Below, piece after piece: positions 1 to 64,000 of a DNA stretch of 64,000 nt. Source of the DNA: Rubellimicrobium aerolatum (GTDB lineage: Bacteria > Pseudomonadota > Alphaproteobacteria > Rhodobacterales > Rhodobacteraceae); NCBI RefSeq assembly GCF_017872975.1, contig NZ_JAGGJP010000002.1:310001-374000 (forward strand), read 5' to 3'. Position numbers and translations under genes: made by a program. The notes under the pieces are model-generated. The model was not told where the DNA came from, searched no databases, and saw only the letters and a program-made list of their open reading frames with translations. Positions within the stretch are counted from its first letter, which is position 1. Each line of letters opens with the position of its first letter.

Positions 1-1074
1 TTCGCGGACGTGGCCATGGCGAAGGCCCTACCCCACCTGCGGCCCTGGGCCACGGTGGACGCGGACCTGAAGCGGTGGTTCCGCAACCCGGACACACGGC
101 TCGCGTTCAGCTTCCAGTCGAAATATCTGGGGATGTCCCCCTTCAAGTGCCCGTCGCTGTTCACGATACTGGCGCACATCGAATACGGGCACGGGGTCTG
201 GCACCCGATGGGCGGCTGCAACGCCATCCCGCGCGCCATGGCGGAGTGCCTCGCGCGGATGGGCGTCGAGGTGCGGCTGTCGGAGCCCGTGGAGGCGATG
301 ACGTTCGATGGCCGTCGCGCGACGGGGGTTCGGACGGCGAAGGGAAGCTACGGCGCCGACGCGGTGGTGGTGAACGCCGACTTCGCCCACGCGATGCGGA
401 GCCTCGTGCCCGACGCGCTGCGGCGGCGGTGGACGGACGCGAAGATCGACTCGAAGAGCTACTCCTGCTCGACCTTCATGCTTTATCTGGGCGTCGAGGG
501 GACGTTCCCCGAGATGGCGCACCACACCATCCACCTGAGCCGCGACTACGAGCGCAACATCCGCGAGATCGAGGCGGGACAAGCCCCGTTCGAGCCCTCG
601 ATCTACGTCCAGAACGGCAGCGTCACCGACCCGTCGCTGGCCCCGCCCGGCCATTCGGCGCTCTATGTGCTGGTCCCCGTGGGCAATCTCGCCACCGGGA
701 CGGACTGGCGGGCCATCGCCGCGCCCTACCGCGAGGCGGTGCTGGATCGGCTGAAGGTGCTGACCGGCCACGATCTGCGGCCGCTGATCCGCACCGAAAG
801 GATGGTCGCGCCGCCCGACTGGCGCGACATGGGCATCCACCACGGGGCGACGTTCAACCTCGCGCACAACCTGGGACAGATGCTGCACCTGCGGCCCCGG
901 AACAGGTTCGAGGATCTGGACGGCGTGTATCTGACGGGGGGCGGCACCCATCCGGGGAGCGGGCTGCCCACCATCTTCGAATCGGCCCGGATCGCGACCA
1001 AGCTGCTCGCGAAGGACCTGGGACTGGATGCGGGCCGCGTGCCCGAGAGCGCAATGGCGGAGGCGGCGGAATGA
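1..1074 (+). CDS. Phytoene/diapophytoene desaturase-like (CrtI/CrtN family), 5' truncated by window
   Basis: C-terminal two thirds of a CrtI/CrtN-family FAD-dependent carotenoid desaturase or oxidase. The reading frame is open from base 1, so the N-terminal dinucleotide-binding domain lies upstream. Visible family features are the central block GVWHPMGGCNAIPRAM, which starts the re-entry into the FAD domain, and the C-terminal signature YLTGGGTHPGSGLP followed by a helix that closes over FAD. The visible part is about 357 residues; full-length relatives have about 500. The stop overlaps the next start (ATGA). Context (second desaturase, acyltransferase, glycosyltransferase, aldehyde dehydrogenase) points to an acyclic carotenoid acid pathway, but whether the enzyme desaturates or oxidises a terminal methyl cannot be read from sequence. 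Confidence 0.88.
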   Translation, partial: FADVAMAKALPHLRPWATVDADLKRWFRNPDTRLAFSFQSKYLGMSPFKCPSLFTILAHIEYGHGVWHPMGGCNAIPRAMAECLARMGVEVRLSEPVEAMTFDGRRATGVRTAKGSYGADAVVVNADFAHAMRSLVPDALRRRWTDAKIDSKSYSCSTFMLYLGVEGTFPEMAHHTIHLSRDYERNIREIEAGQAPFEPSIYVQNGSVTDPSLAPPGHSALYVLVPVGNLATGTDWRAIAAPYREAVLDRLKVLTGHDLRPLIRTERMVAPPDWRDMGIHHGATFNLAHNLGQMLHLRPRNRFEDLDGVYLTGGGTHPGSGLPTIFESARIATKLLAKDLGLDAGRVPESAMAEAAE

Positions 1075-2600
1075 GGATCGGCGGGACGGGGATCATCGGC
1101 GGGGGCCTGGGGGGGTTGGCCGCCGCCTGCACGCTGGCGGCGCGGGGGCACAAGGTCACGCTGCTGGAGAAGAACGCCTGGCTGGGCGGCAAGGCCGCCG
1201 TGCTGGAGGACGGCGGCTTCCGCTTCGACATGGGGCCGACGATCCTGACCATGCCGCGCGTGCTGGAGCGCATCTTCGCGGAGGCCGGGCGGGAGCTGTC
1301 AGACTACCTGACGCTGGTGCGGCTCGACCCGCAGTGGCGGTGCTTCTACGACGATGGCACCGTGCTGGACCTGCGGGAGACGGAGGCCGAGGCGCGGGCG
1401 GCGATCGGGGCGCTGAGCCCCCGCGACACGCGCGGCTTCGACGACTTCATGGCGGTGGCCAAGCGGCTCGCGGACGTGTCCGACAGGTTCTTCTTCTGGA
1501 AGTCCGTCGAGGACCTGAAGGACACGATGAACCTGAAGGCCAACATGAGCCTGAGCACGCTGTCGGACGTGCTGTCGCTGCGGATGCACCGGACGGTCGC
1601 CGGGCAGATCAAGAGGAACATCGCCGACCCGCGCGTGCGGCAGATGCTGGAGCACTTCATCCAGTATGTCGGGAGCAGCCCGCTGGGCGCCCCGGCGGTG
1701 CTCTGCGGGATCGCGCAGATGCAACTCGGCGAGGGCGTCTGGTATCCGATGGGCGGGACGCGGGCGGTGCCCGTGGCGCTGACGCGGCTGGCCGAGGAGC
1801 TGGGCGTGGACCTGCGGACCGGCGTGGACGTGACGCGCATCGATACCGAGGATGGGCGCGCGACGGCCGCCGTCACGGCCGAGGGCGAGCGGCTGGAGTT
1901 CGACCGCATCGTGTCGAACATGGATTCGGTGCGGACCTACCGGGAGCTGGTGGGCGGCGCGACCTGGGACAGCTTCTCGCGCGGGAGGACGCGCGAGGCG
2001 GCGTGCTCGGGCGTGGTGCTCTATCTCGGGCTGCGGAAGGCCTACGATCATCTGGCGCACCACAACTTCGTCTTCTCGCGCGACCCCGAGGAGGAGTTCG
2101 GCGCGATCTACGACCGGGGCGAGCCCGCGCCGGACCCCACGGCCTACATCGCCGCCCCCGCGCGGACCGAGCCGGGGGTCGCGCCGGAGGGGGGGGAGGC
2201 GCTCTATGTGCTGGTGCACACGCCCTACCTGCGCGACCGGCACGACTGGTCGCGGATGCTGCCGGAGTATCGGCGGGTGATCCTCGACAAGCTGGGCCGC
2301 GCGGCGGGGATGGGCGACCTGGAGGAGCGGATCGTGGTGGAGCGGACGCTGACGCCGCAGGACATCCACGACCGCTACAAGGTGCTGAACGGGGCGATCT
2401 ACGGGTTGGCCTCGCACGGGAAGGTGATGGGGGCGTTCAAGCCGGGGAACCGCTCGCGGCAGGTGCGGGGGCTGTATCTGGCGGGCGGGTCGGCGCATCC
2501 GGGGCCGGGGATGCCGATGGCGCTGATGTCGGGATGGATCGCGGCGGACACGTTGCATCAGGACGCGACGGCCAACGCCCCGGTCGTCGCCGCGCAGTGA
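1071..2600 (+). CDS. Second CrtI/CrtN/CrtP-type carotenoid desaturase/oxidase
   Basis: Full-length 509-residue flavoprotein of the phytoene desaturase family. The N-terminal Rossmann motif IIGGGLGGLAAA (about residues 7-18) is followed by LLEKN and GGKAA, typical of FAD binding. The middle carries GVWYPMGGTRAVPVAL and the C-terminus YLAGGSAHPGPGMP, the family signature. It starts at the ATG whose last bases overlap the upstream stop, and ends in a GTGA overlap with the acyltransferase, so all are co-transcribed. Two tandem paralogues of this family are the rule where a C30 (or acyclic C40) carotene is first desaturated and then oxidised at a methyl end, as with CrtN and CrtP. Which paralogue does which step is not decided here. 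Confidence 0.9.
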   Translation: MRIGGTGIIGGGLGGLAAACTLAARGHKVTLLEKNAWLGGKAAVLEDGGFRFDMGPTILTMPRVLERIFAEAGRELSDYLTLVRLDPQWRCFYDDGTVLDLRETEAEARAAIGALSPRDTRGFDDFMAVAKRLADVSDRFFFWKSVEDLKDTMNLKANMSLSTLSDVLSLRMHRTVAGQIKRNIADPRVRQMLEHFIQYVGSSPLGAPAVLCGIAQMQLGEGVWYPMGGTRAVPVALTRLAEELGVDLRTGVDVTRIDTEDGRATAAVTAEGERLEFDRIVSNMDSVRTYRELVGGATWDSFSRGRTREAACSGVVLYLGLRKAYDHLAHHNFVFSRDPEEEFGAIYDRGEPAPDPTAYIAAPARTEPGVAPEGGEALYVLVHTPYLRDRHDWSRMLPEYRRVILDKLGRAAGMGDLEERIVVERTLTPQDIHDRYKVLNGAIYGLASHGKVMGAFKPGNRSRQVRGLYLAGGSAHPGPGMPMALMSGWIAADTLHQDATANAPVVAAQ

Positions 2601-3391
2601 GCAGGCGGCTCCAGCGCGGCGCGGACCCGGTGGCGTTGCGGCATCCCGGGATGACGCGGTTCTTCGCGGGCGTCATGGCGCGGCAGATGGCGGGGGCCTT
2701 CCGGGCCGTGCGGCTGGCGCGGCCGGGGGTGCCGGAGCTGCCCGAGGGGCGGCCGGTGATCGTCTACACGAACCACCCGTCCTGGTGGGACCCGGCGTTT
2801 GTCATCGTGCTGCATTCGCGGCTGTTCCCCGGACGCGAGGGCTATGGGCCGATGGAGGCGGCGATGCTGGAGCGCTACGGCTTCTTCCGGCGGATCGGGT
2901 TGTTCGGCGTCGAGGAGGGGCGCGTCGGTGCGGCGCGTTTCCTCGCGACCTCGGGGGCGATCCTGGCGGACCCGCGCCGGATGCTGTGGGTCACGGCGCA
3001 GGGGCGCTTCGCCGACCCTCGCGAGAGGCCGCTGGGGCTTCGACCCGGCGTGGCGCACCTGATGGCGCGGGTGCCGGGCGCGGTCGCGGTGCCCTTGGCG
3101 CTGGAGTATCCGTTCTGGAGCGAGAAGCGGCCCGAGGCGCTGGCCGCCTTCGGGACGCCGCAGGAGGGCGGGGGCGACGCGGCCGCCTGGGGGCCGCGGC
3201 TGGAGGCGGCGCTGGGGGCGACCTGCGACCGGCTGGCGGCTCTGGCGCAGGCGCGCGATCCTGGGGCTTTCGGGAACGTGCTGGCCGGCAAGGCGGGCGT
3301 GGGCGGGATCTATGGAGCGTGGCAGCGGCTTCGGGCGCTCGCCCGAGGCGAGCGGCACGTGCCGGACCACATGGCGGAGGGCGGGCGATGA
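2597..3391 (+). CDS. Lysophospholipid-acyltransferase-like protein (PlsC family)
   Basis: 264-residue acyltransferase. The HX4D catalytic motif is seen as NHPSWWDP near residue 60, and a second PlsC-like block, VTAQGRFADPRERP, lies near residue 135. I take the GTG start that overlaps the previous stop; an ATG lies 54 bases downstream and would also keep the catalytic motif. The gene is translationally coupled on both sides. In carotenoid clusters of the staphyloxanthin type an acyltransferase esterifies a sugar hydroxyl of the carotenoid glycoside with a fatty acid; CrtO of staphylococci is a different fold, so this would be functional analogy. Housekeeping phosphatidic acid synthesis is less likely given the operon. 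Confidence 0.82.
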   Translation: MSRRLQRGADPVALRHPGMTRFFAGVMARQMAGAFRAVRLARPGVPELPEGRPVIVYTNHPSWWDPAFVIVLHSRLFPGREGYGPMEAAMLERYGFFRRIGLFGVEEGRVGAARFLATSGAILADPRRMLWVTAQGRFADPRERPLGLRPGVAHLMARVPGAVAVPLALEYPFWSEKRPEALAAFGTPQEGGGDAAAWGPRLEAALGATCDRLAALAQARDPGAFGNVLAGKAGVGGIYGAWQRLRALARGERHVPDHMAEGGR

Positions 3392-4500
3392 TGCTGGAGC
3401 TCGCGATCCTGTCGCTGCTGCTGGCGGGGCTCTATGCCGGGATGACCTTCGCCAACCTCCGGGCCTACCGTCCGCCGCCGGCATCGAGGGGTGGGCTCCG
3501 GCAGGTCTCGGTCCTGATCCCCGCCCGCGACGAGGAAGCGAACATCCGGCCGCTGCTGGAGACGGTGCTGGCGTCGAAGGACGTGGAGCTGGAGGTCGTC
3601 GTGCTGGACGACGACTCCTCGGACGGGACGGCCGAGGCGGTGCGGCGGTTCGCGGCGGCGGACTCGCGGGTGCGGCTGGTCAGGGGCGCGCCGCTGCCGC
3701 CGGGCTGGATCGGCAAGTCGCACGCGTGCTGTCAGCTCTCTCTCGCGGCGCGGCATTCGCTGCTGGTCTATGTGGACGCGGACGTGCGGCTGCACCCGGA
3801 GGCGCTGGCGCGGCTGGCGGCCTTTGTGGAGCAGGAGAGGCTGGGGCTGGCGAGCGGCTTCCCGCGCCAGATCACCGGGACTCTGGGCGAGAAGGTGGCG
3901 ATCCCGCAGATCTTCGTGGTGCTGCTGGGCTACCTGCCGTTGGGCCTGGCGCGGCGGCAACCGACGGACCCGCGCTTCGCCGCCGCCTGCGGCCAGGTGC
4001 TGGCGGTCACGCGGCCCGCCTATGACGCCGCCGGAGGCCACTCGGGCATCCGGCGGTCCATCCACGACGGGCTGAGCCTCGCGAGGGCGGTGCGGCGGGC
4101 GGGCTTCGCGACGGATCTCTGCGACCTGACGGGGCTGGCGAGTTGCCGGATGTATCGGACCTGGAGCGCGCTCTGGGCCGGGTTCTCCAAGAACGCGCGG
4201 GAGGGGATGGCGACGCGGACGGCGCTGCCGCTCTGGACGCTGCTGCTGGGGGGCGGGCACCTGCTGCCGCTCCTGCTCCTGCCCTGGGCGGATGGGCTGG
4301 CGTCCCGGGCCGCGCTGGCGGCGGCGGTGCTGGCCTGGGCGGCGGCGGCGGCGACGGCGCTGCGGATGCGGGCGTCGTGGGTGTCGGTGGTGCTGCACCC
4401 GGTGGGCGTGGCGGTGACTCTGGCGATCCAGTGGAGCGCCCTCCTGCGCGGGCGGCGGCGAAGCCCGGCGGTGTGGCGCGGGCGCAGCTACGACGTATGA
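3388..4500 (+). CDS. Family 2 glycosyltransferase, membrane anchored (carotenoid/hopanoid glycosyltransferase type)
   Basis: 370-residue GT2 enzyme. An N-terminal hydrophobic anchor (residues 2-20) precedes the GT-A domain with VLIPARDEEANI, the DDDSSDGT nucleotide-binding segment, a metal-binding VDADV motif and a later GG..GIRRSIHDGL block. Three or so hydrophobic segments follow at the C-terminus. Length, architecture and neighbours fit the CrtQ-like or CruC-like glycosyltransferases that add a hexose to a carotenoid carboxyl or hydroxyl group. Start and stop overlap the neighbours by four bases (ATGA at each junction), so it belongs to one polycistronic unit. The sugar donor and acceptor cannot be read from sequence. 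Confidence 0.87.
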   Translation: MMLELAILSLLLAGLYAGMTFANLRAYRPPPASRGGLRQVSVLIPARDEEANIRPLLETVLASKDVELEVVVLDDDSSDGTAEAVRRFAAADSRVRLVRGAPLPPGWIGKSHACCQLSLAARHSLLVYVDADVRLHPEALARLAAFVEQERLGLASGFPRQITGTLGEKVAIPQIFVVLLGYLPLGLARRQPTDPRFAAACGQVLAVTRPAYDAAGGHSGIRRSIHDGLSLARAVRRAGFATDLCDLTGLASCRMYRTWSALWAGFSKNAREGMATRTALPLWTLLLGGGHLLPLLLLPWADGLASRAALAAAVLAWAAAAATALRMRASWVSVVLHPVGVAVTLAIQWSALLRGRRRSPAVWRGRSYDV

Positions 4501-5594
4501 GCGGCTTTCCCTGGCACCGCGTCTTTCATCCGCTCTGCGGCGCGGACCCGGTGACGCTCCTGCGGTTGGTGGCGCGGAACGGGCCGCCCTCGGCGCGGGG
4601 CTGGCCGGCCTACGCGGTGGCGCTGGCGACCTCGGTCGTGCGGCTGCCCTTCACGGTGGCGGACCTCGCGCTTGGGGCGGCGTGGCCGGCGAGGGTCGCG
4701 CCGCCGGTGTTCATCGTGGGCTATCCGCGCAGCGGGACGACGCACCTGCACAACCTCATGGCGGCCTCGGGGGCCTTCGCCACCGCGCCGCCCGTCCTGG
4801 CGGCGATGCCGTGGGAGCCGCTGACGCTCGCCCCCGTCGCCAAGGTCTTCATCGACCCCTACCTGCCCCGCACCCGGCTGATCGACGGCGTGGCGATGGG
4901 GCCGGAGGCCCCGACCGAGGACGAGGTGGGGCTCGCGAACCTCGGGATGGGCAGCTACTTCCACGCGGTCTACTTTCCGCGCCGCTTCGCGAAGGACTAC
5001 CGCGATGGGCTGGCCGGTCCCGCCGGTCCCGAGCGGCGGCGGGCGATCCGGCGCTATGTCCGGGCGCTGGCGCGGCGGGCGAAGGGACAGCCGCTGCTGC
5101 TCAAGAACCCGGCCTACACGGCGCAGGTGGGCGTGCTGCTCGACCTCTTTCCGGGCGCGCGGATCGTCCACATTCACCGCGACCCCCGCGCGGTCTTTGC
5201 TTCCTCGCGCCGGGCGCTGCGGCGGACCATGCGGGAACTCGCCTTGCAGGACGTGCCCGAGGAGGAGATCGACGCGGCGGTGCTGGAGACCTATCCGCTG
5301 GCGATGCGGGCGCTGCGGGCGCAGACCGCCGCCCTGCCCGCCCGGCAGTTCGCCGAGGTGGGCTTCGAGGAGCTGGTCGCCGATCCGCGCGGGGTCCTGC
5401 GGCGGCTCTGGGCGCGGCTGGACCTGCCCGCGCCGCCCGACGCCCTGGCGCGGATCGACGCGCATCTGGCCGAGGTCGCGGGGTTCCGACCCGAGGGGGC
5501 GCGACTGGGGGAGGCCGAGCTGCGCCGGCTGGGCGCGGCCTGGCCGGAGGAGCTGGCGCTTTATGGCGGGCCTAGCGCAACAGGAACCGGATGA
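4497..5594 (+). CDS. PAPS-dependent sulfotransferase family protein
   Basis: 365-residue sulfotransferase. The PAPS 5'-phosphosulfate loop is YPRSGTTHLHNLM (about residues 76-88) and the 3'-phosphate motif is HIHRDPRAVFASSRRAL (about 225). These two motifs define the Sulfotransfer_3-like group common in bacteria. It is the last gene of the pigment operon, coupled by ATGA to the glycosyltransferase, and runs 23 bases into the convergent aldehyde dehydrogenase. Sulfated carotenoids are known from some alphaproteobacteria, so a carotenoid or glycolipid acceptor is a reasonable inference. No PAPS-synthesis genes are in view. Acceptor specificity is unknown. Confidence 0.88.
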   Translation: MSGFPWHRVFHPLCGADPVTLLRLVARNGPPSARGWPAYAVALATSVVRLPFTVADLALGAAWPARVAPPVFIVGYPRSGTTHLHNLMAASGAFATAPPVLAAMPWEPLTLAPVAKVFIDPYLPRTRLIDGVAMGPEAPTEDEVGLANLGMGSYFHAVYFPRRFAKDYRDGLAGPAGPERRRAIRRYVRALARRAKGQPLLLKNPAYTAQVGVLLDLFPGARIVHIHRDPRAVFASSRRALRRTMRELALQDVPEEEIDAAVLETYPLAMRALRAQTAALPARQFAEVGFEELVADPRGVLRRLWARLDLPAPPDALARIDAHLAEVAGFRPEGARLGEAELRRLGAAWPEELALYGGPSATGTG

Positions 5595-6954
5595 TCCGCT
5601 GGACGGTCGCCCCGAAGGGCGGGCGGCCGAGGCGGGCGGGCATAAGCCTTGACGCGACCATGACGCTGCGCGGGCGGGTGAAGGCGCGGAAGCCCTCCTC
5701 GCCGTGGTAGGCGCCCAAGCCCGACTCGCCCGCGCCGCCGAAGGGGAGCGTGTGGGCCGCCACCTGAAGGAGCGTGTCATTGACCAGCGCCCCGCCCGAG
5801 CGGACCCGCGCCACCACGCCCTCGCAGGCCGCGCGGTCCTGCCCGAACACGTAGAGCGCCAGCGGACAGGGCCGGGCGTTGGCGAAGGCCTCGGCCTGCG
5901 TCAGGTCGTCGTAGGGGATGAGCGGGAGGATCGGGCCGAAGATCTCCTCGCGCATCAGGGGCGAGTCGGGGTCCGCGTCGGGGACGGCCCAGGCGCCGAG
6001 CCGGGGGGCGAGCGGCATCGGGTCCATCAGCGCCACCGCGCCCTGCATCCGCAGGAGCCCAAGGAGGCGCGCGTGGTCCTGGGGCCGCAGGATCGCGGCG
6101 TAGTCCGCCCCGTCCGGGTCGGGGTAGAGCCGCTGCGTGGCGGCGCGGAGCGCCTCGACCACCTCGGCCATGCGGGCGCGGGGGACGAGGGCGTAGTCGG
6201 GGGCCACGCAGGTCTGCCCCGCCGAGAAGAGCTTGCCTGCCATCAACGCCCGCGCGGCCTGGGGCAGGTCGGCGTCGGGGAGGAGGATGGCGGGAGACTT
6301 GCCGCCGAGCTCCAGCGTGACGGGCGTCAGATTGCGCGCGGCGGCCATCGCGACCTCGCGGCCCGTGCGGGTGGAGCCGGTGAAGAACAGCCCGTCGAGC
6401 GGCAGGTTGCAGAGGGCGCGGGCGAGGGCGGGGCCGCCCTCGACCACCTGCACGAGGTCGGAGGGCAGCGCCCGGCCCAGCACCTCGGCGAGGAGCGCCG
6501 CCGTGCGGGGGGTGGCCTCGGACGGCTTGAGGATCACGCGGTTCCCCCCGGCCAGCGCGGCGACCAGCGGCAGGAGCGTGAGCTGGATCGGGTAGTTCCA
6601 CGGGCCGAGGATCGCGACGCGGCCCAGCGGCACCCTCTCGACCCGGCCCGAGGCGCCCAGGAACTCGGGCGGCAGGCGGACGCGGCGGACCTTTGTCCAG
6701 GACGGCAGGCGGCGCAGCGTCCAGTCGGCGTGGGCGAGGACGAGGCCGACCTCGGCGAGCATCGTCTCGGCGCGCGGGCGGCCACCGAAGTCGGCGTCCA
6801 CGGCGCGGGCGAGATCCTCGGCGGCGTCGCGGGCGGCGCGGCGCAGGGCGGTGATGTGGGCGCGGCGGGCGGCGAGGTCGGGCGGGTTGCCGTGCAGCGC
6901 CTCGAAGGCCATGCGGGCCTGCTCTGCCGCGTTCGGTCCCCTGCCGCCGTCCAT
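5572..6954 (-). CDS. Aldehyde dehydrogenase (coniferyl-aldehyde / carotenal dehydrogenase type)
   Basis: 460-residue class 3-like aldehyde dehydrogenase. It shows the NAD-binding and substrate motifs PWNYPIQL (119-126) and GGNRVILKPSEATP, the catalytic base Glu215 in LELGGKSP, the catalytic Cys249 in GQTCVAPDY, and the EEIFGPILP block. The basic, hydrophobic C-terminal tail could touch the membrane, as in relatives acting on lipophilic aldehydes. It converges on the pigment operon with a 23-base overlap. In staphyloxanthin synthesis AldH oxidises the carotenal to the carotenoic acid before glycosylation, so this enzyme may supply that step. Its start region faces an EcfG-like promoter about 95 bases upstream, so a general stress aldehyde detoxification role is the alternative. 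Confidence 0.88.
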   Translation of the reverse strand: MDGGRGPNAAEQARMAFEALHGNPPDLAARRAHITALRRAARDAAEDLARAVDADFGGRPRAETMLAEVGLVLAHADWTLRRLPSWTKVRRVRLPPEFLGASGRVERVPLGRVAILGPWNYPIQLTLLPLVAALAGGNRVILKPSEATPRTAALLAEVLGRALPSDLVQVVEGGPALARALCNLPLDGLFFTGSTRTGREVAMAAARNLTPVTLELGGKSPAILLPDADLPQAARALMAGKLFSAGQTCVAPDYALVPRARMAEVVEALRAATQRLYPDPDGADYAAILRPQDHARLLGLLRMQGAVALMDPMPLAPRLGAWAVPDADPDSPLMREEIFGPILPLIPYDDLTQAEAFANARPCPLALYVFGQDRAACEGVVARVRSGGALVNDTLLQVAAHTLPFGGAGESGLGAYHGEEGFRAFTRPRSVMVASRLMPARLGRPPFGATVQRIIRFLLR

Positions 6955-7045
6955 CCCGGTCCCCTGCCCCGTTGGCCCGCGACCACGCTAGGACCGGCGC
7001 GGCGGAACGGCAACGGCGGCGGCCCGCCCGTTTCGACGCGGGGCC

Positions 7046-7072
7046 GGAACCGTCACCGCGCGGCGACGTTCC
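7046..7072. promoter_or_regulatory. Overlapping divergent EcfG-like (general stress sigma factor) promoters
   Basis: On the plus strand GGAAC at 7046-7050, a 16-base spacer and CGTT at 7067-7070 match the alphaproteobacterial EcfG consensus GGAAC-N16/17-CGTT and precede the YciE-like gene by 64 bases. The site is nearly palindromic: the minus strand reads GGAAC (7068-7072), 16 bases, GGTT (7048-7051), aimed at the aldehyde dehydrogenase. The plus-strand match is exact; use in the other direction is inferred. Confidence 0.72.
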
Positions 7073-7134
7073 CTCGGCCTAGGCGGTCCGGCTGGCCTCT
7101 CGGCCCCGGCCCCCGCAACCAGAGGGATTTCTCC

Positions 7135-7638
7135 ATGGGAATGTTCACTGCCGACATCGAGACGCTGGACGACCTCTTCGTGCACCAGCTTCAGGACATC
7201 TACTACGCCGAGAACCAGATCACGAAGGCGCTGCCGACGATGATCGCCAAGGCGACCGACCCCGGCCTGCGCGCGGGCTTCGAGCAGCACCTCGCCGAGA
7301 CGCAGAACCAGATCAAGCGGCTGGAACAGGTGTTCCAGATGCACGGTCACGAGCCCAAGGCGGTGGACTGCCCGGCCATCGACGGCATCATCAAGGAAGC
7401 CAACGAGACGGCGGGCGAGATCGCCGACAAGGAGGTGCTGGACGCCGCGCTGCTCGCCTCGGCGCAGGCGGTGGAGCACTACGAGATCACCCGCTACGGC
7501 ACGCTGATCGCCTGGGCCAAGCAGCTTGGCCGCAACGACTGCGCGAGCGTTCTCCAGCAGAACCTCGACGAGGAATACGCGACCGACAAGAAGCTGACGG
7601 CGATGGCCGAGGCCAAGGTCAACGCCCGCGCCGCCTGA
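7135..7638 (+). CDS. YciE/YciF ferritin-like family (DUF892) protein
   Basis: 167-residue, mostly helical protein of the ferritin-like DUF892 group. Carboxylate/histidine ligand positions are visible in the pattern LQDIYYAENQI near the N-terminus, FEQHLAETQNQ, AVEHYEITRYGTL and LDEEYATDKKL, consistent with a four-helix di-metal centre. Family members are stress-induced, and their biochemical role is not settled. The ATG start is preceded by AGAGGG. It stands alone behind an exact EcfG-like promoter and ends before a strong hairpin, which suggests a monocistronic general stress gene. Confidence 0.9.
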   Translation: MGMFTADIETLDDLFVHQLQDIYYAENQITKALPTMIAKATDPGLRAGFEQHLAETQNQIKRLEQVFQMHGHEPKAVDCPAIDGIIKEANETAGEIADKEVLDAALLASAQAVEHYEITRYGTLIAWAKQLGRNDCASVLQQNLDEEYATDKKLTAMAEAKVNARAA

Positions 7639-7660
7639 TACGGGCGACGGGACGGGATGG

Positions 7661-7686
7661 GGGCCGGCGGAGCGATCCGCCGGCCC
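7661..7686. terminator. Bidirectional hairpin terminator between convergent genes
   Basis: A perfect 10-bp stem (7661-7670 with 7677-7686) and a six-base loop lie between the stops of the YciE-like gene and the convergent SDR gene. The short TTCGTCGTT run that follows is a weak U-tract, so termination on either strand is plausible. Confidence 0.65.
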
Positions 7687-7693
7687 TTCGTCG

Positions 7694-8473
7694 TTACTGG
7701 GTACCTGTGCCGGGCTCGGACATCTTGCGGTGCTGCTCGGCCAGCATCCCGGCGGGGGTGATGTTGGCGATGGCCGACTGGAGCTTGTTCTTCCAGCCCG
7801 CCACCACGTCGCCGTCGCCGCGCATCATCGCATCCCAGCCGACCTTGGCGACCATGGCGGGGTCGTCCTTCTTGGCGGTGCCGACCTTGGTGTCCTCCAT
7901 GTCGGCGCGCTCGAAGAACTCGGTCTCGGTGGCGCCGGGCATCAGGTCGGTGACGGTGATCTTCGTGTCCTTCAGCTCGTTCCGCAGGGCGAAGGCGAAG
8001 GAATTGATGAAGGCCTTGGTGCCGTTGTAGACGGCCTGGAACGATCCCGGCATGAAGCCGGCGATGGAGCCGGTGATGAGGATGCGGCCCTGGTCGCGCG
8101 CCCGCATGTCCTGGCCGACCTTGTGGATCAGGTAGATCGTGCCGGTCACGTTGGTGTCCACGACGTGGCGCGCGTCCTTGAACTCCTGGTCGAGGAAGGC
8201 GTGGCCGAGCCCGTGCCCGGCGTTGGCGATCAGCACGTCCACGGGCTGGCCCCGCGCGGCGGCGTAGAGCTTGTCCACGCCGTCGGTGGTGGACAGGTCC
8301 ACCTCCACGGCCTCGACCTGCGCGCCCAAGGCGCGGAAGTCCTGGGCGGCCTGCTGGATCTCGGGCCGGTCGGCGGCGACGAGGAGGTCGTGGCCGTTCT
8401 CGGCGGCCAGCTTGGCGAGCTCGTAGCCGATGCCGGAGGAGGCGCCGGTCACGAGGGCGAGGGGACGGGGCAT
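7694..8473 (-). CDS. Short-chain dehydrogenase/reductase (SDR)
   Basis: 259-residue classical SDR. The NAD(P) motif is TGASSGIGYELAK at residues 9-21, NAGHG follows the fourth strand, the catalytic serine lies in ITGSIAG, and the active-site YNGTK fits YxxxK. The C-terminus after DLMPGATETEFF carries an unusual segment with a repeated DDPAMVAKVGWDAMMRGD-type run seen in stress-linked SDRs annotated only as oxidoreductases. AGGAG lies six bases before the ATG. It has its own exact EcfG-like promoter and sits head to head with the next small stress gene. Substrate unknown. Confidence 0.9.
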   Translation of the reverse strand: MPRPLALVTGASSGIGYELAKLAAENGHDLLVAADRPEIQQAAQDFRALGAQVEAVEVDLSTTDGVDKLYAAARGQPVDVLIANAGHGLGHAFLDQEFKDARHVVDTNVTGTIYLIHKVGQDMRARDQGRILITGSIAGFMPGSFQAVYNGTKAFINSFAFALRNELKDTKITVTDLMPGATETEFFERADMEDTKVGTAKKDDPAMVAKVGWDAMMRGDGDVVAGWKNKLQSAIANITPAGMLAEQHRKMSEPGTGTQ

Positions 8474-8517
8474 GGGGGAACTCCTGAACGGGGGCTGCCG
8501 GGGCGGCTATCCCGCCC

Positions 8518-8542
8518 AACGCCTCGGCTGGGCGGGCGTTCC
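8518..8542 (-). promoter_or_regulatory. EcfG-like promoter for the SDR gene
   Basis: Read on the minus strand: GGAAC (8538-8542), 16 bases, CGTT (8518-8521), an exact match to the EcfG consensus, with the -10 about 45 bases before the SDR start codon. It is back to back with a similar plus-strand site at 8546. Confidence 0.72.
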
Positions 8543-8545
8543 GCC

Positions 8546-8570
8546 GGAACCGGGGCGAGGCGCGCGGGTT
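8546..8570 (+). promoter_or_regulatory. EcfG-like promoter for the small conserved protein
   Basis: GGAAC (8546-8550), 16 bases, GGTT (8567-8570), 31 bases before the ATG at 8601. The first base of the -10 differs from the CGTT consensus. Three bases separate it from the divergent site serving the SDR gene. Confidence 0.55.
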
Positions 8571-8600
8571 GGCGCGTCGAAGCACGACAGGAGCCCGATC

Positions 8601-8906
8601 ATGGCCGAGACCACGACCGATCACGACACGATCCGCACATGGGCCGAGAGCAAGGGCGGCAAGCCCGCCGCCGTGGACCGGACCCACTCCGACAAGGACG
8701 TGGGGCTGATCCGCATCATGTTCCCCGACGCCCCCAACTCGCACCACGACAACCTCGTGGAGATCACCTGGGAGGAGTTCTTCGAGGAGTTCGACGCCAA
8801 GAACCTCGCGCTGCTCTTCGACGAGAAGAGCCTGTTCAACAAGCTGGTGGGGCGGGAGACGGCCGAGAAGCGGGAGGGCGGGAATCACCACGCCTCTCGC
8901 GGGTGA
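8601..8906 (+). CDS. Small conserved acidic protein of unknown function
   Basis: 101 residues, acidic and probably cytoplasmic, with no signal peptide or membrane segment. The conserved-looking core runs from TIRTWAESKGGKPAAV through MFPD and ITWEEFFEEFDAKNLALLF. I recognise this as a short family often transferred the name '1,4-alpha-glucan branching enzyme' in databases. The protein is far too short for that enzyme and shows none of its motifs, so that name should not be used. AGGAG precedes the ATG. Divergent from the SDR gene and preceded by an EcfG-like promoter, it is probably a general stress protein. Confidence 0.75.
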   Translation: MAETTTDHDTIRTWAESKGGKPAAVDRTHSDKDVGLIRIMFPDAPNSHHDNLVEITWEEFFEEFDAKNLALLFDEKSLFNKLVGRETAEKREGGNHHASRG

Positions 8907-8963
8907 GGGGCTCTGCCCCTCGCCCCTTCGGGGCTTCACCCCGGGATGCTTGGGACCGGAGGA
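8905..8963 (+). repeat. Dispersed palindromic intergenic repeat, copy A
   Basis: Two adjacent hairpins (GAGGGG with CCCCTC at 8905-8921; GCCCC with GGGGC at 8922-8934) are followed by a conserved tail CCCCGGGATGCTTGGGA. The same organisation recurs in inverted orientation at 9541-9600. I associate this core (GGGGCTCTGCCCC, then CCCCGGGAT and TTGG) with intergenic repeats of Rhodobacteraceae, from memory. It overlaps the end of the upstream gene and can act as its terminator. Confidence 0.65.
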
Positions 8964-8985
8964 AGGGCCGGCCGCACAGACTAAA

Positions 8986-9026
8986 TCCCCGCGAGGCCTC
9001 CGGGTTCACTCCCGGGCTCGCGGGGA
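8986..9026 (+). other. Long stem-loop in non-coding region
   Basis: TCCCCGCGAG (8986-8995) pairs perfectly with CTCGCGGGGA (9017-9026), and an inner five-pair stem CCGGG/CCCGG closes a six-base loop. It may be a second terminator or part of an RNA. No coding potential was recognised around it. Confidence 0.5.
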
Positions 9027-9391
9027 CCAGGGGCGCGCGAGCGGGAGCACCGGCCGCTATTTAGCGGGCTGGGTCTCAGTGGCATCGAGGGAGAACGCCC
9101 GTGGGGCGCCTCGGCCTCCCTGGCCGGGTATCTGGCCGCTCCTGGCCCATCGCGTTCGTTCGAGCCCTCCTTGCGGATGGGCGTCCCTTCGTCCTTGTCT
9201 CTCCTTTCCGCCCCCCGCCGTCGGGGCCGGCGTCTCCGCCCCTGGGGAGCGCCGGGCCGTGCGGCGGGGGAGCCGCTGCGTGTGGTCGTGCGGGGGAGAG
9301 AGTCGCACGCAGGCGTTAACAGGTGGTGTCAGCAACGAACGGTCGGGGGGCACTTCGCGCAACACCCCGGACGGAGGTGGGCATAGGCGGA
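9027..9391. other. Non-coding stretch with no recognised feature
   Basis: About 365 bases between the stem-loop and the 19-bp inverted repeat. Open frames on both strands (for example about 100 codons on the minus strand) have Arg/Pro-rich composition like the shadow frames elsewhere and show no domain or ribosome-binding site. I found no tRNA, tmRNA, RNase P RNA or SRP RNA signature. It could be decayed sequence or carry an unrecognised RNA. Confidence 0.5.
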
Positions 9392-9471
9392 CGTAGGGTG
9401 GGGTTTCACCTCACCAGGCCACAATCCCGCCCGGCGTTGCGGTCGCATGGTGGGTGAAACCCCACCCTACG
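9392..9471. repeat. 19-bp perfect inverted repeat (REP/MITE-like element)
   Basis: The arms 9392-9410 and 9453-9471 are exact reverse complements, starting CGTAGGGTGGGGTTT and ending AACCCCACCCTACG. A further five pairs (9412-9416 with 9448-9452) extend the stem past a one-base bulge, leaving a loop of about 31 bases. This GTAGGGTGGG(G/T)TTTCACC type of palindrome is, from memory, a multi-copy element in Rhodobacteraceae genomes. No transposase lies nearby. Confidence 0.65.
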
Positions 9472-9540
9472 CGGCGGGAGTCGTGGCGCGGAGATGGAGG
9501 CCGGGGTCGAACCGGCGCCGCCCCTCGTCGCGCCGTGGCC

Positions 9541-9600
9541 TTTCTTTGACTCCAAGTATCCCGGGGGGAGCGAAGCGGGGGGCAGAGCCCCCCTGCGACG
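9541..9600 (-). repeat. Dispersed palindromic intergenic repeat, copy B (inverted)
   Basis: Read on the minus strand it shows GGGGGGCTCTGCCCCCC as a hairpin, a second short hairpin, then CCCCGGGATACTTGGAG and AAAGAAA. This is the same order of parts as the copy at 8905, in the opposite orientation about 600 bases away. Confidence 0.65.
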
Positions 9601-9631
9601 GCAGCCCCGGCAAATAGCGGTCACGGGACCG

Positions 9632-9656
9632 GGAACTTGCGTCGCCCGGCCCGGTT
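9632..9656 (+). promoter_or_regulatory. EcfG-like promoter at the head of the glyco-inositol cassette
   Basis: GGAAC (9632-9636), 16 bases, GGTT (9653-9656), 47 bases before the first ATG of the cassette. The spacing is ideal; the -10 has G instead of the preferred C at its first position. A second, exact site lies inside the cassette at 13400, which supports this one. Confidence 0.58.
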
Positions 9657-9702
9657 GTCGTGGGCGGCCGATCCGGGCCGGGGCGCGCGGACAGGGGTGC
9701 GG

Positions 9703-10815
9703 ATGAAACTGGTGGTCTTCGGGCTGGCCGTGAGCTCCTCCTGGGGGAACGGGCACGCGACGCTGTGGCGCGGGCTGATCGGCGCGCTGGCGCGGCAGGG
9801 GCACCGGGTCACCTTCTTCGAGCGCGACGTGCCGTGGTACGCCGAGACGCGCGACCTGACGGCCTTGCCCGAGGGGGCGGAGCTGGTGCTCTATCCCGAC
9901 TGGGACTCCGTGACGGCGCGCGCGCAGGCCGAGGCGGCGGGGGCGGACGCGGTGATGGTCACGTCGTTCTGCCCGGACGGCCCGGCGGCCTCGCGGCTGG
10001 CCTGGGAGGCGTCGCCGGGGGTGACGGTCTTCTACGACATGGACACGCCCGTGACGCTGGCCCGGCTGGAGAGCGGCGAGGCGGTGGACTTCCTGCCGCC
10101 CGAGGGGCTGGGCAACTTCGACCTCGTGCTGAGCTACACCGGCGGCATGGCGCTGGACCTGCTGCGGAGCCGGCTGGGCGCGCGGCGGGTCGCGCCGCTT
10201 TACGGCCACGTCGATCCGAGGGTGCATCGGCCGGGGCGGCCGGATGCGGCGTTCCGGGGGGACCTGTCCTATCTGGGCACCTACGCCGCCGACCGGCAGG
10301 CGGCGCTGGAGGCGCTGTTCGTGGAGCCGGCGCGGGCGCGGCCGGAGCGGCGCTTCGTGCTGGCGGGGGCGGGCTATCCGCCGGACTTCCCATGGACGGA
10401 CAACATCTTCTTCGTGAAGCACCTGCCGCCCGCCGATCATCCGGCCTTCTTCGCCTCGTCGCGGCTGACGCTGAACGTCACGCGGGGGGCGATGGCGGCG
10501 ATGGGGTGGTGCCCGTCGGGGCGGCTCTTCGAGGCGGCGGCCTGCGGCGTGCCGGTGCTGAGCGACGTGTGGGAGGGGTTGGGGGAGTTCTTCGTGCCGG
10601 GGCAGGAGATCCTGACGGCGCGGACGACCGCCGACGCGGTGGCGGCGCTGGAGAGAGGGGACGCGGATCTGGCCCGCATCGGGCGGGCCGCGCGGGAGCG
10701 GGTGCTGGCCGAGCACAGCTCGGACGCGCGGGCGGCGGAGCTGGTGGCGCTTCTGGGCGGGTCCGCGCCGGAAGGGGCGAGGATCAGGGGGGAGAGCGTG
10801 TCATGTGGGGAATAA
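9703..10815 (+). CDS. CgeB-like glycosyltransferase
   Basis: 370-residue GT-B fold protein of the CgeB/DUF3880 type. The N-terminal half opens with MKLVVFGLAVSSSWGNGHA and contains the VFYDMDTP segment; the C-terminal half contains NVTRGAMAAMGWCPSGRLFEAAACGVPVLSD, typical of the nucleotide-sugar binding side of this group. There is no signal or membrane segment, so it is cytosolic. First gene of an eight-gene same-strand cassette, it overlaps the nucleotidyltransferase by 13 bases and has an EcfG-like promoter 47 bases upstream. An AGGGG precedes the ATG. Donor and acceptor are unknown. Confidence 0.85.
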   Translation: MKLVVFGLAVSSSWGNGHATLWRGLIGALARQGHRVTFFERDVPWYAETRDLTALPEGAELVLYPDWDSVTARAQAEAAGADAVMVTSFCPDGPAASRLAWEASPGVTVFYDMDTPVTLARLESGEAVDFLPPEGLGNFDLVLSYTGGMALDLLRSRLGARRVAPLYGHVDPRVHRPGRPDAAFRGDLSYLGTYAADRQAALEALFVEPARARPERRFVLAGAGYPPDFPWTDNIFFVKHLPPADHPAFFASSRLTLNVTRGAMAAMGWCPSGRLFEAAACGVPVLSDVWEGLGEFFVPGQEILTARTTADAVAALERGDADLARIGRAARERVLAEHSSDARAAELVALLGGSAPEGARIRGESVSCGE

Positions 10816-11546
10816 TCCCGGCGGCCGGGAACGGGACGCGCATCCAGCCGCTGGCCTTCTCCAAGGAGCTCCTGCCGGTGGGCGGGCGGCTGTCGGGCGA
10901 CGGGCGGGCGCGGCCCAAGGCGGTGAGCGAATACCTCGTGGACCGGATGGCGCTGGCGGGGGCGACGAAGGTGTGCTTCGTGATCTCGCCCAGCAAGGGC
11001 GACATCCTCAAGTACTACGGCGGGCATTGCGACGTGGCCGAGATCGCCTTCGTGGTGCAGCCGACGGCCTTGGGGCTCTGCGACGCGATCTTTCGTGCCC
11101 ATGCGGTGATCCCCCATGACGAGCCGGTGCTGGTGGGGCTGCCCGACACGATCTGGTTCCCCGAGGATGCCTTGCGCGCCCTGCCCGACGACCGGCTGTC
11201 GTTCCTGCTGTTCCCCGTGGAGACGCCCGAGGTCTTCGACGCCGTGGTGACGGACGAGGCGGGCCGCGTGCTGGCCATCGACGTGAAGTCGCCCGAGGTG
11301 CGGTCCAACTGGATCTGGGGCGCGTTCAAGATGCCAGGGCACGTGTATCACGAATTGCGCGCCTTCTGGCAGGCGCGGCCCGAGCCCGACGAATACATCG
11401 GCACGCTGGTCAACGCCTGGCTCGCGCAGGGCGGCGAGGCGGTGGGGGTGCGGGCCGGGACGCTCTATGCCGACGTGGGGACGCTGGAGGGCTATCGGAT
11501 GGCGATGGAGCTGCTGGGGCCGGGGATGGCGCAGGTCGCGCGCTAG
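10803..11546 (+). CDS. Sugar-1-phosphate nucleotidyltransferase-like protein
   Basis: 247-residue nucleotidyltransferase of the RmlA/GalU-like superfamily. The activation loop is PAAGNGTRIQPLAFSKELLPV (residues 6-26, a G-x-G-T-R...K-E-L-L-P-V pattern), and GLPDTIWF fills the place of the usual metal-binding GD. The late VGTLEGY matches the D-x-G-T motif. It is shorter than the RfbA encoded at 48252 and clearly a different subgroup. It starts inside the end of the preceding gene (13-base overlap) and probably makes the activated sugar, or an activated inositol, used by the cassette. The activated substrate cannot be told. Confidence 0.82.
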   Translation: MWGIIPAAGNGTRIQPLAFSKELLPVGGRLSGDGRARPKAVSEYLVDRMALAGATKVCFVISPSKGDILKYYGGHCDVAEIAFVVQPTALGLCDAIFRAHAVIPHDEPVLVGLPDTIWFPEDALRALPDDRLSFLLFPVETPEVFDAVVTDEAGRVLAIDVKSPEVRSNWIWGAFKMPGHVYHELRAFWQARPEPDEYIGTLVNAWLAQGGEAVGVRAGTLYADVGTLEGYRMAMELLGPGMAQVAR

Positions 11547-11549
11547 GCC

Positions 11550-12344
11550 ATGGACGGGCTGCCCGAACGGCTGGCGCGCGGGGAGCGGGTGCCCGAGCGG
11601 GTGGTGCTGGTCGTGGCGCATCCCGACGACGAGACGCTGGCGCTGGCGAGCCGGCTGCGGCTGTTCGACGACCTTTGCATCGTGCACCTGACGGACGGCG
11701 CGCCGCGCGACGGGGCCGACGCGGGGCGCGCGGGGGTGGCGGCTGTGGAGGACTATGCCCAGTTGCGCCGTCAGGAGCTGCGGGCCGCCATGGCGGCGCT
11801 GGGCTGCGGGGCCGACCTGCGCTGCTGCTGGCATCCAGACCAGGAGGCGATCCGGCATGGGGCGGCGATCCTGAAGGCGCTGGGACGCGAGCTTCGGGAC
11901 GCGGCGGCGGTCGTCACGCACGCCTACGAGCATGGGCACCCGGACCACGACGCGGCGGCGCTCTGCGTGGCGCTGGCGCTGGGGGCGCTGCGGGCCGAAG
12001 GGCGGGCGGGGCCGGTGCATTATGAATTCCCGGGGTATCATCTGCGGGACGGGCGGGCCGTGTTCGGGCGGTTCTGGGAGGACGGGGGGTGTCCGGAGAC
12101 GGTCCTGCCGCTGTCGGAGGAGGACCGGGCGCGGCGGCGGTTCGGGCTGTCGCGCTTCGCGAGCCAGGAGAAGTTTCTCTCGCAGGTGCCGGAGTGGGAG
12201 GAGCGGCTGCGGGTCGCGCCGTCCTATGACTTCCGCCGATCTGCGCCTCCGGGGGAGGCGTGGTACGGGCGGCTGGGCTGGGCAATGACGCCGGAGGTGT
12301 GGCGCGCGGAGGCGGATGCGCTGCTGGACCGCTTCGGGACATGA
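11550..12344 (+). CDS. PIG-L family (LmbE-like) N-acetylglucosamine deacetylase
   Basis: 264-residue zinc-dependent deacetylase. The first metal motif is AHPDDE (residues 23-28) and the second HPDHDAAA (about 131). Families with these motifs include MshB (GlcNAc-inositol deacetylase of mycothiol synthesis), BshB and eukaryotic PIG-L, all of which deacetylate a GlcNAc linked to a small acceptor. An extra C-terminal part after about residue 170 is unlike MshB. It follows the nucleotidyltransferase by three bases and is coupled to the GT4 by ATGA. Together with the inositol-phosphate synthase in the same cassette this suggests a glucosaminyl-inositol intermediate. Confidence 0.88.
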   Translation: MDGLPERLARGERVPERVVLVVAHPDDETLALASRLRLFDDLCIVHLTDGAPRDGADAGRAGVAAVEDYAQLRRQELRAAMAALGCGADLRCCWHPDQEAIRHGAAILKALGRELRDAAAVVTHAYEHGHPDHDAAALCVALALGALRAEGRAGPVHYEFPGYHLRDGRAVFGRFWEDGGCPETVLPLSEEDRARRRFGLSRFASQEKFLSQVPEWEERLRVAPSYDFRRSAPPGEAWYGRLGWAMTPEVWRAEADALLDRFGT

Positions 12345-13366
12345 GGCTGACGGTCCTGAGCGTGGCCTATCCGCTCGCGCCCGTGACGGCCGATCCGGTG
12401 GGGGGCGCGGAGCAGGTGCTGGCGCGGCTCGACCGGGCGCTGGTCGCGGCGGGGCACCGGTCGCTGGTGATCGCGCCGGAGGGGTCGGAGGTGGCGGGGG
12501 AGTTGTGGCCTGTCCCCCCCGTGGCGGGGCCGATCGGGGAGGCGGAGGCCGGGCGGGTGCGGGCCGCCGTGCGGGACCGGATCGCCGAGGTGGTGGCGCG
12601 CGAGAGGGTGGACGTGATCCACCTGCACGGGATCGACTTCCCGACCTACCTGCCCGAGTCGGGGCCGCCGGTGCTGGTGACGCTGCATCTGCCGCTGGAC
12701 TGGTATCCGCCCGAGGCGCTGTCGCCCTCGCGGCCCCGGACCTTCCTGCATCCGGTCTCGGCGGCGCAGGCGGCGACGGCCCCGCCGGGGGCGCGGATCG
12801 GGGCGCCCATCGCGAACGGGGTGGAGATCCCGGAGGTGCGGGTGCGGCGGCGGAGGTATGCCTTCGCCCTGGGGCGGATCTGCCCGGAGAAGGGGTTCGA
12901 CGACGCGCTGGAGGCGGCTCGGCTGGCGCGGCGGCCCCTGCTGATGGCGGGGACGGTGTTCCCCTACCCCGATCACGAGCGGCATTTCCGCGAGGCGGTG
13001 GCGCCGCGCCTGTCGTGGCGGCGGCGCTGGGTCGGGGCGGTCGCAGGGGAGCGCAAGCAGGCGTTGCTGGCGGGGGCGGCCTGCCTGCTGGTGCCGTCGA
13101 AGGCGCGGGAGACCTCGTCCCTGGTCGCGATGGAGGCCTTGGCGGCGGGGACGCCGGTGATCGCCTATCCGAGCGGGGCGCTGGCCGACATCGTGGATGA
13201 CGGGCGGACGGGGTTCCTTGTGGAGGGCGTCGAGGGGCTGGCGCGGGCGATGCGGGAGGTGGGGCGGATCGACCCGGAGACCTGCCGGGCCGTGGCGCGG
13301 GAGCGGTTCTCGGCGGAGGCGATGGTGGGGCGCTACCTCGAACGCTACGCGGAGCTGGCGGGGTGA
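12341..13366 (+). CDS. Family 4 glycosyltransferase
   Basis: 341-residue GT-B enzyme. The N-terminal acceptor domain includes DPVGGAEQVLARLDRAL and VIHLHGIDFPTYL. The C-terminal donor domain includes FALGRICPEKGFDDALEAAR, VPSKARETSSLVAMEALAAGTPVIA (the E-x7-E motif) and DIVDDGRTGFLV. The layout is that of retaining GT4 enzymes such as MshA and BshA, which link GlcNAc to inositol phosphate or malate, but many other acceptors occur. It starts in ATGA overlap with the PIG-L gene. After its stop there is a gap of about 100 bases with an internal promoter before the phosphatase gene. Confidence 0.87.
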   Translation: MRLTVLSVAYPLAPVTADPVGGAEQVLARLDRALVAAGHRSLVIAPEGSEVAGELWPVPPVAGPIGEAEAGRVRAAVRDRIAEVVARERVDVIHLHGIDFPTYLPESGPPVLVTLHLPLDWYPPEALSPSRPRTFLHPVSAAQAATAPPGARIGAPIANGVEIPEVRVRRRRYAFALGRICPEKGFDDALEAARLARRPLLMAGTVFPYPDHERHFREAVAPRLSWRRRWVGAVAGERKQALLAGAACLLVPSKARETSSLVAMEALAAGTPVIAYPSGALADIVDDGRTGFLVEGVEGLARAMREVGRIDPETCRAVARERFSAEAMVGRYLERYAELAG

Positions 13367-13399
13367 GCGGCGCGATCCCGCCAAAGCGCGGCGGGCCTT

Positions 13400-13424
13400 G
13401 GAACCTCACGGGCGCGCGAGCGTT
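13400..13424 (+). promoter_or_regulatory. Exact EcfG-like promoter inside the cassette
   Basis: GGAAC (13400-13404), 16 bases, CGTT (13421-13424) match the EcfG consensus exactly. Expected transcription would begin near 13431, about 35 bases before the start of the phosphatase reading frame, so the downstream four genes could be expressed separately under stress. Confidence 0.72.
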
Positions 13425-13465
13425 TGTAGCCGAAGGAATGTAGAAGCCGCCTCGGGGGTAGTCCG

Positions 13466-14065
13466 ATCAACGTCCAGCTTTATCTGATCCGCCATGCGGC
13501 GCACGCGGATTTCGGGCGCAGGCTCACCGGCCGGGCACCGGGCGTTCCCCTGACGCCCGAGGGCGAGCGGCAGGCGGAGGCGTTGGGGCGGAGGCTCGCG
13601 CCCGAGGGGCTGGACGCGATCCAGACCAGCCCGCGCGAGCGCGCCCGCGCCACAGCCGAGGCCGTCGCGCGCCACAGCGGCGCTCCGGTTACGGTGGTCG
13701 AGGCGCTGGACGAGGTGGATTTCGGTGACTGGACGGGGACGGCGTTCGCGGACCTGGACGGCCCGGCCTGGGACGACTGGAACGCCCGCCGCGCGACCGC
13801 CCGCGTTCCCGGTGGCGAGAGCATGGGCGAGGCCGCCGACCGCATCGCCCGGCACGTCGATGGACTGGCGGCGCGCGGGGGCCAGCGGATCGCGCTGGTG
13901 AGCCATTGCGACATGATCCGCGCGCTTGTGGCCCGCGTGCTGGGGCTTTCGCTCGACAACCTGCTGCGGTTCGAGATCGGGCCGGCCTCGGTCAGCCGGC
14001 TGGAGGCCGGGCCCTGGGGCGCGCGGGTGCTTTCCCTCAACGAAACCTTTGGGACGACGGCATGA
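13466..14065 (+). CDS. Histidine phosphatase family protein, non-canonical start
   Basis: Phosphatase of the phosphoglycerate mutase-like (RHG) superfamily. The catalytic motif LIRHA lies at about residues 7-11 of the frame and the second histidine in LVSHCDMIRALVA. The frame is open from 13430, just after a TAG, yet contains no ATG, GTG or TTG before the TTG at 13583, which lies downstream of the catalytic RHA motif. I therefore place the start at the ATC at 13466 (199 residues, usual family length), with GGGGG eight bases upstream. A base error or a rare AUC start are the options. The stop overlaps the methyltransferase start. In this setting it could dephosphorylate a glycosyl-inositol phosphate. 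Confidence 0.72.
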   Translation: MNVQLYLIRHAAHADFGRRLTGRAPGVPLTPEGERQAEALGRRLAPEGLDAIQTSPRERARATAEAVARHSGAPVTVVEALDEVDFGDWTGTAFADLDGPAWDDWNARRATARVPGGESMGEAADRIARHVDGLAARGGQRIALVSHCDMIRALVARVLGLSLDNLLRFEIGPASVSRLEAGPWGARVLSLNETFGTTA

Positions 14066-14841
14066 AGGACGTATCCGATCCGGGCGAGGACGACCTCGCG
14101 CGCCGCATCGAGGCCCTGGGGCCCTGGTTCCACAACCTGCGGCTCGGGGGCATCGAGACGGCGCCGGGGCACTTCCTGGGCGACTTTCCCCGGACCAAGT
14201 TCGAGCGCTTCGACCATGCGGTGCCCGCCGACCTGTCGGGGAAGTCGGTGCTGGATATCGGCTGCAACGCCGGGTTCTACAGCCTGGAGATGAAGCGGCG
14301 CGGGGCGGCGCGGGTGCTCGGGATCGACCACGACGAGCATTACCTTCGGCAGGCGCGGCTGGCCGCCGAGGTCGAGGGAATGGACATCGAGTTCCGGCGA
14401 CTGGAGGTCTACGACGTGGGGGCCTTGGGCGAGAGCTTCGACGTCGTGATCTTCATGGGGGTGCTGTATCACCTGCGGCACCCGCTGCTCGCGCTGGACC
14501 TGATCCGCGAGCACGTCGCGGGCGACCTCCTGATCTTCCAGTCGCTGCTGCGGGGGACGGAGGAGGTGCTGGAGGTGCCGGAGGAGATGCCGTTCTCGGA
14601 GGAGGCGGTGTTCGAGAGGGTGGGCTATCCGGCGCTCTACTTCATCGAGAAGTCGTATTCCGAGGACTGGACCAACTGGTGGGCCCCGAACCGCGCCGGC
14701 GTCGAGGCGATGCTGCGGGCGGCGGGGTTCGCCATCGAGACCCGCGCGAGCGAGGACGTCTATATCTGCCGCCGCGCGGAGGTGCCCTATTCGCAATGGG
14801 GCGCGGGCGCGGCCTATCCGGCCAGGGGAGCCGCGCGATGA
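14062..14841 (+). CDS. SAM-dependent methyltransferase (CmoB/DUF1698-like)
   Basis: 259-residue class I methyltransferase. SAM motif I is VLDIGCNAGFYSLEM, the acidic loop GIDHDEHYLRQAR follows, and FMGVLYHLRHPLLALD is the post-core motif typical of the CmoB-like group. The N-terminal part resembles CmoB in having WFHNLRLGGIETAPGHFLGDFP. I believe it belongs to a methyltransferase family that travels with this kind of cassette in proteobacteria (often labelled TIGR04290, from memory). ATGA overlaps occur at both ends. The likely role is methylation of the cassette product; the acceptor is unknown. Confidence 0.85.
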   Translation: MKDVSDPGEDDLARRIEALGPWFHNLRLGGIETAPGHFLGDFPRTKFERFDHAVPADLSGKSVLDIGCNAGFYSLEMKRRGAARVLGIDHDEHYLRQARLAAEVEGMDIEFRRLEVYDVGALGESFDVVIFMGVLYHLRHPLLALDLIREHVAGDLLIFQSLLRGTEEVLEVPEEMPFSEEAVFERVGYPALYFIEKSYSEDWTNWWAPNRAGVEAMLRAAGFAIETRASEDVYICRRAEVPYSQWGAGAAYPARGAAR

Positions 14842-15761
14842 TCGATTCCGTGATGTTCTGGAACGAGCCCAACAACAAGTCGCACTGGGACCCGGAGATC
14901 GACCCGGACTGGTCGCAGTTCTCGCGCATGGTGAACCTCGCCGGGCGGGCGGTGGCCGACGTGAATCCGGGGATGACGCGGGTGCTGGGGGGGATCTCGC
15001 CCATCGATCCCAACTACATCCTGCGGCTGAAGGAACAGGGGGTGCTGGACCACGTGGACGTGCTGGCGGTGCATGGCTTCCCGCTCGACTGGAACCTGTG
15101 GCAGATCGGGGAATGGCCCGCCAAGGTCGCGGAGATCGAGGCGGTGGCCCCCGGTCATCCGGTCTGGGTGAGCGAGGTGGGCGTCGGGTCCTTCGGGGCC
15201 GAGGAGGTGCAGGAGTTCGGCGTCCGGCGAACGGCCGAGCTGCTGGTCGGACGGGTGCCGCGCGTCTACTGGTATTCGCTGTTCGACCTGCCGCGTCAGT
15301 GGGAGGCCACGACGCGGCACCGGGAGGCCGAGGGGTCGAGCTACTACCGGCATTTCTACATGGGCCTGATCCGCGAGGACGGCACGCCCAAGCCGGGGCT
15401 GGCGGCCTACGCGCCCCATGCGGACCGGATGGGGCTCATGCAGTGGTTCCATTTCGAGGACCCGCGCCTGCCGCTGGCGGTGGACTGGCTGAAGCGGCTG
15501 GGGGTGCGGCACCTGCGGACGGGGCTGAGCTGGGCGGACAGCTTCCGGCCGAACGCGCTGGACTGGTTCGACCGGCAGATGGAGGCGTTGCAGGATTTCG
15601 ACGTGATGGTGACCTTCTGCTTCACGCCCGAGCACCTGGGCGTGCAGCCGCACCACACGAGCCCGCCGCGCGAGCCGCAGCAGTTCGCCGACTTCTGCGC
15701 CGCCATGGTCGAACGCTACGCGCCCGCGATGCCCGCGCGCGCCACCGCAGGGAGGGGATGA
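14838..15761 (+). CDS. Circularly permuted TIM-barrel glycoside-hydrolase-like protein
   Basis: 307 residues with the parts of a clan A glycosidase in changed order. The acid/base motif WNEPN is at residues 8-12 (Glu10), normally found after strand 4. The candidate nucleophile Glu113 is in VWVSEVGVGS, the usual strand 7 position. The segment about 203-295 (HFEDPRLPLAVDWLKRLGVR, LRTGLSWADS, VTFCFTPEHLG, PPREPQQFADF) looks like strands 1-3 that normally precede WNEPN. The protein thus seems to begin at strand 4 and end at helix 3. There is no signal peptide, so it is cytosolic, and coupled by ATGA on both sides. Hydrolytic or transglycosylating activity on the cassette product is inferred. Confidence 0.8.
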   Translation: MIDSVMFWNEPNNKSHWDPEIDPDWSQFSRMVNLAGRAVADVNPGMTRVLGGISPIDPNYILRLKEQGVLDHVDVLAVHGFPLDWNLWQIGEWPAKVAEIEAVAPGHPVWVSEVGVGSFGAEEVQEFGVRRTAELLVGRVPRVYWYSLFDLPRQWEATTRHREAEGSSYYRHFYMGLIREDGTPKPGLAAYAPHADRMGLMQWFHFEDPRLPLAVDWLKRLGVRHLRTGLSWADSFRPNALDWFDRQMEALQDFDVMVTFCFTPEHLGVQPHHTSPPREPQQFADFCAAMVERYAPAMPARATAGRG

Positions 15762-16876
15762 TGCCCGACGGACACCTGGCCCCGAAGGGGATCAACGTCG
15801 CCATCGTCGGCGTGGGCAACTGCGCGAGTTCGCTCGTGCAGGGGATCGCGCTGTATCGCGACCACGACCGGAACGAGCATACGGGGCTGATGCACTGGGA
15901 CCTGGGCGGCTACCGGCCCGGCGACATCCGGGTGGTGGCGGCCTGGGACATCGACCGGCGCAAGGTCGGGCAGGACGTGGGCCGCGCGATCTTCGAGAAG
16001 CCGAACTGCACGCTCACCTTCTGCGCGGACGTGCCCGAGACGGGGGCGAAGGTGCGGATGGGGAAGGTGCTGGACGGCTTCGCGCCGCACATGGCGGACC
16101 AGCCGGAGAACCGGACGTTCCTGAAGGCCGACCTGCCGGAGCCCGACCGCGACGAGGTGGTGCGGGTGCTGCGCGAGACGGGGACGCACGTCCTGATGAA
16201 CTACCTGCCGGTGGGGAGCCAGAAGGCGACGGAGTTCTACGCGGAATGCGCGCTGGAGGCGGGCGTCGCCTTCGTCAACAACATCCCCGTGTTCATCGCG
16301 AGCGACGAGGCTTGGGCGCGGCGGTTCCGCGAGGCGGGCGTGCCGATCATCGGGGACGACATCAAGGCGCAGGTGGGCGCGACCATCGTCCACCGGGTGC
16401 TGACCGACCTCTTCGCCAAGCGGGGGGTGCGGCTGGACCGGACGTATCAGCTCAACACCGGGGGGAACACCGATTTCCTGAATATGTGGGCGCGGGACCG
16501 GGTGGCGTCGAAGAAGATCTCGAAGACCGAGGCGGTGCAGGCGGTGGCGGGCGAGCGGCTCGACTGGGAGAACATCCATGTCGGGCCGTCGGACTACGTG
16601 CCGTGGCAGAACGACAACAAGGTGGCGTTCATCCGGCTGGAAGGGACGATGTTCGGCGGCGTGCCGATGCACATGGAGCTGCGGCTGTCGGTCGAGGACA
16701 GCCCCAACAGCGCGGGCGTCGCCATCGACCTGATCCGCTGCGCCAAGGTGGCGCGCGACCGGGGGCTCTCGGGGCCCATCGAGGCGCCGGCGGCGTTCTT
16801 CTGCAAGCATCCGCCCCGGCAGCTGCGGGACGACGTGGCCTATCAGGCGGTCGAGGACTTCATCCGCGAAGGGTGA
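15758..16876 (+). CDS. ino1: Inositol-3-phosphate synthase (actinobacterial/archaeal type)
   Basis: 372-residue NAD-dependent isomerase converting glucose-6-phosphate to 1D-myo-inositol-3-phosphate. It carries the short-type signatures: VAIVGVGNCASSLVQGI near the start, NYLPVGSQKATEFYAECALEAG, PIIGDDIKAQVGATI, QLNTGGNTDFLNM, ERLDWENIHVGPSDYVPW and EDSPNSAGVAIDLIRCAK. These are the blocks I recall from the mycobacterial enzyme, and the length agrees. Start is the first of two consecutive ATGs, in ATGA overlap. As last gene of the cassette it supplies the inositol phosphate that presumably gives the product its core. Confidence 0.94.
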   Translation: MMPDGHLAPKGINVAIVGVGNCASSLVQGIALYRDHDRNEHTGLMHWDLGGYRPGDIRVVAAWDIDRRKVGQDVGRAIFEKPNCTLTFCADVPETGAKVRMGKVLDGFAPHMADQPENRTFLKADLPEPDRDEVVRVLRETGTHVLMNYLPVGSQKATEFYAECALEAGVAFVNNIPVFIASDEAWARRFREAGVPIIGDDIKAQVGATIVHRVLTDLFAKRGVRLDRTYQLNTGGNTDFLNMWARDRVASKKISKTEAVQAVAGERLDWENIHVGPSDYVPWQNDNKVAFIRLEGTMFGGVPMHMELRLSVEDSPNSAGVAIDLIRCAKVARDRGLSGPIEAPAAFFCKHPPRQLRDDVAYQAVEDFIREG

Positions 16877-16877
16877 C

Positions 16878-16906
16878 GCCGGGCGGGCCGCGAGGGTCCG
16901 TCCGGC
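16878..16906. terminator. Hairpin between convergent genes
   Basis: GCCGGGCGG (16878-16886) pairs with CCGTCCGGC (16898-16906), with one G-U pair, immediately after the inositol synthase stop and before the stop of the convergent beta-helix gene. There is no clear T-tract, so efficiency is uncertain. Confidence 0.5.
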
Positions 16907-16923
16907 GCCGGGAGGGCTGGGCG

Positions 16924-19128
16924 TCAGGCCGCCAGCTCGGCGGCGGCGTAGGTGGTGACGAAGCCCGCGTCGTCCGTGTCCGTCGCGTCCGCGAGGGAGC
17001 TGCCGTCGTCGTCCAGCGAGGCCGCGGCGAGGGCGTAGTCGCTGTCGTCCTCCATGGCCGAGGTCACGGTGACGGAGGCGGTGGTCGCCTTGAGCACCTT
17101 GGTCGCCGGCTTGGCCGCGAACTCCACCTCCTGCGAGAGCTCGAAGGCCGAGAGGTCGCCGTTGAAGTTCGTCCGGCTGAAGGGGTTGCCGAAGACGAGG
17201 TCATGCGTCCCGAAGCCCTTGCTGCCGCCGATGACGCCGGTCATCGCCGTCTCGCCGGCCAAGCCCCCGTCCACCCAGATCTGCAGCTTGCCGCTGTCGA
17301 GCTGGACGACCACGTCATGGGGCTGGTTGGCGACCGCGTTGAGCCCGGCGCCCTTGGTCGTCAGCCAGACCGGCGTCGTGCCGTCCCGGAACACCTGGAA
17401 CGTCAGCTCTCCCGACGAGGTGACGGAGGCCATGAAGCTGCCATGGAGGCGGACGACCTCGCCCGAGGCGCCGGCCTTGTCGGCGTCGAGAGTCATGGCC
17501 AACGTCATCTTGTCGCTGCCGATGATGTCGAGCAGGTGGCTGCGGTCCACAGTCGCAGCGACGCCGGTCGCGCCGAGCTGGAGCCCGTCGGCGCTCATCT
17601 TGGCCAGGGCGCCGAGGCCGGTGGCGACGCCGCCGTCGTAGACGGTGAGTTGGCCGTCGTCGAGGGTCACGACCTCGGAGGACTCGATGGCGCAGGCGGC
17701 GGTCTCGGTCGCCTTCTCGCCGGTGGGCAGCTTGACGGACAGGGTGACGTCGAACTCGCCAGCCTTGGCGTAGCTGTGCTGGACCGTCACGCCGGTCGCC
17801 TTGGTGCCGTCCCCGAAGGTCCAGACGAAGGTGCTCCCGGCGGGCAGAGCGGCGCCCTTGAAGGTGGACTGGCTCGCGTCGAAGACGCGCGTCGTCGCGT
17901 TCACGTCGTCCATGTCGAAGGTCACGAGCAGGCCGTCGGTGATGCCCTGGGTGAGCTTGGAGCCCGCGTTGGCCAGGTCGATCGCGCCGCCCTTGACGGC
18001 CACGTAGTCGTTCACGCCGTCGGCGCCGTCCAGGGACGAGCCGGTGAACACATCGTCGTAGAAGTTCGGATCGAACTTGTACTGGTCCTGGACGAGCACG
18101 TTGTTGCCGACCGTCCAGCCCGCCTTGGCGGTCGGGACCACGGCGGCGACGTTCTGCGTGACCACGACGCCGGTCGAGCGGGCCGAAACGGCGATCTTGG
18201 GGATCTCGACGCCGCTGTCGGCGGCGTCGGGCCGGTCGCCATCGGCGTGCAGCACCGAGTTGTTGCGGATGGTGAGGCCCGCCGTCTCGCCGACCATGAT
18301 GCCGTGGACATGGCCGTTGGTGATCGTGTTGTTCTCGATCAGGACGTTCTGGTAAAACATCTCCGTCCCGGCGCGGCCGAGATCGACCTCCTCGTTCCGC
18401 ATGAAGATGGATTGGGTGAAGGACCCTTCTCCGATGTCGAGCACGTTGTCGCGGATGACGATGTCCGTCGAGGGCTGGGTCGTGCCCATCGTCCAGAACT
18501 GGATCATGTCGCGGTGGTCGCCCGAGGCGTAGGACGCCCGGAAGTCGTGGATGTAGTTTCCCTCGATCAGGACATCCTGGACGTCGGCGAAGTTCATCCC
18601 GTCCATGCGGATGTCGTGGATATCGTTGTCACGGATCACGAGGCCCTGGTTATCTGAGAAGACCATCCCACGAAAGAAGCTCGACACCTCACAATTCTCG
18701 ATCAGCACGTCGCTGCTGTTCCGCACCGACAGGCCGACCGCAGTCGCATAGCCATTGTCGTTCGCCGTGAGGCCGGATGCCAAGTCGCCGTCGAAGGTCG
18801 AATTGCGGATCGTCAGATCCGTGCAGCTCGTGAATTGGAAGGGACGGGTCTGAAGGGTGTCGCCGGCCTTGAATTCGTAATCGAAGTTGATCCCGTCGAG
18901 GACCAGGTGGCTCGCCTTGCCGATCTGCACCGACGAGAAGGTGGCCGGATTCGCGGGATCGGCCGATTTGATCGTCACGTCGGACGGGAATTTGAAATTG
19001 AACTTCGTCTGCACGTTCAATGCCAGATTGCCGTAATCGCCACCCGCCAGGAGGATCGTTTCACCCCCCTTGCAGCTCGCCAGGGCGGTATAGAGTTGCG
19101 CCAGATTGGAAGCAGTCAGATTCGCCAT
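16924..19128 (-). CDS. Beta-helix/PKD/LamG protein, probable type I secretion cargo
   Basis: 734 residues without a signal peptide. Residues about 20-350 form a right-handed parallel beta-helix with NVLIENNTI/DVLIEGNYI-type rungs. They contain a conserved patch, RMDGMNFA (174-181), GDHRDMIQFW (203-212) and SIFMRN (240-245). A PKD-like domain follows (about 400-475, with FVWTFGDGT and HSYAKAGEFDVTLSV), then a LamG/concanavalin-like domain (about 485-670). The tail is acidic and alanine-rich and ends in AAAELAA. There are no RTX repeats. It lies downstream of, and on the same strand as, the type I ABC/HlyD pair, and the missing signal peptide plus tail suit export by it. GAGGG precedes the ATG. 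The polysaccharide it may bind or cleave is unknown. Confidence 0.85.
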   Translation of the reverse strand: MANLTASNLAQLYTALASCKGGETILLAGGDYGNLALNVQTKFNFKFPSDVTIKSADPANPATFSSVQIGKASHLVLDGINFDYEFKAGDTLQTRPFQFTSCTDLTIRNSTFDGDLASGLTANDNGYATAVGLSVRNSSDVLIENCEVSSFFRGMVFSDNQGLVIRDNDIHDIRMDGMNFADVQDVLIEGNYIHDFRASYASGDHRDMIQFWTMGTTQPSTDIVIRDNVLDIGEGSFTQSIFMRNEEVDLGRAGTEMFYQNVLIENNTITNGHVHGIMVGETAGLTIRNNSVLHADGDRPDAADSGVEIPKIAVSARSTGVVVTQNVAAVVPTAKAGWTVGNNVLVQDQYKFDPNFYDDVFTGSSLDGADGVNDYVAVKGGAIDLANAGSKLTQGITDGLLVTFDMDDVNATTRVFDASQSTFKGAALPAGSTFVWTFGDGTKATGVTVQHSYAKAGEFDVTLSVKLPTGEKATETAACAIESSEVVTLDDGQLTVYDGGVATGLGALAKMSADGLQLGATGVAATVDRSHLLDIIGSDKMTLAMTLDADKAGASGEVVRLHGSFMASVTSSGELTFQVFRDGTTPVWLTTKGAGLNAVANQPHDVVVQLDSGKLQIWVDGGLAGETAMTGVIGGSKGFGTHDLVFGNPFSRTNFNGDLSAFELSQEVEFAAKPATKVLKATTASVTVTSAMEDDSDYALAAASLDDDGSSLADATDTDDAGFVTTYAAAELAA

Positions 19129-19504
19129 CGTTCCCTCGGCTCTTCATTTTCTGTTATGGTTAACCCTGATCCACTTATCCCGGGCGATAGTGGCGAAAGC
19201 ACGCCGCAGCCGGAGCAGGACCAAGACTTCTGTAAGGACACTCGGACAGGGATGGCCTTGAAACGGCCACCAGGGCGGGATGGCCGCACACGCCAACCCC
19301 CTCGACGGGGCAGCGTCACCATGTCCGCTGCGCTTGGTCCAGCGCCGCGATGCGGCAGGGCCGGTGGCCGGCTGACTTCCGCGCCCGGAGCCGTTGGGGA
19401 TCGGCCGGTTCTCGCGCAGGGATGGCTGCGGGGGACGGGGAGGCGAGACGACGACGCCCCCGCCCGGAGGGACGGCGGCGCGCGGGGCCGTCGTGTCGGG
19501 CCGG
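19129..19504 (-). other. Intergenic region between type I secretion genes and their probable cargo
   Basis: 376 bases without a recognised gene. Near the cargo start the sequence becomes AT-rich and holds the palindrome GGTTAACC (19158-19165), a possible promoter element on the minus strand. Close to the HlyD stop, GACGGC (19471-19476) can pair with GCCGTC (19487-19492) as a weak terminator. The cargo gene therefore probably has its own promoter. Confidence 0.4.
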
Positions 19505-20821
19505 TCAGGACTCGCGGAAGGCGCGGTGCAGGTGGCTGCTCACCGGATGGAGCAGGTAGTCGAGCACGGAGCGCTGGCCGGTGCGGAGGAAGGCCTCGAC
19601 CGGCATCCCGGGCAGCAGCGTCACGTCCGGGCCGAGCCGGGCGATCTCCTCGGGGCCGACGGACAGGGTGACGCGGTAGAAGCTGCGCCCGCTGGCTGGG
19701 TCCGTCACCGCCGCCGCCGGCACCAGCGCCACCCTGGCCTTGAGGTGCGGCGTGCGCGCCGGGTCGAGGGGGGCGACCACCACCTCGGCGTCCTGGCCGG
19801 GATGGACCTGATCGATGGCGGCGGGATCGACCTGGAGCTCGAAGTCGAGCCCGCGCCCGAGCGGCATCACCTGGAGGAGCGTGTCGCCCGACCGCACGAC
19901 GCCGCCCACGGTGGCGACCGCCATCTCGTGGACGATGCCGTCCGTGGGGCTGCGGACGACCGTGCGCTCCAGCTCGGCCGAGCGGGTGACGATCTCGAGC
20001 ACCAGCTCATCCACCTTGGCCGAGACCTCGCCGAGGTCGCTCGCGATCGATTCGCGGAACTCGCGCTCGTCCTGGAGGGTGGCGAGGCGGGCGTCCTCGA
20101 TGCCGATGCGGGTGCTGGCCACGTCGGCCTCAAGGCTCTCGATCTCGCCCTGGAGGCTGGCGGCGGTGCGGCTGGCCTCGTTGACCTCTCGGCCGGCGAC
20201 GAGGTTGCGCGCGTCGAGCTCGCGCAGGTTGGCGAGGTCCAGCTCCAGAAGCTCGGCCTGGCTGCGCCGCGCGGCGATCTGGGCCTGGAGGCCGACGATG
20301 CGGGATTCGGCCTGACGGATCGTCTCGGCGAGCTGGGCGCGGGCGCCGGCGCGGACCTCGGCGCGGGCGTCGAAGATCTGGCGCTGCGCCTCCTCCTGGG
20401 CCGAGGTGTCGGGGCGGTCGAAGGGCAGGTCGGGGTAGCGGAAGTCGGGCTCGGCGAGGCCCCGCTGCTCGGATTCGAGGCGGGCCTCGAGCGCGAGCGC
20501 GTCGGCGAGGCGGACCCGGGCGATGCCGAGGTTGGTCTCGACCAGGGTGCGGTCGAGCCGCAGGAGGACCTGCCCCGCCGTCACGGCGTCGCCGTCGCGG
20601 ACCTCGATGGCGCGGACGATCCCGCCGTCGAGCGAGGCCACGATCTGCGGCTTGCCGGCGGCGGTGATCTGGCCGGTGCTGACCACGGCCCCGTCGATGT
20701 CGGTGAAGGTCGCCCAGCCGCCGCCCACGCCGAGCAGCAGCACCAGCGCCGCGACGCCGAGCCGGGTCGTGCGCCGGAGATCGACGGCCGGGGTCGCCTG
20801 GGGGATGGTGATGGCGGTCAT
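19505..20821 (-). CDS. HlyD-family type I secretion periplasmic adaptor
   Basis: 438-residue membrane fusion protein. A short cytosolic N-terminus is followed by one membrane helix (about 21-38), then a biotinyl-lipoyl-like motif (AAGKPQIVASLDGGIVRAI...DGDAV), a long alpha-helical coiled-coil hairpin (about 110-290), a second lipoyl half (RSPTDGIVHEMAVATVGGVV) and a C-terminal beta domain with LLPGMPVEAFLRTGQRSV. This is the PrtE/HlyD architecture bridging inner membrane ABC and outer membrane channel. The start overlaps the ABC gene stop (ATGA). The outer membrane TolC partner is not in this window. Confidence 0.92.
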   Translation of the reverse strand: MTAITIPQATPAVDLRRTTRLGVAALVLLLGVGGGWATFTDIDGAVVSTGQITAAGKPQIVASLDGGIVRAIEVRDGDAVTAGQVLLRLDRTLVETNLGIARVRLADALALEARLESEQRGLAEPDFRYPDLPFDRPDTSAQEEAQRQIFDARAEVRAGARAQLAETIRQAESRIVGLQAQIAARRSQAELLELDLANLRELDARNLVAGREVNEASRTAASLQGEIESLEADVASTRIGIEDARLATLQDEREFRESIASDLGEVSAKVDELVLEIVTRSAELERTVVRSPTDGIVHEMAVATVGGVVRSGDTLLQVMPLGRGLDFELQVDPAAIDQVHPGQDAEVVVAPLDPARTPHLKARVALVPAAAVTDPASGRSFYRVTLSVGPEEIARLGPDVTLLPGMPVEAFLRTGQRSVLDYLLHPVSSHLHRAFRES

Positions 20822-22869
20822 GACAGCCTCGCCTTGGACGTGGAGGTGGAGGTGCGGGCCGCCATGCGGGCGCGGTGGGCGGCCCGCTGCTCGGCCAGCC
20901 GGCGCATCGCCTGGGCGACGCCGGGCGGCACGGACAGGGCGCTCTCGTCCGGGAGAGCGGGATCGGCGGGCGCGGTCCTCGCGGCGGCGTCGTCCGCGAG
21001 GGTCCCGGGCACGGGAATCACGGTGGCGTCGAGCGGCTCGGGCGCGGCGTCCCGCGCGACGGCGGCCGGGCGGACGACGGTGAGGGGCGGAAGGTGCGGG
21101 TCGGTCGCCTGACCCTCGGCCAGGGGGCCGAACCGCTCCACCTGGCCGTCGCGCAGGACCAGGATCCTGTTGAGGGCGGCCAGGGCGGCGGGGCGGTGGG
21201 TGACGACGATCACGGTGGACCCGGCCTGCCGCAGGCGGAGGATGACGCGGGCCAGCGCCTCGTCGCCGGCGGCGTCGAGATGGGCGTTGGGCTCGTCGAG
21301 GATGACGAGCCGGGGCATCCCGCAGATGGCGCGGGCGAGTCCCAGGCGCTGCATCTGCCCGCCCGAGAGCGCCGCGCCGGCCGCGCCGCCGACCTCGGTC
21401 GCGTAGCCGTGCGGCAGCGCCAGGAGCATGTCGTGGATGCCGACCATCCAGGCGGCCTCGATCACGGTCTTGTCGGTGATGGCGGGGTCGAAGCGGGCGA
21501 TCACGTCGCGCGCCGAGCCTGGCAGGAGGTCCGGCATCTGCGGCAGGTAGCCCACGTGACGGCCCAGGCGGCCGGGCTCCCACTGGTCGAGCGTCGCGCC
21601 GTCGAGCCGCACCTCGCCGGCATCGGGCGCGACGATGCCCAAGAGGGCGCGGACCAGGGTGGACTTGCCGCTGCCCGAGGCGCCGACGATGGCGAGGCCG
21701 TCGCCGGGCTCGAGCGCGAAGGTGACGCCGTCGAGGAGGGGGCGACGCTCGCCCTGGCCGGGAACCTGCGGGGCGGCCTTGGTCAGGGCGCGGACCTCGA
21801 GCCGGCCCTCGGGCTCGGGCAGGTGCACGATGCCGGGGGAGGAGGGCGCCTCGGCGAAGACCTTCTCGAGAGCGCGGCGGGCCAGCGCGGCGCGGCGGAT
21901 GGCCCGCCATCCGCCGATGATCTGGTCCACGGGCGCCAGCGCGCGCCCCGACAGGATGGAGGAGGCGATGATCATGCCGCCCGAGATGTCGCCCTGGATG
22001 ACGAGCCAGGCGCCCGCCGACAGGATCGCGGACTGGAGCAGCATCCGGAAGGCGCGGCTGGTGGCGGCCAGGATCTCGGCCGGGTGGCCCGAGGTCTGCC
22101 CCGCCGCCAGCGCGGCGTTGCGGAAGGCCTGCCAGCGGGCGACCACGGCCTCCTGCATCCGCATCCCGGCGATGGCCTCGGCCCCACGGCGGGACCGTTC
22201 GACCAGTTCACGCTCGGCGGCCTCGCGGGAGAGGGTCTGGCCGATCGACTTGCTGGTGACGAGGTGGTTCGCCAGCGCCAGGACCGCCGTGACCGCCGCG
22301 CCGCCGACGGTGAGCCAGCCCAGGACCGGGTGCACGAGGAAGAGCACGCCGAGATAGAGCGGCACCAGCGGCGCATCGAAGAGCGCGGTCACCGCGCCGC
22401 CCGACAGGAAGCCGCGCAGCGTCTCGAGGTTGGCGAGGGGCTGGGGCGCGGCCTCGGCGGCGCCCCGGGTCGAGGGCAGGCCGCCGCGCAGCACGTGCGC
22501 GAAGGAGCCGGCCCCCAGCGCCTGGTCGAGCCGCACCGCCGCGAGGCCCAGCATCCGTGCCCGAAGGAAGTCGAAGAAGCCCAGGAAGGCGTAGAGCACC
22601 ACGACGATGCCGAAGAGGGCGAGAAGGGTGTCCACCGAGCGGCTGGACAGCACGCGGTCGTAGACCTGGAGCATGTAGATGGAGCCGGTCAGCATCAGCA
22701 CGTTGATGACGATGCTGAAGCCGAAGATCACCGCAAAGGCGCGGCGCAGGGCACGGATCGCCCGATTGAATACGGCGCGGGGCTCTGCCTCGGGGCCCGT
22801 GACCCTGGGCGCTGGTCGCGCGGATGGGATCGGCCCGAGCGGGCCGGGACCGGCAATCGTCATGCTCAT
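20818..22869 (-). CDS. Type I secretion ABC transporter permease/ATPase (PrtD family)
   Basis: 683 residues. An N-terminal transmembrane domain (about 45-335) has no C39 peptidase. The ATPase has Walker A GASGSGKST (396-404), signature LSGGQMQRLGLARAI and Walker B LVILDEPNAHLD. These match PrtD-type exporters of non-processed, C-terminally signalled proteins such as glycanases and adhesins. After the ATPase core there is an unusual extension of about 100 residues rich in Ala, Pro and Arg, ending with a Ser/Thr run. It forms an operon with the HlyD gene and precedes the beta-helix cargo gene. An upstream gap of about 170 bases separates it from the GT2 gene and may hold its promoter. Confidence 0.93.
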   Translation of the reverse strand: MSMTIAGPGPLGPIPSARPAPRVTGPEAEPRAVFNRAIRALRRAFAVIFGFSIVINVLMLTGSIYMLQVYDRVLSSRSVDTLLALFGIVVVLYAFLGFFDFLRARMLGLAAVRLDQALGAGSFAHVLRGGLPSTRGAAEAAPQPLANLETLRGFLSGGAVTALFDAPLVPLYLGVLFLVHPVLGWLTVGGAAVTAVLALANHLVTSKSIGQTLSREAAERELVERSRRGAEAIAGMRMQEAVVARWQAFRNAALAAGQTSGHPAEILAATSRAFRMLLQSAILSAGAWLVIQGDISGGMIIASSILSGRALAPVDQIIGGWRAIRRAALARRALEKVFAEAPSSPGIVHLPEPEGRLEVRALTKAAPQVPGQGERRPLLDGVTFALEPGDGLAIVGASGSGKSTLVRALLGIVAPDAGEVRLDGATLDQWEPGRLGRHVGYLPQMPDLLPGSARDVIARFDPAITDKTVIEAAWMVGIHDMLLALPHGYATEVGGAAGAALSGGQMQRLGLARAICGMPRLVILDEPNAHLDAAGDEALARVILRLRQAGSTVIVVTHRPAALAALNRILVLRDGQVERFGPLAEGQATDPHLPPLTVVRPAAVARDAAPEPLDATVIPVPGTLADDAAARTAPADPALPDESALSVPPGVAQAMRRLAEQRAAHRARMAARTSTSTSKARLS

Positions 22870-23038
22870 CGCTGTGCCCTCGCAGGTGTGCGGCCGGCCT
22901 ATTCTTCCGGCTTGGGCAACGGTTCGCCCCGAACTGGGCCATTTTCAAGGCGATACGGGGACAATGCTGCGGATGCGTCGAATGCCGCCGATTGGGGAGC
23001 GCCGGTCCGCCGACCGCGCCCCCTGCCCCGCCCGTCGG

Positions 23039-24085
23039 CTAGGCGAGGTCGCGGCCGAAGGCCAGGCGACGCGCCTCGGGCGCGAGCCGGGCCGCGACCG
23101 AGGCGGGCGGCCGGAGGTTGAACGACCCGGCCAGGATGGCCCAGGCCTCGGCGCGATACCCCTTGGCGGCGATCTGGCCGGCCTTGGCCAGGGAGAAGGC
23201 CAGCCCCGTCGGGACCGACCCGGGGAAGAACCGCTTGAGGAACAGGATCCGGCCCCGGTGCTTGAAGTAGAGCGAGAAGGGCGAGGCCGGGCGGCCGATG
23301 GTTGGGGAGCCGATGGCCGTGCCGGCGCGGTGGTAGACCAGGCCCTCGGCGCAATAGGCCAGGGGCAGGCGTCCGCGGCGGAGCGCCCAGTCCACCTCCT
23401 CGTAGTAGAGGAAGTAGTCCTCGCGCATGGGGCCCACGGCCTCGTAGAACTCGCGCGAGACGACCATGCTGGCGCCGGTGATGAAGTCGAGCCTGCCGGG
23501 ATCGGGGGGCGGCGTGTCGCGATGGGACTGGAACAGGCCGGAGTTGTCCGTCACGCCGGTCCGCCGGTTGACGAGGCCGCCGTCGATCTGGATCACGTCC
23601 GGCTTGTCGAGATAGAGCACCCGCCCCCCCAGGAGGCCGAAGCCGCCGGGCGTGGTGGCAAAGGCTCGGGGGCTGTCGGGCGGCACGGCGCTGTCGGGGT
23701 TGAGCACCCAGAAGCGGCCGAGATCCCGGTTCCGCGCCAGATGGGCGAGGCCCCGGTTGACGCCCGCCGCGAAACCGCCGTTCACGCCGGTCTCGATCAG
23801 GGTGATGGCGTGGCCCTCGGCCGGGAGCGGATCGCCCTCGGCAAGGAGCGGCAGGGGCTTGGGTGCGGCGGCCAGGGGGAACGGGATGTCGCCGGGCGCC
23901 TCGTAGGGCGTCGCGCCGGCGGCCCAGGCGCGGATCAGCGCCGGCGTGCCGTCGGTCGAGGCGTTGTCGACGACCGTGATGGCGAGGCGGACGCCGCGCG
24001 AGGCGAGCAGGCTTTCCAAGCAGTCGAAGATCACGTCCGCCGAGTTGAACGTGACCAGGACGACGCCGAGTTGGGGCAGGGTCAT
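23039..24085 (-). CDS. Family 2 glycosyltransferase (rhamnosyltransferase-like)
   Basis: 348-residue GT2. It has VVLVTFNSADVIFDCLESLL at the start, VVDNASTDGT, ETGVNGGFAAGVNRGL, NPDSAVPP in place of the DxD, and late TGASMVVSREFYEAVG and FLYYEEVDWALR. The NxGFaaGvN and YYEEVD motifs are characteristic of the WbbL/RfbN rhamnosyltransferase-like subgroup. dTDP-rhamnose genes lie 20 kb away in this window, which makes rhamnose transfer plausible. The start codon overlaps the stop of the polymerase-like gene upstream (ATGA). No membrane segment; likely works at the cytosolic face. Confidence 0.88.
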   Translation of the reverse strand: MTLPQLGVVLVTFNSADVIFDCLESLLASRGVRLAITVVDNASTDGTPALIRAWAAGATPYEAPGDIPFPLAAAPKPLPLLAEGDPLPAEGHAITLIETGVNGGFAAGVNRGLAHLARNRDLGRFWVLNPDSAVPPDSPRAFATTPGGFGLLGGRVLYLDKPDVIQIDGGLVNRRTGVTDNSGLFQSHRDTPPPDPGRLDFITGASMVVSREFYEAVGPMREDYFLYYEEVDWALRRGRLPLAYCAEGLVYHRAGTAIGSPTIGRPASPFSLYFKHRGRILFLKRFFPGSVPTGLAFSLAKAGQIAAKGYRAEAWAILAGSFNLRPPASVAARLAPEARRLAFGRDLA

Positions 24086-25596
24086 GAGGCTTTGTGCGGT
24101 CTCTGGAGGGTGGGCGGCCGTTCGTCCGGCCGTTCGCCGGACCGGGCGGAGCCAGGCCGGGCTGCGAGGGGGAAGCGGCTGTGGCGCGGCCCGGGGCGAG
24201 GCCCCTGGGTCGGCGCGATGGCGGGGGCGTCCTGCCGGGCCCGGCCCTGCCGCAGCCCCGGAGGCGGCGGCGCCGCGCCCTCGCCCGCCTCCCCGGTGCG
24301 GGGCTCGGCGGTGATCAGCCACATGCCGGCCCCGAACATGAACATCGCGAAGGAGTAGATGTTGGTCCAGACATGGACGGTGCAGAGCGTGAAGCTCAGG
24401 CCCAGGAAGGTGAAGACCCAGGCCCGCCGGATCAGGGTCAGCCGCTCGTCCCCCTCAAGGTTCCGCCGCATGACCATGGCCACGCCATAGGCCCAGCCCA
24501 CGGCCAGCATCAGGAAGCCCGGGATGCCGTAGCGCACCGCCATGACGAGCCAGAAGTTGTCCATGCTCCCCGAGAACATGTACCAGGGCCGCTCCCAGTC
24601 GTTGAGACCGATGCCGACCCAGGGGTTCGCCCAGACGTTCTTCATGCCCCATTCGAAGATGATGCCACGCCAGTAGGCGTTGTGCGCCGAGAAGGTCGCG
24701 TAGCTCATGAAGACGCGGATCGGGCTCCGGGTCGAGGTCACGTCGATCACGACATAGGCCAGGGCGAAGAGGCCCACGAGGATCCACCAGCGCTGCCTCA
24801 CGCTCTGCAGAAGCGTGGACCAGATGATCAGGGCGAACTGGAGCACCATGGCAAGGAGCGCCCCGCTGGACAGGGCAAGGAAGCCCGACAGGGCGACCAA
24901 CGTGCTGCGGAGGAGCCGCCAGGCGGTGGAGCCCAGGCCCTGGAGCGCCACGAAGGACAGCGAGAAGGCCACCGAGCAGAACAGCCCGTAGTGGATGGGA
25001 TGGGCGAATACCGCCTGCACCCGCTCCAAGCCCATCCGCTTGTCGGCGTTGACCATCTCTACGGTGACGACGCCGGGGATCCTCCGGATGAACTCGATCA
25101 GGAGGGGACGCCCCGTCCTCGCCTCGAATATGTCGAAGGGCAGCGTCAGCAGGACGATCGCGCAGAGCCATCGGCACAAGGCGATGAAGGCCTCGGGCGT
25201 ACGGATGTAGGCCCGGCCGATCAGGTAGCCGCCCAGGAACTCCACCCCGACGGAGCCGACCTGCTGGACGAACTTGTCCGGGTTGTTGACGTGGAGCGCG
25301 AGGGCAGCCCAGCAGATGTGGCCGAGGAACAGGTAGTCGGTGATGAACAGCTTCCCGAAGCGCTTGCTGAACAGCATCACGGTCAGCGGGATCACCATCA
25401 CCATGAGGAAGCCCCGCAGCGTGGTGACCACCAGGGGCCCGGCGTTAAGGCCGATGGGGATCACCACGCAGAGGAGGTAGATCTTCGCCGCCCAGGGCAG
25501 GCGCGCGCCCTTCAGCGTGAATTCATTCCGCAAGGCGTCCGCCAGTCCGGCGGCGGGGCCGGCCGGGCGGCCGGGAAGGGTGTCGATCGCTGCCAA
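24082..25596 (-). CDS. O-antigen ligase/polymerase-like membrane protein (Wzy/WaaL type)
   Basis: 504 residues with about ten to twelve hydrophobic segments between residues 35 and 430 and a long loop containing RSPIRVFMSYATFSAHN and GIGLNDWERPW. This resembles the periplasmic loop of O-antigen polymerases and ligases, where the H-N and G-x-G-N/L-N-D positions are common. The C-terminal 70 residues are Pro/Arg-rich and look disordered. The start is a TTG with AGAGGAAG nine bases upstream; no ATG lies before the first membrane helix. Probably polymerises the exopolysaccharide repeat unit. Ligase activity is the alternative. Confidence 0.82.
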   Translation of the reverse strand: MAAIDTLPGRPAGPAAGLADALRNEFTLKGARLPWAAKIYLLCVVIPIGLNAGPLVVTTLRGFLMVMVIPLTVMLFSKRFGKLFITDYLFLGHICWAALALHVNNPDKFVQQVGSVGVEFLGGYLIGRAYIRTPEAFIALCRWLCAIVLLTLPFDIFEARTGRPLLIEFIRRIPGVVTVEMVNADKRMGLERVQAVFAHPIHYGLFCSVAFSLSFVALQGLGSTAWRLLRSTLVALSGFLALSSGALLAMVLQFALIIWSTLLQSVRQRWWILVGLFALAYVVIDVTSTRSPIRVFMSYATFSAHNAYWRGIIFEWGMKNVWANPWVGIGLNDWERPWYMFSGSMDNFWLVMAVRYGIPGFLMLAVGWAYGVAMVMRRNLEGDERLTLIRRAWVFTFLGLSFTLCTVHVWTNIYSFAMFMFGAGMWLITAEPRTGEAGEGAAPPPPGLRQGRARQDAPAIAPTQGPRPGPRHSRFPLAARPGSARSGERPDERPPTLQRPHKAS

Positions 25597-25705
25597 GGCT
25601 TCAGGCTTCCTCTGGGACGGTCGGGCTCGGCTTTGGCCGCCCTTTTAGGCTTGGCTGTGGCAAAAGGCGACCCTCTTGGGGGCCCTTGGGGCGCCTGGGC
25701 TGGAC

Positions 25706-26941
25706 TTATCGCAGGCGGGCGCCCAAGTCGACGCCGTCCAGCGGCCCGCCCGGGCGCGGCGCGAACGAGGCCGGGGCGGTGGGATCGCCGCCCACGAAGA
25801 CGGTTCCGTAGAAGTTCGGCTCCATGCGGGTGCGGTCCTGGACGAAGAAGTTGCCGTCCACGATCCAGTCGGGCTGCTCTTCCCATCCTCCGATCTTGGA
25901 GGTGACGTTGCCGGCGATCCGGACATTCGTCGAGCCCTCCTGCACCCGGATCTGCGGCGTCCAAAGCCCGGGATTGTCATCCTCCCCCTCGGAGCGCGGG
26001 TTGCGGACGACGGTGTTGCCGATGATCGACAACCCGTCGGTCTCGCCCACGGTGATGCCGTGAAGATGCGCGTTCAGGATGAAGTTCCCCTCGATGAGGA
26101 CGTCCCGGTAGAACATCTCGCGCCCGGCGATGCCGCGGTCCACCTGGTCGTTCCGCATGAAGATCGACTGGGTGTACCAGCCCTGCCCCGAGTTCAGCAG
26201 GTTGTCGCGGATGGTTATGCCGACCGAGGGCGCTTCGGTCCGGTTGGTCCAGAACTGGATCATGTCGGCGTGGTCGCCGGATTCGAGCGACCGCTCGAAG
26301 TCGTGGATGTGGTTGGCCTCGATCAGCACGTCCCGGACCTGCGCGAAGTTCATCCCGTCCATGCGGATGCCGTGCAGGTCGTTGCCGCGCACGATCACGC
26401 TATCCGACTTGCTCACCACGAGGCCGCGGAAGAAGCCGCGGATCTCGCTGTCCTCCAGAACAACATCGCTGGAGCCGGTGATCGAAAGTCCGAAGGCCGT
26501 GGGGAACCCGTCGGACGCGGGCCCCATTTCCCGCGCGTCGTCGCCATCGAAAAGGGCATCGCGCAGGGTCACGCCACGGCTGTTGGTGATCTCGAATGGC
26601 CGCAGATGCGGCGGATCGCCCGGCGTGAAGTCATAGTCGAACACGAGCCCGTCGAGCACGACGTTTCCTGTCAGCGCGACCCGCGCCGTCGAGAAGCGGG
26701 GCGGGTCGGCGGGATCGGCGGAGCGCAGGACCAGAGGGGCGCCCTCGGGCCAGTCGCGCCGGACGATCTCGAGCCGCCCCCAGTCGCCGCCGGCCAGCAG
26801 GAGCACGTCCCCTCCTTCGGAGGCAACGAGCGCGCCCGCCAGCTCGGAGGGATCGGCCAGCCGGATCTCGCGCGGGGCGGCCTGGGCCTCCACCGGGAGG
26901 CAGAGGGCCACACCGAGCCCAGCGAATCGTATCCATTTCAT
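25706..26941 (-). CDS. Secreted right-handed parallel beta-helix protein
   Basis: 411 residues. The ATG at 26941 gives a Sec signal peptide (KWIRFAGLGVALCLPVEAQA, cleavage after AQA), with GGAGG upstream; an in-frame start 60 bases earlier would bury the signal. The mature protein is one beta-helix domain closely related to residues 20-360 of the protein at 16924. It shares RMDGMNFA, the GDHADMIQFW block, TQSIFMRN, HGI-VGET and the PNFY close. It lacks the PKD and LamG parts. The likely place is periplasm or outside, acting on the exopolysaccharide as lyase, epimerase or binding protein. The catalytic type cannot be named. Confidence 0.87.
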   Translation of the reverse strand: MKWIRFAGLGVALCLPVEAQAAPREIRLADPSELAGALVASEGGDVLLLAGGDWGRLEIVRRDWPEGAPLVLRSADPADPPRFSTARVALTGNVVLDGLVFDYDFTPGDPPHLRPFEITNSRGVTLRDALFDGDDAREMGPASDGFPTAFGLSITGSSDVVLEDSEIRGFFRGLVVSKSDSVIVRGNDLHGIRMDGMNFAQVRDVLIEANHIHDFERSLESGDHADMIQFWTNRTEAPSVGITIRDNLLNSGQGWYTQSIFMRNDQVDRGIAGREMFYRDVLIEGNFILNAHLHGITVGETDGLSIIGNTVVRNPRSEGEDDNPGLWTPQIRVQEGSTNVRIAGNVTSKIGGWEEQPDWIVDGNFFVQDRTRMEPNFYGTVFVGGDPTAPASFAPRPGGPLDGVDLGARLR

Positions 26942-27062
26942 GGACTGACGGCCTCCATCATCGCTCTCTTGCCGGGTGTAGCGCGCCCGAGTCGGTTTCA
27001 TCTACAAGCAACCCCATCCCACAATCCGACGACACGGTTCGGCCAGAACCAGAACAGGCCCC

Positions 27063-27575
27063 GTGACAGACGCCATCTCTGCCGCCCCGCCCTATCCAGG
27101 GGCCCACTAAGGCCCGGCATCGCGGGCTCAACCGCGTCTCCGGAGGCTCGGCAGCCTCCTCGTCTCGCTTCGGCGCCCCTACTACACCCGCTTGTGGGGA
27201 ATGGACATCCATCCGACGGCGTAGATGTCGCTTTCCGGCCAGTTCGACAGGACGTTCCCGGTCGACATCCATGTCGGGCCGCGCAGCTACATCGCCTGCG
27301 AGGCCCGCCTGCTGACCCATGAGATGACCCGTGGGCTTTATCTTCAAACCCGCATCGCGGCCGACCGCTTCATCAGCGAGCGGAGCCTGATCCTGCCCGG
27401 CGACGGGAGCGTGGTCGGGGCGGGCTCGGTGGTCACGAAGTCCGTTCCCCCACGCTCGCTGGTCGCGGGCAACCCGGCCCGGATCATCCGCAGCGACTTC
27501 GAAGTGGGGGCCTATGGGCGGTTCCTGACCGCCGACGCCACCGAGGCCGCGCTGGCCGAGGCCGACCTGACCTGA
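27063..27575 (+). pseudogene. Broken hexapeptide-repeat (LbH/WcaF-like) acyltransferase
   Basis: The frame from GTG 27063 reads as an acetyltransferase of exopolysaccharide clusters but contains two in-frame stops, TAA at 27108 and TAG at 27222. Between and after them coding sense is kept: LRRPYYTRLWGMDIHPTA before the TAG and [18 protein letters not shown] after it, then [29 protein letters not shown], the typical left-handed helix end. One coil also seems shortened around [10 protein letters not shown], where a V-x-I-G unit is expected. A 116-residue remnant could start at the ATG at 27225, but without the N-terminal part it is probably inactive. An intact relative is encoded at 32524. Confidence 0.72.
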
Positions 27576-27630
27576 TTCGACCTTACGGGGCGGCCTGGAA
27601 GGGGGCCAGCGCCTCGCCTCCCCCGGGACG

Positions 27631-29046
27631 TCACCGGCCGAGCTTCCGCGCCAAGGCGGCGAGCACGGGCGCCCGGATCGTCCGCATCGTGGCGAGCTGC
27701 ACCCCGAAGGCCAGCACGACCGCCAGGGCCACCGTCCATTCCGGCACCCCGGGCCACTCGCGCAGGACCAGCGGCAGCGCCAGGAGCAGGGCCGTCGCCA
27801 GCACGGGCGCCGCAAGCGGCCGAAGCGATGCGCCGAATCGGCTCCGAAGCAGCAGGAGCGAGACCGCGAAGCCGACGGACTCGGCCAGGATGCCGATCCA
27901 GATCACCATCTCCAAACCGAAGCCCTGCTGGACGGCGAGCCAAGCCAGCGGCAGAGAGACGAGCCGGACCAGGTTCGCCATGGCGGCATTGCCGGCCTTC
28001 CCTCGGGCAAGGGCGATGGTCGAGCTGCCGGTCTTGAAGATGCGGGCCGCCTGCATCACGGCCATCATGTCGATCAGCGGCACGAGCGCCGCATATTGCG
28101 CGCCCAGGGCCAGCCGTACGAAGGGCCCGCCCAGGAGGACGGTCGCGACCACCAGCAGCCCGCCGGTGAAGAACCCGGACTGGTGCGCCCCTTGCGAGAG
28201 GCGGAAGAAGCGGCGGCGCGCTTTGGGACCTTCGCCGTGCGCGGCCTCCGACAGGCGGGGAAGGAAGAAGTTCTGGATCGACTTGCCCATGACCAGCGTC
28301 GGCGCCAGCGTGAGCGTCATGCCCATGCTGAAGATCGCCAGGCTCTCCATGCCGAGGAGCCGCCCCACGACGATGCGGTCGCCGTTGAAGACGAGGAACA
28401 GGAGCACGTTGTTGAGGAGCAGCGGCCAGCCGAAGATCACGCTCTCGCGTATGATGGCGCGGTCGAGCACGAGCCTATAGGGCCGCTCCGCGACGATGTG
28501 GGTGGAGATCATGCCGACCACGCTCTGGATCAGGATGGCGAAGAGCATCGCCCGCCAGTCGCCGAACCAAGCCACCAGCGGCCAGACCGCCAGCAGGGAC
28601 GCGAGCGCGGGCAGGAGGCTGGCGAGGATCATCGGCCCGAATATCCCCTTACGGTTGAGCCGATAATGGTCGAAGTGCCCCAGGGCGTTCAGCACCGGAA
28701 CCAGCGCCATCAGACGGTGGCCCCAGGTCGCCTCGGGGACGTTCATGAAATCGGCGATGGGTCCGGCGAGAACGGCCAGGAGCAGGCCCGAGAACAGGCC
28801 CCGCACCACCTGGAAGCCCTGGAGCGCCGCCTGGAAGCGCGGGTCGTCGCCGTTCTTGGCCTGGATGATCTGCTGCTGGAGCCCGAAGGCCGACACCATC
28901 TCGACGATCGACATGGCGATGGCCAGCGTCGCGGCCACCCCGAAGTCGGCGACGGGGATCATGCGGGCGATGAGGAGGTTCCGCAGCAGCATCAGGAGGG
29001 ACGCGGCGGCGTTGCCCGAAAGGATCAAGAAGGCGGTGCGGAACAT
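27631..29046 (-). CDS. Oligosaccharide flippase family protein (Wzx-like)
   Basis: 471-residue MOP-superfamily membrane protein with about 12 to 14 hydrophobic segments across its whole length. The N-terminus (FRTAFLILSGNAAASLLMLLRNLLIARMIPVADFGVAATLAIA) is characteristic of Wzx/PST polysaccharide flippases, including the basic R-N-L-L-I-A-R step after the first helix. It would move lipid-linked repeat units to the periplasmic face for the Wzy-like protein at 24082. It faces away from the FrhB-like gene with 139 bases between the starts, which hold GCCTCGG/CCGAGGC, a small perfect palindrome. Confidence 0.88.
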   Translation of the reverse strand: MFRTAFLILSGNAAASLLMLLRNLLIARMIPVADFGVAATLAIAMSIVEMVSAFGLQQQIIQAKNGDDPRFQAALQGFQVVRGLFSGLLLAVLAGPIADFMNVPEATWGHRLMALVPVLNALGHFDHYRLNRKGIFGPMILASLLPALASLLAVWPLVAWFGDWRAMLFAILIQSVVGMISTHIVAERPYRLVLDRAIIRESVIFGWPLLLNNVLLFLVFNGDRIVVGRLLGMESLAIFSMGMTLTLAPTLVMGKSIQNFFLPRLSEAAHGEGPKARRRFFRLSQGAHQSGFFTGGLLVVATVLLGGPFVRLALGAQYAALVPLIDMMAVMQAARIFKTGSSTIALARGKAGNAAMANLVRLVSLPLAWLAVQQGFGLEMVIWIGILAESVGFAVSLLLLRSRFGASLRPLAAPVLATALLLALPLVLREWPGVPEWTVALAVVLAFGVQLATMRTIRAPVLAALARKLGR

Positions 29047-29185
29047 GGGGGGAAGGGGAACCTGGGCTGCGACGTCATGGCGCCATTGGGACGCAGTGTG
29101 TTTCCGCCAATCGCGACGAGGTCAAGTTGCCGTTCCGGCCCCGGGCAAATAAAAGCCTCGGGACCGAGGCCCCAAGGAGGACCGA

Positions 29186-30463
29186 TTGTTGGAAAACGCG
29201 GAACGAGGGATCGGCTTCGCGCCGGCCGTCTCCGAGCCGGCGACGGCCCCCTCCCTGGCGCGGGTCGCCCGGGGGAACACCTGCGCGGGCTGCGGGGCCT
29301 GCGCCGCCATCGCGGCCGGCAAGGTCCGCATGGCGGTCGCCGTGCCCGGCTACCTGCGTCCCGTCCAGTCTGCCCCGCTCAGCCGGGCCGAGGACGAGGC
29401 CATCCAGCGGGTCTGCCCGGGACTTGGACAGATGGTCGAGGCCGGGGACCGCACGGACGACGTGCTGTTCGGGCCTTACGTGTCGATGCGGACCGCGTGG
29501 GCCACCGATGACGGCATCCGCCACGCCGGGGCCTCGGGCGGCGGGCTGTCGGCGATGCTGCTCCACCTCGTCCAGAGCGGTGCGGTGGATGCGGTGATCG
29601 AGACGACCGCCTCGGCCGACCTCGCGATCGGCAACGCCACGGTGGTCACGGCGGGGCGCGACGGCATTCTCGGTGCCGCCGGGTCGCGCTACGCGCCCTC
29701 GGCGCCGCTGGAGAACCTCCAGGATCGTCTGGCCGAGCACGAGGCCACGGGCCGGCGCTTCGCCTTCGTGGGCAAGCCCTGCGATGCCGCCGCGATGGCG
29801 GCCCTGCGCGCCGCCGACCCCAAGGTCGCGGCGGCGGTGCCGGTGATCCTGTCCTTCTTCTGCGCCGGCGTCCCGTCCCACGCGGGCGGGCGGGCCGTGC
29901 TGAAGGCGCTGGAGGCCGAGGAAGCGCGGGTCCGGAGCTTCCGCTACAGGGGCAACGGCTGGCCGGGACGGGCGACCGCCACGCTCGACGACGGGACCGA
30001 GCGGTCGATGACCTACCACGAGAGCTGGGGCAAGATCCTGAGCCGCCACGTCCAGCACCGCTGCAAGATCTGCCCCGACGGCACGGGCGTCATGGCCGAC
30101 ATCGTCTGCGCCGACGCCTGGGAAAGCGACGAGGGCGGCTATCCGGTCTTCGAGGAGCAGCCGGGCATCAGCCTGATGGTCGCCCGCACCGCCCTGGGCG
30201 AGCGGCTGGTCCGCGACGCCGAGGCGGCGGGCCGGATCGGGACCGCGCCCTTCGACGTGGGCACCCTGCCCGCCATCCAGCCTGGCCAGCGCGAGCGTCG
30301 CCGCGCGCTTGCGGCGCGGCTCCTCGCGCTGCGGGTGGCGGGGCGGCCCGTGCCGCGCTACCAGGGCTTGCGAATCCTCGCTGCGGCGCGGCAGAACTCT
30401 GCGCAGCGCAACATGAAGAACTTCCTGGGGATGATCCGCCGCTCGCTGAAGCGCCGGCCCTGA
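29186..30463 (+). CDS. FrhB-like (coenzyme F420 hydrogenase/dehydrogenase beta-type) polysaccharide-cluster protein
   Basis: 425 residues. The N-terminal cysteine motif CAGCGAC (33-39) and later CKICPDGTGVMADIVCADAW belong to the FrhB/FdhB family, which binds iron-sulfur and flavin in methanogens. Copies next to pyruvyltransferases are common in bacterial polysaccharide clusters, and their function there is not established. Alphaproteobacteria do not generally use F420, so a redox role with another carrier is inferred. The start is TTG, chosen because AAGGAGG lies five bases upstream. Followed after 26 bases by the pyruvyltransferase gene. Confidence 0.85.
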   Translation: MLENAERGIGFAPAVSEPATAPSLARVARGNTCAGCGACAAIAAGKVRMAVAVPGYLRPVQSAPLSRAEDEAIQRVCPGLGQMVEAGDRTDDVLFGPYVSMRTAWATDDGIRHAGASGGGLSAMLLHLVQSGAVDAVIETTASADLAIGNATVVTAGRDGILGAAGSRYAPSAPLENLQDRLAEHEATGRRFAFVGKPCDAAAMAALRAADPKVAAAVPVILSFFCAGVPSHAGGRAVLKALEAEEARVRSFRYRGNGWPGRATATLDDGTERSMTYHESWGKILSRHVQHRCKICPDGTGVMADIVCADAWESDEGGYPVFEEQPGISLMVARTALGERLVRDAEAAGRIGTAPFDVGTLPAIQPGQRERRRALAARLLALRVAGRPVPRYQGLRILAAARQNSAQRNMKNFLGMIRRSLKRRP

Positions 30464-30489
30464 TCCCGGTCCGCCTAGAAAGGGTGACA

Positions 30490-31671
30490 ATGGCCCCGAG
30501 ACCGATCCGCGTCTGCCTCATCATGCACTCCACCCGCTCCGACAACCTGGGCGTGGGGGCGCTGACTGTCTCGGAGGTGGCGATCCTGCGCCGGCTCGCG
30601 GCCGACCTGAGGCGCGAGATCGAGATCACCGTGCTGGACCTCATGGACCGGCGGGAGCCCTACGTGACCGGGCCCGACATCCGCCTCGTTCCATACAACC
30701 GGCAGGCGATGACCCGGCCGGACGGCTACTTCGCCCTGGCGCGCAAGTCCGACTTCGTGATCGACATCGGCGCAGGCGACAGCTTCGCCGACATCTACGG
30801 ATCGGGGCGGCTGAACAGGATGTTCCTGCTCAAGGGGCTGACTCACCTTGCCCGGACGCCGCTGGTCATGGCGCCGCAGACCATCGGGCCGTTCACCAAG
30901 CGGAGCTCCAAGCTCGCCGCGCGGCTGTTCCTGAACCGCGCCGCCGTGGTCGCGTCGCGCGATCGGCAATCGACCAAGGCCGCGAAGGACCTGGGCCGGC
31001 GCGACGTGATCGAGGCCTCGGACGTGGCCCTGCGGCTGCCCTACGATCCCCCGGCCCCGCGCGAAGGCGGCCCGGTGAAGGTCGGGATCAACGTCTCGGG
31101 CCTCCTGCTCGCGGGCGGCTACAGCGGCAGGAACGACTTCGGCCTGCGGACCGACTATCCGGGCCTGATCCGCGACCTGATCCGCCACTTCCAGGCGCAT
31201 CCGGCGGGCTGCGAGGTCCACCTCGTGTCGCACGTCATCGTGCACACCGGCCGCATGACCGGCGAGGACGACCTGCGCGCCTGCCAAGCCCTTGCCGCCG
31301 AGTTCCCCGGCACGGTCCTCGCCCCCGACTTCGCCTCGCCATCCGAGGCCAAGACCTACATCGCTGGCCTCGATTTCTTCATGGGCGCGCGGATGCACGC
31401 CTGCATCGCCGCATTCTCCTCGGGCGTGCCGGTGGTGCCGATGGCCTATTCGCGCAAGTTCGCCGGACTCTTCGGCTCCCTGGGCTACGACCGCACCGTG
31501 GACTGCACGGGCGAGGAGAACGCCGCCATCCTGGGCAAGGTCGCCCAGGCCTTCGAGGACCGCGCGGCCGTCAAGCGGGAGACGGAGGCGGCGCTCGCCC
31601 TCGGCATCCAGAAGCTCGCAGCCTACGAGACGGCCCTGCGGCGCCTGATGGAGGCGGCCCCTCGTGCCTGA
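30490..31671 (+). CDS. Polysaccharide pyruvyl transferase family protein (WcaK-like)
   Basis: 393 residues. N-terminal STRSDNLGVGALTVSEVAIL, DIGAGDSFADIYG, PLVMAPQTIGPF and C-terminal FFMGARMHACIAAFSSGVPVVPMAYSRKF are the classical PS_pyruv_trans blocks, where the R-M-H position corresponds to the conserved active-site region. It would add a ketal-linked pyruvate to a sugar of the exopolysaccharide, giving negative charge. ATG at 30490 is preferred, with AAAGGG upstream. The stop lies within the start of the GT2 that follows (8-base overlap). Confidence 0.9.
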   Translation: MAPRPIRVCLIMHSTRSDNLGVGALTVSEVAILRRLAADLRREIEITVLDLMDRREPYVTGPDIRLVPYNRQAMTRPDGYFALARKSDFVIDIGAGDSFADIYGSGRLNRMFLLKGLTHLARTPLVMAPQTIGPFTKRSSKLAARLFLNRAAVVASRDRQSTKAAKDLGRRDVIEASDVALRLPYDPPAPREGGPVKVGINVSGLLLAGGYSGRNDFGLRTDYPGLIRDLIRHFQAHPAGCEVHLVSHVIVHTGRMTGEDDLRACQALAAEFPGTVLAPDFASPSEAKTYIAGLDFFMGARMHACIAAFSSGVPVVPMAYSRKFAGLFGSLGYDRTVDCTGEENAAILGKVAQAFEDRAAVKRETEAALALGIQKLAAYETALRRLMEAAPRA

Positions 31672-32527
31672 GGTCGCCGTCATCATCCCCCATTACAACG
31701 ACGTGGCCCGCCTGACGCGCTGCCTTTCGGCGCTGATGCCGCAACTCACGCCCGAGGTGGCGGTCGTCGTGGTGGACAACGCTTCGACCGACAGCCTCGA
31801 GCCGGTGCGGGCGGCGCATCCGGGGCTCCGCATCGTGGTGGAGCCGCGCAAGGGCGCGGCGATGGCGCGCAATCGGGGCGTCGCCGAGACCACCGCGCCG
31901 GTGATCGCCTTCCTCGACTGCGACTGCGTGCCCGCGCCCGACTGGCTGGCCACCGTCCGCCGCGTGGCGGGGCGCGCGGACATCGTGGGCGGTACCATCA
32001 CGCTCTTCGACGAGACGCCGGGGCCCCGCAGCGGGGCGGAGGCCTTCGAGACGGTCTTCGCCTTCGACAACCAGGGCTACATCGAGAGCAAGGGCTTCTC
32101 GGTGACGGCCAACCTCGTCACCTCGCGCGCCATCTGGGACAGGGTGGGCGAGTTGCGGCCCGGCTTGTCCGAGGACCTCGAATGGTGCCACCGCGCCCGG
32201 GGCCTGGGCTTCCGCCTCGTCCATGCGGACGAGTTGCGCGTCGCCCATCCCACCCGCTCGGACTGGTCGGCGCTGGAGCGGAAGTGGCGCCGGCTCACCG
32301 CCGAGATGTGGGAGCTGCGCCCCACCCAGAGCCCGCGCGCCCGCGCGGCCTGGGCCCTGCGCGGCCTCGGCATGGTGCCGTCGATCGGGGTCCATGCGGT
32401 GAAGGTGATGACCTCCCCGCGCCTGAGCGGCGTGGCGGAGCGGCGGGCGGCCCTCGCGACGCTGACGCGGCTGCGCCTGCGCCGGTGCGCCTGGATGCTG
32501 GGCCAGGCGGCGGGCCGGAAGGTCTAG
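31664..32527 (+). CDS. Family 2 glycosyltransferase
   Basis: 287-residue GT2 with VAVIIPHYNDVARLTRCL, VVDNASTDS, the basic GAAMARNRGV and a metal-binding DCDCVPAPDWL (D-x-D at DCD). A later LSEDLEWCHRARGLGFRL is typical for cytosolic exopolysaccharide glycosyltransferases. The GTG start overlaps the pyruvyltransferase by eight bases, so the FrhB-like gene, pyruvyltransferase and GT2 form one operon. Its TAG stop shares the four bases CTAG with the convergent acyltransferase gene. Confidence 0.88.
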   Translation: MPEVAVIIPHYNDVARLTRCLSALMPQLTPEVAVVVVDNASTDSLEPVRAAHPGLRIVVEPRKGAAMARNRGVAETTAPVIAFLDCDCVPAPDWLATVRRVAGRADIVGGTITLFDETPGPRSGAEAFETVFAFDNQGYIESKGFSVTANLVTSRAIWDRVGELRPGLSEDLEWCHRARGLGFRLVHADELRVAHPTRSDWSALERKWRRLTAEMWELRPTQSPRARAAWALRGLGMVPSIGVHAVKVMTSPRLSGVAERRAALATLTRLRLRRCAWMLGQAAGRKV

Positions 32528-33066
32528 CTCCGCATCCGGATGACGCGGGCGGGGACGCCGGCGGCGATGGCCCCGGCCGGAACGTCCTTGGTGACCACCG
32601 AGCCCGCGCCGATCACGCAGCCCTCGCCCAGCGTCACGCCGGCGGTGATGACCGACTTGGTGCCGATCCAGCAGTCCGGGCCTATGACCACGTCGCGCTC
32701 CACCATCTCCTGATCGGTGATGCGCCGGCCGGCAGCAAGGCCGTAGTCGGCAGCGGTGACGAAGCAGCCCGGCCCGAAGGTCGTCCGCGCGCCGATGCGG
32801 ACCCACGAGGTGCTGCGCCCCGCCCAGAGCGCGGTGTGCTCCCCGAGTTGGACCTGATCCCCGAGCTCGATCCTCTCGGCGTTGCGGAAGGAGGTGTTGG
32901 GGGCGAGCCGCACGTCGCGCCCGAGCCGCATCTGACGACGGGGCCGGACATGGCTGTAGCCGTAATAATGCAGCATCCGGAACGGATGCAGCCAGACGAG
33001 CGGATCGAGGACGGAGCCCAGCAGGTGGGCGACGCGCCCCAGCGTCGTGCGTTTCCGGACAGCCAT
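32524..33066 (-). CDS. Hexapeptide-repeat acyltransferase (LbH, WcaF/Maa-like)
   Basis: 180-residue left-handed beta-helix acetyltransferase. Imperfect hexapeptides run from RLGRDVRLAPNTSF through [40 protein letters not shown], and the end block AAGVPARVIR is diagnostic. It would O-acetylate a sugar of the exopolysaccharide with acetyl-CoA. GAGGAGAG lies about ten bases before the ATG. It is transcribed from a 140-base gap after the BY-kinase gene and meets the GT2 gene tail to tail. Likely intact functional counterpart of the pseudogene at 27063. Confidence 0.88.
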   Translation of the reverse strand: MAVRKRTTLGRVAHLLGSVLDPLVWLHPFRMLHYYGYSHVRPRRQMRLGRDVRLAPNTSFRNAERIELGDQVQLGEHTALWAGRSTSWVRIGARTTFGPGCFVTAADYGLAAGRRITDQEMVERDVVIGPDCWIGTKSVITAGVTLGEGCVIGAGSVVTKDVPAGAIAAGVPARVIRMRS

Positions 33067-33206
33067 CGCGGCCCTCTCTCCTCGTTGCTTCGCGCGACGG
33101 GCCACTCCCGGCCCGGCCAGCGCGTGGCCGGCGCCGTCCCGGCCGCGTGACCCGGTCCGCCGGGGACGGTCGCCCCCAGTCCCCATGGCGCGGCGGCTTG
33201 GCCCGG

Positions 33207-34043
33207 TCAGTCCTTGTAGTCGTAGTCTTTGCCGAGGTAGCGGCAGCTGTTGACCACCACGCCCATGATGTTGGTCCGGCTCGCCAGCTCGCGCTCGCAG
33301 TTGTCGATCTCGGCGATGGTGGTGGTGCCCGCCCCCGCGATGATGAGCGCGGCGTCCACGTGCCCCGCGAAGGACATCACGTCGTCGCCCGACAGGACCG
33401 GTGGCAGGTCGAACAGGACCACGGTGGGCTCCAGGGCCTCCTCCAGCGCGGCGATCGCCTGGGCTGTGGCGGGCGACTGGAACAGCTCGGGCGCGTTGCG
33501 GCGCGGCTCGGGGCTGGACAGGACCGCGAGGTTCGGGCGCAGCCGGATAGAGACGTCGGACAGGCCTGCCTGCCCGTCGAGGAACTCGGCCACGCCGACG
33601 GACGGGCGGAGCCCGAGCACCTTGGCCAGCGACGGGCGCCGCAGGTCGGCCTCCACCACCACGACACGCACCTCCGGCTGCCGCGCCAGGCTGTAGGCGA
33701 GGTTCAGGCAGACGGTGGTCTTGCCGCAGGACGGGCCGGGCGAGGTGATGGCGATCCGCCGCCACTGGTTGGCGCGGACCTCGTGGATAAGCTTGGTCCG
33801 CATCATGTCGAAGCGAACCGCTTCCTTCTCGCCGGTGGCGGTGACGACATGAGCCCGAACCAGGGCCTGCGCCGGCACGGCGACCTCACGCAGCGCCTGC
33901 CAGTTGGCGAGGACCGCAGCCTCCGCCCCGGATTCGGCCGGCTGGCGGGCGCAGCCGGCGGGCGCCTGCGCAACCCCCGGGCCGGCGACGGCGTCGGTCC
34001 GGGCCGCGCGGGCCTTTTCGATCGCATGTTGGATGCGTTCCAT
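33207..34043 (-). CDS. BY-kinase (CpsD/Wzc cytosolic domain, exosortase-EPS type)
   Basis: 278 residues. P-loop tyrosine kinase with Walker A SPGPSCGKTT (101-110), Walker A' VVVVEADLRRPS and Walker B VVLFDLPPVLSGDD. The tail has tyrosines in YLGKDYDYKD, a short version of the autophosphorylated cluster. It works with the chain length protein encoded just upstream (11-base gap), controlling polymer length and export. The split arrangement, together with the AAA ATPase gene, is the one seen in exosortase-linked EPS clusters. The N-terminal 60 residues are low complexity. Confidence 0.9.
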   Translation of the reverse strand: MERIQHAIEKARAARTDAVAGPGVAQAPAGCARQPAESGAEAAVLANWQALREVAVPAQALVRAHVVTATGEKEAVRFDMMRTKLIHEVRANQWRRIAITSPGPSCGKTTVCLNLAYSLARQPEVRVVVVEADLRRPSLAKVLGLRPSVGVAEFLDGQAGLSDVSIRLRPNLAVLSSPEPRRNAPELFQSPATAQAIAALEEALEPTVVLFDLPPVLSGDDVMSFAGHVDAALIIAGAGTTTIAEIDNCERELASRTNIMGVVVNSCRYLGKDYDYKD

Positions 34044-34054
34044 GGATCTGATCC

Positions 34055-35656
34055 TCAGCCGAGGTTGGACAGGACGGGATCGAGGCTGGCGGTCATCCGA
34101 CCGAGCAGGCGATCCGCCACGAGGTTGAGCGGCATGATCTGGCTGTGGATGAACCAGAGGGCGCCGGGAAGGACGACCAGGATCAGCGCCAGGGCCACTG
34201 CGATCCGCATCTTGCGGCGCCGCAGGTCGTAGCGGCTCCGGATCAGCGGCAGCGCCGCGAAGGGCACGATGCCGAGCTTGCCGGTCAGCTCGACCGGACG
34301 GCGGATCGAGCGGTCGGACAACTCCAGCAGGGCCACCAGCGCGAGGCCGAGGAACAGCCCGCCGCCCAGGCCACCGGCGGCGATCAGCAGCCGGTTGGGG
34401 CTCTGCGGCCGCTCGGGCGGGACGGCCTGCTCGACAACGGTGATGCGCTGGCCGCGCGACAGCGTCTCGATCATCTCGCCGGTCTCGGCGACGGCGCGGC
34501 GGGCCACGGCCTGGTCGTACTGCTCGCTGACGTTCTCGTAGTCGCGCTGGAGGTCGGCCAGCGTGATCGCGTTCGCCGGAGTGGCCTCGATGGTGGCCTG
34601 GAGCTCGGCCAAGCCGGCTTCGATGGCGGGCTGCTGCTCCTCCAGTTGCCGGATCTGCAGGTCCATGTCGGCGAGCTGGATCTCGTAGGCGCTCATGCCG
34701 GCCCGGGCGCTGTTGGCGACCGAGGCCCCCTGGGTGGCCGCCACCTGCGCCTCGAGCGCGGTGATCTGGTTCTGGAGCACGGTCACGCGCGGGTTGGTCG
34801 GCGACAGGACGGCCAAGGCGGACGAGAGCTGGTTGCGGAGCTCCTGGAGCTGCCGCTGCTCGGGCGTGAGGGCGGCGCCGGCCGCGTCGAAGCCGACGGC
34901 GCCGGTGGCCTCGTAGAGGTTCACGAGCTGCTGGCGACGTTCCCGCAGCGCAGCCGCGTCGCGCTGGAGTTGAAGCAGCCGCTCCTGCTCGGCGACGAGC
35001 TGGCCGCGCCGGAACTCCAGGCTGTCGGGCAGCGCGTCGCGGTTGGACTCCTGGAAGGCCCGGATCGCGGCGCCCTTCCGCGCGAGATCCTGGCCGAGCC
35101 GGTCGACCTCTTGGTTGAAGAAGTCGAGCGTCTGGCCCGCCGTCTGGGTCCGCATCTCCACGTTCTCGCGGAGCATGAGAGTCACGACCTCGTTGGTCAC
35201 GGCGGCCGAGAGCTGCGCGGTCCCCGCCGTGAAGCCCACGGTGACGCTGATGGGCTGCACGGGTTCGCGAGTCGTGCGGCCCGGACCGCCGCCGGTGGTG
35301 GTGATCTGGATCCGCTCGCGCAGGTCGGCCACCAGGTCGTCGGCCGCCATCTGCACAGGCGCCTCGCCGGGGGCGGGGGCGTAGATGTCCAGGCGGTTCG
35401 CGAGGTCGATCAGCCTCTCGCGCGACAGGATGCGTTGCGTGATGAACTGGATCTGCTCGAGGGGCGGGCTCTGGACCGTGGAGGCGGCCAGGTCGCCCGG
35501 GATCTGCTCGGATTCCACGGCGAGACGGGCCTGGGTGTAGTAGCTCGGCGGCAGCAGCGCCGCGACGGTCCCGCCGAGCACCGCGCCCAGCACCGTGAGC
35601 AGGATCACGTAGGGCAGGCGCCGCAGGAAGACGGACAGGTAGAACTTGAGGTCCAT
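34055..35656 (-). CDS. Polysaccharide chain-length determinant (Wzz/GumC family)
   Basis: 533 residues. A membrane helix at about 15-37 and a second at about 470-490 enclose a long periplasmic part with coiled-coil segments (about 180-420). The N-terminal Wzz motif LPPSYYTQARLAVESEQ and the Pro-rich PPERPQSPNRLLIAAGG before the C-terminal helix fit PCP-type co-polymerases without the fused kinase. The kinase is encoded separately downstream. It lies between the AAA ATPase and kinase genes on the same strand with 3- and 11-base gaps. Confidence 0.9.
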   Translation of the reverse strand: MDLKFYLSVFLRRLPYVILLTVLGAVLGGTVAALLPPSYYTQARLAVESEQIPGDLAASTVQSPPLEQIQFITQRILSRERLIDLANRLDIYAPAPGEAPVQMAADDLVADLRERIQITTTGGGPGRTTREPVQPISVTVGFTAGTAQLSAAVTNEVVTLMLRENVEMRTQTAGQTLDFFNQEVDRLGQDLARKGAAIRAFQESNRDALPDSLEFRRGQLVAEQERLLQLQRDAAALRERRQQLVNLYEATGAVGFDAAGAALTPEQRQLQELRNQLSSALAVLSPTNPRVTVLQNQITALEAQVAATQGASVANSARAGMSAYEIQLADMDLQIRQLEEQQPAIEAGLAELQATIEATPANAITLADLQRDYENVSEQYDQAVARRAVAETGEMIETLSRGQRITVVEQAVPPERPQSPNRLLIAAGGLGGGLFLGLALVALLELSDRSIRRPVELTGKLGIVPFAALPLIRSRYDLRRRKMRIAVALALILVVLPGALWFIHSQIMPLNLVADRLLGRMTASLDPVLSNLG

Positions 35657-35659
35657 GCG

Positions 35660-36559
35660 TCAGGCCTCCCCTCGGCTGGTGGTGGTTTCGCCCACGGCGC
35701 GGGCGCGCGGCGGGATGGTGACGGTCTGGCCGCCCGCGAAGAACACGCCATCGTTCAGCACGTCCTCGACAGTCGCGCGCGAGACGTGGCGCTGGTCCTT
35801 CGTGAAGGCGTAGACCATGGCGAGGTCGCAGAGCTGGTTGACCAGCCGCGGCACGCCCTTCGAGGCCTCGTGCACCAAGTCGATGGCTCCTTCGCTGAAG
35901 ATGGGCTCCTGCGCGCCCGCCACCTCCAGCCGGTGCCGGATGTAGCCCTGCACGGTGGGACCATCCATCGCCGGAAGGTGGAAGCTGGCGGCGACGCGCT
36001 GCGCGAGCTGGATCATGTCCGGGCGGCGGATCAGGTCGCGCAGCTCCGGCTGGCCGACGAGCACGAGCTGCACCAGCTCGTCCTTGTTGGCGTTGATGTT
36101 GGTGAACATCCGGATCTCCTCCAGCGACTCGCGCGAGAGGTTCTGCGCCTCGTCGAAGATCAGGATGACCCGGCGCCCCTGGGCGTATTCCGCGATGAGA
36201 TGCGCCTGGAAGCGGCTGAACAGGTCCACGTAGGAGGCCTCGACCGGCGCGGGCTGGTCGAGCGCCATCAGCACCCAGCGCAGCAGCTCGCCCCGATCGC
36301 CGTGCGAGTTGGTGATGAGCCCCACCCGCACGTCGTCGCCCAGCGTCGCCAGCAGCTTGAACAGGATCGTGGTCTTGCCGGCCCCGACCTCCCCCGTGAT
36401 GAGGGTGACGGGCGCGCGGGTGACGATTCCGTATTCCAGCATGGCGAAGGCCCGCCGGTGATGCTCCGACCAGAACAGGAAGGCCGGATCGGGCACCAGG
36501 GAGAAGGGCCGCTCCGTGAGACCGAAGTGTTCGACATAGATGTCAAGGCTCGTGGCCAT
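35660..36559 (-). CDS. AAA ATPase of exosortase-linked EPS clusters (ExeA-like)
   Basis: 299 residues. It begins YVEHFGLTERPFSLVPDPAFLF, the standard opening of ExeA/GspA-like ATPases, with Walker A GEVGAGKTT (56-64) and Walker B LIFDEAQNLS, plus sensor blocks and the arginine-containing HRLEVAG region. It ends in a short basic tail. The combination with Wzz-like and BY-kinase genes is the known set associated with PEP-CTERM type exopolysaccharide loci; its mechanistic role is not established. First gene of this minus-strand operon, it faces the sugar transferase gene across 347 bases. Confidence 0.9.
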   Translation of the reverse strand: MATSLDIYVEHFGLTERPFSLVPDPAFLFWSEHHRRAFAMLEYGIVTRAPVTLITGEVGAGKTTILFKLLATLGDDVRVGLITNSHGDRGELLRWVLMALDQPAPVEASYVDLFSRFQAHLIAEYAQGRRVILIFDEAQNLSRESLEEIRMFTNINANKDELVQLVLVGQPELRDLIRRPDMIQLAQRVAASFHLPAMDGPTVQGYIRHRLEVAGAQEPIFSEGAIDLVHEASKGVPRLVNQLCDLAMVYAFTKDQRHVSRATVEDVLNDGVFFAGGQTVTIPPRARAVGETTTSRGEA

Positions 36560-36906
36560 CTTGCGCCTTGTCCAGGAGGTTTCGGGACTTCCTAGCCCAG
36601 AGCGCCGACCTTGGCCAGACGGACTCGCCGCAGTGCGGCGAATCGTTCCCGCCCAGCGTGGCGCATTCTCCTAGAATGCCGACCAAATCTGAGGCAGTTT
36701 CCAATCGAACGCTAGTCTGTTGCCCGATCCGGCTCCGGACCTAGGTCGGAACATGTTGCACCTGCGGCATCAACAGGGCTAGAACCATTAATGAAATATT
36801 AATGACCTCGCCACCCGGGGAACCAGGGTAGCCTTCATCCGCGGGGGGCTGCCGGGCCAGCGGGCTCCAGCCTTTCCTGCCTTGACCTTTCGCGCTGAGG
36901 AAACCC
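36560..36906. promoter_or_regulatory. Divergent control region with several palindromes
   Basis: 347 bases between two divergent EPS operons, clearly richer in AT than the rest. Three perfect inverted repeats are seen: CGCCGCA/TGCGGCG (36626-36640), CATTCT/AGAATG (36664-36678) and ATTAAT-N5-ATTAAT (36787-36803). The last lies about 100 bases before the sugar transferase start. These are likely binding sites for EPS regulators, and promoters for both directions must lie here. No gene or EcfG-type site was seen. Confidence 0.5.
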
Positions 36907-37614
36907 ATGTCGATGCATGATCGTGAGCAGAGCTGGCTTCTCGGCCGGTCGAACAACACGGCGACGGCGACGATGTCCGATGCTCCCATGGCCCCGACGA
37001 AGCAACGGCACTTCTACCGCCGCGTGGCCAAGCGCGCCCTCGACGTGCTGGTCGTGCTCCTGGCCTTCCCGATCGTCCTTCCTCTCGTCCTGCTCCTGGC
37101 CCTCGTCGTGGCGATGGAGGGCGGGAAGCCCTTCTACACGCAGGACCGGGTCGGCCGGGGCGGGCGCGTCTTCCGCATCTGGAAGCTCCGCAGCATGGTG
37201 CGCGACGCCGACGCCCGCCTGGAGGAGCATCTGAGGAACGACACCGCTGCCCGGGCCGAATGGGACGAGACGCAGAAGCTCAAGGCCGATCCCCGCATCA
37301 CCCGCGTCGGCCACATCCTGCGGAAGTCCTCGCTCGACGAGCTTCCCCAGCTCTGGAACGTGCTCAAGGGCGACATGAGCCTCGTCGGGCCCCGTCCGAT
37401 GATGCCGTCGCAGACGGAGCTCTACCCCGGCACCGCCTACTTCCAGATGCGTCCCGGGATCACCGGCCCCTGGCAGGTCAGCGAGCGGAACGGCACCTCC
37501 TTCGCGGCGCGCGCCTCCTACGACAACGCCTACCTCAACAGCCTGTCCTTCGGCGAGGATGTCCGCATCCTGGCGGCGACGGTCCGCGTCATCTTGCGGG
37601 CGACCGGCTACTGA
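36907..37614 (+). CDS. Exopolysaccharide phosphoglycosyltransferase (undecaprenyl-phosphate sugar transferase)
   Basis: 235-residue monotopic phosphoglycosyltransferase of the ExoY/PssA/WcaJ-C family. A 40-residue N-terminal extension precedes one hydrophobic re-entrant helix (about 52-72). The catalytic core shows DRVGRGGRVFRIWKLRSM, DPRITRVGHILRKSSLDELPQLWNVLKGDMSLVGPRP (its D-E pair is the nucleophile dyad) and PGITGPWQVSERN. It starts the polymer by putting a sugar phosphate on undecaprenyl phosphate. A first ATG six bases before a second one is used. First gene of the plus-strand EPS export operon. Confidence 0.93.
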   Translation: MSMHDREQSWLLGRSNNTATATMSDAPMAPTKQRHFYRRVAKRALDVLVVLLAFPIVLPLVLLLALVVAMEGGKPFYTQDRVGRGGRVFRIWKLRSMVRDADARLEEHLRNDTAARAEWDETQKLKADPRITRVGHILRKSSLDELPQLWNVLKGDMSLVGPRPMMPSQTELYPGTAYFQMRPGITGPWQVSERNGTSFAARASYDNAYLNSLSFGEDVRILAATVRVILRATGY

Positions 37615-37688
37615 CGCAATAAGGGGATCGAGTAGCAGGCTGGCCGTTCGAGCCTGGTTCCCGCGTATCCTGTTTCAATCGAGATCCC

Positions 37689-40172
37689 ATGCTGAACCGA
37701 TCTGGCGTCATCCTCGCGGCGGCCCTGTCCTCCGTCCTTGTCCTGTCCGGCTGCGAGAGCCAGGAGGACAAGGCCGAGCGATTCTACCGGTCCGCCCTTG
37801 CGCTCATCGAGCAGGGCGACGAGGACCGCGCCCTGGTCGAGCTGCGGAACGTCTTCGACAACGACGGCTTCCACCAGGAAGCCCGCATGGCCTACGCGGA
37901 CATCAACCTCCGCCGCGGCAACGTGACCGAGGCCTACCGCCACTATCTCCTGCTGGCCGAGCAGTATCCCGACCTAGGCGAGGTCCGCCTGACGTTGGCG
38001 GAGCTCGCCATCGAGCAGGGCAACTGGGACGAGGCCGAGCGCCACGGCGCCGAGGCCCTGCGCCTGCTGCCCGATGACCTGCGCGCCCAAGCCGTGGACC
38101 TGGCGCTGCGCTATCACGGCGCGGTCATGGCCGGCGACGAGGCCCGGCAGGAGGAGGTGGCCCGGCAGGCCCGCATCCTCCTCGCCGCCCATGACGAGCT
38201 CGGCATCGCGCGCCGCGTGGTGATCCACCGTCTGGTGTCCGGCCCGAACCCCGTCGATGCCGTGCCGGTGATCGACCGCGCGCTCCAGGACGACCCCGAT
38301 TCGCTCGACCTGCACATGACCAAGTTCCGGGCGCTGGTCGCGGCCGAGGACATGGACGGCACGGGGGCCCAGCTCCGCGAGATGTATCGCCTCTTCCCCG
38401 ACAACGAGGAGGTCCGCTCCTCCCTGGTGCGCTGGCACCTGATTCAAGGCGACAGCGCCGGGGCCGAGGCCCTCCTGCGCGAGTTGGCCGGCGATCCCAC
38501 GGGAGCCACGGGCGGCTTCGTCACGCTGATCGACTTCATCCGGGCCGCCCGTGGCGCCGATGCCGCCCGGGCCGAGATTGAATCGCTGGTCAAGGCCAAC
38601 GAGGGCACGGCCAACGCGGACCTCTACCGGACGCTCCTCGCCGGCCTCGACTACGAGGCGGGCAAGGCCGACGAGGCAGTGGCCGCCATCGAGGCGGTGC
38701 TGGAGACGGCGCCCGATTCCGACCAGACCCGCCGCATCAAGACCACGCTGGCGCGGATGCTGTCCGACATGGGCAACCGCGTCGGCGCGCGCCAGCGTGT
38801 CGAGGAGGTGCTGGAAGTCGATCAGGGCAACGTGGACGCGCTCAAGCTGCGCGCGGCCTGGGCCATCGACGAGGACCGGCCCGGCGATGCCATCGTGGAC
38901 CTCCGCACCGCCCTCTCGCAGGAGCCGCGCGACATCGAGGTGCTGACCCTGATGGCCGAGGCGCACCAGCGCGACGGCGACCTCGACCTCGCGGGCGAGC
39001 GCCTGTCGGCCGCCGCCGAGGTGTCGAACTTCGCCGTGGAGCCCTCGCTTCGCTACGCCGAGTTCCTCCTCGCCCAAGGCCAGGCCACCGCCGCCGAGAC
39101 CGTGCTGTCGGACTCCCGCGCCGCGAACCCGGCCTCCGTCGAGGTGGCGCTGCGGCTGGGCCAGCTCTGGCTGGGGCAGAACAACCTCCCCGGCGTCGAG
39201 CAGGTCGCGGCGCAGCTCGACGCGATCGGCTCCGACGCGGCCAAGGACGCGGCGCAGCGGCTGCGGGCCGGGCTTGCCTTCTCCAGCAACCGGACGGAGG
39301 ACGGGCTGGAGATGCTCCGCACGCTGGCCGACCAGGGCGGCGGCGCCGAGGACGTGGCCCGCGCGGTCAGCGCCATGCTCCGCACCGGCAGCGCCGAGGA
39401 GGCGCGCGACTTCCTCGACCAGCGCCTGTCGGATTCGCCGGACGACTTCGACCTGCGGCTGCTCGACGCCGGCCTGATGGCCTCGGAGGACCGGATCGAC
39501 GAATCGGAGGCGCTCCTGCGCGAGCTGATCGCCCTGGACCCGACCTCGGAGCGGGCGACGATGCAGCTCTACACCCTGCTGGCCCGCACGAACCGGGCCG
39601 AGGAGGCGACGGCGGTGCTCGACGCCGGCCTTGCCGCCAGCCCCGGTTCCCAGCAGTTGTCCTGGATGAAGGCCGCCGAGCTGGAGCGGAGCGGTGACAT
39701 CGACGGGGCGATCGCGATCTACCAGTCGATGTACGACGCCAACAGCTTCAACGTCGTTGTCGCCAACAACCTCGCCAGCCTCCTGAGCCAGCGGGCCTCG
39801 AGCGCCGAGGACCTGGACCGCGCCTTCGCCATCGCCAAGCGGCTCGAGGACTCGCGCGAGCCGGCGCTGATGGACACCTACGGCTGGATCCTGGCGCAGC
39901 GGGGCCAGCACGCCGAGGCCCTGCCCTACCTGGAAGGGGCCGCCGAATCGCTGGGCGAGGACCCCGTGGTGAGCTTCCACCTGGGCATGACCTACCACGC
40001 GCTGGGCCGGACCGAGGAGGCGCGGGCGGCCCTGACCCGCGCCCTCGACCTGGCCGGCGACCGTCCCATCCCGCAGATGGCGACCGCCAGGGAGACCCTG
40101 GCCGCCCTGCCGGCGGCACCCGCCGGGCTGTCGTCGAACTCCTCGGCGGCCGAGCCCGCCTCCGCGCCCTGA
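37689..40172 (+). CDS. prsT: PrsT-like TPR-repeat lipoprotein of exosortase/EPS systems
   Basis: 827 residues. Signal peptide with lipobox LSGC (Cys22), so probably an outer-membrane-anchored lipoprotein. The rest is a long array of tetratricopeptide-like repeats, for example RGNVTEAYRHYLLLAEQYPDL and AYQSM-type units, up to residue about 790, ending in an Ala/Ser tail. Size, lipobox and location between sugar transferase and export genes match the PEP-CTERM system TPR lipoprotein PrsT, thought to scaffold EPS assembly or export. A 74-base gap separates it from the sugar transferase. Confidence 0.88.
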   Translation: MLNRSGVILAAALSSVLVLSGCESQEDKAERFYRSALALIEQGDEDRALVELRNVFDNDGFHQEARMAYADINLRRGNVTEAYRHYLLLAEQYPDLGEVRLTLAELAIEQGNWDEAERHGAEALRLLPDDLRAQAVDLALRYHGAVMAGDEARQEEVARQARILLAAHDELGIARRVVIHRLVSGPNPVDAVPVIDRALQDDPDSLDLHMTKFRALVAAEDMDGTGAQLREMYRLFPDNEEVRSSLVRWHLIQGDSAGAEALLRELAGDPTGATGGFVTLIDFIRAARGADAARAEIESLVKANEGTANADLYRTLLAGLDYEAGKADEAVAAIEAVLETAPDSDQTRRIKTTLARMLSDMGNRVGARQRVEEVLEVDQGNVDALKLRAAWAIDEDRPGDAIVDLRTALSQEPRDIEVLTLMAEAHQRDGDLDLAGERLSAAAEVSNFAVEPSLRYAEFLLAQGQATAAETVLSDSRAANPASVEVALRLGQLWLGQNNLPGVEQVAAQLDAIGSDAAKDAAQRLRAGLAFSSNRTEDGLEMLRTLADQGGGAEDVARAVSAMLRTGSAEEARDFLDQRLSDSPDDFDLRLLDAGLMASEDRIDESEALLRELIALDPTSERATMQLYTLLARTNRAEEATAVLDAGLAASPGSQQLSWMKAAELERSGDIDGAIAIYQSMYDANSFNVVVANNLASLLSQRASSAEDLDRAFAIAKRLEDSREPALMDTYGWILAQRGQHAEALPYLEGAAESLGEDPVVSFHLGMTYHALGRTEEARAALTRALDLAGDRPIPQMATARETLAALPAAPAGLSSNSSAAEPASAP

Positions 40173-40313
40173 CTCCCCCACCTGTGGTGCCGGGACCGCG
40201 CCGCGCGGAAACTCGGCGCCCGGGGATGGTGCCGGTCTTGTGCGCCCGGCGGCGGTTGCTATCGTGACGGCAGGACCTAACGCAGGGCTGCCGTCGCGCA
40301 GTTGAGGAACCGC

Positions 40314-40943
40314 ATGATCATTCGGAAGACCACCATCGCCACGGTCACGGCCGGGCTCCTGGGCCTGGGGGTGCTGGGGACGGCGCAGGCGCAGGACGCC
40401 TATCGGATCCGGCCCGGCGACGTGCTCCAGATCGAGGTCATCGAGGACCCGGGCCTCAACCGAAGCAGCCTCGTGTCGCCGGACGGGCGGATCACCGTCC
40501 CGCTGGCCGGCTCGGTGCCGGCCGCCGGCCGCACGGTGGAGCAGATCCAGTCGGACCTCGTGGACCGGCTCGCCCCCAACTTCACCGCGCCTCCCAACGT
40601 CTTCGTCGGCCTGGCCCAGATCGCACAGGACGAGGAGGAGCCTCTGGCCGCCGAGGAGCCCCCCACCATCGACGTCTACGTGGTGGGCGAGGCCGGGCGG
40701 CCCGGCAAGCTCAGCGTCGAACCGGGGACGACCATGCTCCAGATCGTGGCCGAGATGGGGGGCTTCTCGCCCTTCGCCGCGACCAAGCGCATCCAGCTCC
40801 GCCGGACCGACCCCGCCACCGGGCGCGAGACCGTCTACGGCATCGATTACCGCGCTATCGAGCAGGGGCGCAGCGGCGCGGGCTCGGTCGCGCTGGCCGA
40901 CGGCGACGTGATCGTGGTCCCGCAGCGTCGGCTCTTCGAATGA
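40314..40943 (+). CDS. Polysaccharide export protein (Wza/OPX family)
   Basis: 209 residues. Signal peptide ending TAQAQ, then YRIRPGDVLQIEVIEDPGLNRSSLVSPDGRITVPLAG, the PES domain signature, and a SLBB domain with VYVVGEAGRPGKLSVEPGTTMLQIVAEMGG. The cleavage region lacks a lipobox cysteine. It is short, without the C-terminal amphipathic helix that spans the membrane in Wza, so the neighbouring outer-membrane barrel may provide the channel. ATG at 40314 is chosen with GAGG six bases upstream, though an in-frame TTG lies 12 bases earlier. Coupled by ATGA to the barrel gene. Confidence 0.9.
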   Translation: MIIRKTTIATVTAGLLGLGVLGTAQAQDAYRIRPGDVLQIEVIEDPGLNRSSLVSPDGRITVPLAGSVPAAGRTVEQIQSDLVDRLAPNFTAPPNVFVGLAQIAQDEEEPLAAEEPPTIDVYVVGEAGRPGKLSVEPGTTMLQIVAEMGGFSPFAATKRIQLRRTDPATGRETVYGIDYRAIEQGRSGAGSVALADGDVIVVPQRRLFE

Positions 40944-42238
40944 CTACCGCGCCGTCCCGGCGATTCGGGCGCCCGCCGTCCCGGCGGGGCGGCGTGCCCG
41001 TCCTGGCCGCGCTGGCCCTTGGCCTGCCGCTGTCCGCCCCCGCGCCCGCGCAGGAGGGGCCGAACCCCGGCCTGACCGTCAGCCTGTCGCAGGGCCTGGG
41101 CTTCGACACCAACGCCGACCTCGACCCCGGGGTCGAGGACTCCCGCACCAGCGCCCTGACGGCCTTGGGCCTGTCCTACGCCAGCAGCACCCCGGCCTCG
41201 CGGCTCACGCTCCAGGCGGGCGCGAACGTCGAGGTGCCGTTCTCCGACGACGAGGCGCGCGTCGATGGCCCGAGCCTGTCCTTCGGCTACGAGCGCGCGG
41301 TCCCCGCGTCCAGCTTCACGGCCTCGGGGCGATTCAGCCGCACCGACGTGTCGTTCCTGCGGGGCCTTGGCGACTTCCTGGGCGAGGACGGGACCATCGA
41401 CCTCCCCGACGACTTCGAGGACCTGGAGGGCGAGGGCACCCGCCAGCTCGGCCGCCTCGACGCCAGCCTCTCGCTGCGCGACGACGCGCCCTTCGGCGCG
41501 ACCCTGTCCGCCGGAGTCCAGGGCGTGGACTACAGCGACGTCTCGGCCGAGAGCGAGCTTCTCGACTACACCGACACCAACTTCGGCGCGGAGCTGCGCT
41601 TCAGCCTGACCGAGACCATCGACCTCCGGGCCGGCTTCACGACCTCCACCTACGAGGAGGACGGCAGCGATCCCGAGACCGAGAGGGGCGTCGATTTCCA
41701 GGGCTCCATCGCGCGGCCAGACGGACAGTATGTGGCCAGGCTGGGCTTCGACGACACCGACGAGGGGCTGCGGACCTCGCTCAGCTTCGGCCGCGACCTC
41801 GAACGCCCGCTCGGCGCCGTCTCGGGCCGGATCGGCGTCACCCGCGACGGCACGGGCGACCTCCAGCTCACCGGCGGCGTCTCGGCCAGCCGGACGCTGC
41901 CGCGCGGCACGGCGTCGCTCGCGCTCGACCAGTCGGTCGAGACGCTGGAAGGCGACGAGGAGGAACTGGTGACCACCCTCGCCGCCCGCCTCAACCAAGA
42001 GATGACCCCGACCACCTCGCTGAGCCTCGACGCGCTCTACGGCGCCTCCCAGGACACCTCGACCGACGCGAGGACCCGCAGCCTGGAGCTCGGCGCGACG
42101 GTGCAGCGGCAGCTCACCCGCGCCTGGAACCTGTCGCTGGGCTACCGCCACGAGCGCGAGGACGAGACCGGCGAGGAGCTGGCGAAGAACGACAATCTGT
42201 TTCTGACCCTGGGCCGCCAGTTCGGCGGCGGGCTCTAG
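40940..42238 (+). CDS. Outer-membrane beta-barrel protein of the EPS export operon
   Basis: 432 residues. An arginine-rich start and hydrophobic signal sequence ending APAPAQ are followed by about 18 amphipathic strands with alternating hydrophobic residues and acidic turns (for example LTLQAGANVEVPFSDDEARV, YRHEREDETGEELAKNDN). The C-terminus LFLTLGRQFGGGL is similar to a barrel end. Probably the outer-membrane conduit for the polymer, like the BcsC/AlgE-like barrels or the exosortase-linked OMP families. The ATG overlaps the stop of the export protein gene. No specific family motif was identified. Confidence 0.82.
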   Translation: MTTAPSRRFGRPPSRRGGVPVLAALALGLPLSAPAPAQEGPNPGLTVSLSQGLGFDTNADLDPGVEDSRTSALTALGLSYASSTPASRLTLQAGANVEVPFSDDEARVDGPSLSFGYERAVPASSFTASGRFSRTDVSFLRGLGDFLGEDGTIDLPDDFEDLEGEGTRQLGRLDASLSLRDDAPFGATLSAGVQGVDYSDVSAESELLDYTDTNFGAELRFSLTETIDLRAGFTTSTYEEDGSDPETERGVDFQGSIARPDGQYVARLGFDDTDEGLRTSLSFGRDLERPLGAVSGRIGVTRDGTGDLQLTGGVSASRTLPRGTASLALDQSVETLEGDEEELVTTLAARLNQEMTPTTSLSLDALYGASQDTSTDARTRSLELGATVQRQLTRAWNLSLGYRHEREDETGEELAKNDNLFLTLGRQFGGGL

Positions 42239-42303
42239 CCCCCCTGAGGAGGGCACCCGCCGGCCGGAAGCTCCTGAAAGGGCACGGAGTCGCAGCCCCG
42301 GCG

Positions 42304-42336
42304 GCCGCCCGGGGCCTCGACCGGCCCCCGGGCGGC
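42304..42336 (+). terminator. Strong hairpin after the barrel gene
   Basis: GCCGCCCGGGG (42304-42314) pairs perfectly with CCCCGGGCGGC (42326-42336), with an 11-base loop. It lies 66 bases after the barrel stop and 118 bases before the exosortase start and lacks a T-run. It could terminate the upstream operon or attenuate read-through. Confidence 0.5.
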
Positions 42337-42453
42337 GCAAGTTGTCGCGCCCCGCGCGACCACTCGATTTCCGTGGCGTGACGCCCTATGGTCCCTTTCG
42401 GTTCGGCTGCCCGCGCGGGCGGTCCTGATGCGCACGTCCTTCTAGGGTGATCG

Positions 42454-44052
42454 ATGTCCTACGTTCCCTCCCAGGCCCTCGGCCGTCCCGACCGTGGCTT
42501 CAACCCGCCGGGCCTGTTCTGGTTCGCGGCCCTGATCGTCGCGTCGCTGCCGGTCTACTGGCTGGGCTTCGAGGCGCTGGCCCGCGCCTGGTCCACCCCC
42601 GAATACAGCCACGGCCCGATCATCCCGCTGGTCTCGCTCTATCTCTTCCTGCGCGAGCTTCGGATGGCTCCGCCCGAGGACCCGGCCCAGCCGCGCCGCC
42701 GCTGGCCCGGCATCCTCGTGATCCTCTTCGCGCTGGCCTTCGGCATCTTCGGCAACCTCGTGCAGATCCCGGACGTGACCACCTACGCCTTCATCATCTG
42801 GATGATGGGCGTGGTGCTGGTGGGCTTCGGCTGGGACCGGGGCCGCAGCCACTGGGCACCGGTGCTGCACCTCATCTTCATGCTGCCCCTGCCCCAGTTC
42901 CTCTACTGGCAGCTCACCATCTTCCTCCAGCTCGTCTCCTCCGAGCTGGGCGTCTGGTTCGTGCGGCTGGCGGGAGTGCCGGTGTTCCTTGAAGGGAACG
43001 TGATCGACCTGGGCGTCTACAAGCTCCAGGTGGCCGAGGCCTGCTCGGGCCTGCGCTACCTGTTCCCGATCCTCAGCTTCTCCTACCTGTTCGGCATCCT
43101 TTACCGCGGCCCCTTCTGGCACAAGGTCGTGCTGTTCCTGATGGCCGCTCCGCTCACCGTGTTCATGAACGCGGTGCGGATCGGCGTGATCGGAATCCTC
43201 GTGAACAGCTACGGGATCGAGCAGGCCGAGGGCTTCCTCCACTTCTTCGAGGGCTGGGTCATCTTCGGGGCCTGCGTGGCGATCCTGTTCATCATGGCGG
43301 TGACGCTCCAGCGGCTCACGCCCAACCCTCTGCCCCTGTCCGAGGTCATCGACCTCGACTTCGAAGGCTTCGGCCGGCAGGCCGCCCGCCTCGGCGGGAT
43401 CCAGGCCTCGCCCGGGCTCGTCGCGGCCGCCCTCCTGTCGGGCGCGGTGACGCTGGCCTTCGTGGCCACTCCGGCCCCGGAGCGGCCGGATCTCGTCCGC
43501 GAGACCTTCGCCATCTTCCCCGAGGACATCGACGGCTGGTCCGGCTTCTCCGAGGCGCTGGCGCCCGAGACCGAGACGGTGCTCGATGCCTCGGACTACG
43601 TGAACGTCACCTACGTCTCCCCCGAAGAGGCCGCGCCGGTGAACCTGTTCTCGGCCTGGTACAGCAACCAGACCGAGGGCACGGGCATCCACTCGCCCGA
43701 GGTCTGCCTGCCGGTCGGCGGCTGGGAGGTGTTCTCGATGGAGCCCGTGGCCGTCTCCATGCCGGGCACGGTCTACGGCGACTTCACCCTCAACCGAGCG
43801 GTGATCCAGAAGGGCCTGTCCAAGCAGCTCGTCTACTACTGGTTCGAGCAGCGCGGGAAGCGCATGACCAACGACTACCTTGCCAAGGCCAGCGTCGTCT
43901 GGGACAGCCTGACCATGGGCCGCACCGACGGGGCCATCGTGCGCTTCGTCACCGCCATCAACGAGGGCGAGGCCGAGGAGGTGGCCGACGCCCGCATCCG
44001 CCGCCTGATGGCCGAGGTGCTGCCCCGCCTGCCGGACTACATCCCGAACTGA
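42454..44052 (+). CDS. xrtD: Exosortase XrtD-like with fused EpsI domain
   Basis: 532 residues. Eight or so membrane helices (20-285) carry the exosortase triad: Cys197 in EACSGLR, Arg242 in NAVRIGV and His263 in FLHFFEGW. After residue about 320 follows an EpsI domain with [22 protein letters not shown] and a late basic [10 protein letters not shown]. This fusion is typical of the alphaproteobacterial type thought to process VPLPA-CTERM proteins during transit to the surface. No protein in the window ends with such a sorting signal, so substrates are elsewhere. Genetically linked to EPS export as usual for exosortases. Confidence 0.88.
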
Positions 44053-44072
44053 CGGGCTGCGCGAAGCCGTCT

Positions 44073-44103
44073 CCCGGGGGAGCGCCACGCGCGCTCCCCC
44101 GGG
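44073..44103 (+). terminator. Rho-independent-type terminator after the exosortase gene
   Basis: A perfect 13-bp stem (CCCGGGGGAGCGC at 44073-44085 with its complement at 44091-44103), a five-base loop, then CGTTTCG. It lies 20 bases after the exosortase stop. Confidence 0.72.
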
Positions 44104-44206
44104 CGTTTCGCCCATGGACACAGACCGGCCCGAGCCGGGTCGTTGCGCCTTCCGGCCCGAGCGGCTAGGCAACCGCCGGGACCGCAACAGCAAGGTGAAC
44201 CGCGAC

Positions 44207-45415
44207 ATGGCCGACGCAACCTCCCGGCACGTCCTCATCGTCGTGGAGAACCTGCCCGTTCCCCTCGATCGCCGCGTGTGGCTGGAGGCTACGACGCTGA
44301 TCGCGGCGGGCTACCGGGTGTCGGTGATCTGCCCGCAGATGCGGAACTGGACGGCCCCCTACGAGGAGATCGACGGCGTCCACATCTACCGCTATCCCCT
44401 GCCCCTGGAGGCGCACGAGGGCGCGGTCGCCTACGCCCGCGAATACGGCGCGGCGGTCAAGGGCTGGTTCAATCTCGCGGCCAGGGTCTGGAAGGAACAG
44501 GGGCCGTTCCAGGTGATCCAGGGCTGCAACCCGCCCGACCTCGTGTTCCTGCTCGCGCGCCGCTACCGCTCCAAGGGCGTGGCCTACCTCTTCGACCACC
44601 ACGACCCCTCCCCCGAGCTGTTCGAGGCCAAGTTCGGCCGCAAGGGGATGCTCTACAACGTGATGCTCCTGTGGGAGAAGCTGACCTTCCGCACCGCCCG
44701 CGTCTCCATCGCCACCAACGAGAGCTTTCGCCGCATCGCCATCGAGAGGGGCGGCATGGACCCCGACGACGTGTTCGTCGTCCGCTCCGCGCCCAAGCTC
44801 GAAACCTTCATCCCCGGCCCGGGCAACCTCGTCCACCGCAACGACGCGGGAACGGTCCTGGGCTACGTGGGCGTGATCGGCCAGCAGGAGGGCATGGACC
44901 TCCTCGTCGCCGCCGCCGACCACCTCGTGAACGGCCTGGGCCGCTCCGACGTGCATTTCGCCATCGTGGGCTTCGGCTCGGGCCTCGACGAGATGAAGGC
45001 TGACGTCGCCCGGCGCGAGCTGACGGACAAGTTCACCTTCCACGGCCCGCTCTATGGCGAGGCGCTGGTCGAGGTCCTGAACAGCATCGACATCGGCGTC
45101 GCGCCCGATCCCCGGAACGCGATGAACGACATCTGCACGATGAACAAGGTCATCGAATACATGGCGCTCGGCAAGCCGGTGGTGCAGTTCGACCTGACCG
45201 AGGGCCGCGCCTCGGCCGGCGAGGCGTCGCTCTACGCCCGCGCCAACGAGCCCGAGGATTTCGCCGACAAGATCGCCGTCCTGATGGACGACCCCGACCT
45301 GCGCGAGAGGCTGGGCCAGATCGGCCTCGACCGCGTGCGGGGCGGACTGAGCTGGAGCCACTCGGCTCCCCGGCTGCTCGCGGCCTACGACCGGATCTAC
45401 CGCACCCTCGGCTGA
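44207..45415 (+). CDS. Family 4 glycosyltransferase
   Basis: 402-residue GT-B. The opening ADATSRHVLIVVENLPVPLDRRVWLEATTL is typical of EPS glycosyltransferases that begin with a basic, membrane-proximal loop. The donor domain has VLGYVGVIGQQEGMDLLVAAA, GFGSGLDEMK, ALVEVLNSIDIGVAPDP and MNKVIEYMALGKPVVQFDL, with Glu in KVIEYMA as expected. An upstream in-frame ATG at 44114 lies just after the terminator and would add 31 unlikely residues, so the ATG at 44207 is preferred. It meets the rhomboid gene with a 19-base 3' overlap. Confidence 0.88.
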   Translation: MADATSRHVLIVVENLPVPLDRRVWLEATTLIAAGYRVSVICPQMRNWTAPYEEIDGVHIYRYPLPLEAHEGAVAYAREYGAAVKGWFNLAARVWKEQGPFQVIQGCNPPDLVFLLARRYRSKGVAYLFDHHDPSPELFEAKFGRKGMLYNVMLLWEKLTFRTARVSIATNESFRRIAIERGGMDPDDVFVVRSAPKLETFIPGPGNLVHRNDAGTVLGYVGVIGQQEGMDLLVAAADHLVNGLGRSDVHFAIVGFGSGLDEMKADVARRELTDKFTFHGPLYGEALVEVLNSIDIGVAPDPRNAMNDICTMNKVIEYMALGKPVVQFDLTEGRASAGEASLYARANEPEDFADKIAVLMDDPDLRERLGQIGLDRVRGGLSWSHSAPRLLAAYDRIYRTLG

Positions 45416-46065
45416 TCCGGCGCGCGGCCCAACGCCCGGGTCGCGGCCATCCCGGTCAGCAGCCCGCCCAGATGCGTCTGCCAGGCGAGCTGCCCCCCCG
45501 CCAGGACCCAGGTGACGAGGTTCAGCGCCGCCAGCACCGCGAGAGCCGCCAGCACCCCGCCGGGGCGGCGCTGCTCCTCCCAGTAGAGGACCAGCGCCGC
45601 CCCGGCGAGGCCGAAGATCGCGCCCGAGGCGCCGACCATCGGCGCCGCCGTCGCGGACAGGAGGCCGAACACCACGGCCCCGCCCAGCGCCGACAGGGCA
45701 TAGACCACCGCGAGGCGCCACGCCCCCAGCCGCCGCGCGAGCGAGGGGGTCAGGGTGGCCAGCGTCGCCATGTTGCCCAGGGCATGGCCCGGCCCGCCGT
45801 GCAGGAAGGCATAGGTCGCGAACATCAGCACGGCCTGTCCTGGATAGTTGGGCTGCCAGTCGCGCAGCAGACCCGACCAGAAGCCCCCATACTGATAGGC
45901 CGTCACCCGCCAGAGCGGCGACCCCCAAAGGCCCCGGTCCGCCGCGAGGAGCACGGCCTCGACCAGCAGGTTGACCGCGATCAGCGCCATGGCGACGCCC
46001 GGCAGCCGGAGGCCCGGCTCCCCTTCCGGCCGACGCTCCACCCGGGACGAATCCCGCCCGCGCAT
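45397..46065 (-). CDS. Rhomboid-family intramembrane serine protease
   Basis: 222 residues, six membrane helices. The catalytic serine is in [11 protein letters not shown] (Ser147) and the catalytic histidine in THLGGLLTG (His198). The helix 2 motif [12 protein letters not shown] supplies the oxyanion histidine and asparagine. The start at 46065 leaves about 22 hydrophilic residues before helix 1; longer frames upstream look non-coding. Substrates are unknown. As it sits next to an exosortase/EPS region, processing of a surface protein is conceivable but not shown. Confidence 0.88.
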
Positions 46066-46304
46066 CTCCGCTGCCGCCACCCTGCCCCCCGGTTCCCCGC
46101 GCCGGCCCGCGCGCCGTGTCCGTCCATCATGCGGCCCCTGGCCGGGGGACGCCAGCGTCCCGGGGCCACACCGGCACGGCGACCGCCCCGGCGTGGCCGC
46201 GCCGCCCTTGCCGTGGTCTCTGCGATGCGGCATGGCGCATACTTGACCATCCCGCCGTCCCGTGGCGGGGTCCCCCGCGTGGCAGAGGAAGGGAGAACCC
46301 CCAG

Positions 46305-47369
46305 ATGAAAATCCTGGTGACCGGCGGCGCCGGCTTCATCGGCTCGGCGGTGGTGCGCCTCGCCGTGGCGCGTGGCCACGAGGTCGTGAACCTCGACGCC
46401 CTGACCTACGCGGCCAACCTCGCCAACGTGGCGCAGGTGACGAACTCGTCGCTCTATGCCTTCGAGCAAGCGGACCTCCGCGACCGCCCGGCGCTCGACC
46501 GCGTCCTCGCCGCGCACCGGCCCGACGCGATCATGCACCTCGCCGCCGAAAGCCACGTGGACCGTTCCATCGACGGCCCCGGCACCTTCGTGGAGACCAA
46601 CGTCAACGGCACCTTCAACCTGCTGGAGGCCGCCCGCGCCTATTGGCTGCGCGAGGGCCGCCCCGAGGGCTTCCGCTTCCACCACATCTCCACGGACGAG
46701 GTGTTCGGCACCCTGGGCGCGACCGGCCAGTTCACCGAGGACACGCCCTACGCCCCGAACTCCCCCTACTCCGCCACCAAGGCCGCATCCGACCACCTGG
46801 TCCGCGCCTGGCACGAGACCTACGGCCTGCCGGTCGTGCTCACCAACTGCTCGAACAACTACGGTCCTTTCCACTTCCCCGAGAAGCTGGTCCCCGTCGT
46901 CATCCTCAACGCGCTCCACGGCAAGCCCATCCCCGTCTATGGCCAGGGCCTGAACGTCCGCGACTGGCTGTATGTGGAGGACCACGCCGACGCCCTCCTG
47001 ACCGTGCTCCAACGCGGGCAGGTCGGCCGCAGCTACAACATCGGCGGCGAGAACGAGGCCCGCAACATCGACCTCGTGCAGACGATCTGCGCCATCCTCG
47101 ACGACCTGCGCCCCGAGGCCGCGCCGCACGACCACCTCATCACCTACGTCGCCGACCGCCCCGGCCACGACCTCCGCTATGCCATCGACCCGACCCGCAT
47201 CCGCGAGGAGCTGGGCTGGCGTCCCTCCGTCACGCTGGAGGAGGGGCTGCGCCGCACCGTCGAATGGTATCTTCGGAACGAGGACTGGTGGCGTCCCCTG
47301 CTCGCGCGGCAGGGCGTGGGCCAGCGGCTCGGCACCAAGGTCGATCCCGTGCCGGAGAGCGCGGAATGA
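46305..47369 (+). CDS. rfbB: dTDP-glucose 4,6-dehydratase
   Basis: 354-residue extended SDR. NAD motif [11 protein letters not shown] at residues 6-16, [11 protein letters not shown], active-site [12 protein letters not shown] with Asp-Glu pair, YSATK (YxxxK) and [17 protein letters not shown] are diagnostic for RmlB. It makes dTDP-4-keto-6-deoxyglucose in the second step of dTDP-L-rhamnose synthesis. The start follows GGAAGGGAG. The stop overlaps the rfbD start (ATGA). Upstream, 239 bases separate it from the divergent rhomboid gene. Confidence 0.96.
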
Positions 47370-48235
47370 GGCTCCTCCTCATCGGCCGCACCGGCCAGGT
47401 CGCCACTGAGATCCTGCGCCGCGCCCCCGAGGGCGTGGCCGTGACCGCGCTCGGCCGCGACGTGGCCGACCTCTCCGACCCCGCCGCCTGCGCGGCGGCC
47501 ATCGCCAGGGCCGAGGCCGACGCGGTGGTCAACGCCGCCGCCTGGACCGCCGTGGACCGCGCCGAGTCCGAGGAGGAGGCCGCCCGCGTCATCAACGGCG
47601 AGGCGCCTGCCGCCATGGCCCGCGCCGCCGCCGCGCGCGGGCTGCCCTTCGTCCACATCTCCACCGATTACGTCTTCGACGGGCTGGGCACGAAGCCTTT
47701 CGCGCCCGAGGACCCGGTCGCCCCCCAGAACGCCTACGGCCGCTCCAAGCTCCTGGGCGAGCAGGGCGTGCGTCAGGCCGGCGGCCCCCATGTCATCCTG
47801 CGGACGGCCTGGGTCTTCTCGGCCCATGGCGCGAACTTCGTGAAGACCATGCTCCGCCTCGGGCGCGAGCGGGAGGCGATCACCGTCGTCGCCGACCAGA
47901 TCGGCGGCCCCACCCCCGCCGCGGCCATCGCCGACGCCTGCTTCGCGCTGGCGCAGGGCCTCGCACAGGGTGGCCCAAGCGGCACGCACCATTTCTGCGG
48001 CGCCCCGGAAACGAGCTGGGCTGGCTTCGCCGAGGCGATCATGGCCGAGGCGGGCCTCGCCTGCCGGGTGAACCCGATCCCCTCCTCGGCCTATCCGACG
48101 CCGGCCACGCGGCCCCTGAACTCGCGGATGGACTGCGGCTCGCTCCACTCCGCCTACGGCATCGCCCAGCCCGACTGGCGCGACGGCCTGCGCAACGTGC
48201 TGAGGGAACTGGGGGCGCTGCACGCCCCCGCCTAG
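47366..48235 (+). CDS. rfbD: dTDP-4-dehydrorhamnose reductase
   Basis: 289-residue SDR of the RmlD family. [11 protein letters not shown] near the start for [36 protein letters not shown] (YxxxK) and [20 protein letters not shown] are family blocks. It reduces dTDP-4-keto-L-rhamnose to dTDP-L-rhamnose, last step of the pathway. Translationally coupled to rfbB and tail to tail with rfbA. Confidence 0.96.
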
Positions 48236-48241
48236 GCGAAA

Positions 48242-48262
48242 GGGCGGCCGATCAGGCCGCCC
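48242..48262. terminator. Hairpin between convergent rfbD and rfbA
   Basis: GGGCGGCC (48242-48249) pairs exactly with GGCCGCCC (48255-48262) across five bases. It overlaps the last codons of rfbA. Followed by a C-run rather than T, so a modest bidirectional terminator at best. Confidence 0.5.
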
Positions 48263-49139
48263 CCCCCTCCTCCGCCATCGCACGCAGGTAGCGCCCATAG
48301 GCGTTCTTCCCGAACAGCCTGGCCCGATCCAGCAGCGCCTCGCGGCCGATCCAGCCCTGCCGCCACGCGATCTCGTCCGGGCTGCCGGTCTGGAGCCCCT
48401 GCCGCTCCTCCAGCGTGCGGACGAAGTTCCCCGCGTCCAGCAGCGAGGCATGGGTCCCGGTGTCGAGCCACGCATAGCCCCGGCCCATGGTCTTCACCGA
48501 CAGCCGCCCCTCGTGGAGGTAGGTCTCCAGCAGCGTGGTGATCTCCAGCTCCCCCCGGGCCGAGGGCTGGACGCCCCGCGCCCGCTCGGAGGCCGTGCCG
48601 TCGAGGAAGTAGAGCCCGGTCACGGCGTAGTTCGACGGCGGCACCTCGGGCTTCTCGATGATGGCGCTCGCCTGACCGTCGGCGCCGAAGGCCACCACCC
48701 CGTAGCGCTCCGGGTCGGCGACGTGGTAGCCGAAGACGGTCCCGCCCTGGGGCTGGCGGTCGGCCTCGGCCATCAGGTCGGGCAGGCCGTGGCCGAAGAA
48801 GATGTTGTCCCCCAGCACCATCGCCGAGGGGGAGCCGGCCAGGAAGTCCTCAGCCAGCAGATAGGCCTGCGCGAGCCCGTCCGGCGAGGGCTGGGCGATG
48901 TAGGTGAGCGACAGGCCCCACTGCGCGCCGTCGCCCAGCGTCCGCCTGAACTGGTCCTGGTCGGCGGGGGTGGTGATCAGCGCGATCTCCCGGATGCCGG
49001 CCAGCATCAGCACCGACAGCGGATAGTAGATCATCGGCTTGTCGTAGACCGGCAGGAGCTGCTTGGAGAGCCCGATGGTGATCGGATACAGCCGGGTGCC
49101 CGACCCGCCCGCGAGGATGATGCCCTTGCGATTCGTCAT
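48252..49139 (-). CDS. rfbA: Glucose-1-phosphate thymidylyltransferase
   Basis: 295-residue RmlA. Catalytic opening GIILAGGSGTRLYPIT followed by SKQLLPVYDKPMIYYPLS, metal site VLGDNIFFG, GTVFGYHVADPERYGVV, EKPEVPPSN and the late YAWLDTGTH. It activates glucose-1-phosphate with dTTP in the first step of dTDP-rhamnose synthesis. Starts in ATGA overlap with the stop of rfbC. Confidence 0.96.
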   Translation of the reverse strand: MTNRKGIILAGGSGTRLYPITIGLSKQLLPVYDKPMIYYPLSVLMLAGIREIALITTPADQDQFRRTLGDGAQWGLSLTYIAQPSPDGLAQAYLLAEDFLAGSPSAMVLGDNIFFGHGLPDLMAEADRQPQGGTVFGYHVADPERYGVVAFGADGQASAIIEKPEVPPSNYAVTGLYFLDGTASERARGVQPSARGELEITTLLETYLHEGRLSVKTMGRGYAWLDTGTHASLLDAGNFVRTLEERQGLQTGSPDEIAWRQGWIGREALLDRARLFGKNAYGRYLRAMAEEGGAA

Positions 49140-49705
49140 TTCGTTCCGTCCCAGGTGAAGGGGCTGTCCCATTCCGCGAAGCGCGGCGCGGCGCGGTCCT
49201 TGTCCGACAGCACCGCCTTGTCGGCCCCGATGCCCCAGTCGATCCCCAGCGTCGGGTCGTCCCAGGCCACCCCGCCGTCGCAGTCGGGCGCGTAGGTGTC
49301 CGTGCACTTGTAGGCGACCTGCGTGTCGGGCGTCAGCGTGACGAAGCCGTGCAGGAACCCCACCGGAATGAGGAGTTGGCGGGAGTTGACAGCCGTCAAC
49401 TCCTCCGCGACCCACTTCCCGTAGGTCGGCGAGCCCTTCCGCGCGTCCACCGCCACGTCGAGGATCGCCCCGGCGATCACGCGCACGAGCTTGTCCTGCG
49501 CGCGCGGCGGGCGCTGATAATGGAGCCCCCGGACCGTGCCGGCGGCCGCGCTCAGGGAATGGTTGTCCTGCACGAAGTCGAGGTCGATCCCCTGCGCCCG
49601 CAGGACCTCGCGGTTCCAGGACTCCATGAACCAGCCCCGCGCGTCCCCGAACCGCCGCGGGATCAGGACCTTGACCCCGGATAGGGCCGTATCTTCGATC
49701 TGCAC
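49136..49705 (-). CDS. rfbC: dTDP-4-dehydrorhamnose 3,5-epimerase
   Basis: 189-residue cupin of the RmlC family. PRRFGDARGWFMESWN, FVQDNHSLSAAAGTVRGLHYQ (the catalytic His in GLHYQ), IPVGFLHGFVTL and YKCTDTYAPDCDGGVAWDDP are all present. The GTG start has GAGG five bases upstream and gives the standard N-terminus (QIEDTALSGVKVL). A TTG 39 bases earlier is less likely. rfbC precedes rfbA on the minus strand, facing rfbB-rfbD. Confidence 0.95.
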   Translation of the reverse strand: MQIEDTALSGVKVLIPRRFGDARGWFMESWNREVLRAQGIDLDFVQDNHSLSAAAGTVRGLHYQRPPRAQDKLVRVIAGAILDVAVDARKGSPTYGKWVAEELTAVNSRQLLIPVGFLHGFVTLTPDTQVAYKCTDTYAPDCDGGVAWDDPTLGIDWGIGADKAVLSDKDRAAPRFAEWDSPFTWDGTK

Positions 49706-49825
49706 CGTCGCCTCGTTCCTTGCCAGTCGCCCCGGCTCTACCAAGGCGACCCGGCAGCGTCACGGGCTTTTCGGCCCCCGGCTCGCCGCGGCGCGGAAAC
49801 GCATCGTCGCCCGGGCCGCCGCGCC

Positions 49826-50749
49826 TCAGCCGGCGGCGACGGGCCGCCGCGCCTGCCGCAGCAGCGAGGCCGTGTAGACCGCCAGCGCCGCCCAGATCAT
49901 CGGGAAGGCGATCATCCGGGCGCGGCCGAACTCCTCTCCGAACAGCAGCACCGCCGTCAGCGCGATCATCGTCGGCGCGATGTATTGCAGGATGCCGATG
50001 GTCGAGAGCCGCAGGAGCTTCGCGCCGTTGGCATACAGGATCAGCGGCACCGCCGTCACCGGCCCGCAGGCCAGCAGCAGCCAGGTCGTCGCGGTATCCC
50101 CCGAGAGGAAATGGCTCCGCCCCGTCGCCACCAGCCAGCCCAGGTAGGCCAGCGCGGGCGCGAGGAGGATCAGCACCTCCAGCAGGAAGCCCTGGTTCGG
50201 GCCCACCGGCAGCCGCTTCTTGAGGAAGGCGTAGATCCCCCAGGTGAGCGTGAGCCCCAGTGCCACCATCGGCAGCCGCCCCGTCTCCCAGGTCAGCACC
50301 GCGACCCCGGCGGCGGCCAGGGCGATGGCCGCCCATTGCGCGGGGGCCAGCCGCTCGCGCAGCAGCGCCGCGCCCAAGAGCACGCTGAACAGCGGGTTGA
50401 TGTAGTAGCCCAGCGCCGCGTCGAGCGCGTGCCCCGCGCCGATGGACCACACGTAGATCCCCCAGTTGACCGAGATCAGCGTCGCCGTCGCCACGGCCAT
50501 GCCCAGCATCCGGGGCGAGCGCAGCGCGCGCCGCAGGTCCTCCGTCCGGCCCGTCGCCCAGATCACCGCACCGGCGATGGGGATGGACCAGATCACGCGA
50601 TGGACGATCACCTCGGACGGGGGCACATGGGCCAGCGCCTTCATGAACAGCGGCAGGAAGCCCCAGAGCACGTAGACCGTGGTCGCCAGCACGATGCCCT
50701 TCAGGCTGTCGCCGTTGCCGTCCCCGTTGCCGTCCCCGTTGCCGTCCAT
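49826..50749 (-). CDS. rarD: RarD-like EamA/DMT-family transporter
   Basis: 307 residues with ten hydrophobic segments in two EamA halves. GIVLATTVYVLWGFLPLFMK and the central NWGIYVWSIGAGHALDAALGYYINPLFSVLLG block are the RarD subgroup signatures. Substrates of this drug/metabolite exporter family are poorly defined. The N-terminus before the first helix is a run of repeated DGNG units encoded by a 12-base tandem repeat, unusual for the family and possibly variable in length. Confidence 0.9.
   Translation of the reverse strand: MDGNGDGNGDGNGDSLKGIVLATTVYVLWGFLPLFMKALAHVPPSEVIVHRVIWSIPIAGAVIWATGRTEDLRRALRSPRMLGMAVATATLISVNWGIYVWSIGAGHALDAALGYYINPLFSVLLGAALLRERLAPAQWAAIALAAAGVAVLTWETGRLPMVALGLTLTWGIYAFLKKRLPVGPNQGFLLEVLILLAPALAYLGWLVATGRSHFLSGDTATTWLLLACGPVTAVPLILYANGAKLLRLSTIGILQYIAPTMIALTAVLLFGEEFGRARMIAFPMIWAALAVYTASLLRQARRPVAAG
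50711..50747. repeat. Short tandem repeat inside the rarD start region
   Basis: Three near-perfect 12-base units (CCGTTGCCGTCC on the plus strand) encode the DGNG repeats at residues 2-13 of the RarD-like protein. Units keep the frame, so copy-number change would alter only the N-terminal tail. Confidence 0.7.
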
Positions 50750-50851
50750 GACCGACCCTCCCCCGGATGCCGCGCCCGCAGCCGGTAGCGCAACGCCCCG
50801 CCGGGGGCCACCCCGGACGCGCCGCCGGGACGGGACCGGGGCAAGGGGCCG

Positions 50852-53833
<2,982 letters not shown>

Positions 53834-53854
53834 GCCGACCCTCCCCGGAACCGC

Positions 53855-53879
53855 AACAAAGCCGAGCGGGCGGGGTTCC
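53855..53879 (-). promoter_or_regulatory. EcfG-like promoter candidate for the hybrid kinase
   Basis: Minus strand GGAAC (53875-53879), 16 bases, TGTT (53855-53858). The -35 and spacing are exact; the -10 keeps GTT but has T in place of C. The -10 ends only about 20 bases before the start codon. Confidence 0.4.
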
Positions 53880-53955
53880 GCAAGGCCGCCGGGCGCTCTG
53901 GACGCCGCGCCCCGCGCGGGGCAGAGGGGAAGGCGCCGCAGCAAAGGGGACGCGC

Positions 53956-54258
53956 ATGGACCTCCTGGCCCTCTTCCACGTCGAGAGCGGGACCGAGCTC
54001 GCCTGGGTCCTGGTCGGCTTCCTCGCCCAGGTTCTCTTCGGCGGGCGCTTCGTCCTGCAATGGTGGCGGTCCGAGAAGGCGGGCGAATCGGTCGTGCCCG
54101 TGGGCTTCTGGTGGCTGTCGATCACCGGGGGCGCGCTGATGCTGGCCTACGCGCTCTATCGCATGGACCCGGTCTTCGTGCTGGGCCAGGGGCTCGGCCT
54201 CGTCGTCTACCTCCGCAACCTCGCGCTGATCCGCAAGGCCGCGCGCCGCCGGGCCTGA
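53956..54258 (+). CDS. Small LAB_N-domain membrane protein
   Basis: 100 residues with three hydrophobic segments. It matches the lipid A biosynthesis N-terminal (LAB_N) domain: WVLVGFLAQVLFGGRFVLQWWRSE and VPVGFWWLSITGGALMLAYAL, with the second half repeating the pattern around the GQGLGLVVYLRNLALI end. Members are found next to glycosyltransferases and dolichol-phosphate-mannose-synthase-like enzymes; their role is not defined. Here it meets a DPM-like GT2 gene tail to tail with only four bases between the stops. Confidence 0.85.
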   Translation: MDLLALFHVESGTELAWVLVGFLAQVLFGGRFVLQWWRSEKAGESVVPVGFWWLSITGGALMLAYALYRMDPVFVLGQGLGLVVYLRNLALIRKAARRRA

Positions 54259-54262
54259 GCCC

Positions 54263-55279
54263 TCACCCCTCGTCCCCGAGGTTCGCCGTCCGCCGCACCG
54301 AGTAGTGCGTCCGCGCCTCCTGCCGGCCGTAGTAGATGCGGACCAGCACCTCGCTGAGGAGGCCCAGGGAAAAGAGCTGCAACGCCGACAGCCCCGACAG
54401 CACCGTCAGCAGCAGCAGCGGGTTCCCCGACATGTCCACCCCGCCCGCCAGCTTCATCCCCACCGCGCCCAGCAAAGCCAGGATGCTGACCCCCAGCGCC
54501 AGGAGCCCGAGCCCCCCGAAGAGCCGCATCGGATGGGCCGAGTAGTCGAGCAGGTATTTCAGCGTGATGAGGTCCAGCAGCACCACCACCGTCCGCCACA
54601 GCCCATACTTCGTCACCCCCGCCACGCGGGGCCGATGGCTCGTCGGCATCTCGGTCCAGCGCGCCCCGCGCTGCACCATCAGGATCGACACGAACCGGTG
54701 CATGTCGCCATACAGCTCCAGCTCCGACAGGAACTCGCGCCGGATGACCTTGAGCGTGCAGCCAAGGTCCCGGATCGGCACCCCCGTCACCCGCCGGATC
54801 AGCCCGTTGGCGAGCCGCGAGGGCAGCTTCCGGGTCAACCGCGCGTCCTGCCGGTCCCGCCGCCAGCCCGCCACGAGGTCGTGGCCCTCCTCCAGCCTGG
54901 CCACCATCGCCGGGATGTCCGCCGGGTCGTTCTGGAGGTCGCCGTCGATGGTCACGATCGCCCCGAACCGCGCCCGGTCCATCCCCGCCCGCAGCGCCGA
55001 GGTCTGCCCGTAGTTGCGCCGCAGCAGCACGAGCTTCACCCGCCCGTCCCGCGCCGCGATCCCCTCCATGAGCCGCGCGCTGCCATCGCGCGAGCCGTCG
55101 TCCACCAGGATGATCTCGTAGGGCTTGCCCACCCGCGCCAGCGCCGCCGTCAGCTCCTCGTGGAGCCGGGGCAGGTTCTCCTCCTCGTTGTGGATCGGCA
55201 CCACCACCGACACGCCGTCCACCGGCTCGGCCGCCAGGTCGCGGGCGAGAGGATCGGCGAGCGGGGCTTCGAGGGGCAT
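54263..55279 (-). CDS. Family 2 polyprenyl-phosphate glycosyltransferase (DPM1/ArnC-like)
   Basis: 338 residues. GT-A domain with VSVVVPIHNEEENLPRLHEEL, LVDDGSRDGS, NYGQTSALRAGMDRA and the metal motif TIDGDLQNDP, then GCTLKVIRREF. Two C-terminal helices (about 240-262 and 280-302) anchor it, as in ArnC/GtrB enzymes that load a sugar onto undecaprenyl phosphate for periplasmic transfer. The pairing with a LAB_N protein in convergent orientation suggests a lipid or glycan modification unit. Confidence 0.9.
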   Translation of the reverse strand: MPLEAPLADPLARDLAAEPVDGVSVVVPIHNEEENLPRLHEELTAALARVGKPYEIILVDDGSRDGSARLMEGIAARDGRVKLVLLRRNYGQTSALRAGMDRARFGAIVTIDGDLQNDPADIPAMVARLEEGHDLVAGWRRDRQDARLTRKLPSRLANGLIRRVTGVPIRDLGCTLKVIRREFLSELELYGDMHRFVSILMVQRGARWTEMPTSHRPRVAGVTKYGLWRTVVVLLDLITLKYLLDYSAHPMRLFGGLGLLALGVSILALLGAVGMKLAGGVDMSGNPLLLLTVLSGLSALQLFSLGLLSEVLVRIYYGRQEARTHYSVRRTANLGDEG

Positions 55280-55408
55280 CGGCGGGGCTCCTGGGCGGGA
55301 CTGCGGTCCACGACGATAGCACCCTTCGCCGCCGGGGGCAGGGCCCGGCCCGTTCCCGGTGGCGCGCCCGCCACGAAAATGTCACGGCGGCCGGCGGCCC
55401 GGCGCCCC

Positions 55409-55438
55409 GTCTGGGCGCGTCTGGGCGCGTCGGGGCGC
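55409..55438. repeat. Three 10-base direct repeats near the DeoR gene 3' end
   Basis: GTCTGGGCGC is present twice in tandem and followed by GTCGGGGCGC, ending two bases before the DeoR stop codon. No function evident. Confidence 0.6.
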
Positions 55439-55439
55439 G

Positions 55440-56261
55440 TCACCGCGCGATCAGCACCTCGATGCCCCGCGCCTCGAAGGCCTTGGCCTCCCGGTCCGGG
55501 ATGCCGTCGTCGGTGACGAAGGCGTGCACCACGTCCAGCGCGGACAGCCGCGTGAAGGACGACCGGCCGATCTTGGTCGAATCCGCCACCAGATAGACCC
55601 GCGCCGCCGCCCGGATCATCGCCTGCTTGAGCTGGAGGTCGGCGAAGCTCGGGTAGGTGAGCCCCGCCTCCAGATCGACGCCGGCGGTGGCCAGGAACAG
55701 CTTTCCCGCGAAGATGCTGCGGAAGTAATCCACCGACGCATCGCCCGACAGCGACAGCGTCGGCGGCTTGAACTGCCCGCCGGGCATGTGGATCGTGTTC
55801 CCCGGCACCGCCCCCAGGATCACCGCGATGTTGAGGGCGTTGGTGATGACGGTCAGCCCATGGCGCGGCACCAGCCGGCTCGCCACCTCGGTCGTCGTGG
55901 TCCCGGCGTCGAGGATCAGCGTCTCCCCGTCCTGCACGAGGCTCGCCGCGAACGCCCCGATGCGGCGCTTCTTGTCCATGTTCTCGCTGTGCTGGAGCGT
56001 CAGGGCATTGACCTGCTGCGGCACCGTGTTGAGGTAGGCCCCCCCGTGCTCGCGGGTGATCTGCCCCTCGGCCTCCAGCCGCTCCAGGTCCTGGCGGATC
56101 GTCGCCTCGGACACCTGGAAGGCGGCGGCGAGGTCGCGCACCCGCGCGCTCCCCTCCTCCTGGAGCCATTCGAGGATGCGCCGGCGCCGCGGCTCCGACA
56201 GAAGGCCCGGCTGGACCTCCATCCTGAACTCGCTCGGCTTGGCGTCCAACGGGGCCCCCAT
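55440..56261 (-). CDS. DeoR/GlpR-family transcriptional regulator of the sugar locus
   Basis: 273 residues. The N-terminal winged HTH (about 24-80) has RRRRILEWLQEEGSARVRDLAAAFQVSEATIRQDLERLE, the hallmark of DeoR-type repressors. The C-terminal sugar-phosphate sensing domain includes LILDAGTTTTEVA, TVITNALNIAVIL and FLATAGVDLEAGLTYP. Last gene of the minus-strand importer operon, 55 bases after the permease. It probably represses the divergent importer and catabolic operons through the inverted repeat at 60601 and is released by a phosphorylated sugar. Confidence 0.9.
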   Translation of the reverse strand: MGAPLDAKPSEFRMEVQPGLLSEPRRRRILEWLQEEGSARVRDLAAAFQVSEATIRQDLERLEAEGQITREHGGAYLNTVPQQVNALTLQHSENMDKKRRIGAFAASLVQDGETLILDAGTTTTEVASRLVPRHGLTVITNALNIAVILGAVPGNTIHMPGGQFKPPTLSLSGDASVDYFRSIFAGKLFLATAGVDLEAGLTYPSFADLQLKQAMIRAAARVYLVADSTKIGRSSFTRLSALDVVHAFVTDDGIPDREAKAFEARGIEVLIAR

Positions 56262-56316
56262 CGTCTCTGCCTCCCGAGTTATGCTGCAAACGGAGGAGGG
56301 AGCAAGCCGATCCCCC

Positions 56317-57387
56317 TCAGCGCCCCAGCGCCGCCTGCTGCTGGAGCACCACGCGCGCCTGGATGCGGCTCTGCGCCTGGTCCACCACCACGGCCGCGAT
56401 GATGACGAGGCCCTTGATGACCGTCTGCCAGAAGGACGAGACCCCCATCATCACCAGCCCGTCCGACAGGATGCCGATGACGAAGGCCCCGACGATGGTC
56501 CCGCCGATCCGGCCCCGGCCCCCCGACATCGAGGTTCCCCCCAGCACCGCCGCCGCGATGGCGTTGAGCTCGAAGGTCTCCCCCGTCGCCGGATGCGCGG
56601 CCTGGAGCTGCGAGGCGATGATGAGCCCCACCAGCGCCGCGCAGAAGCCCGAGAACATGTAGACGGCCATCTTGACGCGGTTGACCTTGACGCCCGAAAG
56701 CGCCGCCCCCCGCTCGTTGCCGCCCACCGCGTAGATGTGCCGCCCCAGCGGCGTGCGCCGCGCGACATAGGCCGCCGCCAGCGCCACCACGACCAGGAGC
56801 CAGATCGACACCGGGATGCCGAGCCAGCTCCCCGCCCCGAGCACCCGGAACGTGTCCGACCCATAGTCCGGGTTGCCGTTGAGGTTCGGGAAGGTCTTGC
56901 CGTCCGATGACAGCAGCGCCGCCCCCCGCGCGACATAGAGCGTCCCCAGCGTCGCGATGAAGGGCGCCACGTTGAGCTGCGTGATCAGGAGCCCGTTGAC
57001 GACGCCCACGCCCACCCCGATGGCGATGACGATCAGGCAGATCTCCACCATGTTGAACTGGATCGTCCAGGCTTGGCCCAGGTCCAGCCCGTTCAGCACC
57101 AGCCAGCCCGCCACCATCCCGCAGAGCCCGACGATGGAGCCCACCGACAGGTCGATCCCGCCGGTGATGATGACGAACGTCATGCCGATCGCCAGGAAGG
57201 CGTTCAGCGCCACGTGCTTGGACATGATGACCATGTTCGCCGCCGACAGGAAGTTCGGCGCGGCGAAGGCGAAGAAGCCGAACACCAGGATGAGCGCGAC
57301 GAAGGTCCGCAGCCGCAGGAGCAGCAGGAGCGTCGAACCCGAGCCGGCGCCCGGGCGGGTGGGGAGGGAAGCGGGGGCGGCGGTCAT
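56317..57387 (-). CDS. Sugar ABC transporter permease (RbsC-like)
   Basis: 356 residues, about ten hydrophobic segments. The motifs GFFAFAAPNFLSAANMVIMSK, GIDLSVGSIVGLCGM, GAALLSSDGKTFP and NAIAAAVLGGTSMSGGRG are those of the ribose/galactose-type (CUT2) BPD_transp_2 permeases. It works with the double-domain ATPase encoded immediately upstream, with which it overlaps in ATGA. Confidence 0.93.
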   Translation of the reverse strand: MTAAPASLPTRPGAGSGSTLLLLLRLRTFVALILVFGFFAFAAPNFLSAANMVIMSKHVALNAFLAIGMTFVIITGGIDLSVGSIVGLCGMVAGWLVLNGLDLGQAWTIQFNMVEICLIVIAIGVGVGVVNGLLITQLNVAPFIATLGTLYVARGAALLSSDGKTFPNLNGNPDYGSDTFRVLGAGSWLGIPVSIWLLVVVALAAAYVARRTPLGRHIYAVGGNERGAALSGVKVNRVKMAVYMFSGFCAALVGLIIASQLQAAHPATGETFELNAIAAAVLGGTSMSGGRGRIGGTIVGAFVIGILSDGLVMMGVSSFWQTVIKGLVIIAAVVVDQAQSRIQARVVLQQQAALGR

Positions 57388-58913
57388 GCGGCGTCCTCCA
57401 GTCGGGATGTGGCAGGGGCGGCGGCCGAGGCCACCTTGGCCGCGTCAGCCTCGGCGGCGTCGAGGATGGCGGTGACGCGGCCGTCGGCCATCACGGCGAT
57501 GCGGTCCGACAGCGACAGCACCTCGTCGAGGTCCGAGGTCACGAAGACGATCCCGAGCCCCTCCCCCGCGAGGTGGCGCATCACCCGGAACACCTCGGCC
57601 TTGGCGCCCACGTCGATGCCGCGCGACGGCTCGTCCATGAGGAGCACCTTCGGACGGGTCATCAGCGCCTTGCCGATCACCACCTTCTGCTGGTTGCCGC
57701 CCGACAGGCTGAACACCGGGTTCTCGACCGACGCCGCCTTGATGGCGAGCCGCTTCGCGTAGTCCAGCGCCGCCCGCGCCTCGGCCCGCAGGTCGAGCCG
57801 CCCAAGCCGCGCGAAGTCCCGCAGCGACGACAGCGTGAGATTCTCGCGGATCGCCATGGTCCCGATCAGCCCGTCGCGCTTGCGGTCCTCGGGGATCAGC
57901 GCCACGCCGCGCCGGATGCGGCCCGCCACGTCGCCCGCCAGCGGCTCGCCCCCCACGAGGACGCGGCCCGTGGCATGGGGATGCCGGCCCATGATGCAGT
58001 CCAGGAACTCGGTCCGCCCCGCGCCCATCAGGCCGTAGATGCCCAGGATCTCCCCCTCGCGCAGCGACAGCGACACGCGGTCCACCAGCCAGCCGCCGCC
58101 CTGGCGCGGCAGGCTCACCTCCTCGGCCCGCAGCACCTCCGGCCCGAACCGGGCCGGCCCCTCGCGCGGGAAGTCCTTCGAGGCGTCGCCGATCATGTTC
58201 CGCACGATCCAGGGCACGTCCACCCCCTCCATCGACCGCGCGCCCGTGACGACCCCGTCCCGCAGCACGGTGATGTAGTCGCCGACCCGGATCAGCTCGT
58301 CGAGCCGGTGCGAGATGTAGACGATCCCCACGCCGCTGGCCTTGAGGTCCGCGATCACCTTGAACAGCCCCTCGACCTCGGCGGCCGACAGCGCCGAGGT
58401 GGGCTCGTCGAGGATCAGGATGCGCGCGTCCTTGGCGAGGCTCTTGGCGATCTCCACGATCTGCTGCTGGCCGATGCTCAGCTCGCCCACCAGCGCGTCG
58501 GGGTCGATGTCGCGCTCCAGCCGCCGCATCACGGCGCGCACCGCCGCGGCCTGCGCGGGGCGGTCGATGTCGATGCCCGCGCGGGTCCGCTCGTGCGCGA
58601 TGAAGATGTTGTCCGCGACGGTCATGTCCGGGAACAGGTTCAGCTCCTGGAAGACGATCCCGATGCCGTGCCGCTCCGCCTCGCCGGTGGAGCGGAACCG
58701 GACCGGCCGCCCCTCCATCTCCATCCGGCCCTCGGTCAGCTCCTCCACGCCGGCGATGACCTTCATCAGCGTGGACTTGCCCGCGCCGTTCTCGCCCACC
58801 AGCACGTTCACCGCGCCCATCCGCAGGTCGAAGTCCACCGCCTTCAGCGCCCGCGTCCCCGGATAGACCTTGGTCCCGCCCCGGATGGACAGGCCGATCG
58901 GAGGCCCGCTCAC
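57384..58913 (-). CDS. Sugar ABC transporter ATP-binding protein (RbsA-like, two ATPase domains)
   Basis: 509 residues with two fused nucleotide-binding domains. Domain 1 has Walker A GENGAGKST, signature LSIGQQQIVEIAK and Walker B ILILDEPTSAL. Domain 2 has degenerate Walker A GLMGAGRTE, signature LSGGNQQKVVIGK and LLMDEPSRGID. The degenerate second P-loop is normal for CUT2 ATPases. The GTG start overlaps the stop of the DUF2291 gene (GTGA). Energises uptake of the unknown sugar. Confidence 0.94.
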   Translation of the reverse strand: MSGPPIGLSIRGGTKVYPGTRALKAVDFDLRMGAVNVLVGENGAGKSTLMKVIAGVEELTEGRMEMEGRPVRFRSTGEAERHGIGIVFQELNLFPDMTVADNIFIAHERTRAGIDIDRPAQAAAVRAVMRRLERDIDPDALVGELSIGQQQIVEIAKSLAKDARILILDEPTSALSAAEVEGLFKVIADLKASGVGIVYISHRLDELIRVGDYITVLRDGVVTGARSMEGVDVPWIVRNMIGDASKDFPREGPARFGPEVLRAEEVSLPRQGGGWLVDRVSLSLREGEILGIYGLMGAGRTEFLDCIMGRHPHATGRVLVGGEPLAGDVAGRIRRGVALIPEDRKRDGLIGTMAIRENLTLSSLRDFARLGRLDLRAEARAALDYAKRLAIKAASVENPVFSLSGGNQQKVVIGKALMTRPKVLLMDEPSRGIDVGAKAEVFRVMRHLAGEGLGIVFVTSDLDEVLSLSDRIAVMADGRVTAILDAAEADAAKVASAAAPATSRLEDAA

Positions 58914-59539
58914 GGCGCGTCCTCCAGCGCCAGCCGCGTCGGCACGACCTGGATCGGGTCCGACCCCGACCGCAGCGCGAAGGCGCCCTCGAAGGCGACG
59001 CGCTTGCCCAGGAGGTCGCCCTCGGGCAGCGCCAGCGCCTCGGTCGCCCGCGCGTTCAGCGCCCGCGCCAGCGCCGCGAACTCGATCTGGTCCTTGAAGT
59101 CGGTGAAGACGTAGAAGGGCGAGGCGTCGCGCAGCGCCGTCCCCTTGACCACCGGCCCGAGCTGGATCTGGAGGTCCGCCGCCCGGTCGCCGTCGAGGTC
59201 CACCTCCAGCACCGCCGCCCGCGACTCCCGGTCCGCGCCGACCACCGTCCCCTCGCCCTTGGCGAGGAAGTTCCAGGCCCCGCCTCCCGCCGCCCGCGCG
59301 CCGAGCGCCTCGCCCGCCGCGTCGAGCCCCTGCCCGATGGCGGCCGTCAGCTCCCGCGCGTCCACCGCCCCCTGCGCCACGTGCGGCAGGAGCCGGGCCT
59401 CGTAGGTGTCCGCCACCACCTGCCCCACCATGTCGGCGGGCGCGGCGGCCCCGGCCCCGGCCCCGGGGGCCTTCTGGACGATCTTGCAGCCGCACAGGAC
59501 GGACGCGGCCAGGAGGCCGGCGAGAAGGGCGCGGGTCAT
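58910..59539 (-). CDS. DUF2291 periplasmic lipoprotein
   Basis: 209 residues. Short signal peptide with lipobox LCGC, making it a probable lipoprotein, then a DUF2291 domain with DTYEARLLPHVAQGAVDARELTAAI, GEGTVVGADRESRAAVLEVDLDGD and FYVFTDFKDQIEFAALARALNARA. DUF2291 genes are regularly found in CUT2 importer operons between binding protein and ATPase, as here. The role is not established; an accessory in substrate capture is inferred. Confidence 0.85.
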   Translation of the reverse strand: MTRALLAGLLAASVLCGCKIVQKAPGAGAGAAAPADMVGQVVADTYEARLLPHVAQGAVDARELTAAIGQGLDAAGEALGARAAGGGAWNFLAKGEGTVVGADRESRAAVLEVDLDGDRAADLQIQLGPVVKGTALRDASPFYVFTDFKDQIEFAALARALNARATEALALPEGDLLGKRVAFEGAFALRSGSDPIQVVPTRLALEDAP

Positions 59540-59601
59540 CGCGAACCCCCTTGGAACAGAGGAAAAGGGGCGGCCCGGCCGCGCGGGCCGCCCGAACGCC
59601 C

Positions 59602-60825
<1,224 letters not shown>

Positions 60826-62352
60826 ATGACGCTGACCGTCATCGGAGAGGATGTCACGACCCAGGAGGCGGGCTCCGTCCCCGTGACCCCCCTCGTCCGC
60901 CGCGCCGTGACGCTCGGCGTGGTGATCGGCTCGCGCGCCTTCTTCAACGCCGCCCCCTGCCGGCAGGCGCGCGAGGAGGTGCTGGCCCAGCTCGACCGCT
61001 TGGGCATCCGCGCCCTGACCCTGCCCTTCGAGGCCACGCACAACGGCGCGGTCCAGTCGATCCCCGACGCGCAGCTCTACGCCGACTTCTTCAAGCGGCA
61101 CCGCGACGACATCGACGGCCTCGTGATCTGCCTGCCCAACTTCGGCGACGAGATCGCCGTCGCCGAGCTGGTGAGCCGGTCGCGGCTGAACGTCCCGATC
61201 CTGCTCCAGGCCAGCAACGACGACAACGACAAGGTGTCCGTCGCCGAACGGCGCGACGCCTTCTGCGGCAAGATCAGCGTCTCGAACAACTTCTGGCAAT
61301 ACGCCGTCCCCTTCACCGAGACGACGTTCCACACGGTCGATGCCGGCGGGCCCGAGTTCGCGGCCGACCTCGACCGCTTCGCCCGCACCTGCCGCACCGT
61401 GCGGGGGCTCCGGGGCGCCCGCCTCGGCGCCATCGGCGCGCGCACCGGCGCCTTCCAGACCATGCGCTACTCGGAAAAGCTCCTCCAGGCCTCCGGCATC
61501 ACCGTGGTCACCGCCGACCTGTCCGAGCTGATGGGCGCCGCCGGCCGCCTGCCCGACACCGATCCCGCCCTCCTCGCCAAGATCGGGCGGATCCGCGCCT
61601 ATGGCCGCATCCCCGCCCATATCACGCCCGACCAGATCCTGCGGCAGGCCAAATGGTCCCTGACCGTGGACCGCTGGATCGTGGAGAACGGCTGCGACGC
61701 CTCGGCCATCCAGTGCTGGCGCAGCTTGCAGGACAACTTCGGCTGCGCCACCTGCGTGACCATGTCGATGCTGGGCGAGGAGCTGATGCCCTCGGCCTGC
61801 GAGGTGGACATCATGGGCGCGCTGTCGATGTATGCCCTCGCGCTCGCCTCCGGGGCCCCGCCCGCGATCCTCGACTGGAACAACAACTTCGGCCGCGAGC
61901 CCGACATGTGCGTGGCCACCCATTGCGGCAACTTCCCCAAGCGGTTCATCGGCGACACCCCCGAGATCGGCGAGCTGGACGTGCTGGGCGAGACCATCGG
62001 GCGCTCCAAGTGCTTCGGCGCCGTCAAGGGCAAGGTCAAGGCCGGCCCGATGACCTACTTCCGCCTCAGCTCGGACGACCGCGCCGGCACGCTCAAGGCC
62101 TATCTCGGGCAGGGCGAGTTCACCGACGACCCCTATCCGATGGACGGCGGCATCGCCGTCTGCCGCGTCCCGCGCCTGCGCGACCTGATGCGCTTCGTGA
62201 CCCAGAACGGCTTCGAGCATCACGTCGCCATGGTGCGCGGCCACCACGCCGCCGTCGTGAACGAGGCCGTCACCCGCTACCTCGGCTGGCCGCTCCACGA
62301 CCACGACACTCCGCCCGCGCCGATGCTCGTCCCCCCGCCCCGCCGCTTCTGA
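60826..62352 (+). CDS. L-fucose/L-arabinose isomerase family protein
   Basis: 508 residues with the three-domain layout of L-fucose/L-arabinose-type isomerases. An N-terminal Rossmann-like domain has VTLGVVIGSRAFFN, LVICLPNFGDEIAVAELV and PILLQASNDDND. A middle part has RLGAIGARTGAFQTMRYSEK, and a metal-binding C-terminal part has CEVDIMGALSMYALALASG, DWNNNFG and ATHCGNFPKRF. The metal ligands are probably the Glu/Asp/His in these blocks. It would convert the imported aldose (or a derivative) to a ketose. ATG at 60826 has GGGAGG upstream; a TTG frame start 78 bases earlier is less likely. First gene of the plus-strand catabolic operon. Confidence 0.85.
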   Translation: MTLTVIGEDVTTQEAGSVPVTPLVRRAVTLGVVIGSRAFFNAAPCRQAREEVLAQLDRLGIRALTLPFEATHNGAVQSIPDAQLYADFFKRHRDDIDGLVICLPNFGDEIAVAELVSRSRLNVPILLQASNDDNDKVSVAERRDAFCGKISVSNNFWQYAVPFTETTFHTVDAGGPEFAADLDRFARTCRTVRGLRGARLGAIGARTGAFQTMRYSEKLLQASGITVVTADLSELMGAAGRLPDTDPALLAKIGRIRAYGRIPAHITPDQILRQAKWSLTVDRWIVENGCDASAIQCWRSLQDNFGCATCVTMSMLGEELMPSACEVDIMGALSMYALALASGAPPAILDWNNNFGREPDMCVATHCGNFPKRFIGDTPEIGELDVLGETIGRSKCFGAVKGKVKAGPMTYFRLSSDDRAGTLKAYLGQGEFTDDPYPMDGGIAVCRVPRLRDLMRFVTQNGFEHHVAMVRGHHAAVVNEAVTRYLGWPLHDHDTPPAPMLVPPPRRF

Positions 62353-62365
62353 AGGACCCCGCCCG

Positions 62366-63190
62366 ATGTCCCTGCCCAACGACCCGCTCCCCCTGATCCG
62401 CGAGAAGGCGCTCTGGATGCGCCGCCGCGCCTTCCGCATGGTGTTCGAGGCGCAGCTCGGCCATCCGGGCGGCGACTTCTCGGCCATCGACGTGCTGGCC
62501 ACGCTCTACTTCGGCGCGATGCGCCACGACCCGTCGCGGCCCGACGACCCGAGCCGCGACCGCTTCATCATGTCCAAGGGCCACGCGACGGGCGCCATCT
62601 ACACCGCGCTCGCGGCGGCCGGGTTCTTCCCCGAGGACTGGCTCGACACCTACATGCGGCCCCGCTCGCTCCTGAACGGGCATCCCAACCGCAATTACCT
62701 CCCCGGCATCGAGACCAACACCGGCCCGCTCGGCCACGGCTTCCCCGTGGCGGTCGGCATCGCCATCGCGGGCCAGATCGACGGCGCGGGCTTCCGCACC
62801 TTCGTCCTGACGGGGGACGGCGAGCTTCAGGAGGGCTCCAACTGGGAGGCGGCGATGACCGCCGGCCACCGCCGGCTCGCCCACCTCACGCTGATCGTGG
62901 ACCGCAACCGCCTCCAGCAGGGCGCCGGGACCGAGGAGACCAACGGCCTCGACCCGCTCGACGACAAGTTCCGCGCCTTCGGCTGGCACGTCGAGGAGGT
63001 GGACGGCCACGACCACGCCGCCCTCCTGAAGGTTCTCGGCTCGCCCGTGGGCGACCGGACCCGGCCGCTCTGCGTGATCGCCAGCACCGTCAAGGGCAAG
63101 GGCGTCTCGTTCATGGAGAACAAGGCCTCCTGGCACCACGGCGTGCCCAACGCCGCCCAGTTCGACCAAGCGATGAAGGAGCTCGCGTGA
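62366..63190 (+). CDS. Transketolase, N-terminal subunit
   Basis: 274 residues comprising the thiamine-diphosphate PP domain of transketolase: FEAQLGHPGGDFSAIDVLATLYFG, SKGHATGAIYTALAAAG, ETNTGPLGHGFPVAVGIA and the ThDP/metal motif GDGELQEGSNWEAAM ending 26 residues later at VDRNRL. Split transketolases of this kind often act in dedicated sugar pathways rather than the pentose phosphate cycle. Starts 14 bases after the isomerase; its TGA stop shares one base with the next ATG. Confidence 0.93.
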   Translation: MSLPNDPLPLIREKALWMRRRAFRMVFEAQLGHPGGDFSAIDVLATLYFGAMRHDPSRPDDPSRDRFIMSKGHATGAIYTALAAAGFFPEDWLDTYMRPRSLLNGHPNRNYLPGIETNTGPLGHGFPVAVGIAIAGQIDGAGFRTFVLTGDGELQEGSNWEAAMTAGHRRLAHLTLIVDRNRLQQGAGTEETNGLDPLDDKFRAFGWHVEEVDGHDHAALLKVLGSPVGDRTRPLCVIASTVKGKGVSFMENKASWHHGVPNAAQFDQAMKELA

Positions 63191-64000
63191 TGGCCCAAGC
63201 CGCACCCGTCCAGACCGGCCTCCACGACTGCCGCGAAGCCTGGGCCCGCACCATCGAGGATCTGGCCGCCGCCGATCCGCGCATCGTGGCCGTCGTCAAC
63301 GACTCCGTAGGCTCCTCGAAGCTTGGCGGCTTCCAGAAGAAGTATCCCCAGCGCCTCATCAACGTCGGCATCGCCGAGCAGACCATGGTCGGCGTCGGCG
63401 CGGGCCTCGCCAACGGCGGCAAGGTGCCCTTCGTCTCGGCCGCCTCGCCGTTCCTGACGGGGCGCTCGCTCGAGCAGGTGAAGGCCGACGTGGCCTATTC
63501 GAATGTCAACGTGAAGCTCGTGGGCCAGTCCTCGGGCGTGGCCTACGGTGAACTCGGGCCGACCCACCACTCCATCGAGGACCTGGCCTGGCTCCGCCCC
63601 CTGACCAACCTCACCGTCGTCGTCCCTTCGGACTCTTGGGAAACCGCCGAGGCGGTGAAATGGGCGGCCGAACACGAGGGCCCCGTCTTCCTGCGGATCA
63701 GCCGGATGCCGGTGCCCGACCTCGCCATCCCGAACCGCGTCTTCCGCGTGGGGCAAGCCGAGACCGTGCGCGACGGCGACTCGCTCGCCATCATCGCCTG
63801 CGGCACCACCGTGCACCTCGCCGCCGAGGCCGCCGACCGGCTCGCGGCCGAGGGCATCCGCGCGCGGGTCCTGAACATGGCGACGATCTCCCCCCTCGAT
63901 CGCGACGCGGTGCTCGCCGCCGCCGAGACCGGCGCGATCGTGACAGTGGAGGAAGCCAACATCCTCGGCGGTCTCGGCAGCGCCGTCGCCGAGGTGACGG
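63190..64000 (+). CDS. Transketolase, C-terminal subunit (3' truncated by window)
   Basis: The first 270 residues are visible, the Pyr domain and start of the C-terminal domain: NDSVGSSKLGGFQKKYP, VGIAEQTMVGVGAGLA (the Glu that activates ThDP), GPTHHSIEDLAWLRPLTNL, VPSDSWETAEAVKWA, and then ISPLDRDAVLAA and VTVEEANILGGLGSAVAE. Full length is about 310 residues, so roughly 40 are missing. Forms the active enzyme with the subunit encoded just upstream. A kinase for the ketose, if needed, would have to lie beyond the window. Confidence 0.92.
   Translation, partial: MAQAAPVQTGLHDCREAWARTIEDLAAADPRIVAVVNDSVGSSKLGGFQKKYPQRLINVGIAEQTMVGVGAGLANGGKVPFVSAASPFLTGRSLEQVKADVAYSNVNVKLVGQSSGVAYGELGPTHHSIEDLAWLRPLTNLTVVVPSDSWETAEAVKWAAEHEGPVFLRISRMPVPDLAIPNRVFRVGQAETVRDGDSLAIIACGTTVHLAAEAADRLAAEGIRARVLNMATISPLDRDAVLAAAETGAIVTVEEANILGGLGSAVAEVT

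Follow-up and report, generated by a model that had tools for sequence, protein, structure and literature searches.

What would a bacterium make with an inositol-3-phosphate synthase, two glycosyltransferases, a de-N-acetylase, a methyltransferase and a glycosidase kept side by side, and under which circumstances? The question is raised by positions 9703–16876 of the window (the whole 64,000-nucleotide stretch of Rubellimicrobium aerolatum DNA analysed here), where a preliminary description had recognized eight same-strand genes, nearly all overlapping, and the enzyme classes of mycothiol synthesis. The eight-gene cassette is real, and its genes and putative promoters are the following.

9632..9656, + strand: EcfG-type promoter of unit 1, GGAAC-N16-GGTT, one mismatch in the -10 box
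9703..10815, + strand: CgeB-type glycosyltransferase (PF13524, 3.4e-40)
10803..11546, + strand: sugar-1-phosphate nucleotidyltransferase, RmlA/GlmU-like (PF00483, 3.6e-8; RmlA structures, 4.4e-8)
11550..12344, + strand: PIG-L family de-N-acetylase (PF02585, 3.1e-17; AHPDDE and HPDH stretches)
12341..13366, + strand: GT4 glycosyltransferase, GT4_w (PF13692/PF00534/PF13439)
13400..13424, + strand: EcfG (general stress response) promoter of unit 2, GGAAC-N16-CGTT, perfect
13466..14065, + strand: histidine phosphatase, branch 1 (PF00300, 2.8e-48), probable ATC start
14062..14841, + strand: TIGR04290 family SAM methyltransferase, the marker gene (364.8 bits, cut-off 300)
14838..15761, + strand: circularly permuted clan GH-A-like glycosidase (PslG match; model pLDDT 88)
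15758..16876, + strand: inositol-3-phosphate synthase, Ino1 (PF01658, 1.2e-35; 1gr0, 1.7e-116)

The overlaps are there: ATGA junctions join the PIG-L and GT4 genes, the phosphatase and methyltransferase genes, the methyltransferase and glycosidase genes, and the glycosidase and Ino1 genes, while the CgeB-type and nucleotidyltransferase genes overlap by 13 nt and the latter stands 3 nt from the PIG-L gene. The GT4 and phosphatase genes, however, lie about 99 nt apart, and because this gap contains the perfect EcfG-type promoter 13400–13424, the supposed single operon appears to consist of two transcription units, and a conserved GGAAC-N16-NGTT site precedes each of them. No ATG, GTG or TTG stands at a suitable position in the phosphatase frame; the likely start of this gene is the ATC at 13466, found at the same place in all six Rubellimicrobium genomes. 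The methyltransferase and the second glycosyltransferase announced earlier are both borne out by the family matches above, CgeB being the name that we assume for a PF13524 glycosyltransferase, and the two stretches quoted for PIG-L are presumably its family motifs. No solved-structure relative of the CgeB-type enzyme was found at E 0.01, and the nucleotidyltransferase falls under the cut-off of every NCBIfam family listed, matching no specific one. A phage origin of the CgeB-type glycosyltransferase or of the glycosidase was rejected, neither having a PHROGs match at E 0.001.

The environmental survival of Alphaproteobacteria depends heavily on the general stress response, and both units carry the type of promoter that belongs to it. 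The unit 2 site, at a gene start, agrees with the EcfG regulon pattern GGAAC-N16/17-CGTT, and it is perfect and in the same place in all six Rubellimicrobium genomes (the window and L135–L139). The unit 1 site lies at -71 to -73 from the CgeB-type gene in five genomes of five (the window and L135–L138); it has a perfect CGTT in L136 and one mismatch in the other four, window included. Across 96 loci the exact motif occurs 30 times ahead of cassette genes, against at most 5 times in scrambled controls (n=40), and stress-type promoters accompany cassettes of many lineages. The genome also has nepR with a neighbouring ECF-type sigma gene. These promoter sequences argue for control of the cassette by EcfG, and they support the earlier proposal that its product is made under stress. 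One of the three EcfG-motif matches in the window, at 7046–7070, is at no called gene start. The motif itself is published (PMC7083833, in excerpt). According to an excerpt of PMC6599016, trehalose synthesis genes belong to an alphaproteobacterial stress regulon; they have stress-controlled carbohydrate synthesis in common with the cassette and differ from it in enzymes and product. The same excerpt mentions EcfG-dependent glycosyltransferases in Sphingomonas melonis, but these could not be tied to the cassette.

The genes are kept together in other genomes. The same eight-gene order is found in four of the five methyltransferase-bearing Rubellimicrobium relatives examined, the fifth (L139) having only unit 2 with its promoter. 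All eight families are present in 6 of 95 other loci (L047, L048, L061, L096, L111 and L124; L047 and L135 were taken as one genome, as were L048 and L138), which belong to Rubellimicrobium, Chthonobacter, Bradyrhizobium and Mesorhizobium, and three further loci (L088, L098, L121) have seven of the eight. Since it is conserved across genera, the arrangement is not due to chance. Among the 95 loci, methyltransferase and glycosidase genes are adjacent 78 times, phosphatase and Ino1 are both present in 60, and the CgeB-type gene lies directly upstream of the nucleotidyltransferase gene in 23 adjacencies, the latter gene occurring in 23 loci. These counts lean to close kin, because the 80 named loci were those that matched the window methyltransferase best; our own gene caller misses genes in lower-GC loci, and L103 has no methyltransferase call in the ORF step. 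In the less biased set of nine class-wide loci (L032–L040), the Ino1–phosphatase–methyltransferase–glycosidase core is whole in L034 only, and Ino1 and, by profile, the permuted glycosidase are each present in two of nine.

The cassette is one of a large family of glycan cassettes, found in Alphaproteobacteria and, in some cases, in Acidobacteria, for which TIGR04290 is the marker. By tblastn at E 1e-3, at least 578 genome stretches encode proteins related to the methyltransferase, not each surely TIGR04290, and matches at E 1e-30 occur in 133 plasmid records. The loci that join TIGR04290 to its companion radical SAM family TIGR04295, which NCBI names 'B12_rSAM_oligo', share with the window the methyltransferase family, CgeB-type glycosyltransferases and membership of this larger locus family. 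In contrast, the window has no TIGR04295 protein (best score 22 bits genome-wide) and no epimerase/decarboxylase module beside the cassette, and it has PIG-L and GT4_w. Our literature search found no paper on the cassette family under its family names, and none joining Ino1, a glycosyltransferase and the EcfG regulon. SMb20231 is called an ABC sugar-binding protein in an excerpt of one paper.

A homologue of Ino1, a GT4 enzyme, a phosphatase and a PIG-L enzyme are common to the cassette and to the mycothiol pathway. This likeness could mean that GT4, phosphatase and PIG-L make a glucosaminyl-inositol which is then acylated, giving a mycothiol-like cofactor for redox or detoxification. PIG-L is accompanied by GT4_w in all ten loci with a profile-detected PIG-L, seven of these ten also have an Acetyltransf_6 gene, and two PF13480 genes lie elsewhere in the genome. 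The cassette GT4, however, the only one tested, reaches 40.2 bits with the MshA model (TIGR03449) against a cut-off of 462.5, and its nearest PDB structures are a 'Glycosyl transferase' (7fg9/8x3q) and tetrahydrobiopterin glucosyltransferases, so that its earlier equation with MshA gains no support. The PIG-L enzyme is a deacetylase of the Pfam family, as described, and it has no MshB match in NCBIfam, where BshB2 (37.9 bits, cut-off 195) is the only family matched at E 0.01 or lower, and no match of any kind in the PDB. The lack of the last two enzymes, noted earlier for the cassette, was borne out genome-wide, no protein passing either cut-off: the one MshC match has 287 bits (cut-off 485), and this model matches all 14 control genomes too, as expected for cysteinyl-tRNA synthetase, while the better of two MshD matches has 30 bits (cut-off 163). 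With these low family scores and with neither MshC nor MshD above cut-off, mycothiol proper is rejected, and the likeness goes no further than the enzyme classes. The cofactor reading also leaves the methyltransferase, the CgeB-type glycosyltransferase and the glycosidase, which together with the nucleotidyltransferase are extra to the mycothiol pathway, without a place, and it sits poorly with the presence of Ino1 in 64 of 95 loci against PIG-L in 10. The PIG-L counts are minima, because PIG-L in L036 was found by BLAST and missed by the family profile. We consider such a cofactor very unlikely.

The cassette Ino1 is the sole match in the genome at E 0.001 (genome 95.6% complete). It had been called actinobacterial in type, which agrees with its 392 bits to 1gr0 of Mycobacterium tuberculosis, although its 444 bits with TIGR03450 stay under the 638-bit cut-off. 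A cyclopentitol in place of inositol is less likely, because the enzyme keeps the GDDIK lysine that it shares with 1gr0 and that is absent from the cyclopentitol enzyme 6k96. At E 1e-10, Ino1 is found in 18 of 190 genomes of the class, in 3 of the 10 that bear the methyltransferase and in 15 of the 180 others (Fisher p 0.056). The link between methyltransferase and Ino1 across the class is therefore weak, and inositol would be frequent in these cassettes, not universal.

The glycosidase-like protein as encoded has no Pfam or NCBIfam match. Its match to PslG improves from 3.2e-6 to 6.7e-11 when the sequence is rotated, and a single unbroken alignment to PslG is then obtained. These alignments identify it as a circularly permuted PslG-like barrel, as had been suggested, and relatives in canonical order exist in sister cassettes: those of L033, L035 and L039 are fused to the epimerase SDR_b. 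First-block glycosidase matches occur in five more of the class-wide loci, besides the two with the permuted form; the genes of L037 and L038 run off the ends of their stretches, and fusion and order were seen in L033, L035 and L039 only. E10 is invariant in 78 of 78 and E113 in 80 of 80 aligned members, and these residues are the probable acid/base and nucleophile, respectively. In the predicted model, E10 comes just after the first strand and E113 at the end of the fourth, which correspond to barrel strands 4 and 7, where clan GH-A enzymes have their pair of glutamates. The NEP acid/base and W-x-x-E nucleophile stretches are likewise common to this protein and the PslG/GH39 superfamily. Unlike in PslG, the equivalent of strand 4 comes first in its chain and strand 3 last, an order found in 78 of 80 members, those that span both blocks. 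Also unlike its PslG/GH39-superfamily relatives, the glycosidase lacks a hydrophobic window and is kept within biosynthetic cassettes. In 190 genomes of the class it is found only beside the methyltransferase (8/8). Rotation improves PF11790 little and always below cut-off (window, none to 0.0077; L098, 0.14 to 0.031; L108, 0.033 to 0.014), and the last third of the protein matches the start of known barrels weakly by itself (beta-glucosidases, E 0.07 or worse). Foldseek with the permuted model returned a mixed set of barrels and nothing else (best E 2.4e-4, TM about 0.4), which may be expected, and is no proof, when an order-dependent aligner is given a permuted barrel. A natural circular permutation is described for another glycoside hydrolase, MalS of GH13 subfamily 19 (PMC10223318, in excerpt), where, in contrast with the cut inside the barrel seen here, whole domains are permuted in another clan.

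The nearest relative of the permuted glycosidase is PslG, which is perhaps a quality-control or chain-trimming enzyme for Psl, and the cassette could by analogy make a building block of a surface polymer (EPS, LPS or capsule) whose export machinery is encoded elsewhere, with the glycosidase in such a role. Many relatives do have several CgeB-type glycosyltransferases, UDP-glucuronate decarboxylase and epimerases, and some a pyruvyl transferase. On the other hand, none of the 95 cassette spans (the window and 94 loci, in which our caller misses some genes) has a called gene with four or more hydrophobic windows, so that no flippase, polymerase or exporter of a Wzx/Wzy or ABC-type polysaccharide locus was found there, and none of 80 glycosidase proteins has a hydrophobic window. 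Ino1 and PIG-L would be unusual for surface-polymer loci. Export genes could lie elsewhere in the genome; a surface polymer nevertheless seems to us rather unlikely. The CgeB-type enzymes, the commonest glycosyltransferases of these loci, bring to mind Bacillus CgeB and a protein or spore-coat-like glycosylation, whose acceptor might be a small protein encoded near the cassette. A small conserved family, F118 (window ORF 8430–8903), is indeed nearby in several loci, but it has no Pfam match, and this analogy, which leaves Ino1 and PIG-L unexplained, we regard as remote.

The reading that we prefer, tentatively and at a little short of an even chance, is a stress-switched two-unit cassette for a methylated glycosyl-inositol oligosaccharide, soluble or peripherally held, with which the cell would protect itself. 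The cassette would be switched on by the PhyR–NepR–EcfG general stress response. Unit 2 would synthesize and decorate the cyclitol: Ino1 would convert glucose-6-phosphate to inositol-3-phosphate, the histidine phosphatase would dephosphorylate inositol phosphate or a glycosyl-inositol phosphate, the TIGR04290 enzyme would O-methylate, and the permuted GH-A enzyme would trim or transfer a beta-linked sugar. Unit 1 would supply an amino-sugar arm, the nucleotidyltransferase activating a sugar-1-phosphate, the GT4 and CgeB-type enzymes transferring sugars and PIG-L removing an N-acetyl group. The result would be a soluble, O-methylated, amino-sugar-bearing inositol glycoside made under stress. 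The sequence itself shows the gene content, its conservation, the promoters of stress type, the permutation and cassettes in which no multi-spanning gene was found, whereas what the enzymes act on, in which order, what they make and what it does are inferred. Against this reading count the mere 3 of 10 methyltransferase-bearing genomes of the class with Ino1, the nucleotidyltransferase that matches no specific family, and the fact that none of the cassette enzymes is closely related to an assayed one from which its sugar could be told. A bolder version, which we find doubtful, has an undescribed EcfG-controlled methylated glycosyl-inositol oligosaccharide made across Alphaproteobacteria, with the permuted glycosidase acting as a transglycosidase in its synthesis and unpermuted kin fused to a sugar-nucleotide epimerase.

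New here are the EcfG-type promoters of two units, the circular permutation, the occurrence of the glycosidase only beside the methyltransferase and the sole Ino1 of the genome within the cassette. The glycosidase and its unpermuted, epimerase-fused kin in sister cassettes give a clean example, from nature, of a catalytic barrel with a circular permutation inside it. The cassette is widespread, with stress-type promoters in many lineages, and a stress glycoside, should that be its product, would add a new protectant that is readily open to genetic study.

The eight genes of the preliminary description are all present in the window (8/8), and they form two units within the following neighbourhood:

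4497-5591, sulfotransferase, upstream flank
9703-13366, unit 1: CgeB-type glycosyltransferase (CgeB), nucleotidyltransferase, PIG-L de-N-acetylase, GT4 glycosyltransferase
13466-16876, unit 2: phosphatase, methyltransferase, glycosidase, inositol-3-phosphate synthase (Ino1), with ATGA overlaps at the junctions
16927-19128 (-), beta-helix/PKD-domain protein, downstream flank

The methyltransferase, which scores over the curated TIGR04290 cut-off and served as cassette marker, has its closest named relatives among the matches listed in Rubellimicrobium arenae (88%) and R. roseum (86%), the genus of the host genome. It exceeds the cut-off in 10/190 genomes of the class and in six of eight Rubellimicrobium genomes, the window's own counted, both misses being less than 90% complete. 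The apparent start of the histidine phosphatase (13466-13468) is ATC, a rare start codon, in all six Rubellimicrobium genomes compared (the window and its relatives L135-L139).

A survey of gene neighbourhoods at 95 loci resolves four modules:

Module A: Ino1, phosphatase, methyltransferase and glycosidase, all four in 57/95 loci
Module B: CgeB and nucleotidyltransferase with PIG-L and the window's GT4 family (GT4_w), sometimes an Acetyltransf_6 gene
Module C: two SDRs, TIGR04295 radical SAM, GT4, up to three CgeB-type glycosyltransferases, decarboxylase
Module D: zinc dehydrogenase, inositol-dehydrogenase-like oxidoreductase, pyruvyl transferase, FrhB-like gene

The window cassette is module A plus module B, and PIG-L is accompanied by GT4_w in 10/10 loci. 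The joint conservation proposed for the eight genes was borne out: all eight families occur together in 6/95 loci from four genera, with seven of the eight in three more (L088, L098, L121), and the order is kept in four of five Rubellimicrobium relatives, unit 2 alone being found in L139. In one of these four, L137, the nucleotidyltransferase and PIG-L genes are each split over two frames, and an additional stretch of about 2 kb separates GT4 from the phosphatase. TIGR04295 radical SAM and zinc dehydrogenase co-occur in 1/95 loci (p 5.5e-7), a near mutual exclusion that looks as if the two belonged to alternative routes, although lineage may confound it. A C-type methyltransferase cassette lies on pSymB of the model symbiont Sinorhizobium meliloti 1021 (232472-253167), and neither Ino1 nor the permuted glycosidase was found in these 20.7 kb.

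The glycosidase (14838-15761) was correctly described as permuted. As encoded, it has no Pfam or NCBIfam match; the first half of its profile (residues 4-153) matches residues 133-301 of the clan GH-A glycosidase PslG (E 3.2e-6), and its last third weakly matches the starts of beta-glucosidase barrels (E 0.07 or worse). With the last third rotated to the front, a single PslG match appears (6-255 to 25-301, E 6.7e-11), from an alignment of 8 rows versus 32 before rotation. The structure model is confident (pLDDT 88.3, pTM 0.88). The canonical block order is found in relatives of about 700 amino acids that are fused to an SDR_b-type NAD-dependent epimerase domain:

L033, 16040-18325, canonical glycosidase-epimerase fusion
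L035, 2790-4898, canonical glycosidase-epimerase fusion
L039, 16103-18226, canonical glycosidase-epimerase fusion

The rotated window protein aligns with these in one piece (30-32%), whereas the unrotated protein aligns in two. The presumed catalytic glutamates are invariant in aligned members (E10 78/78, E113 80/80). At E 1e-20 the family occurs in 8/190 class genomes, three matches being full-length and five covering the first block alone (three of them the fused form), and all eight genomes are among the 10 with the methyltransferase (hypergeometric p 1.2e-12, relatedness ignored).

The suggestion of synthesis under stress is now supported by EcfG-type promoters. Between units 1 and 2 of the window sits GGAAC-N16-CGTT, the motif that marks promoters of EcfG, the sigma factor of the general stress response (PMC7083833). 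This site is perfect and immediately 5' of the phosphatase gene in all six Rubellimicrobium genomes; a like site lies 71-73 nt upstream of unit 1 in 5/5 genomes where that unit was found, perfect in one and with one mismatch (first -10 base) in four, the window included. The host genome encodes NepR, of the PhyR-NepR-EcfG response, and an ECF-type sigma gene adjoins it. Three exact motifs are observed in the window versus 0.27 expected (1/100 shuffles reach three): one for the cassette, one before a dehydrogenase gene and one at no called gene start. The second, at 8542-8518 (-), is perfect and precedes a short-chain dehydrogenase gene (7697-8473) by about 45 nt.

When the window is pooled with the 95 other loci (96 in all), the motif with its 16-nt spacer is found 49 times, and 30 of these places, spread over 30 loci, fall between -30 and 300 nt upstream of a cassette gene; other spacers from 8 to 25 give 0 to 4 such places each (spacer 17, three), and 40 letter-scrambled motif pairs over the same loci give at most five (mean 1.3). 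The motif is absent from the acidobacterial loci (0/5), as expected since the EcfG-type sigma factor is called exclusive to Alphaproteobacteria in PMC3892343. Two thirds of the 96 loci have no exact match; these may have looser -10 boxes or no EcfG-type control.

The only Ino1 match of the host genome is inside the cassette, and about 360 of its residues align with Mycobacterium tuberculosis Ino1, among them the lysine of the GDDIK stretch, which we take to be catalytic. This lysine is lacking in the five-membered-cyclitol synthase 6k96. Ino1 is found in 3/10 methyltransferase-bearing class genomes versus 15/180 others (p 0.056), which counts against an inositol-only reading. The mapping of GT4 and PIG-L onto mycothiol steps was not supported. 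Judging from enzyme classes, Ino1 and the phosphatase would either supply inositol in free form or take a glycosyl-inositol phosphate as substrate, a short glycan would be built by GT4 and CgeB, PIG-L would expose an amine, the methyltransferase would cap a hydroxyl, and the glycosidase would serve in trimming or transfer. Since none of the 95 cassette spans contains a called gene with several hydrophobic windows, the product of the cassette is probably intracellular.
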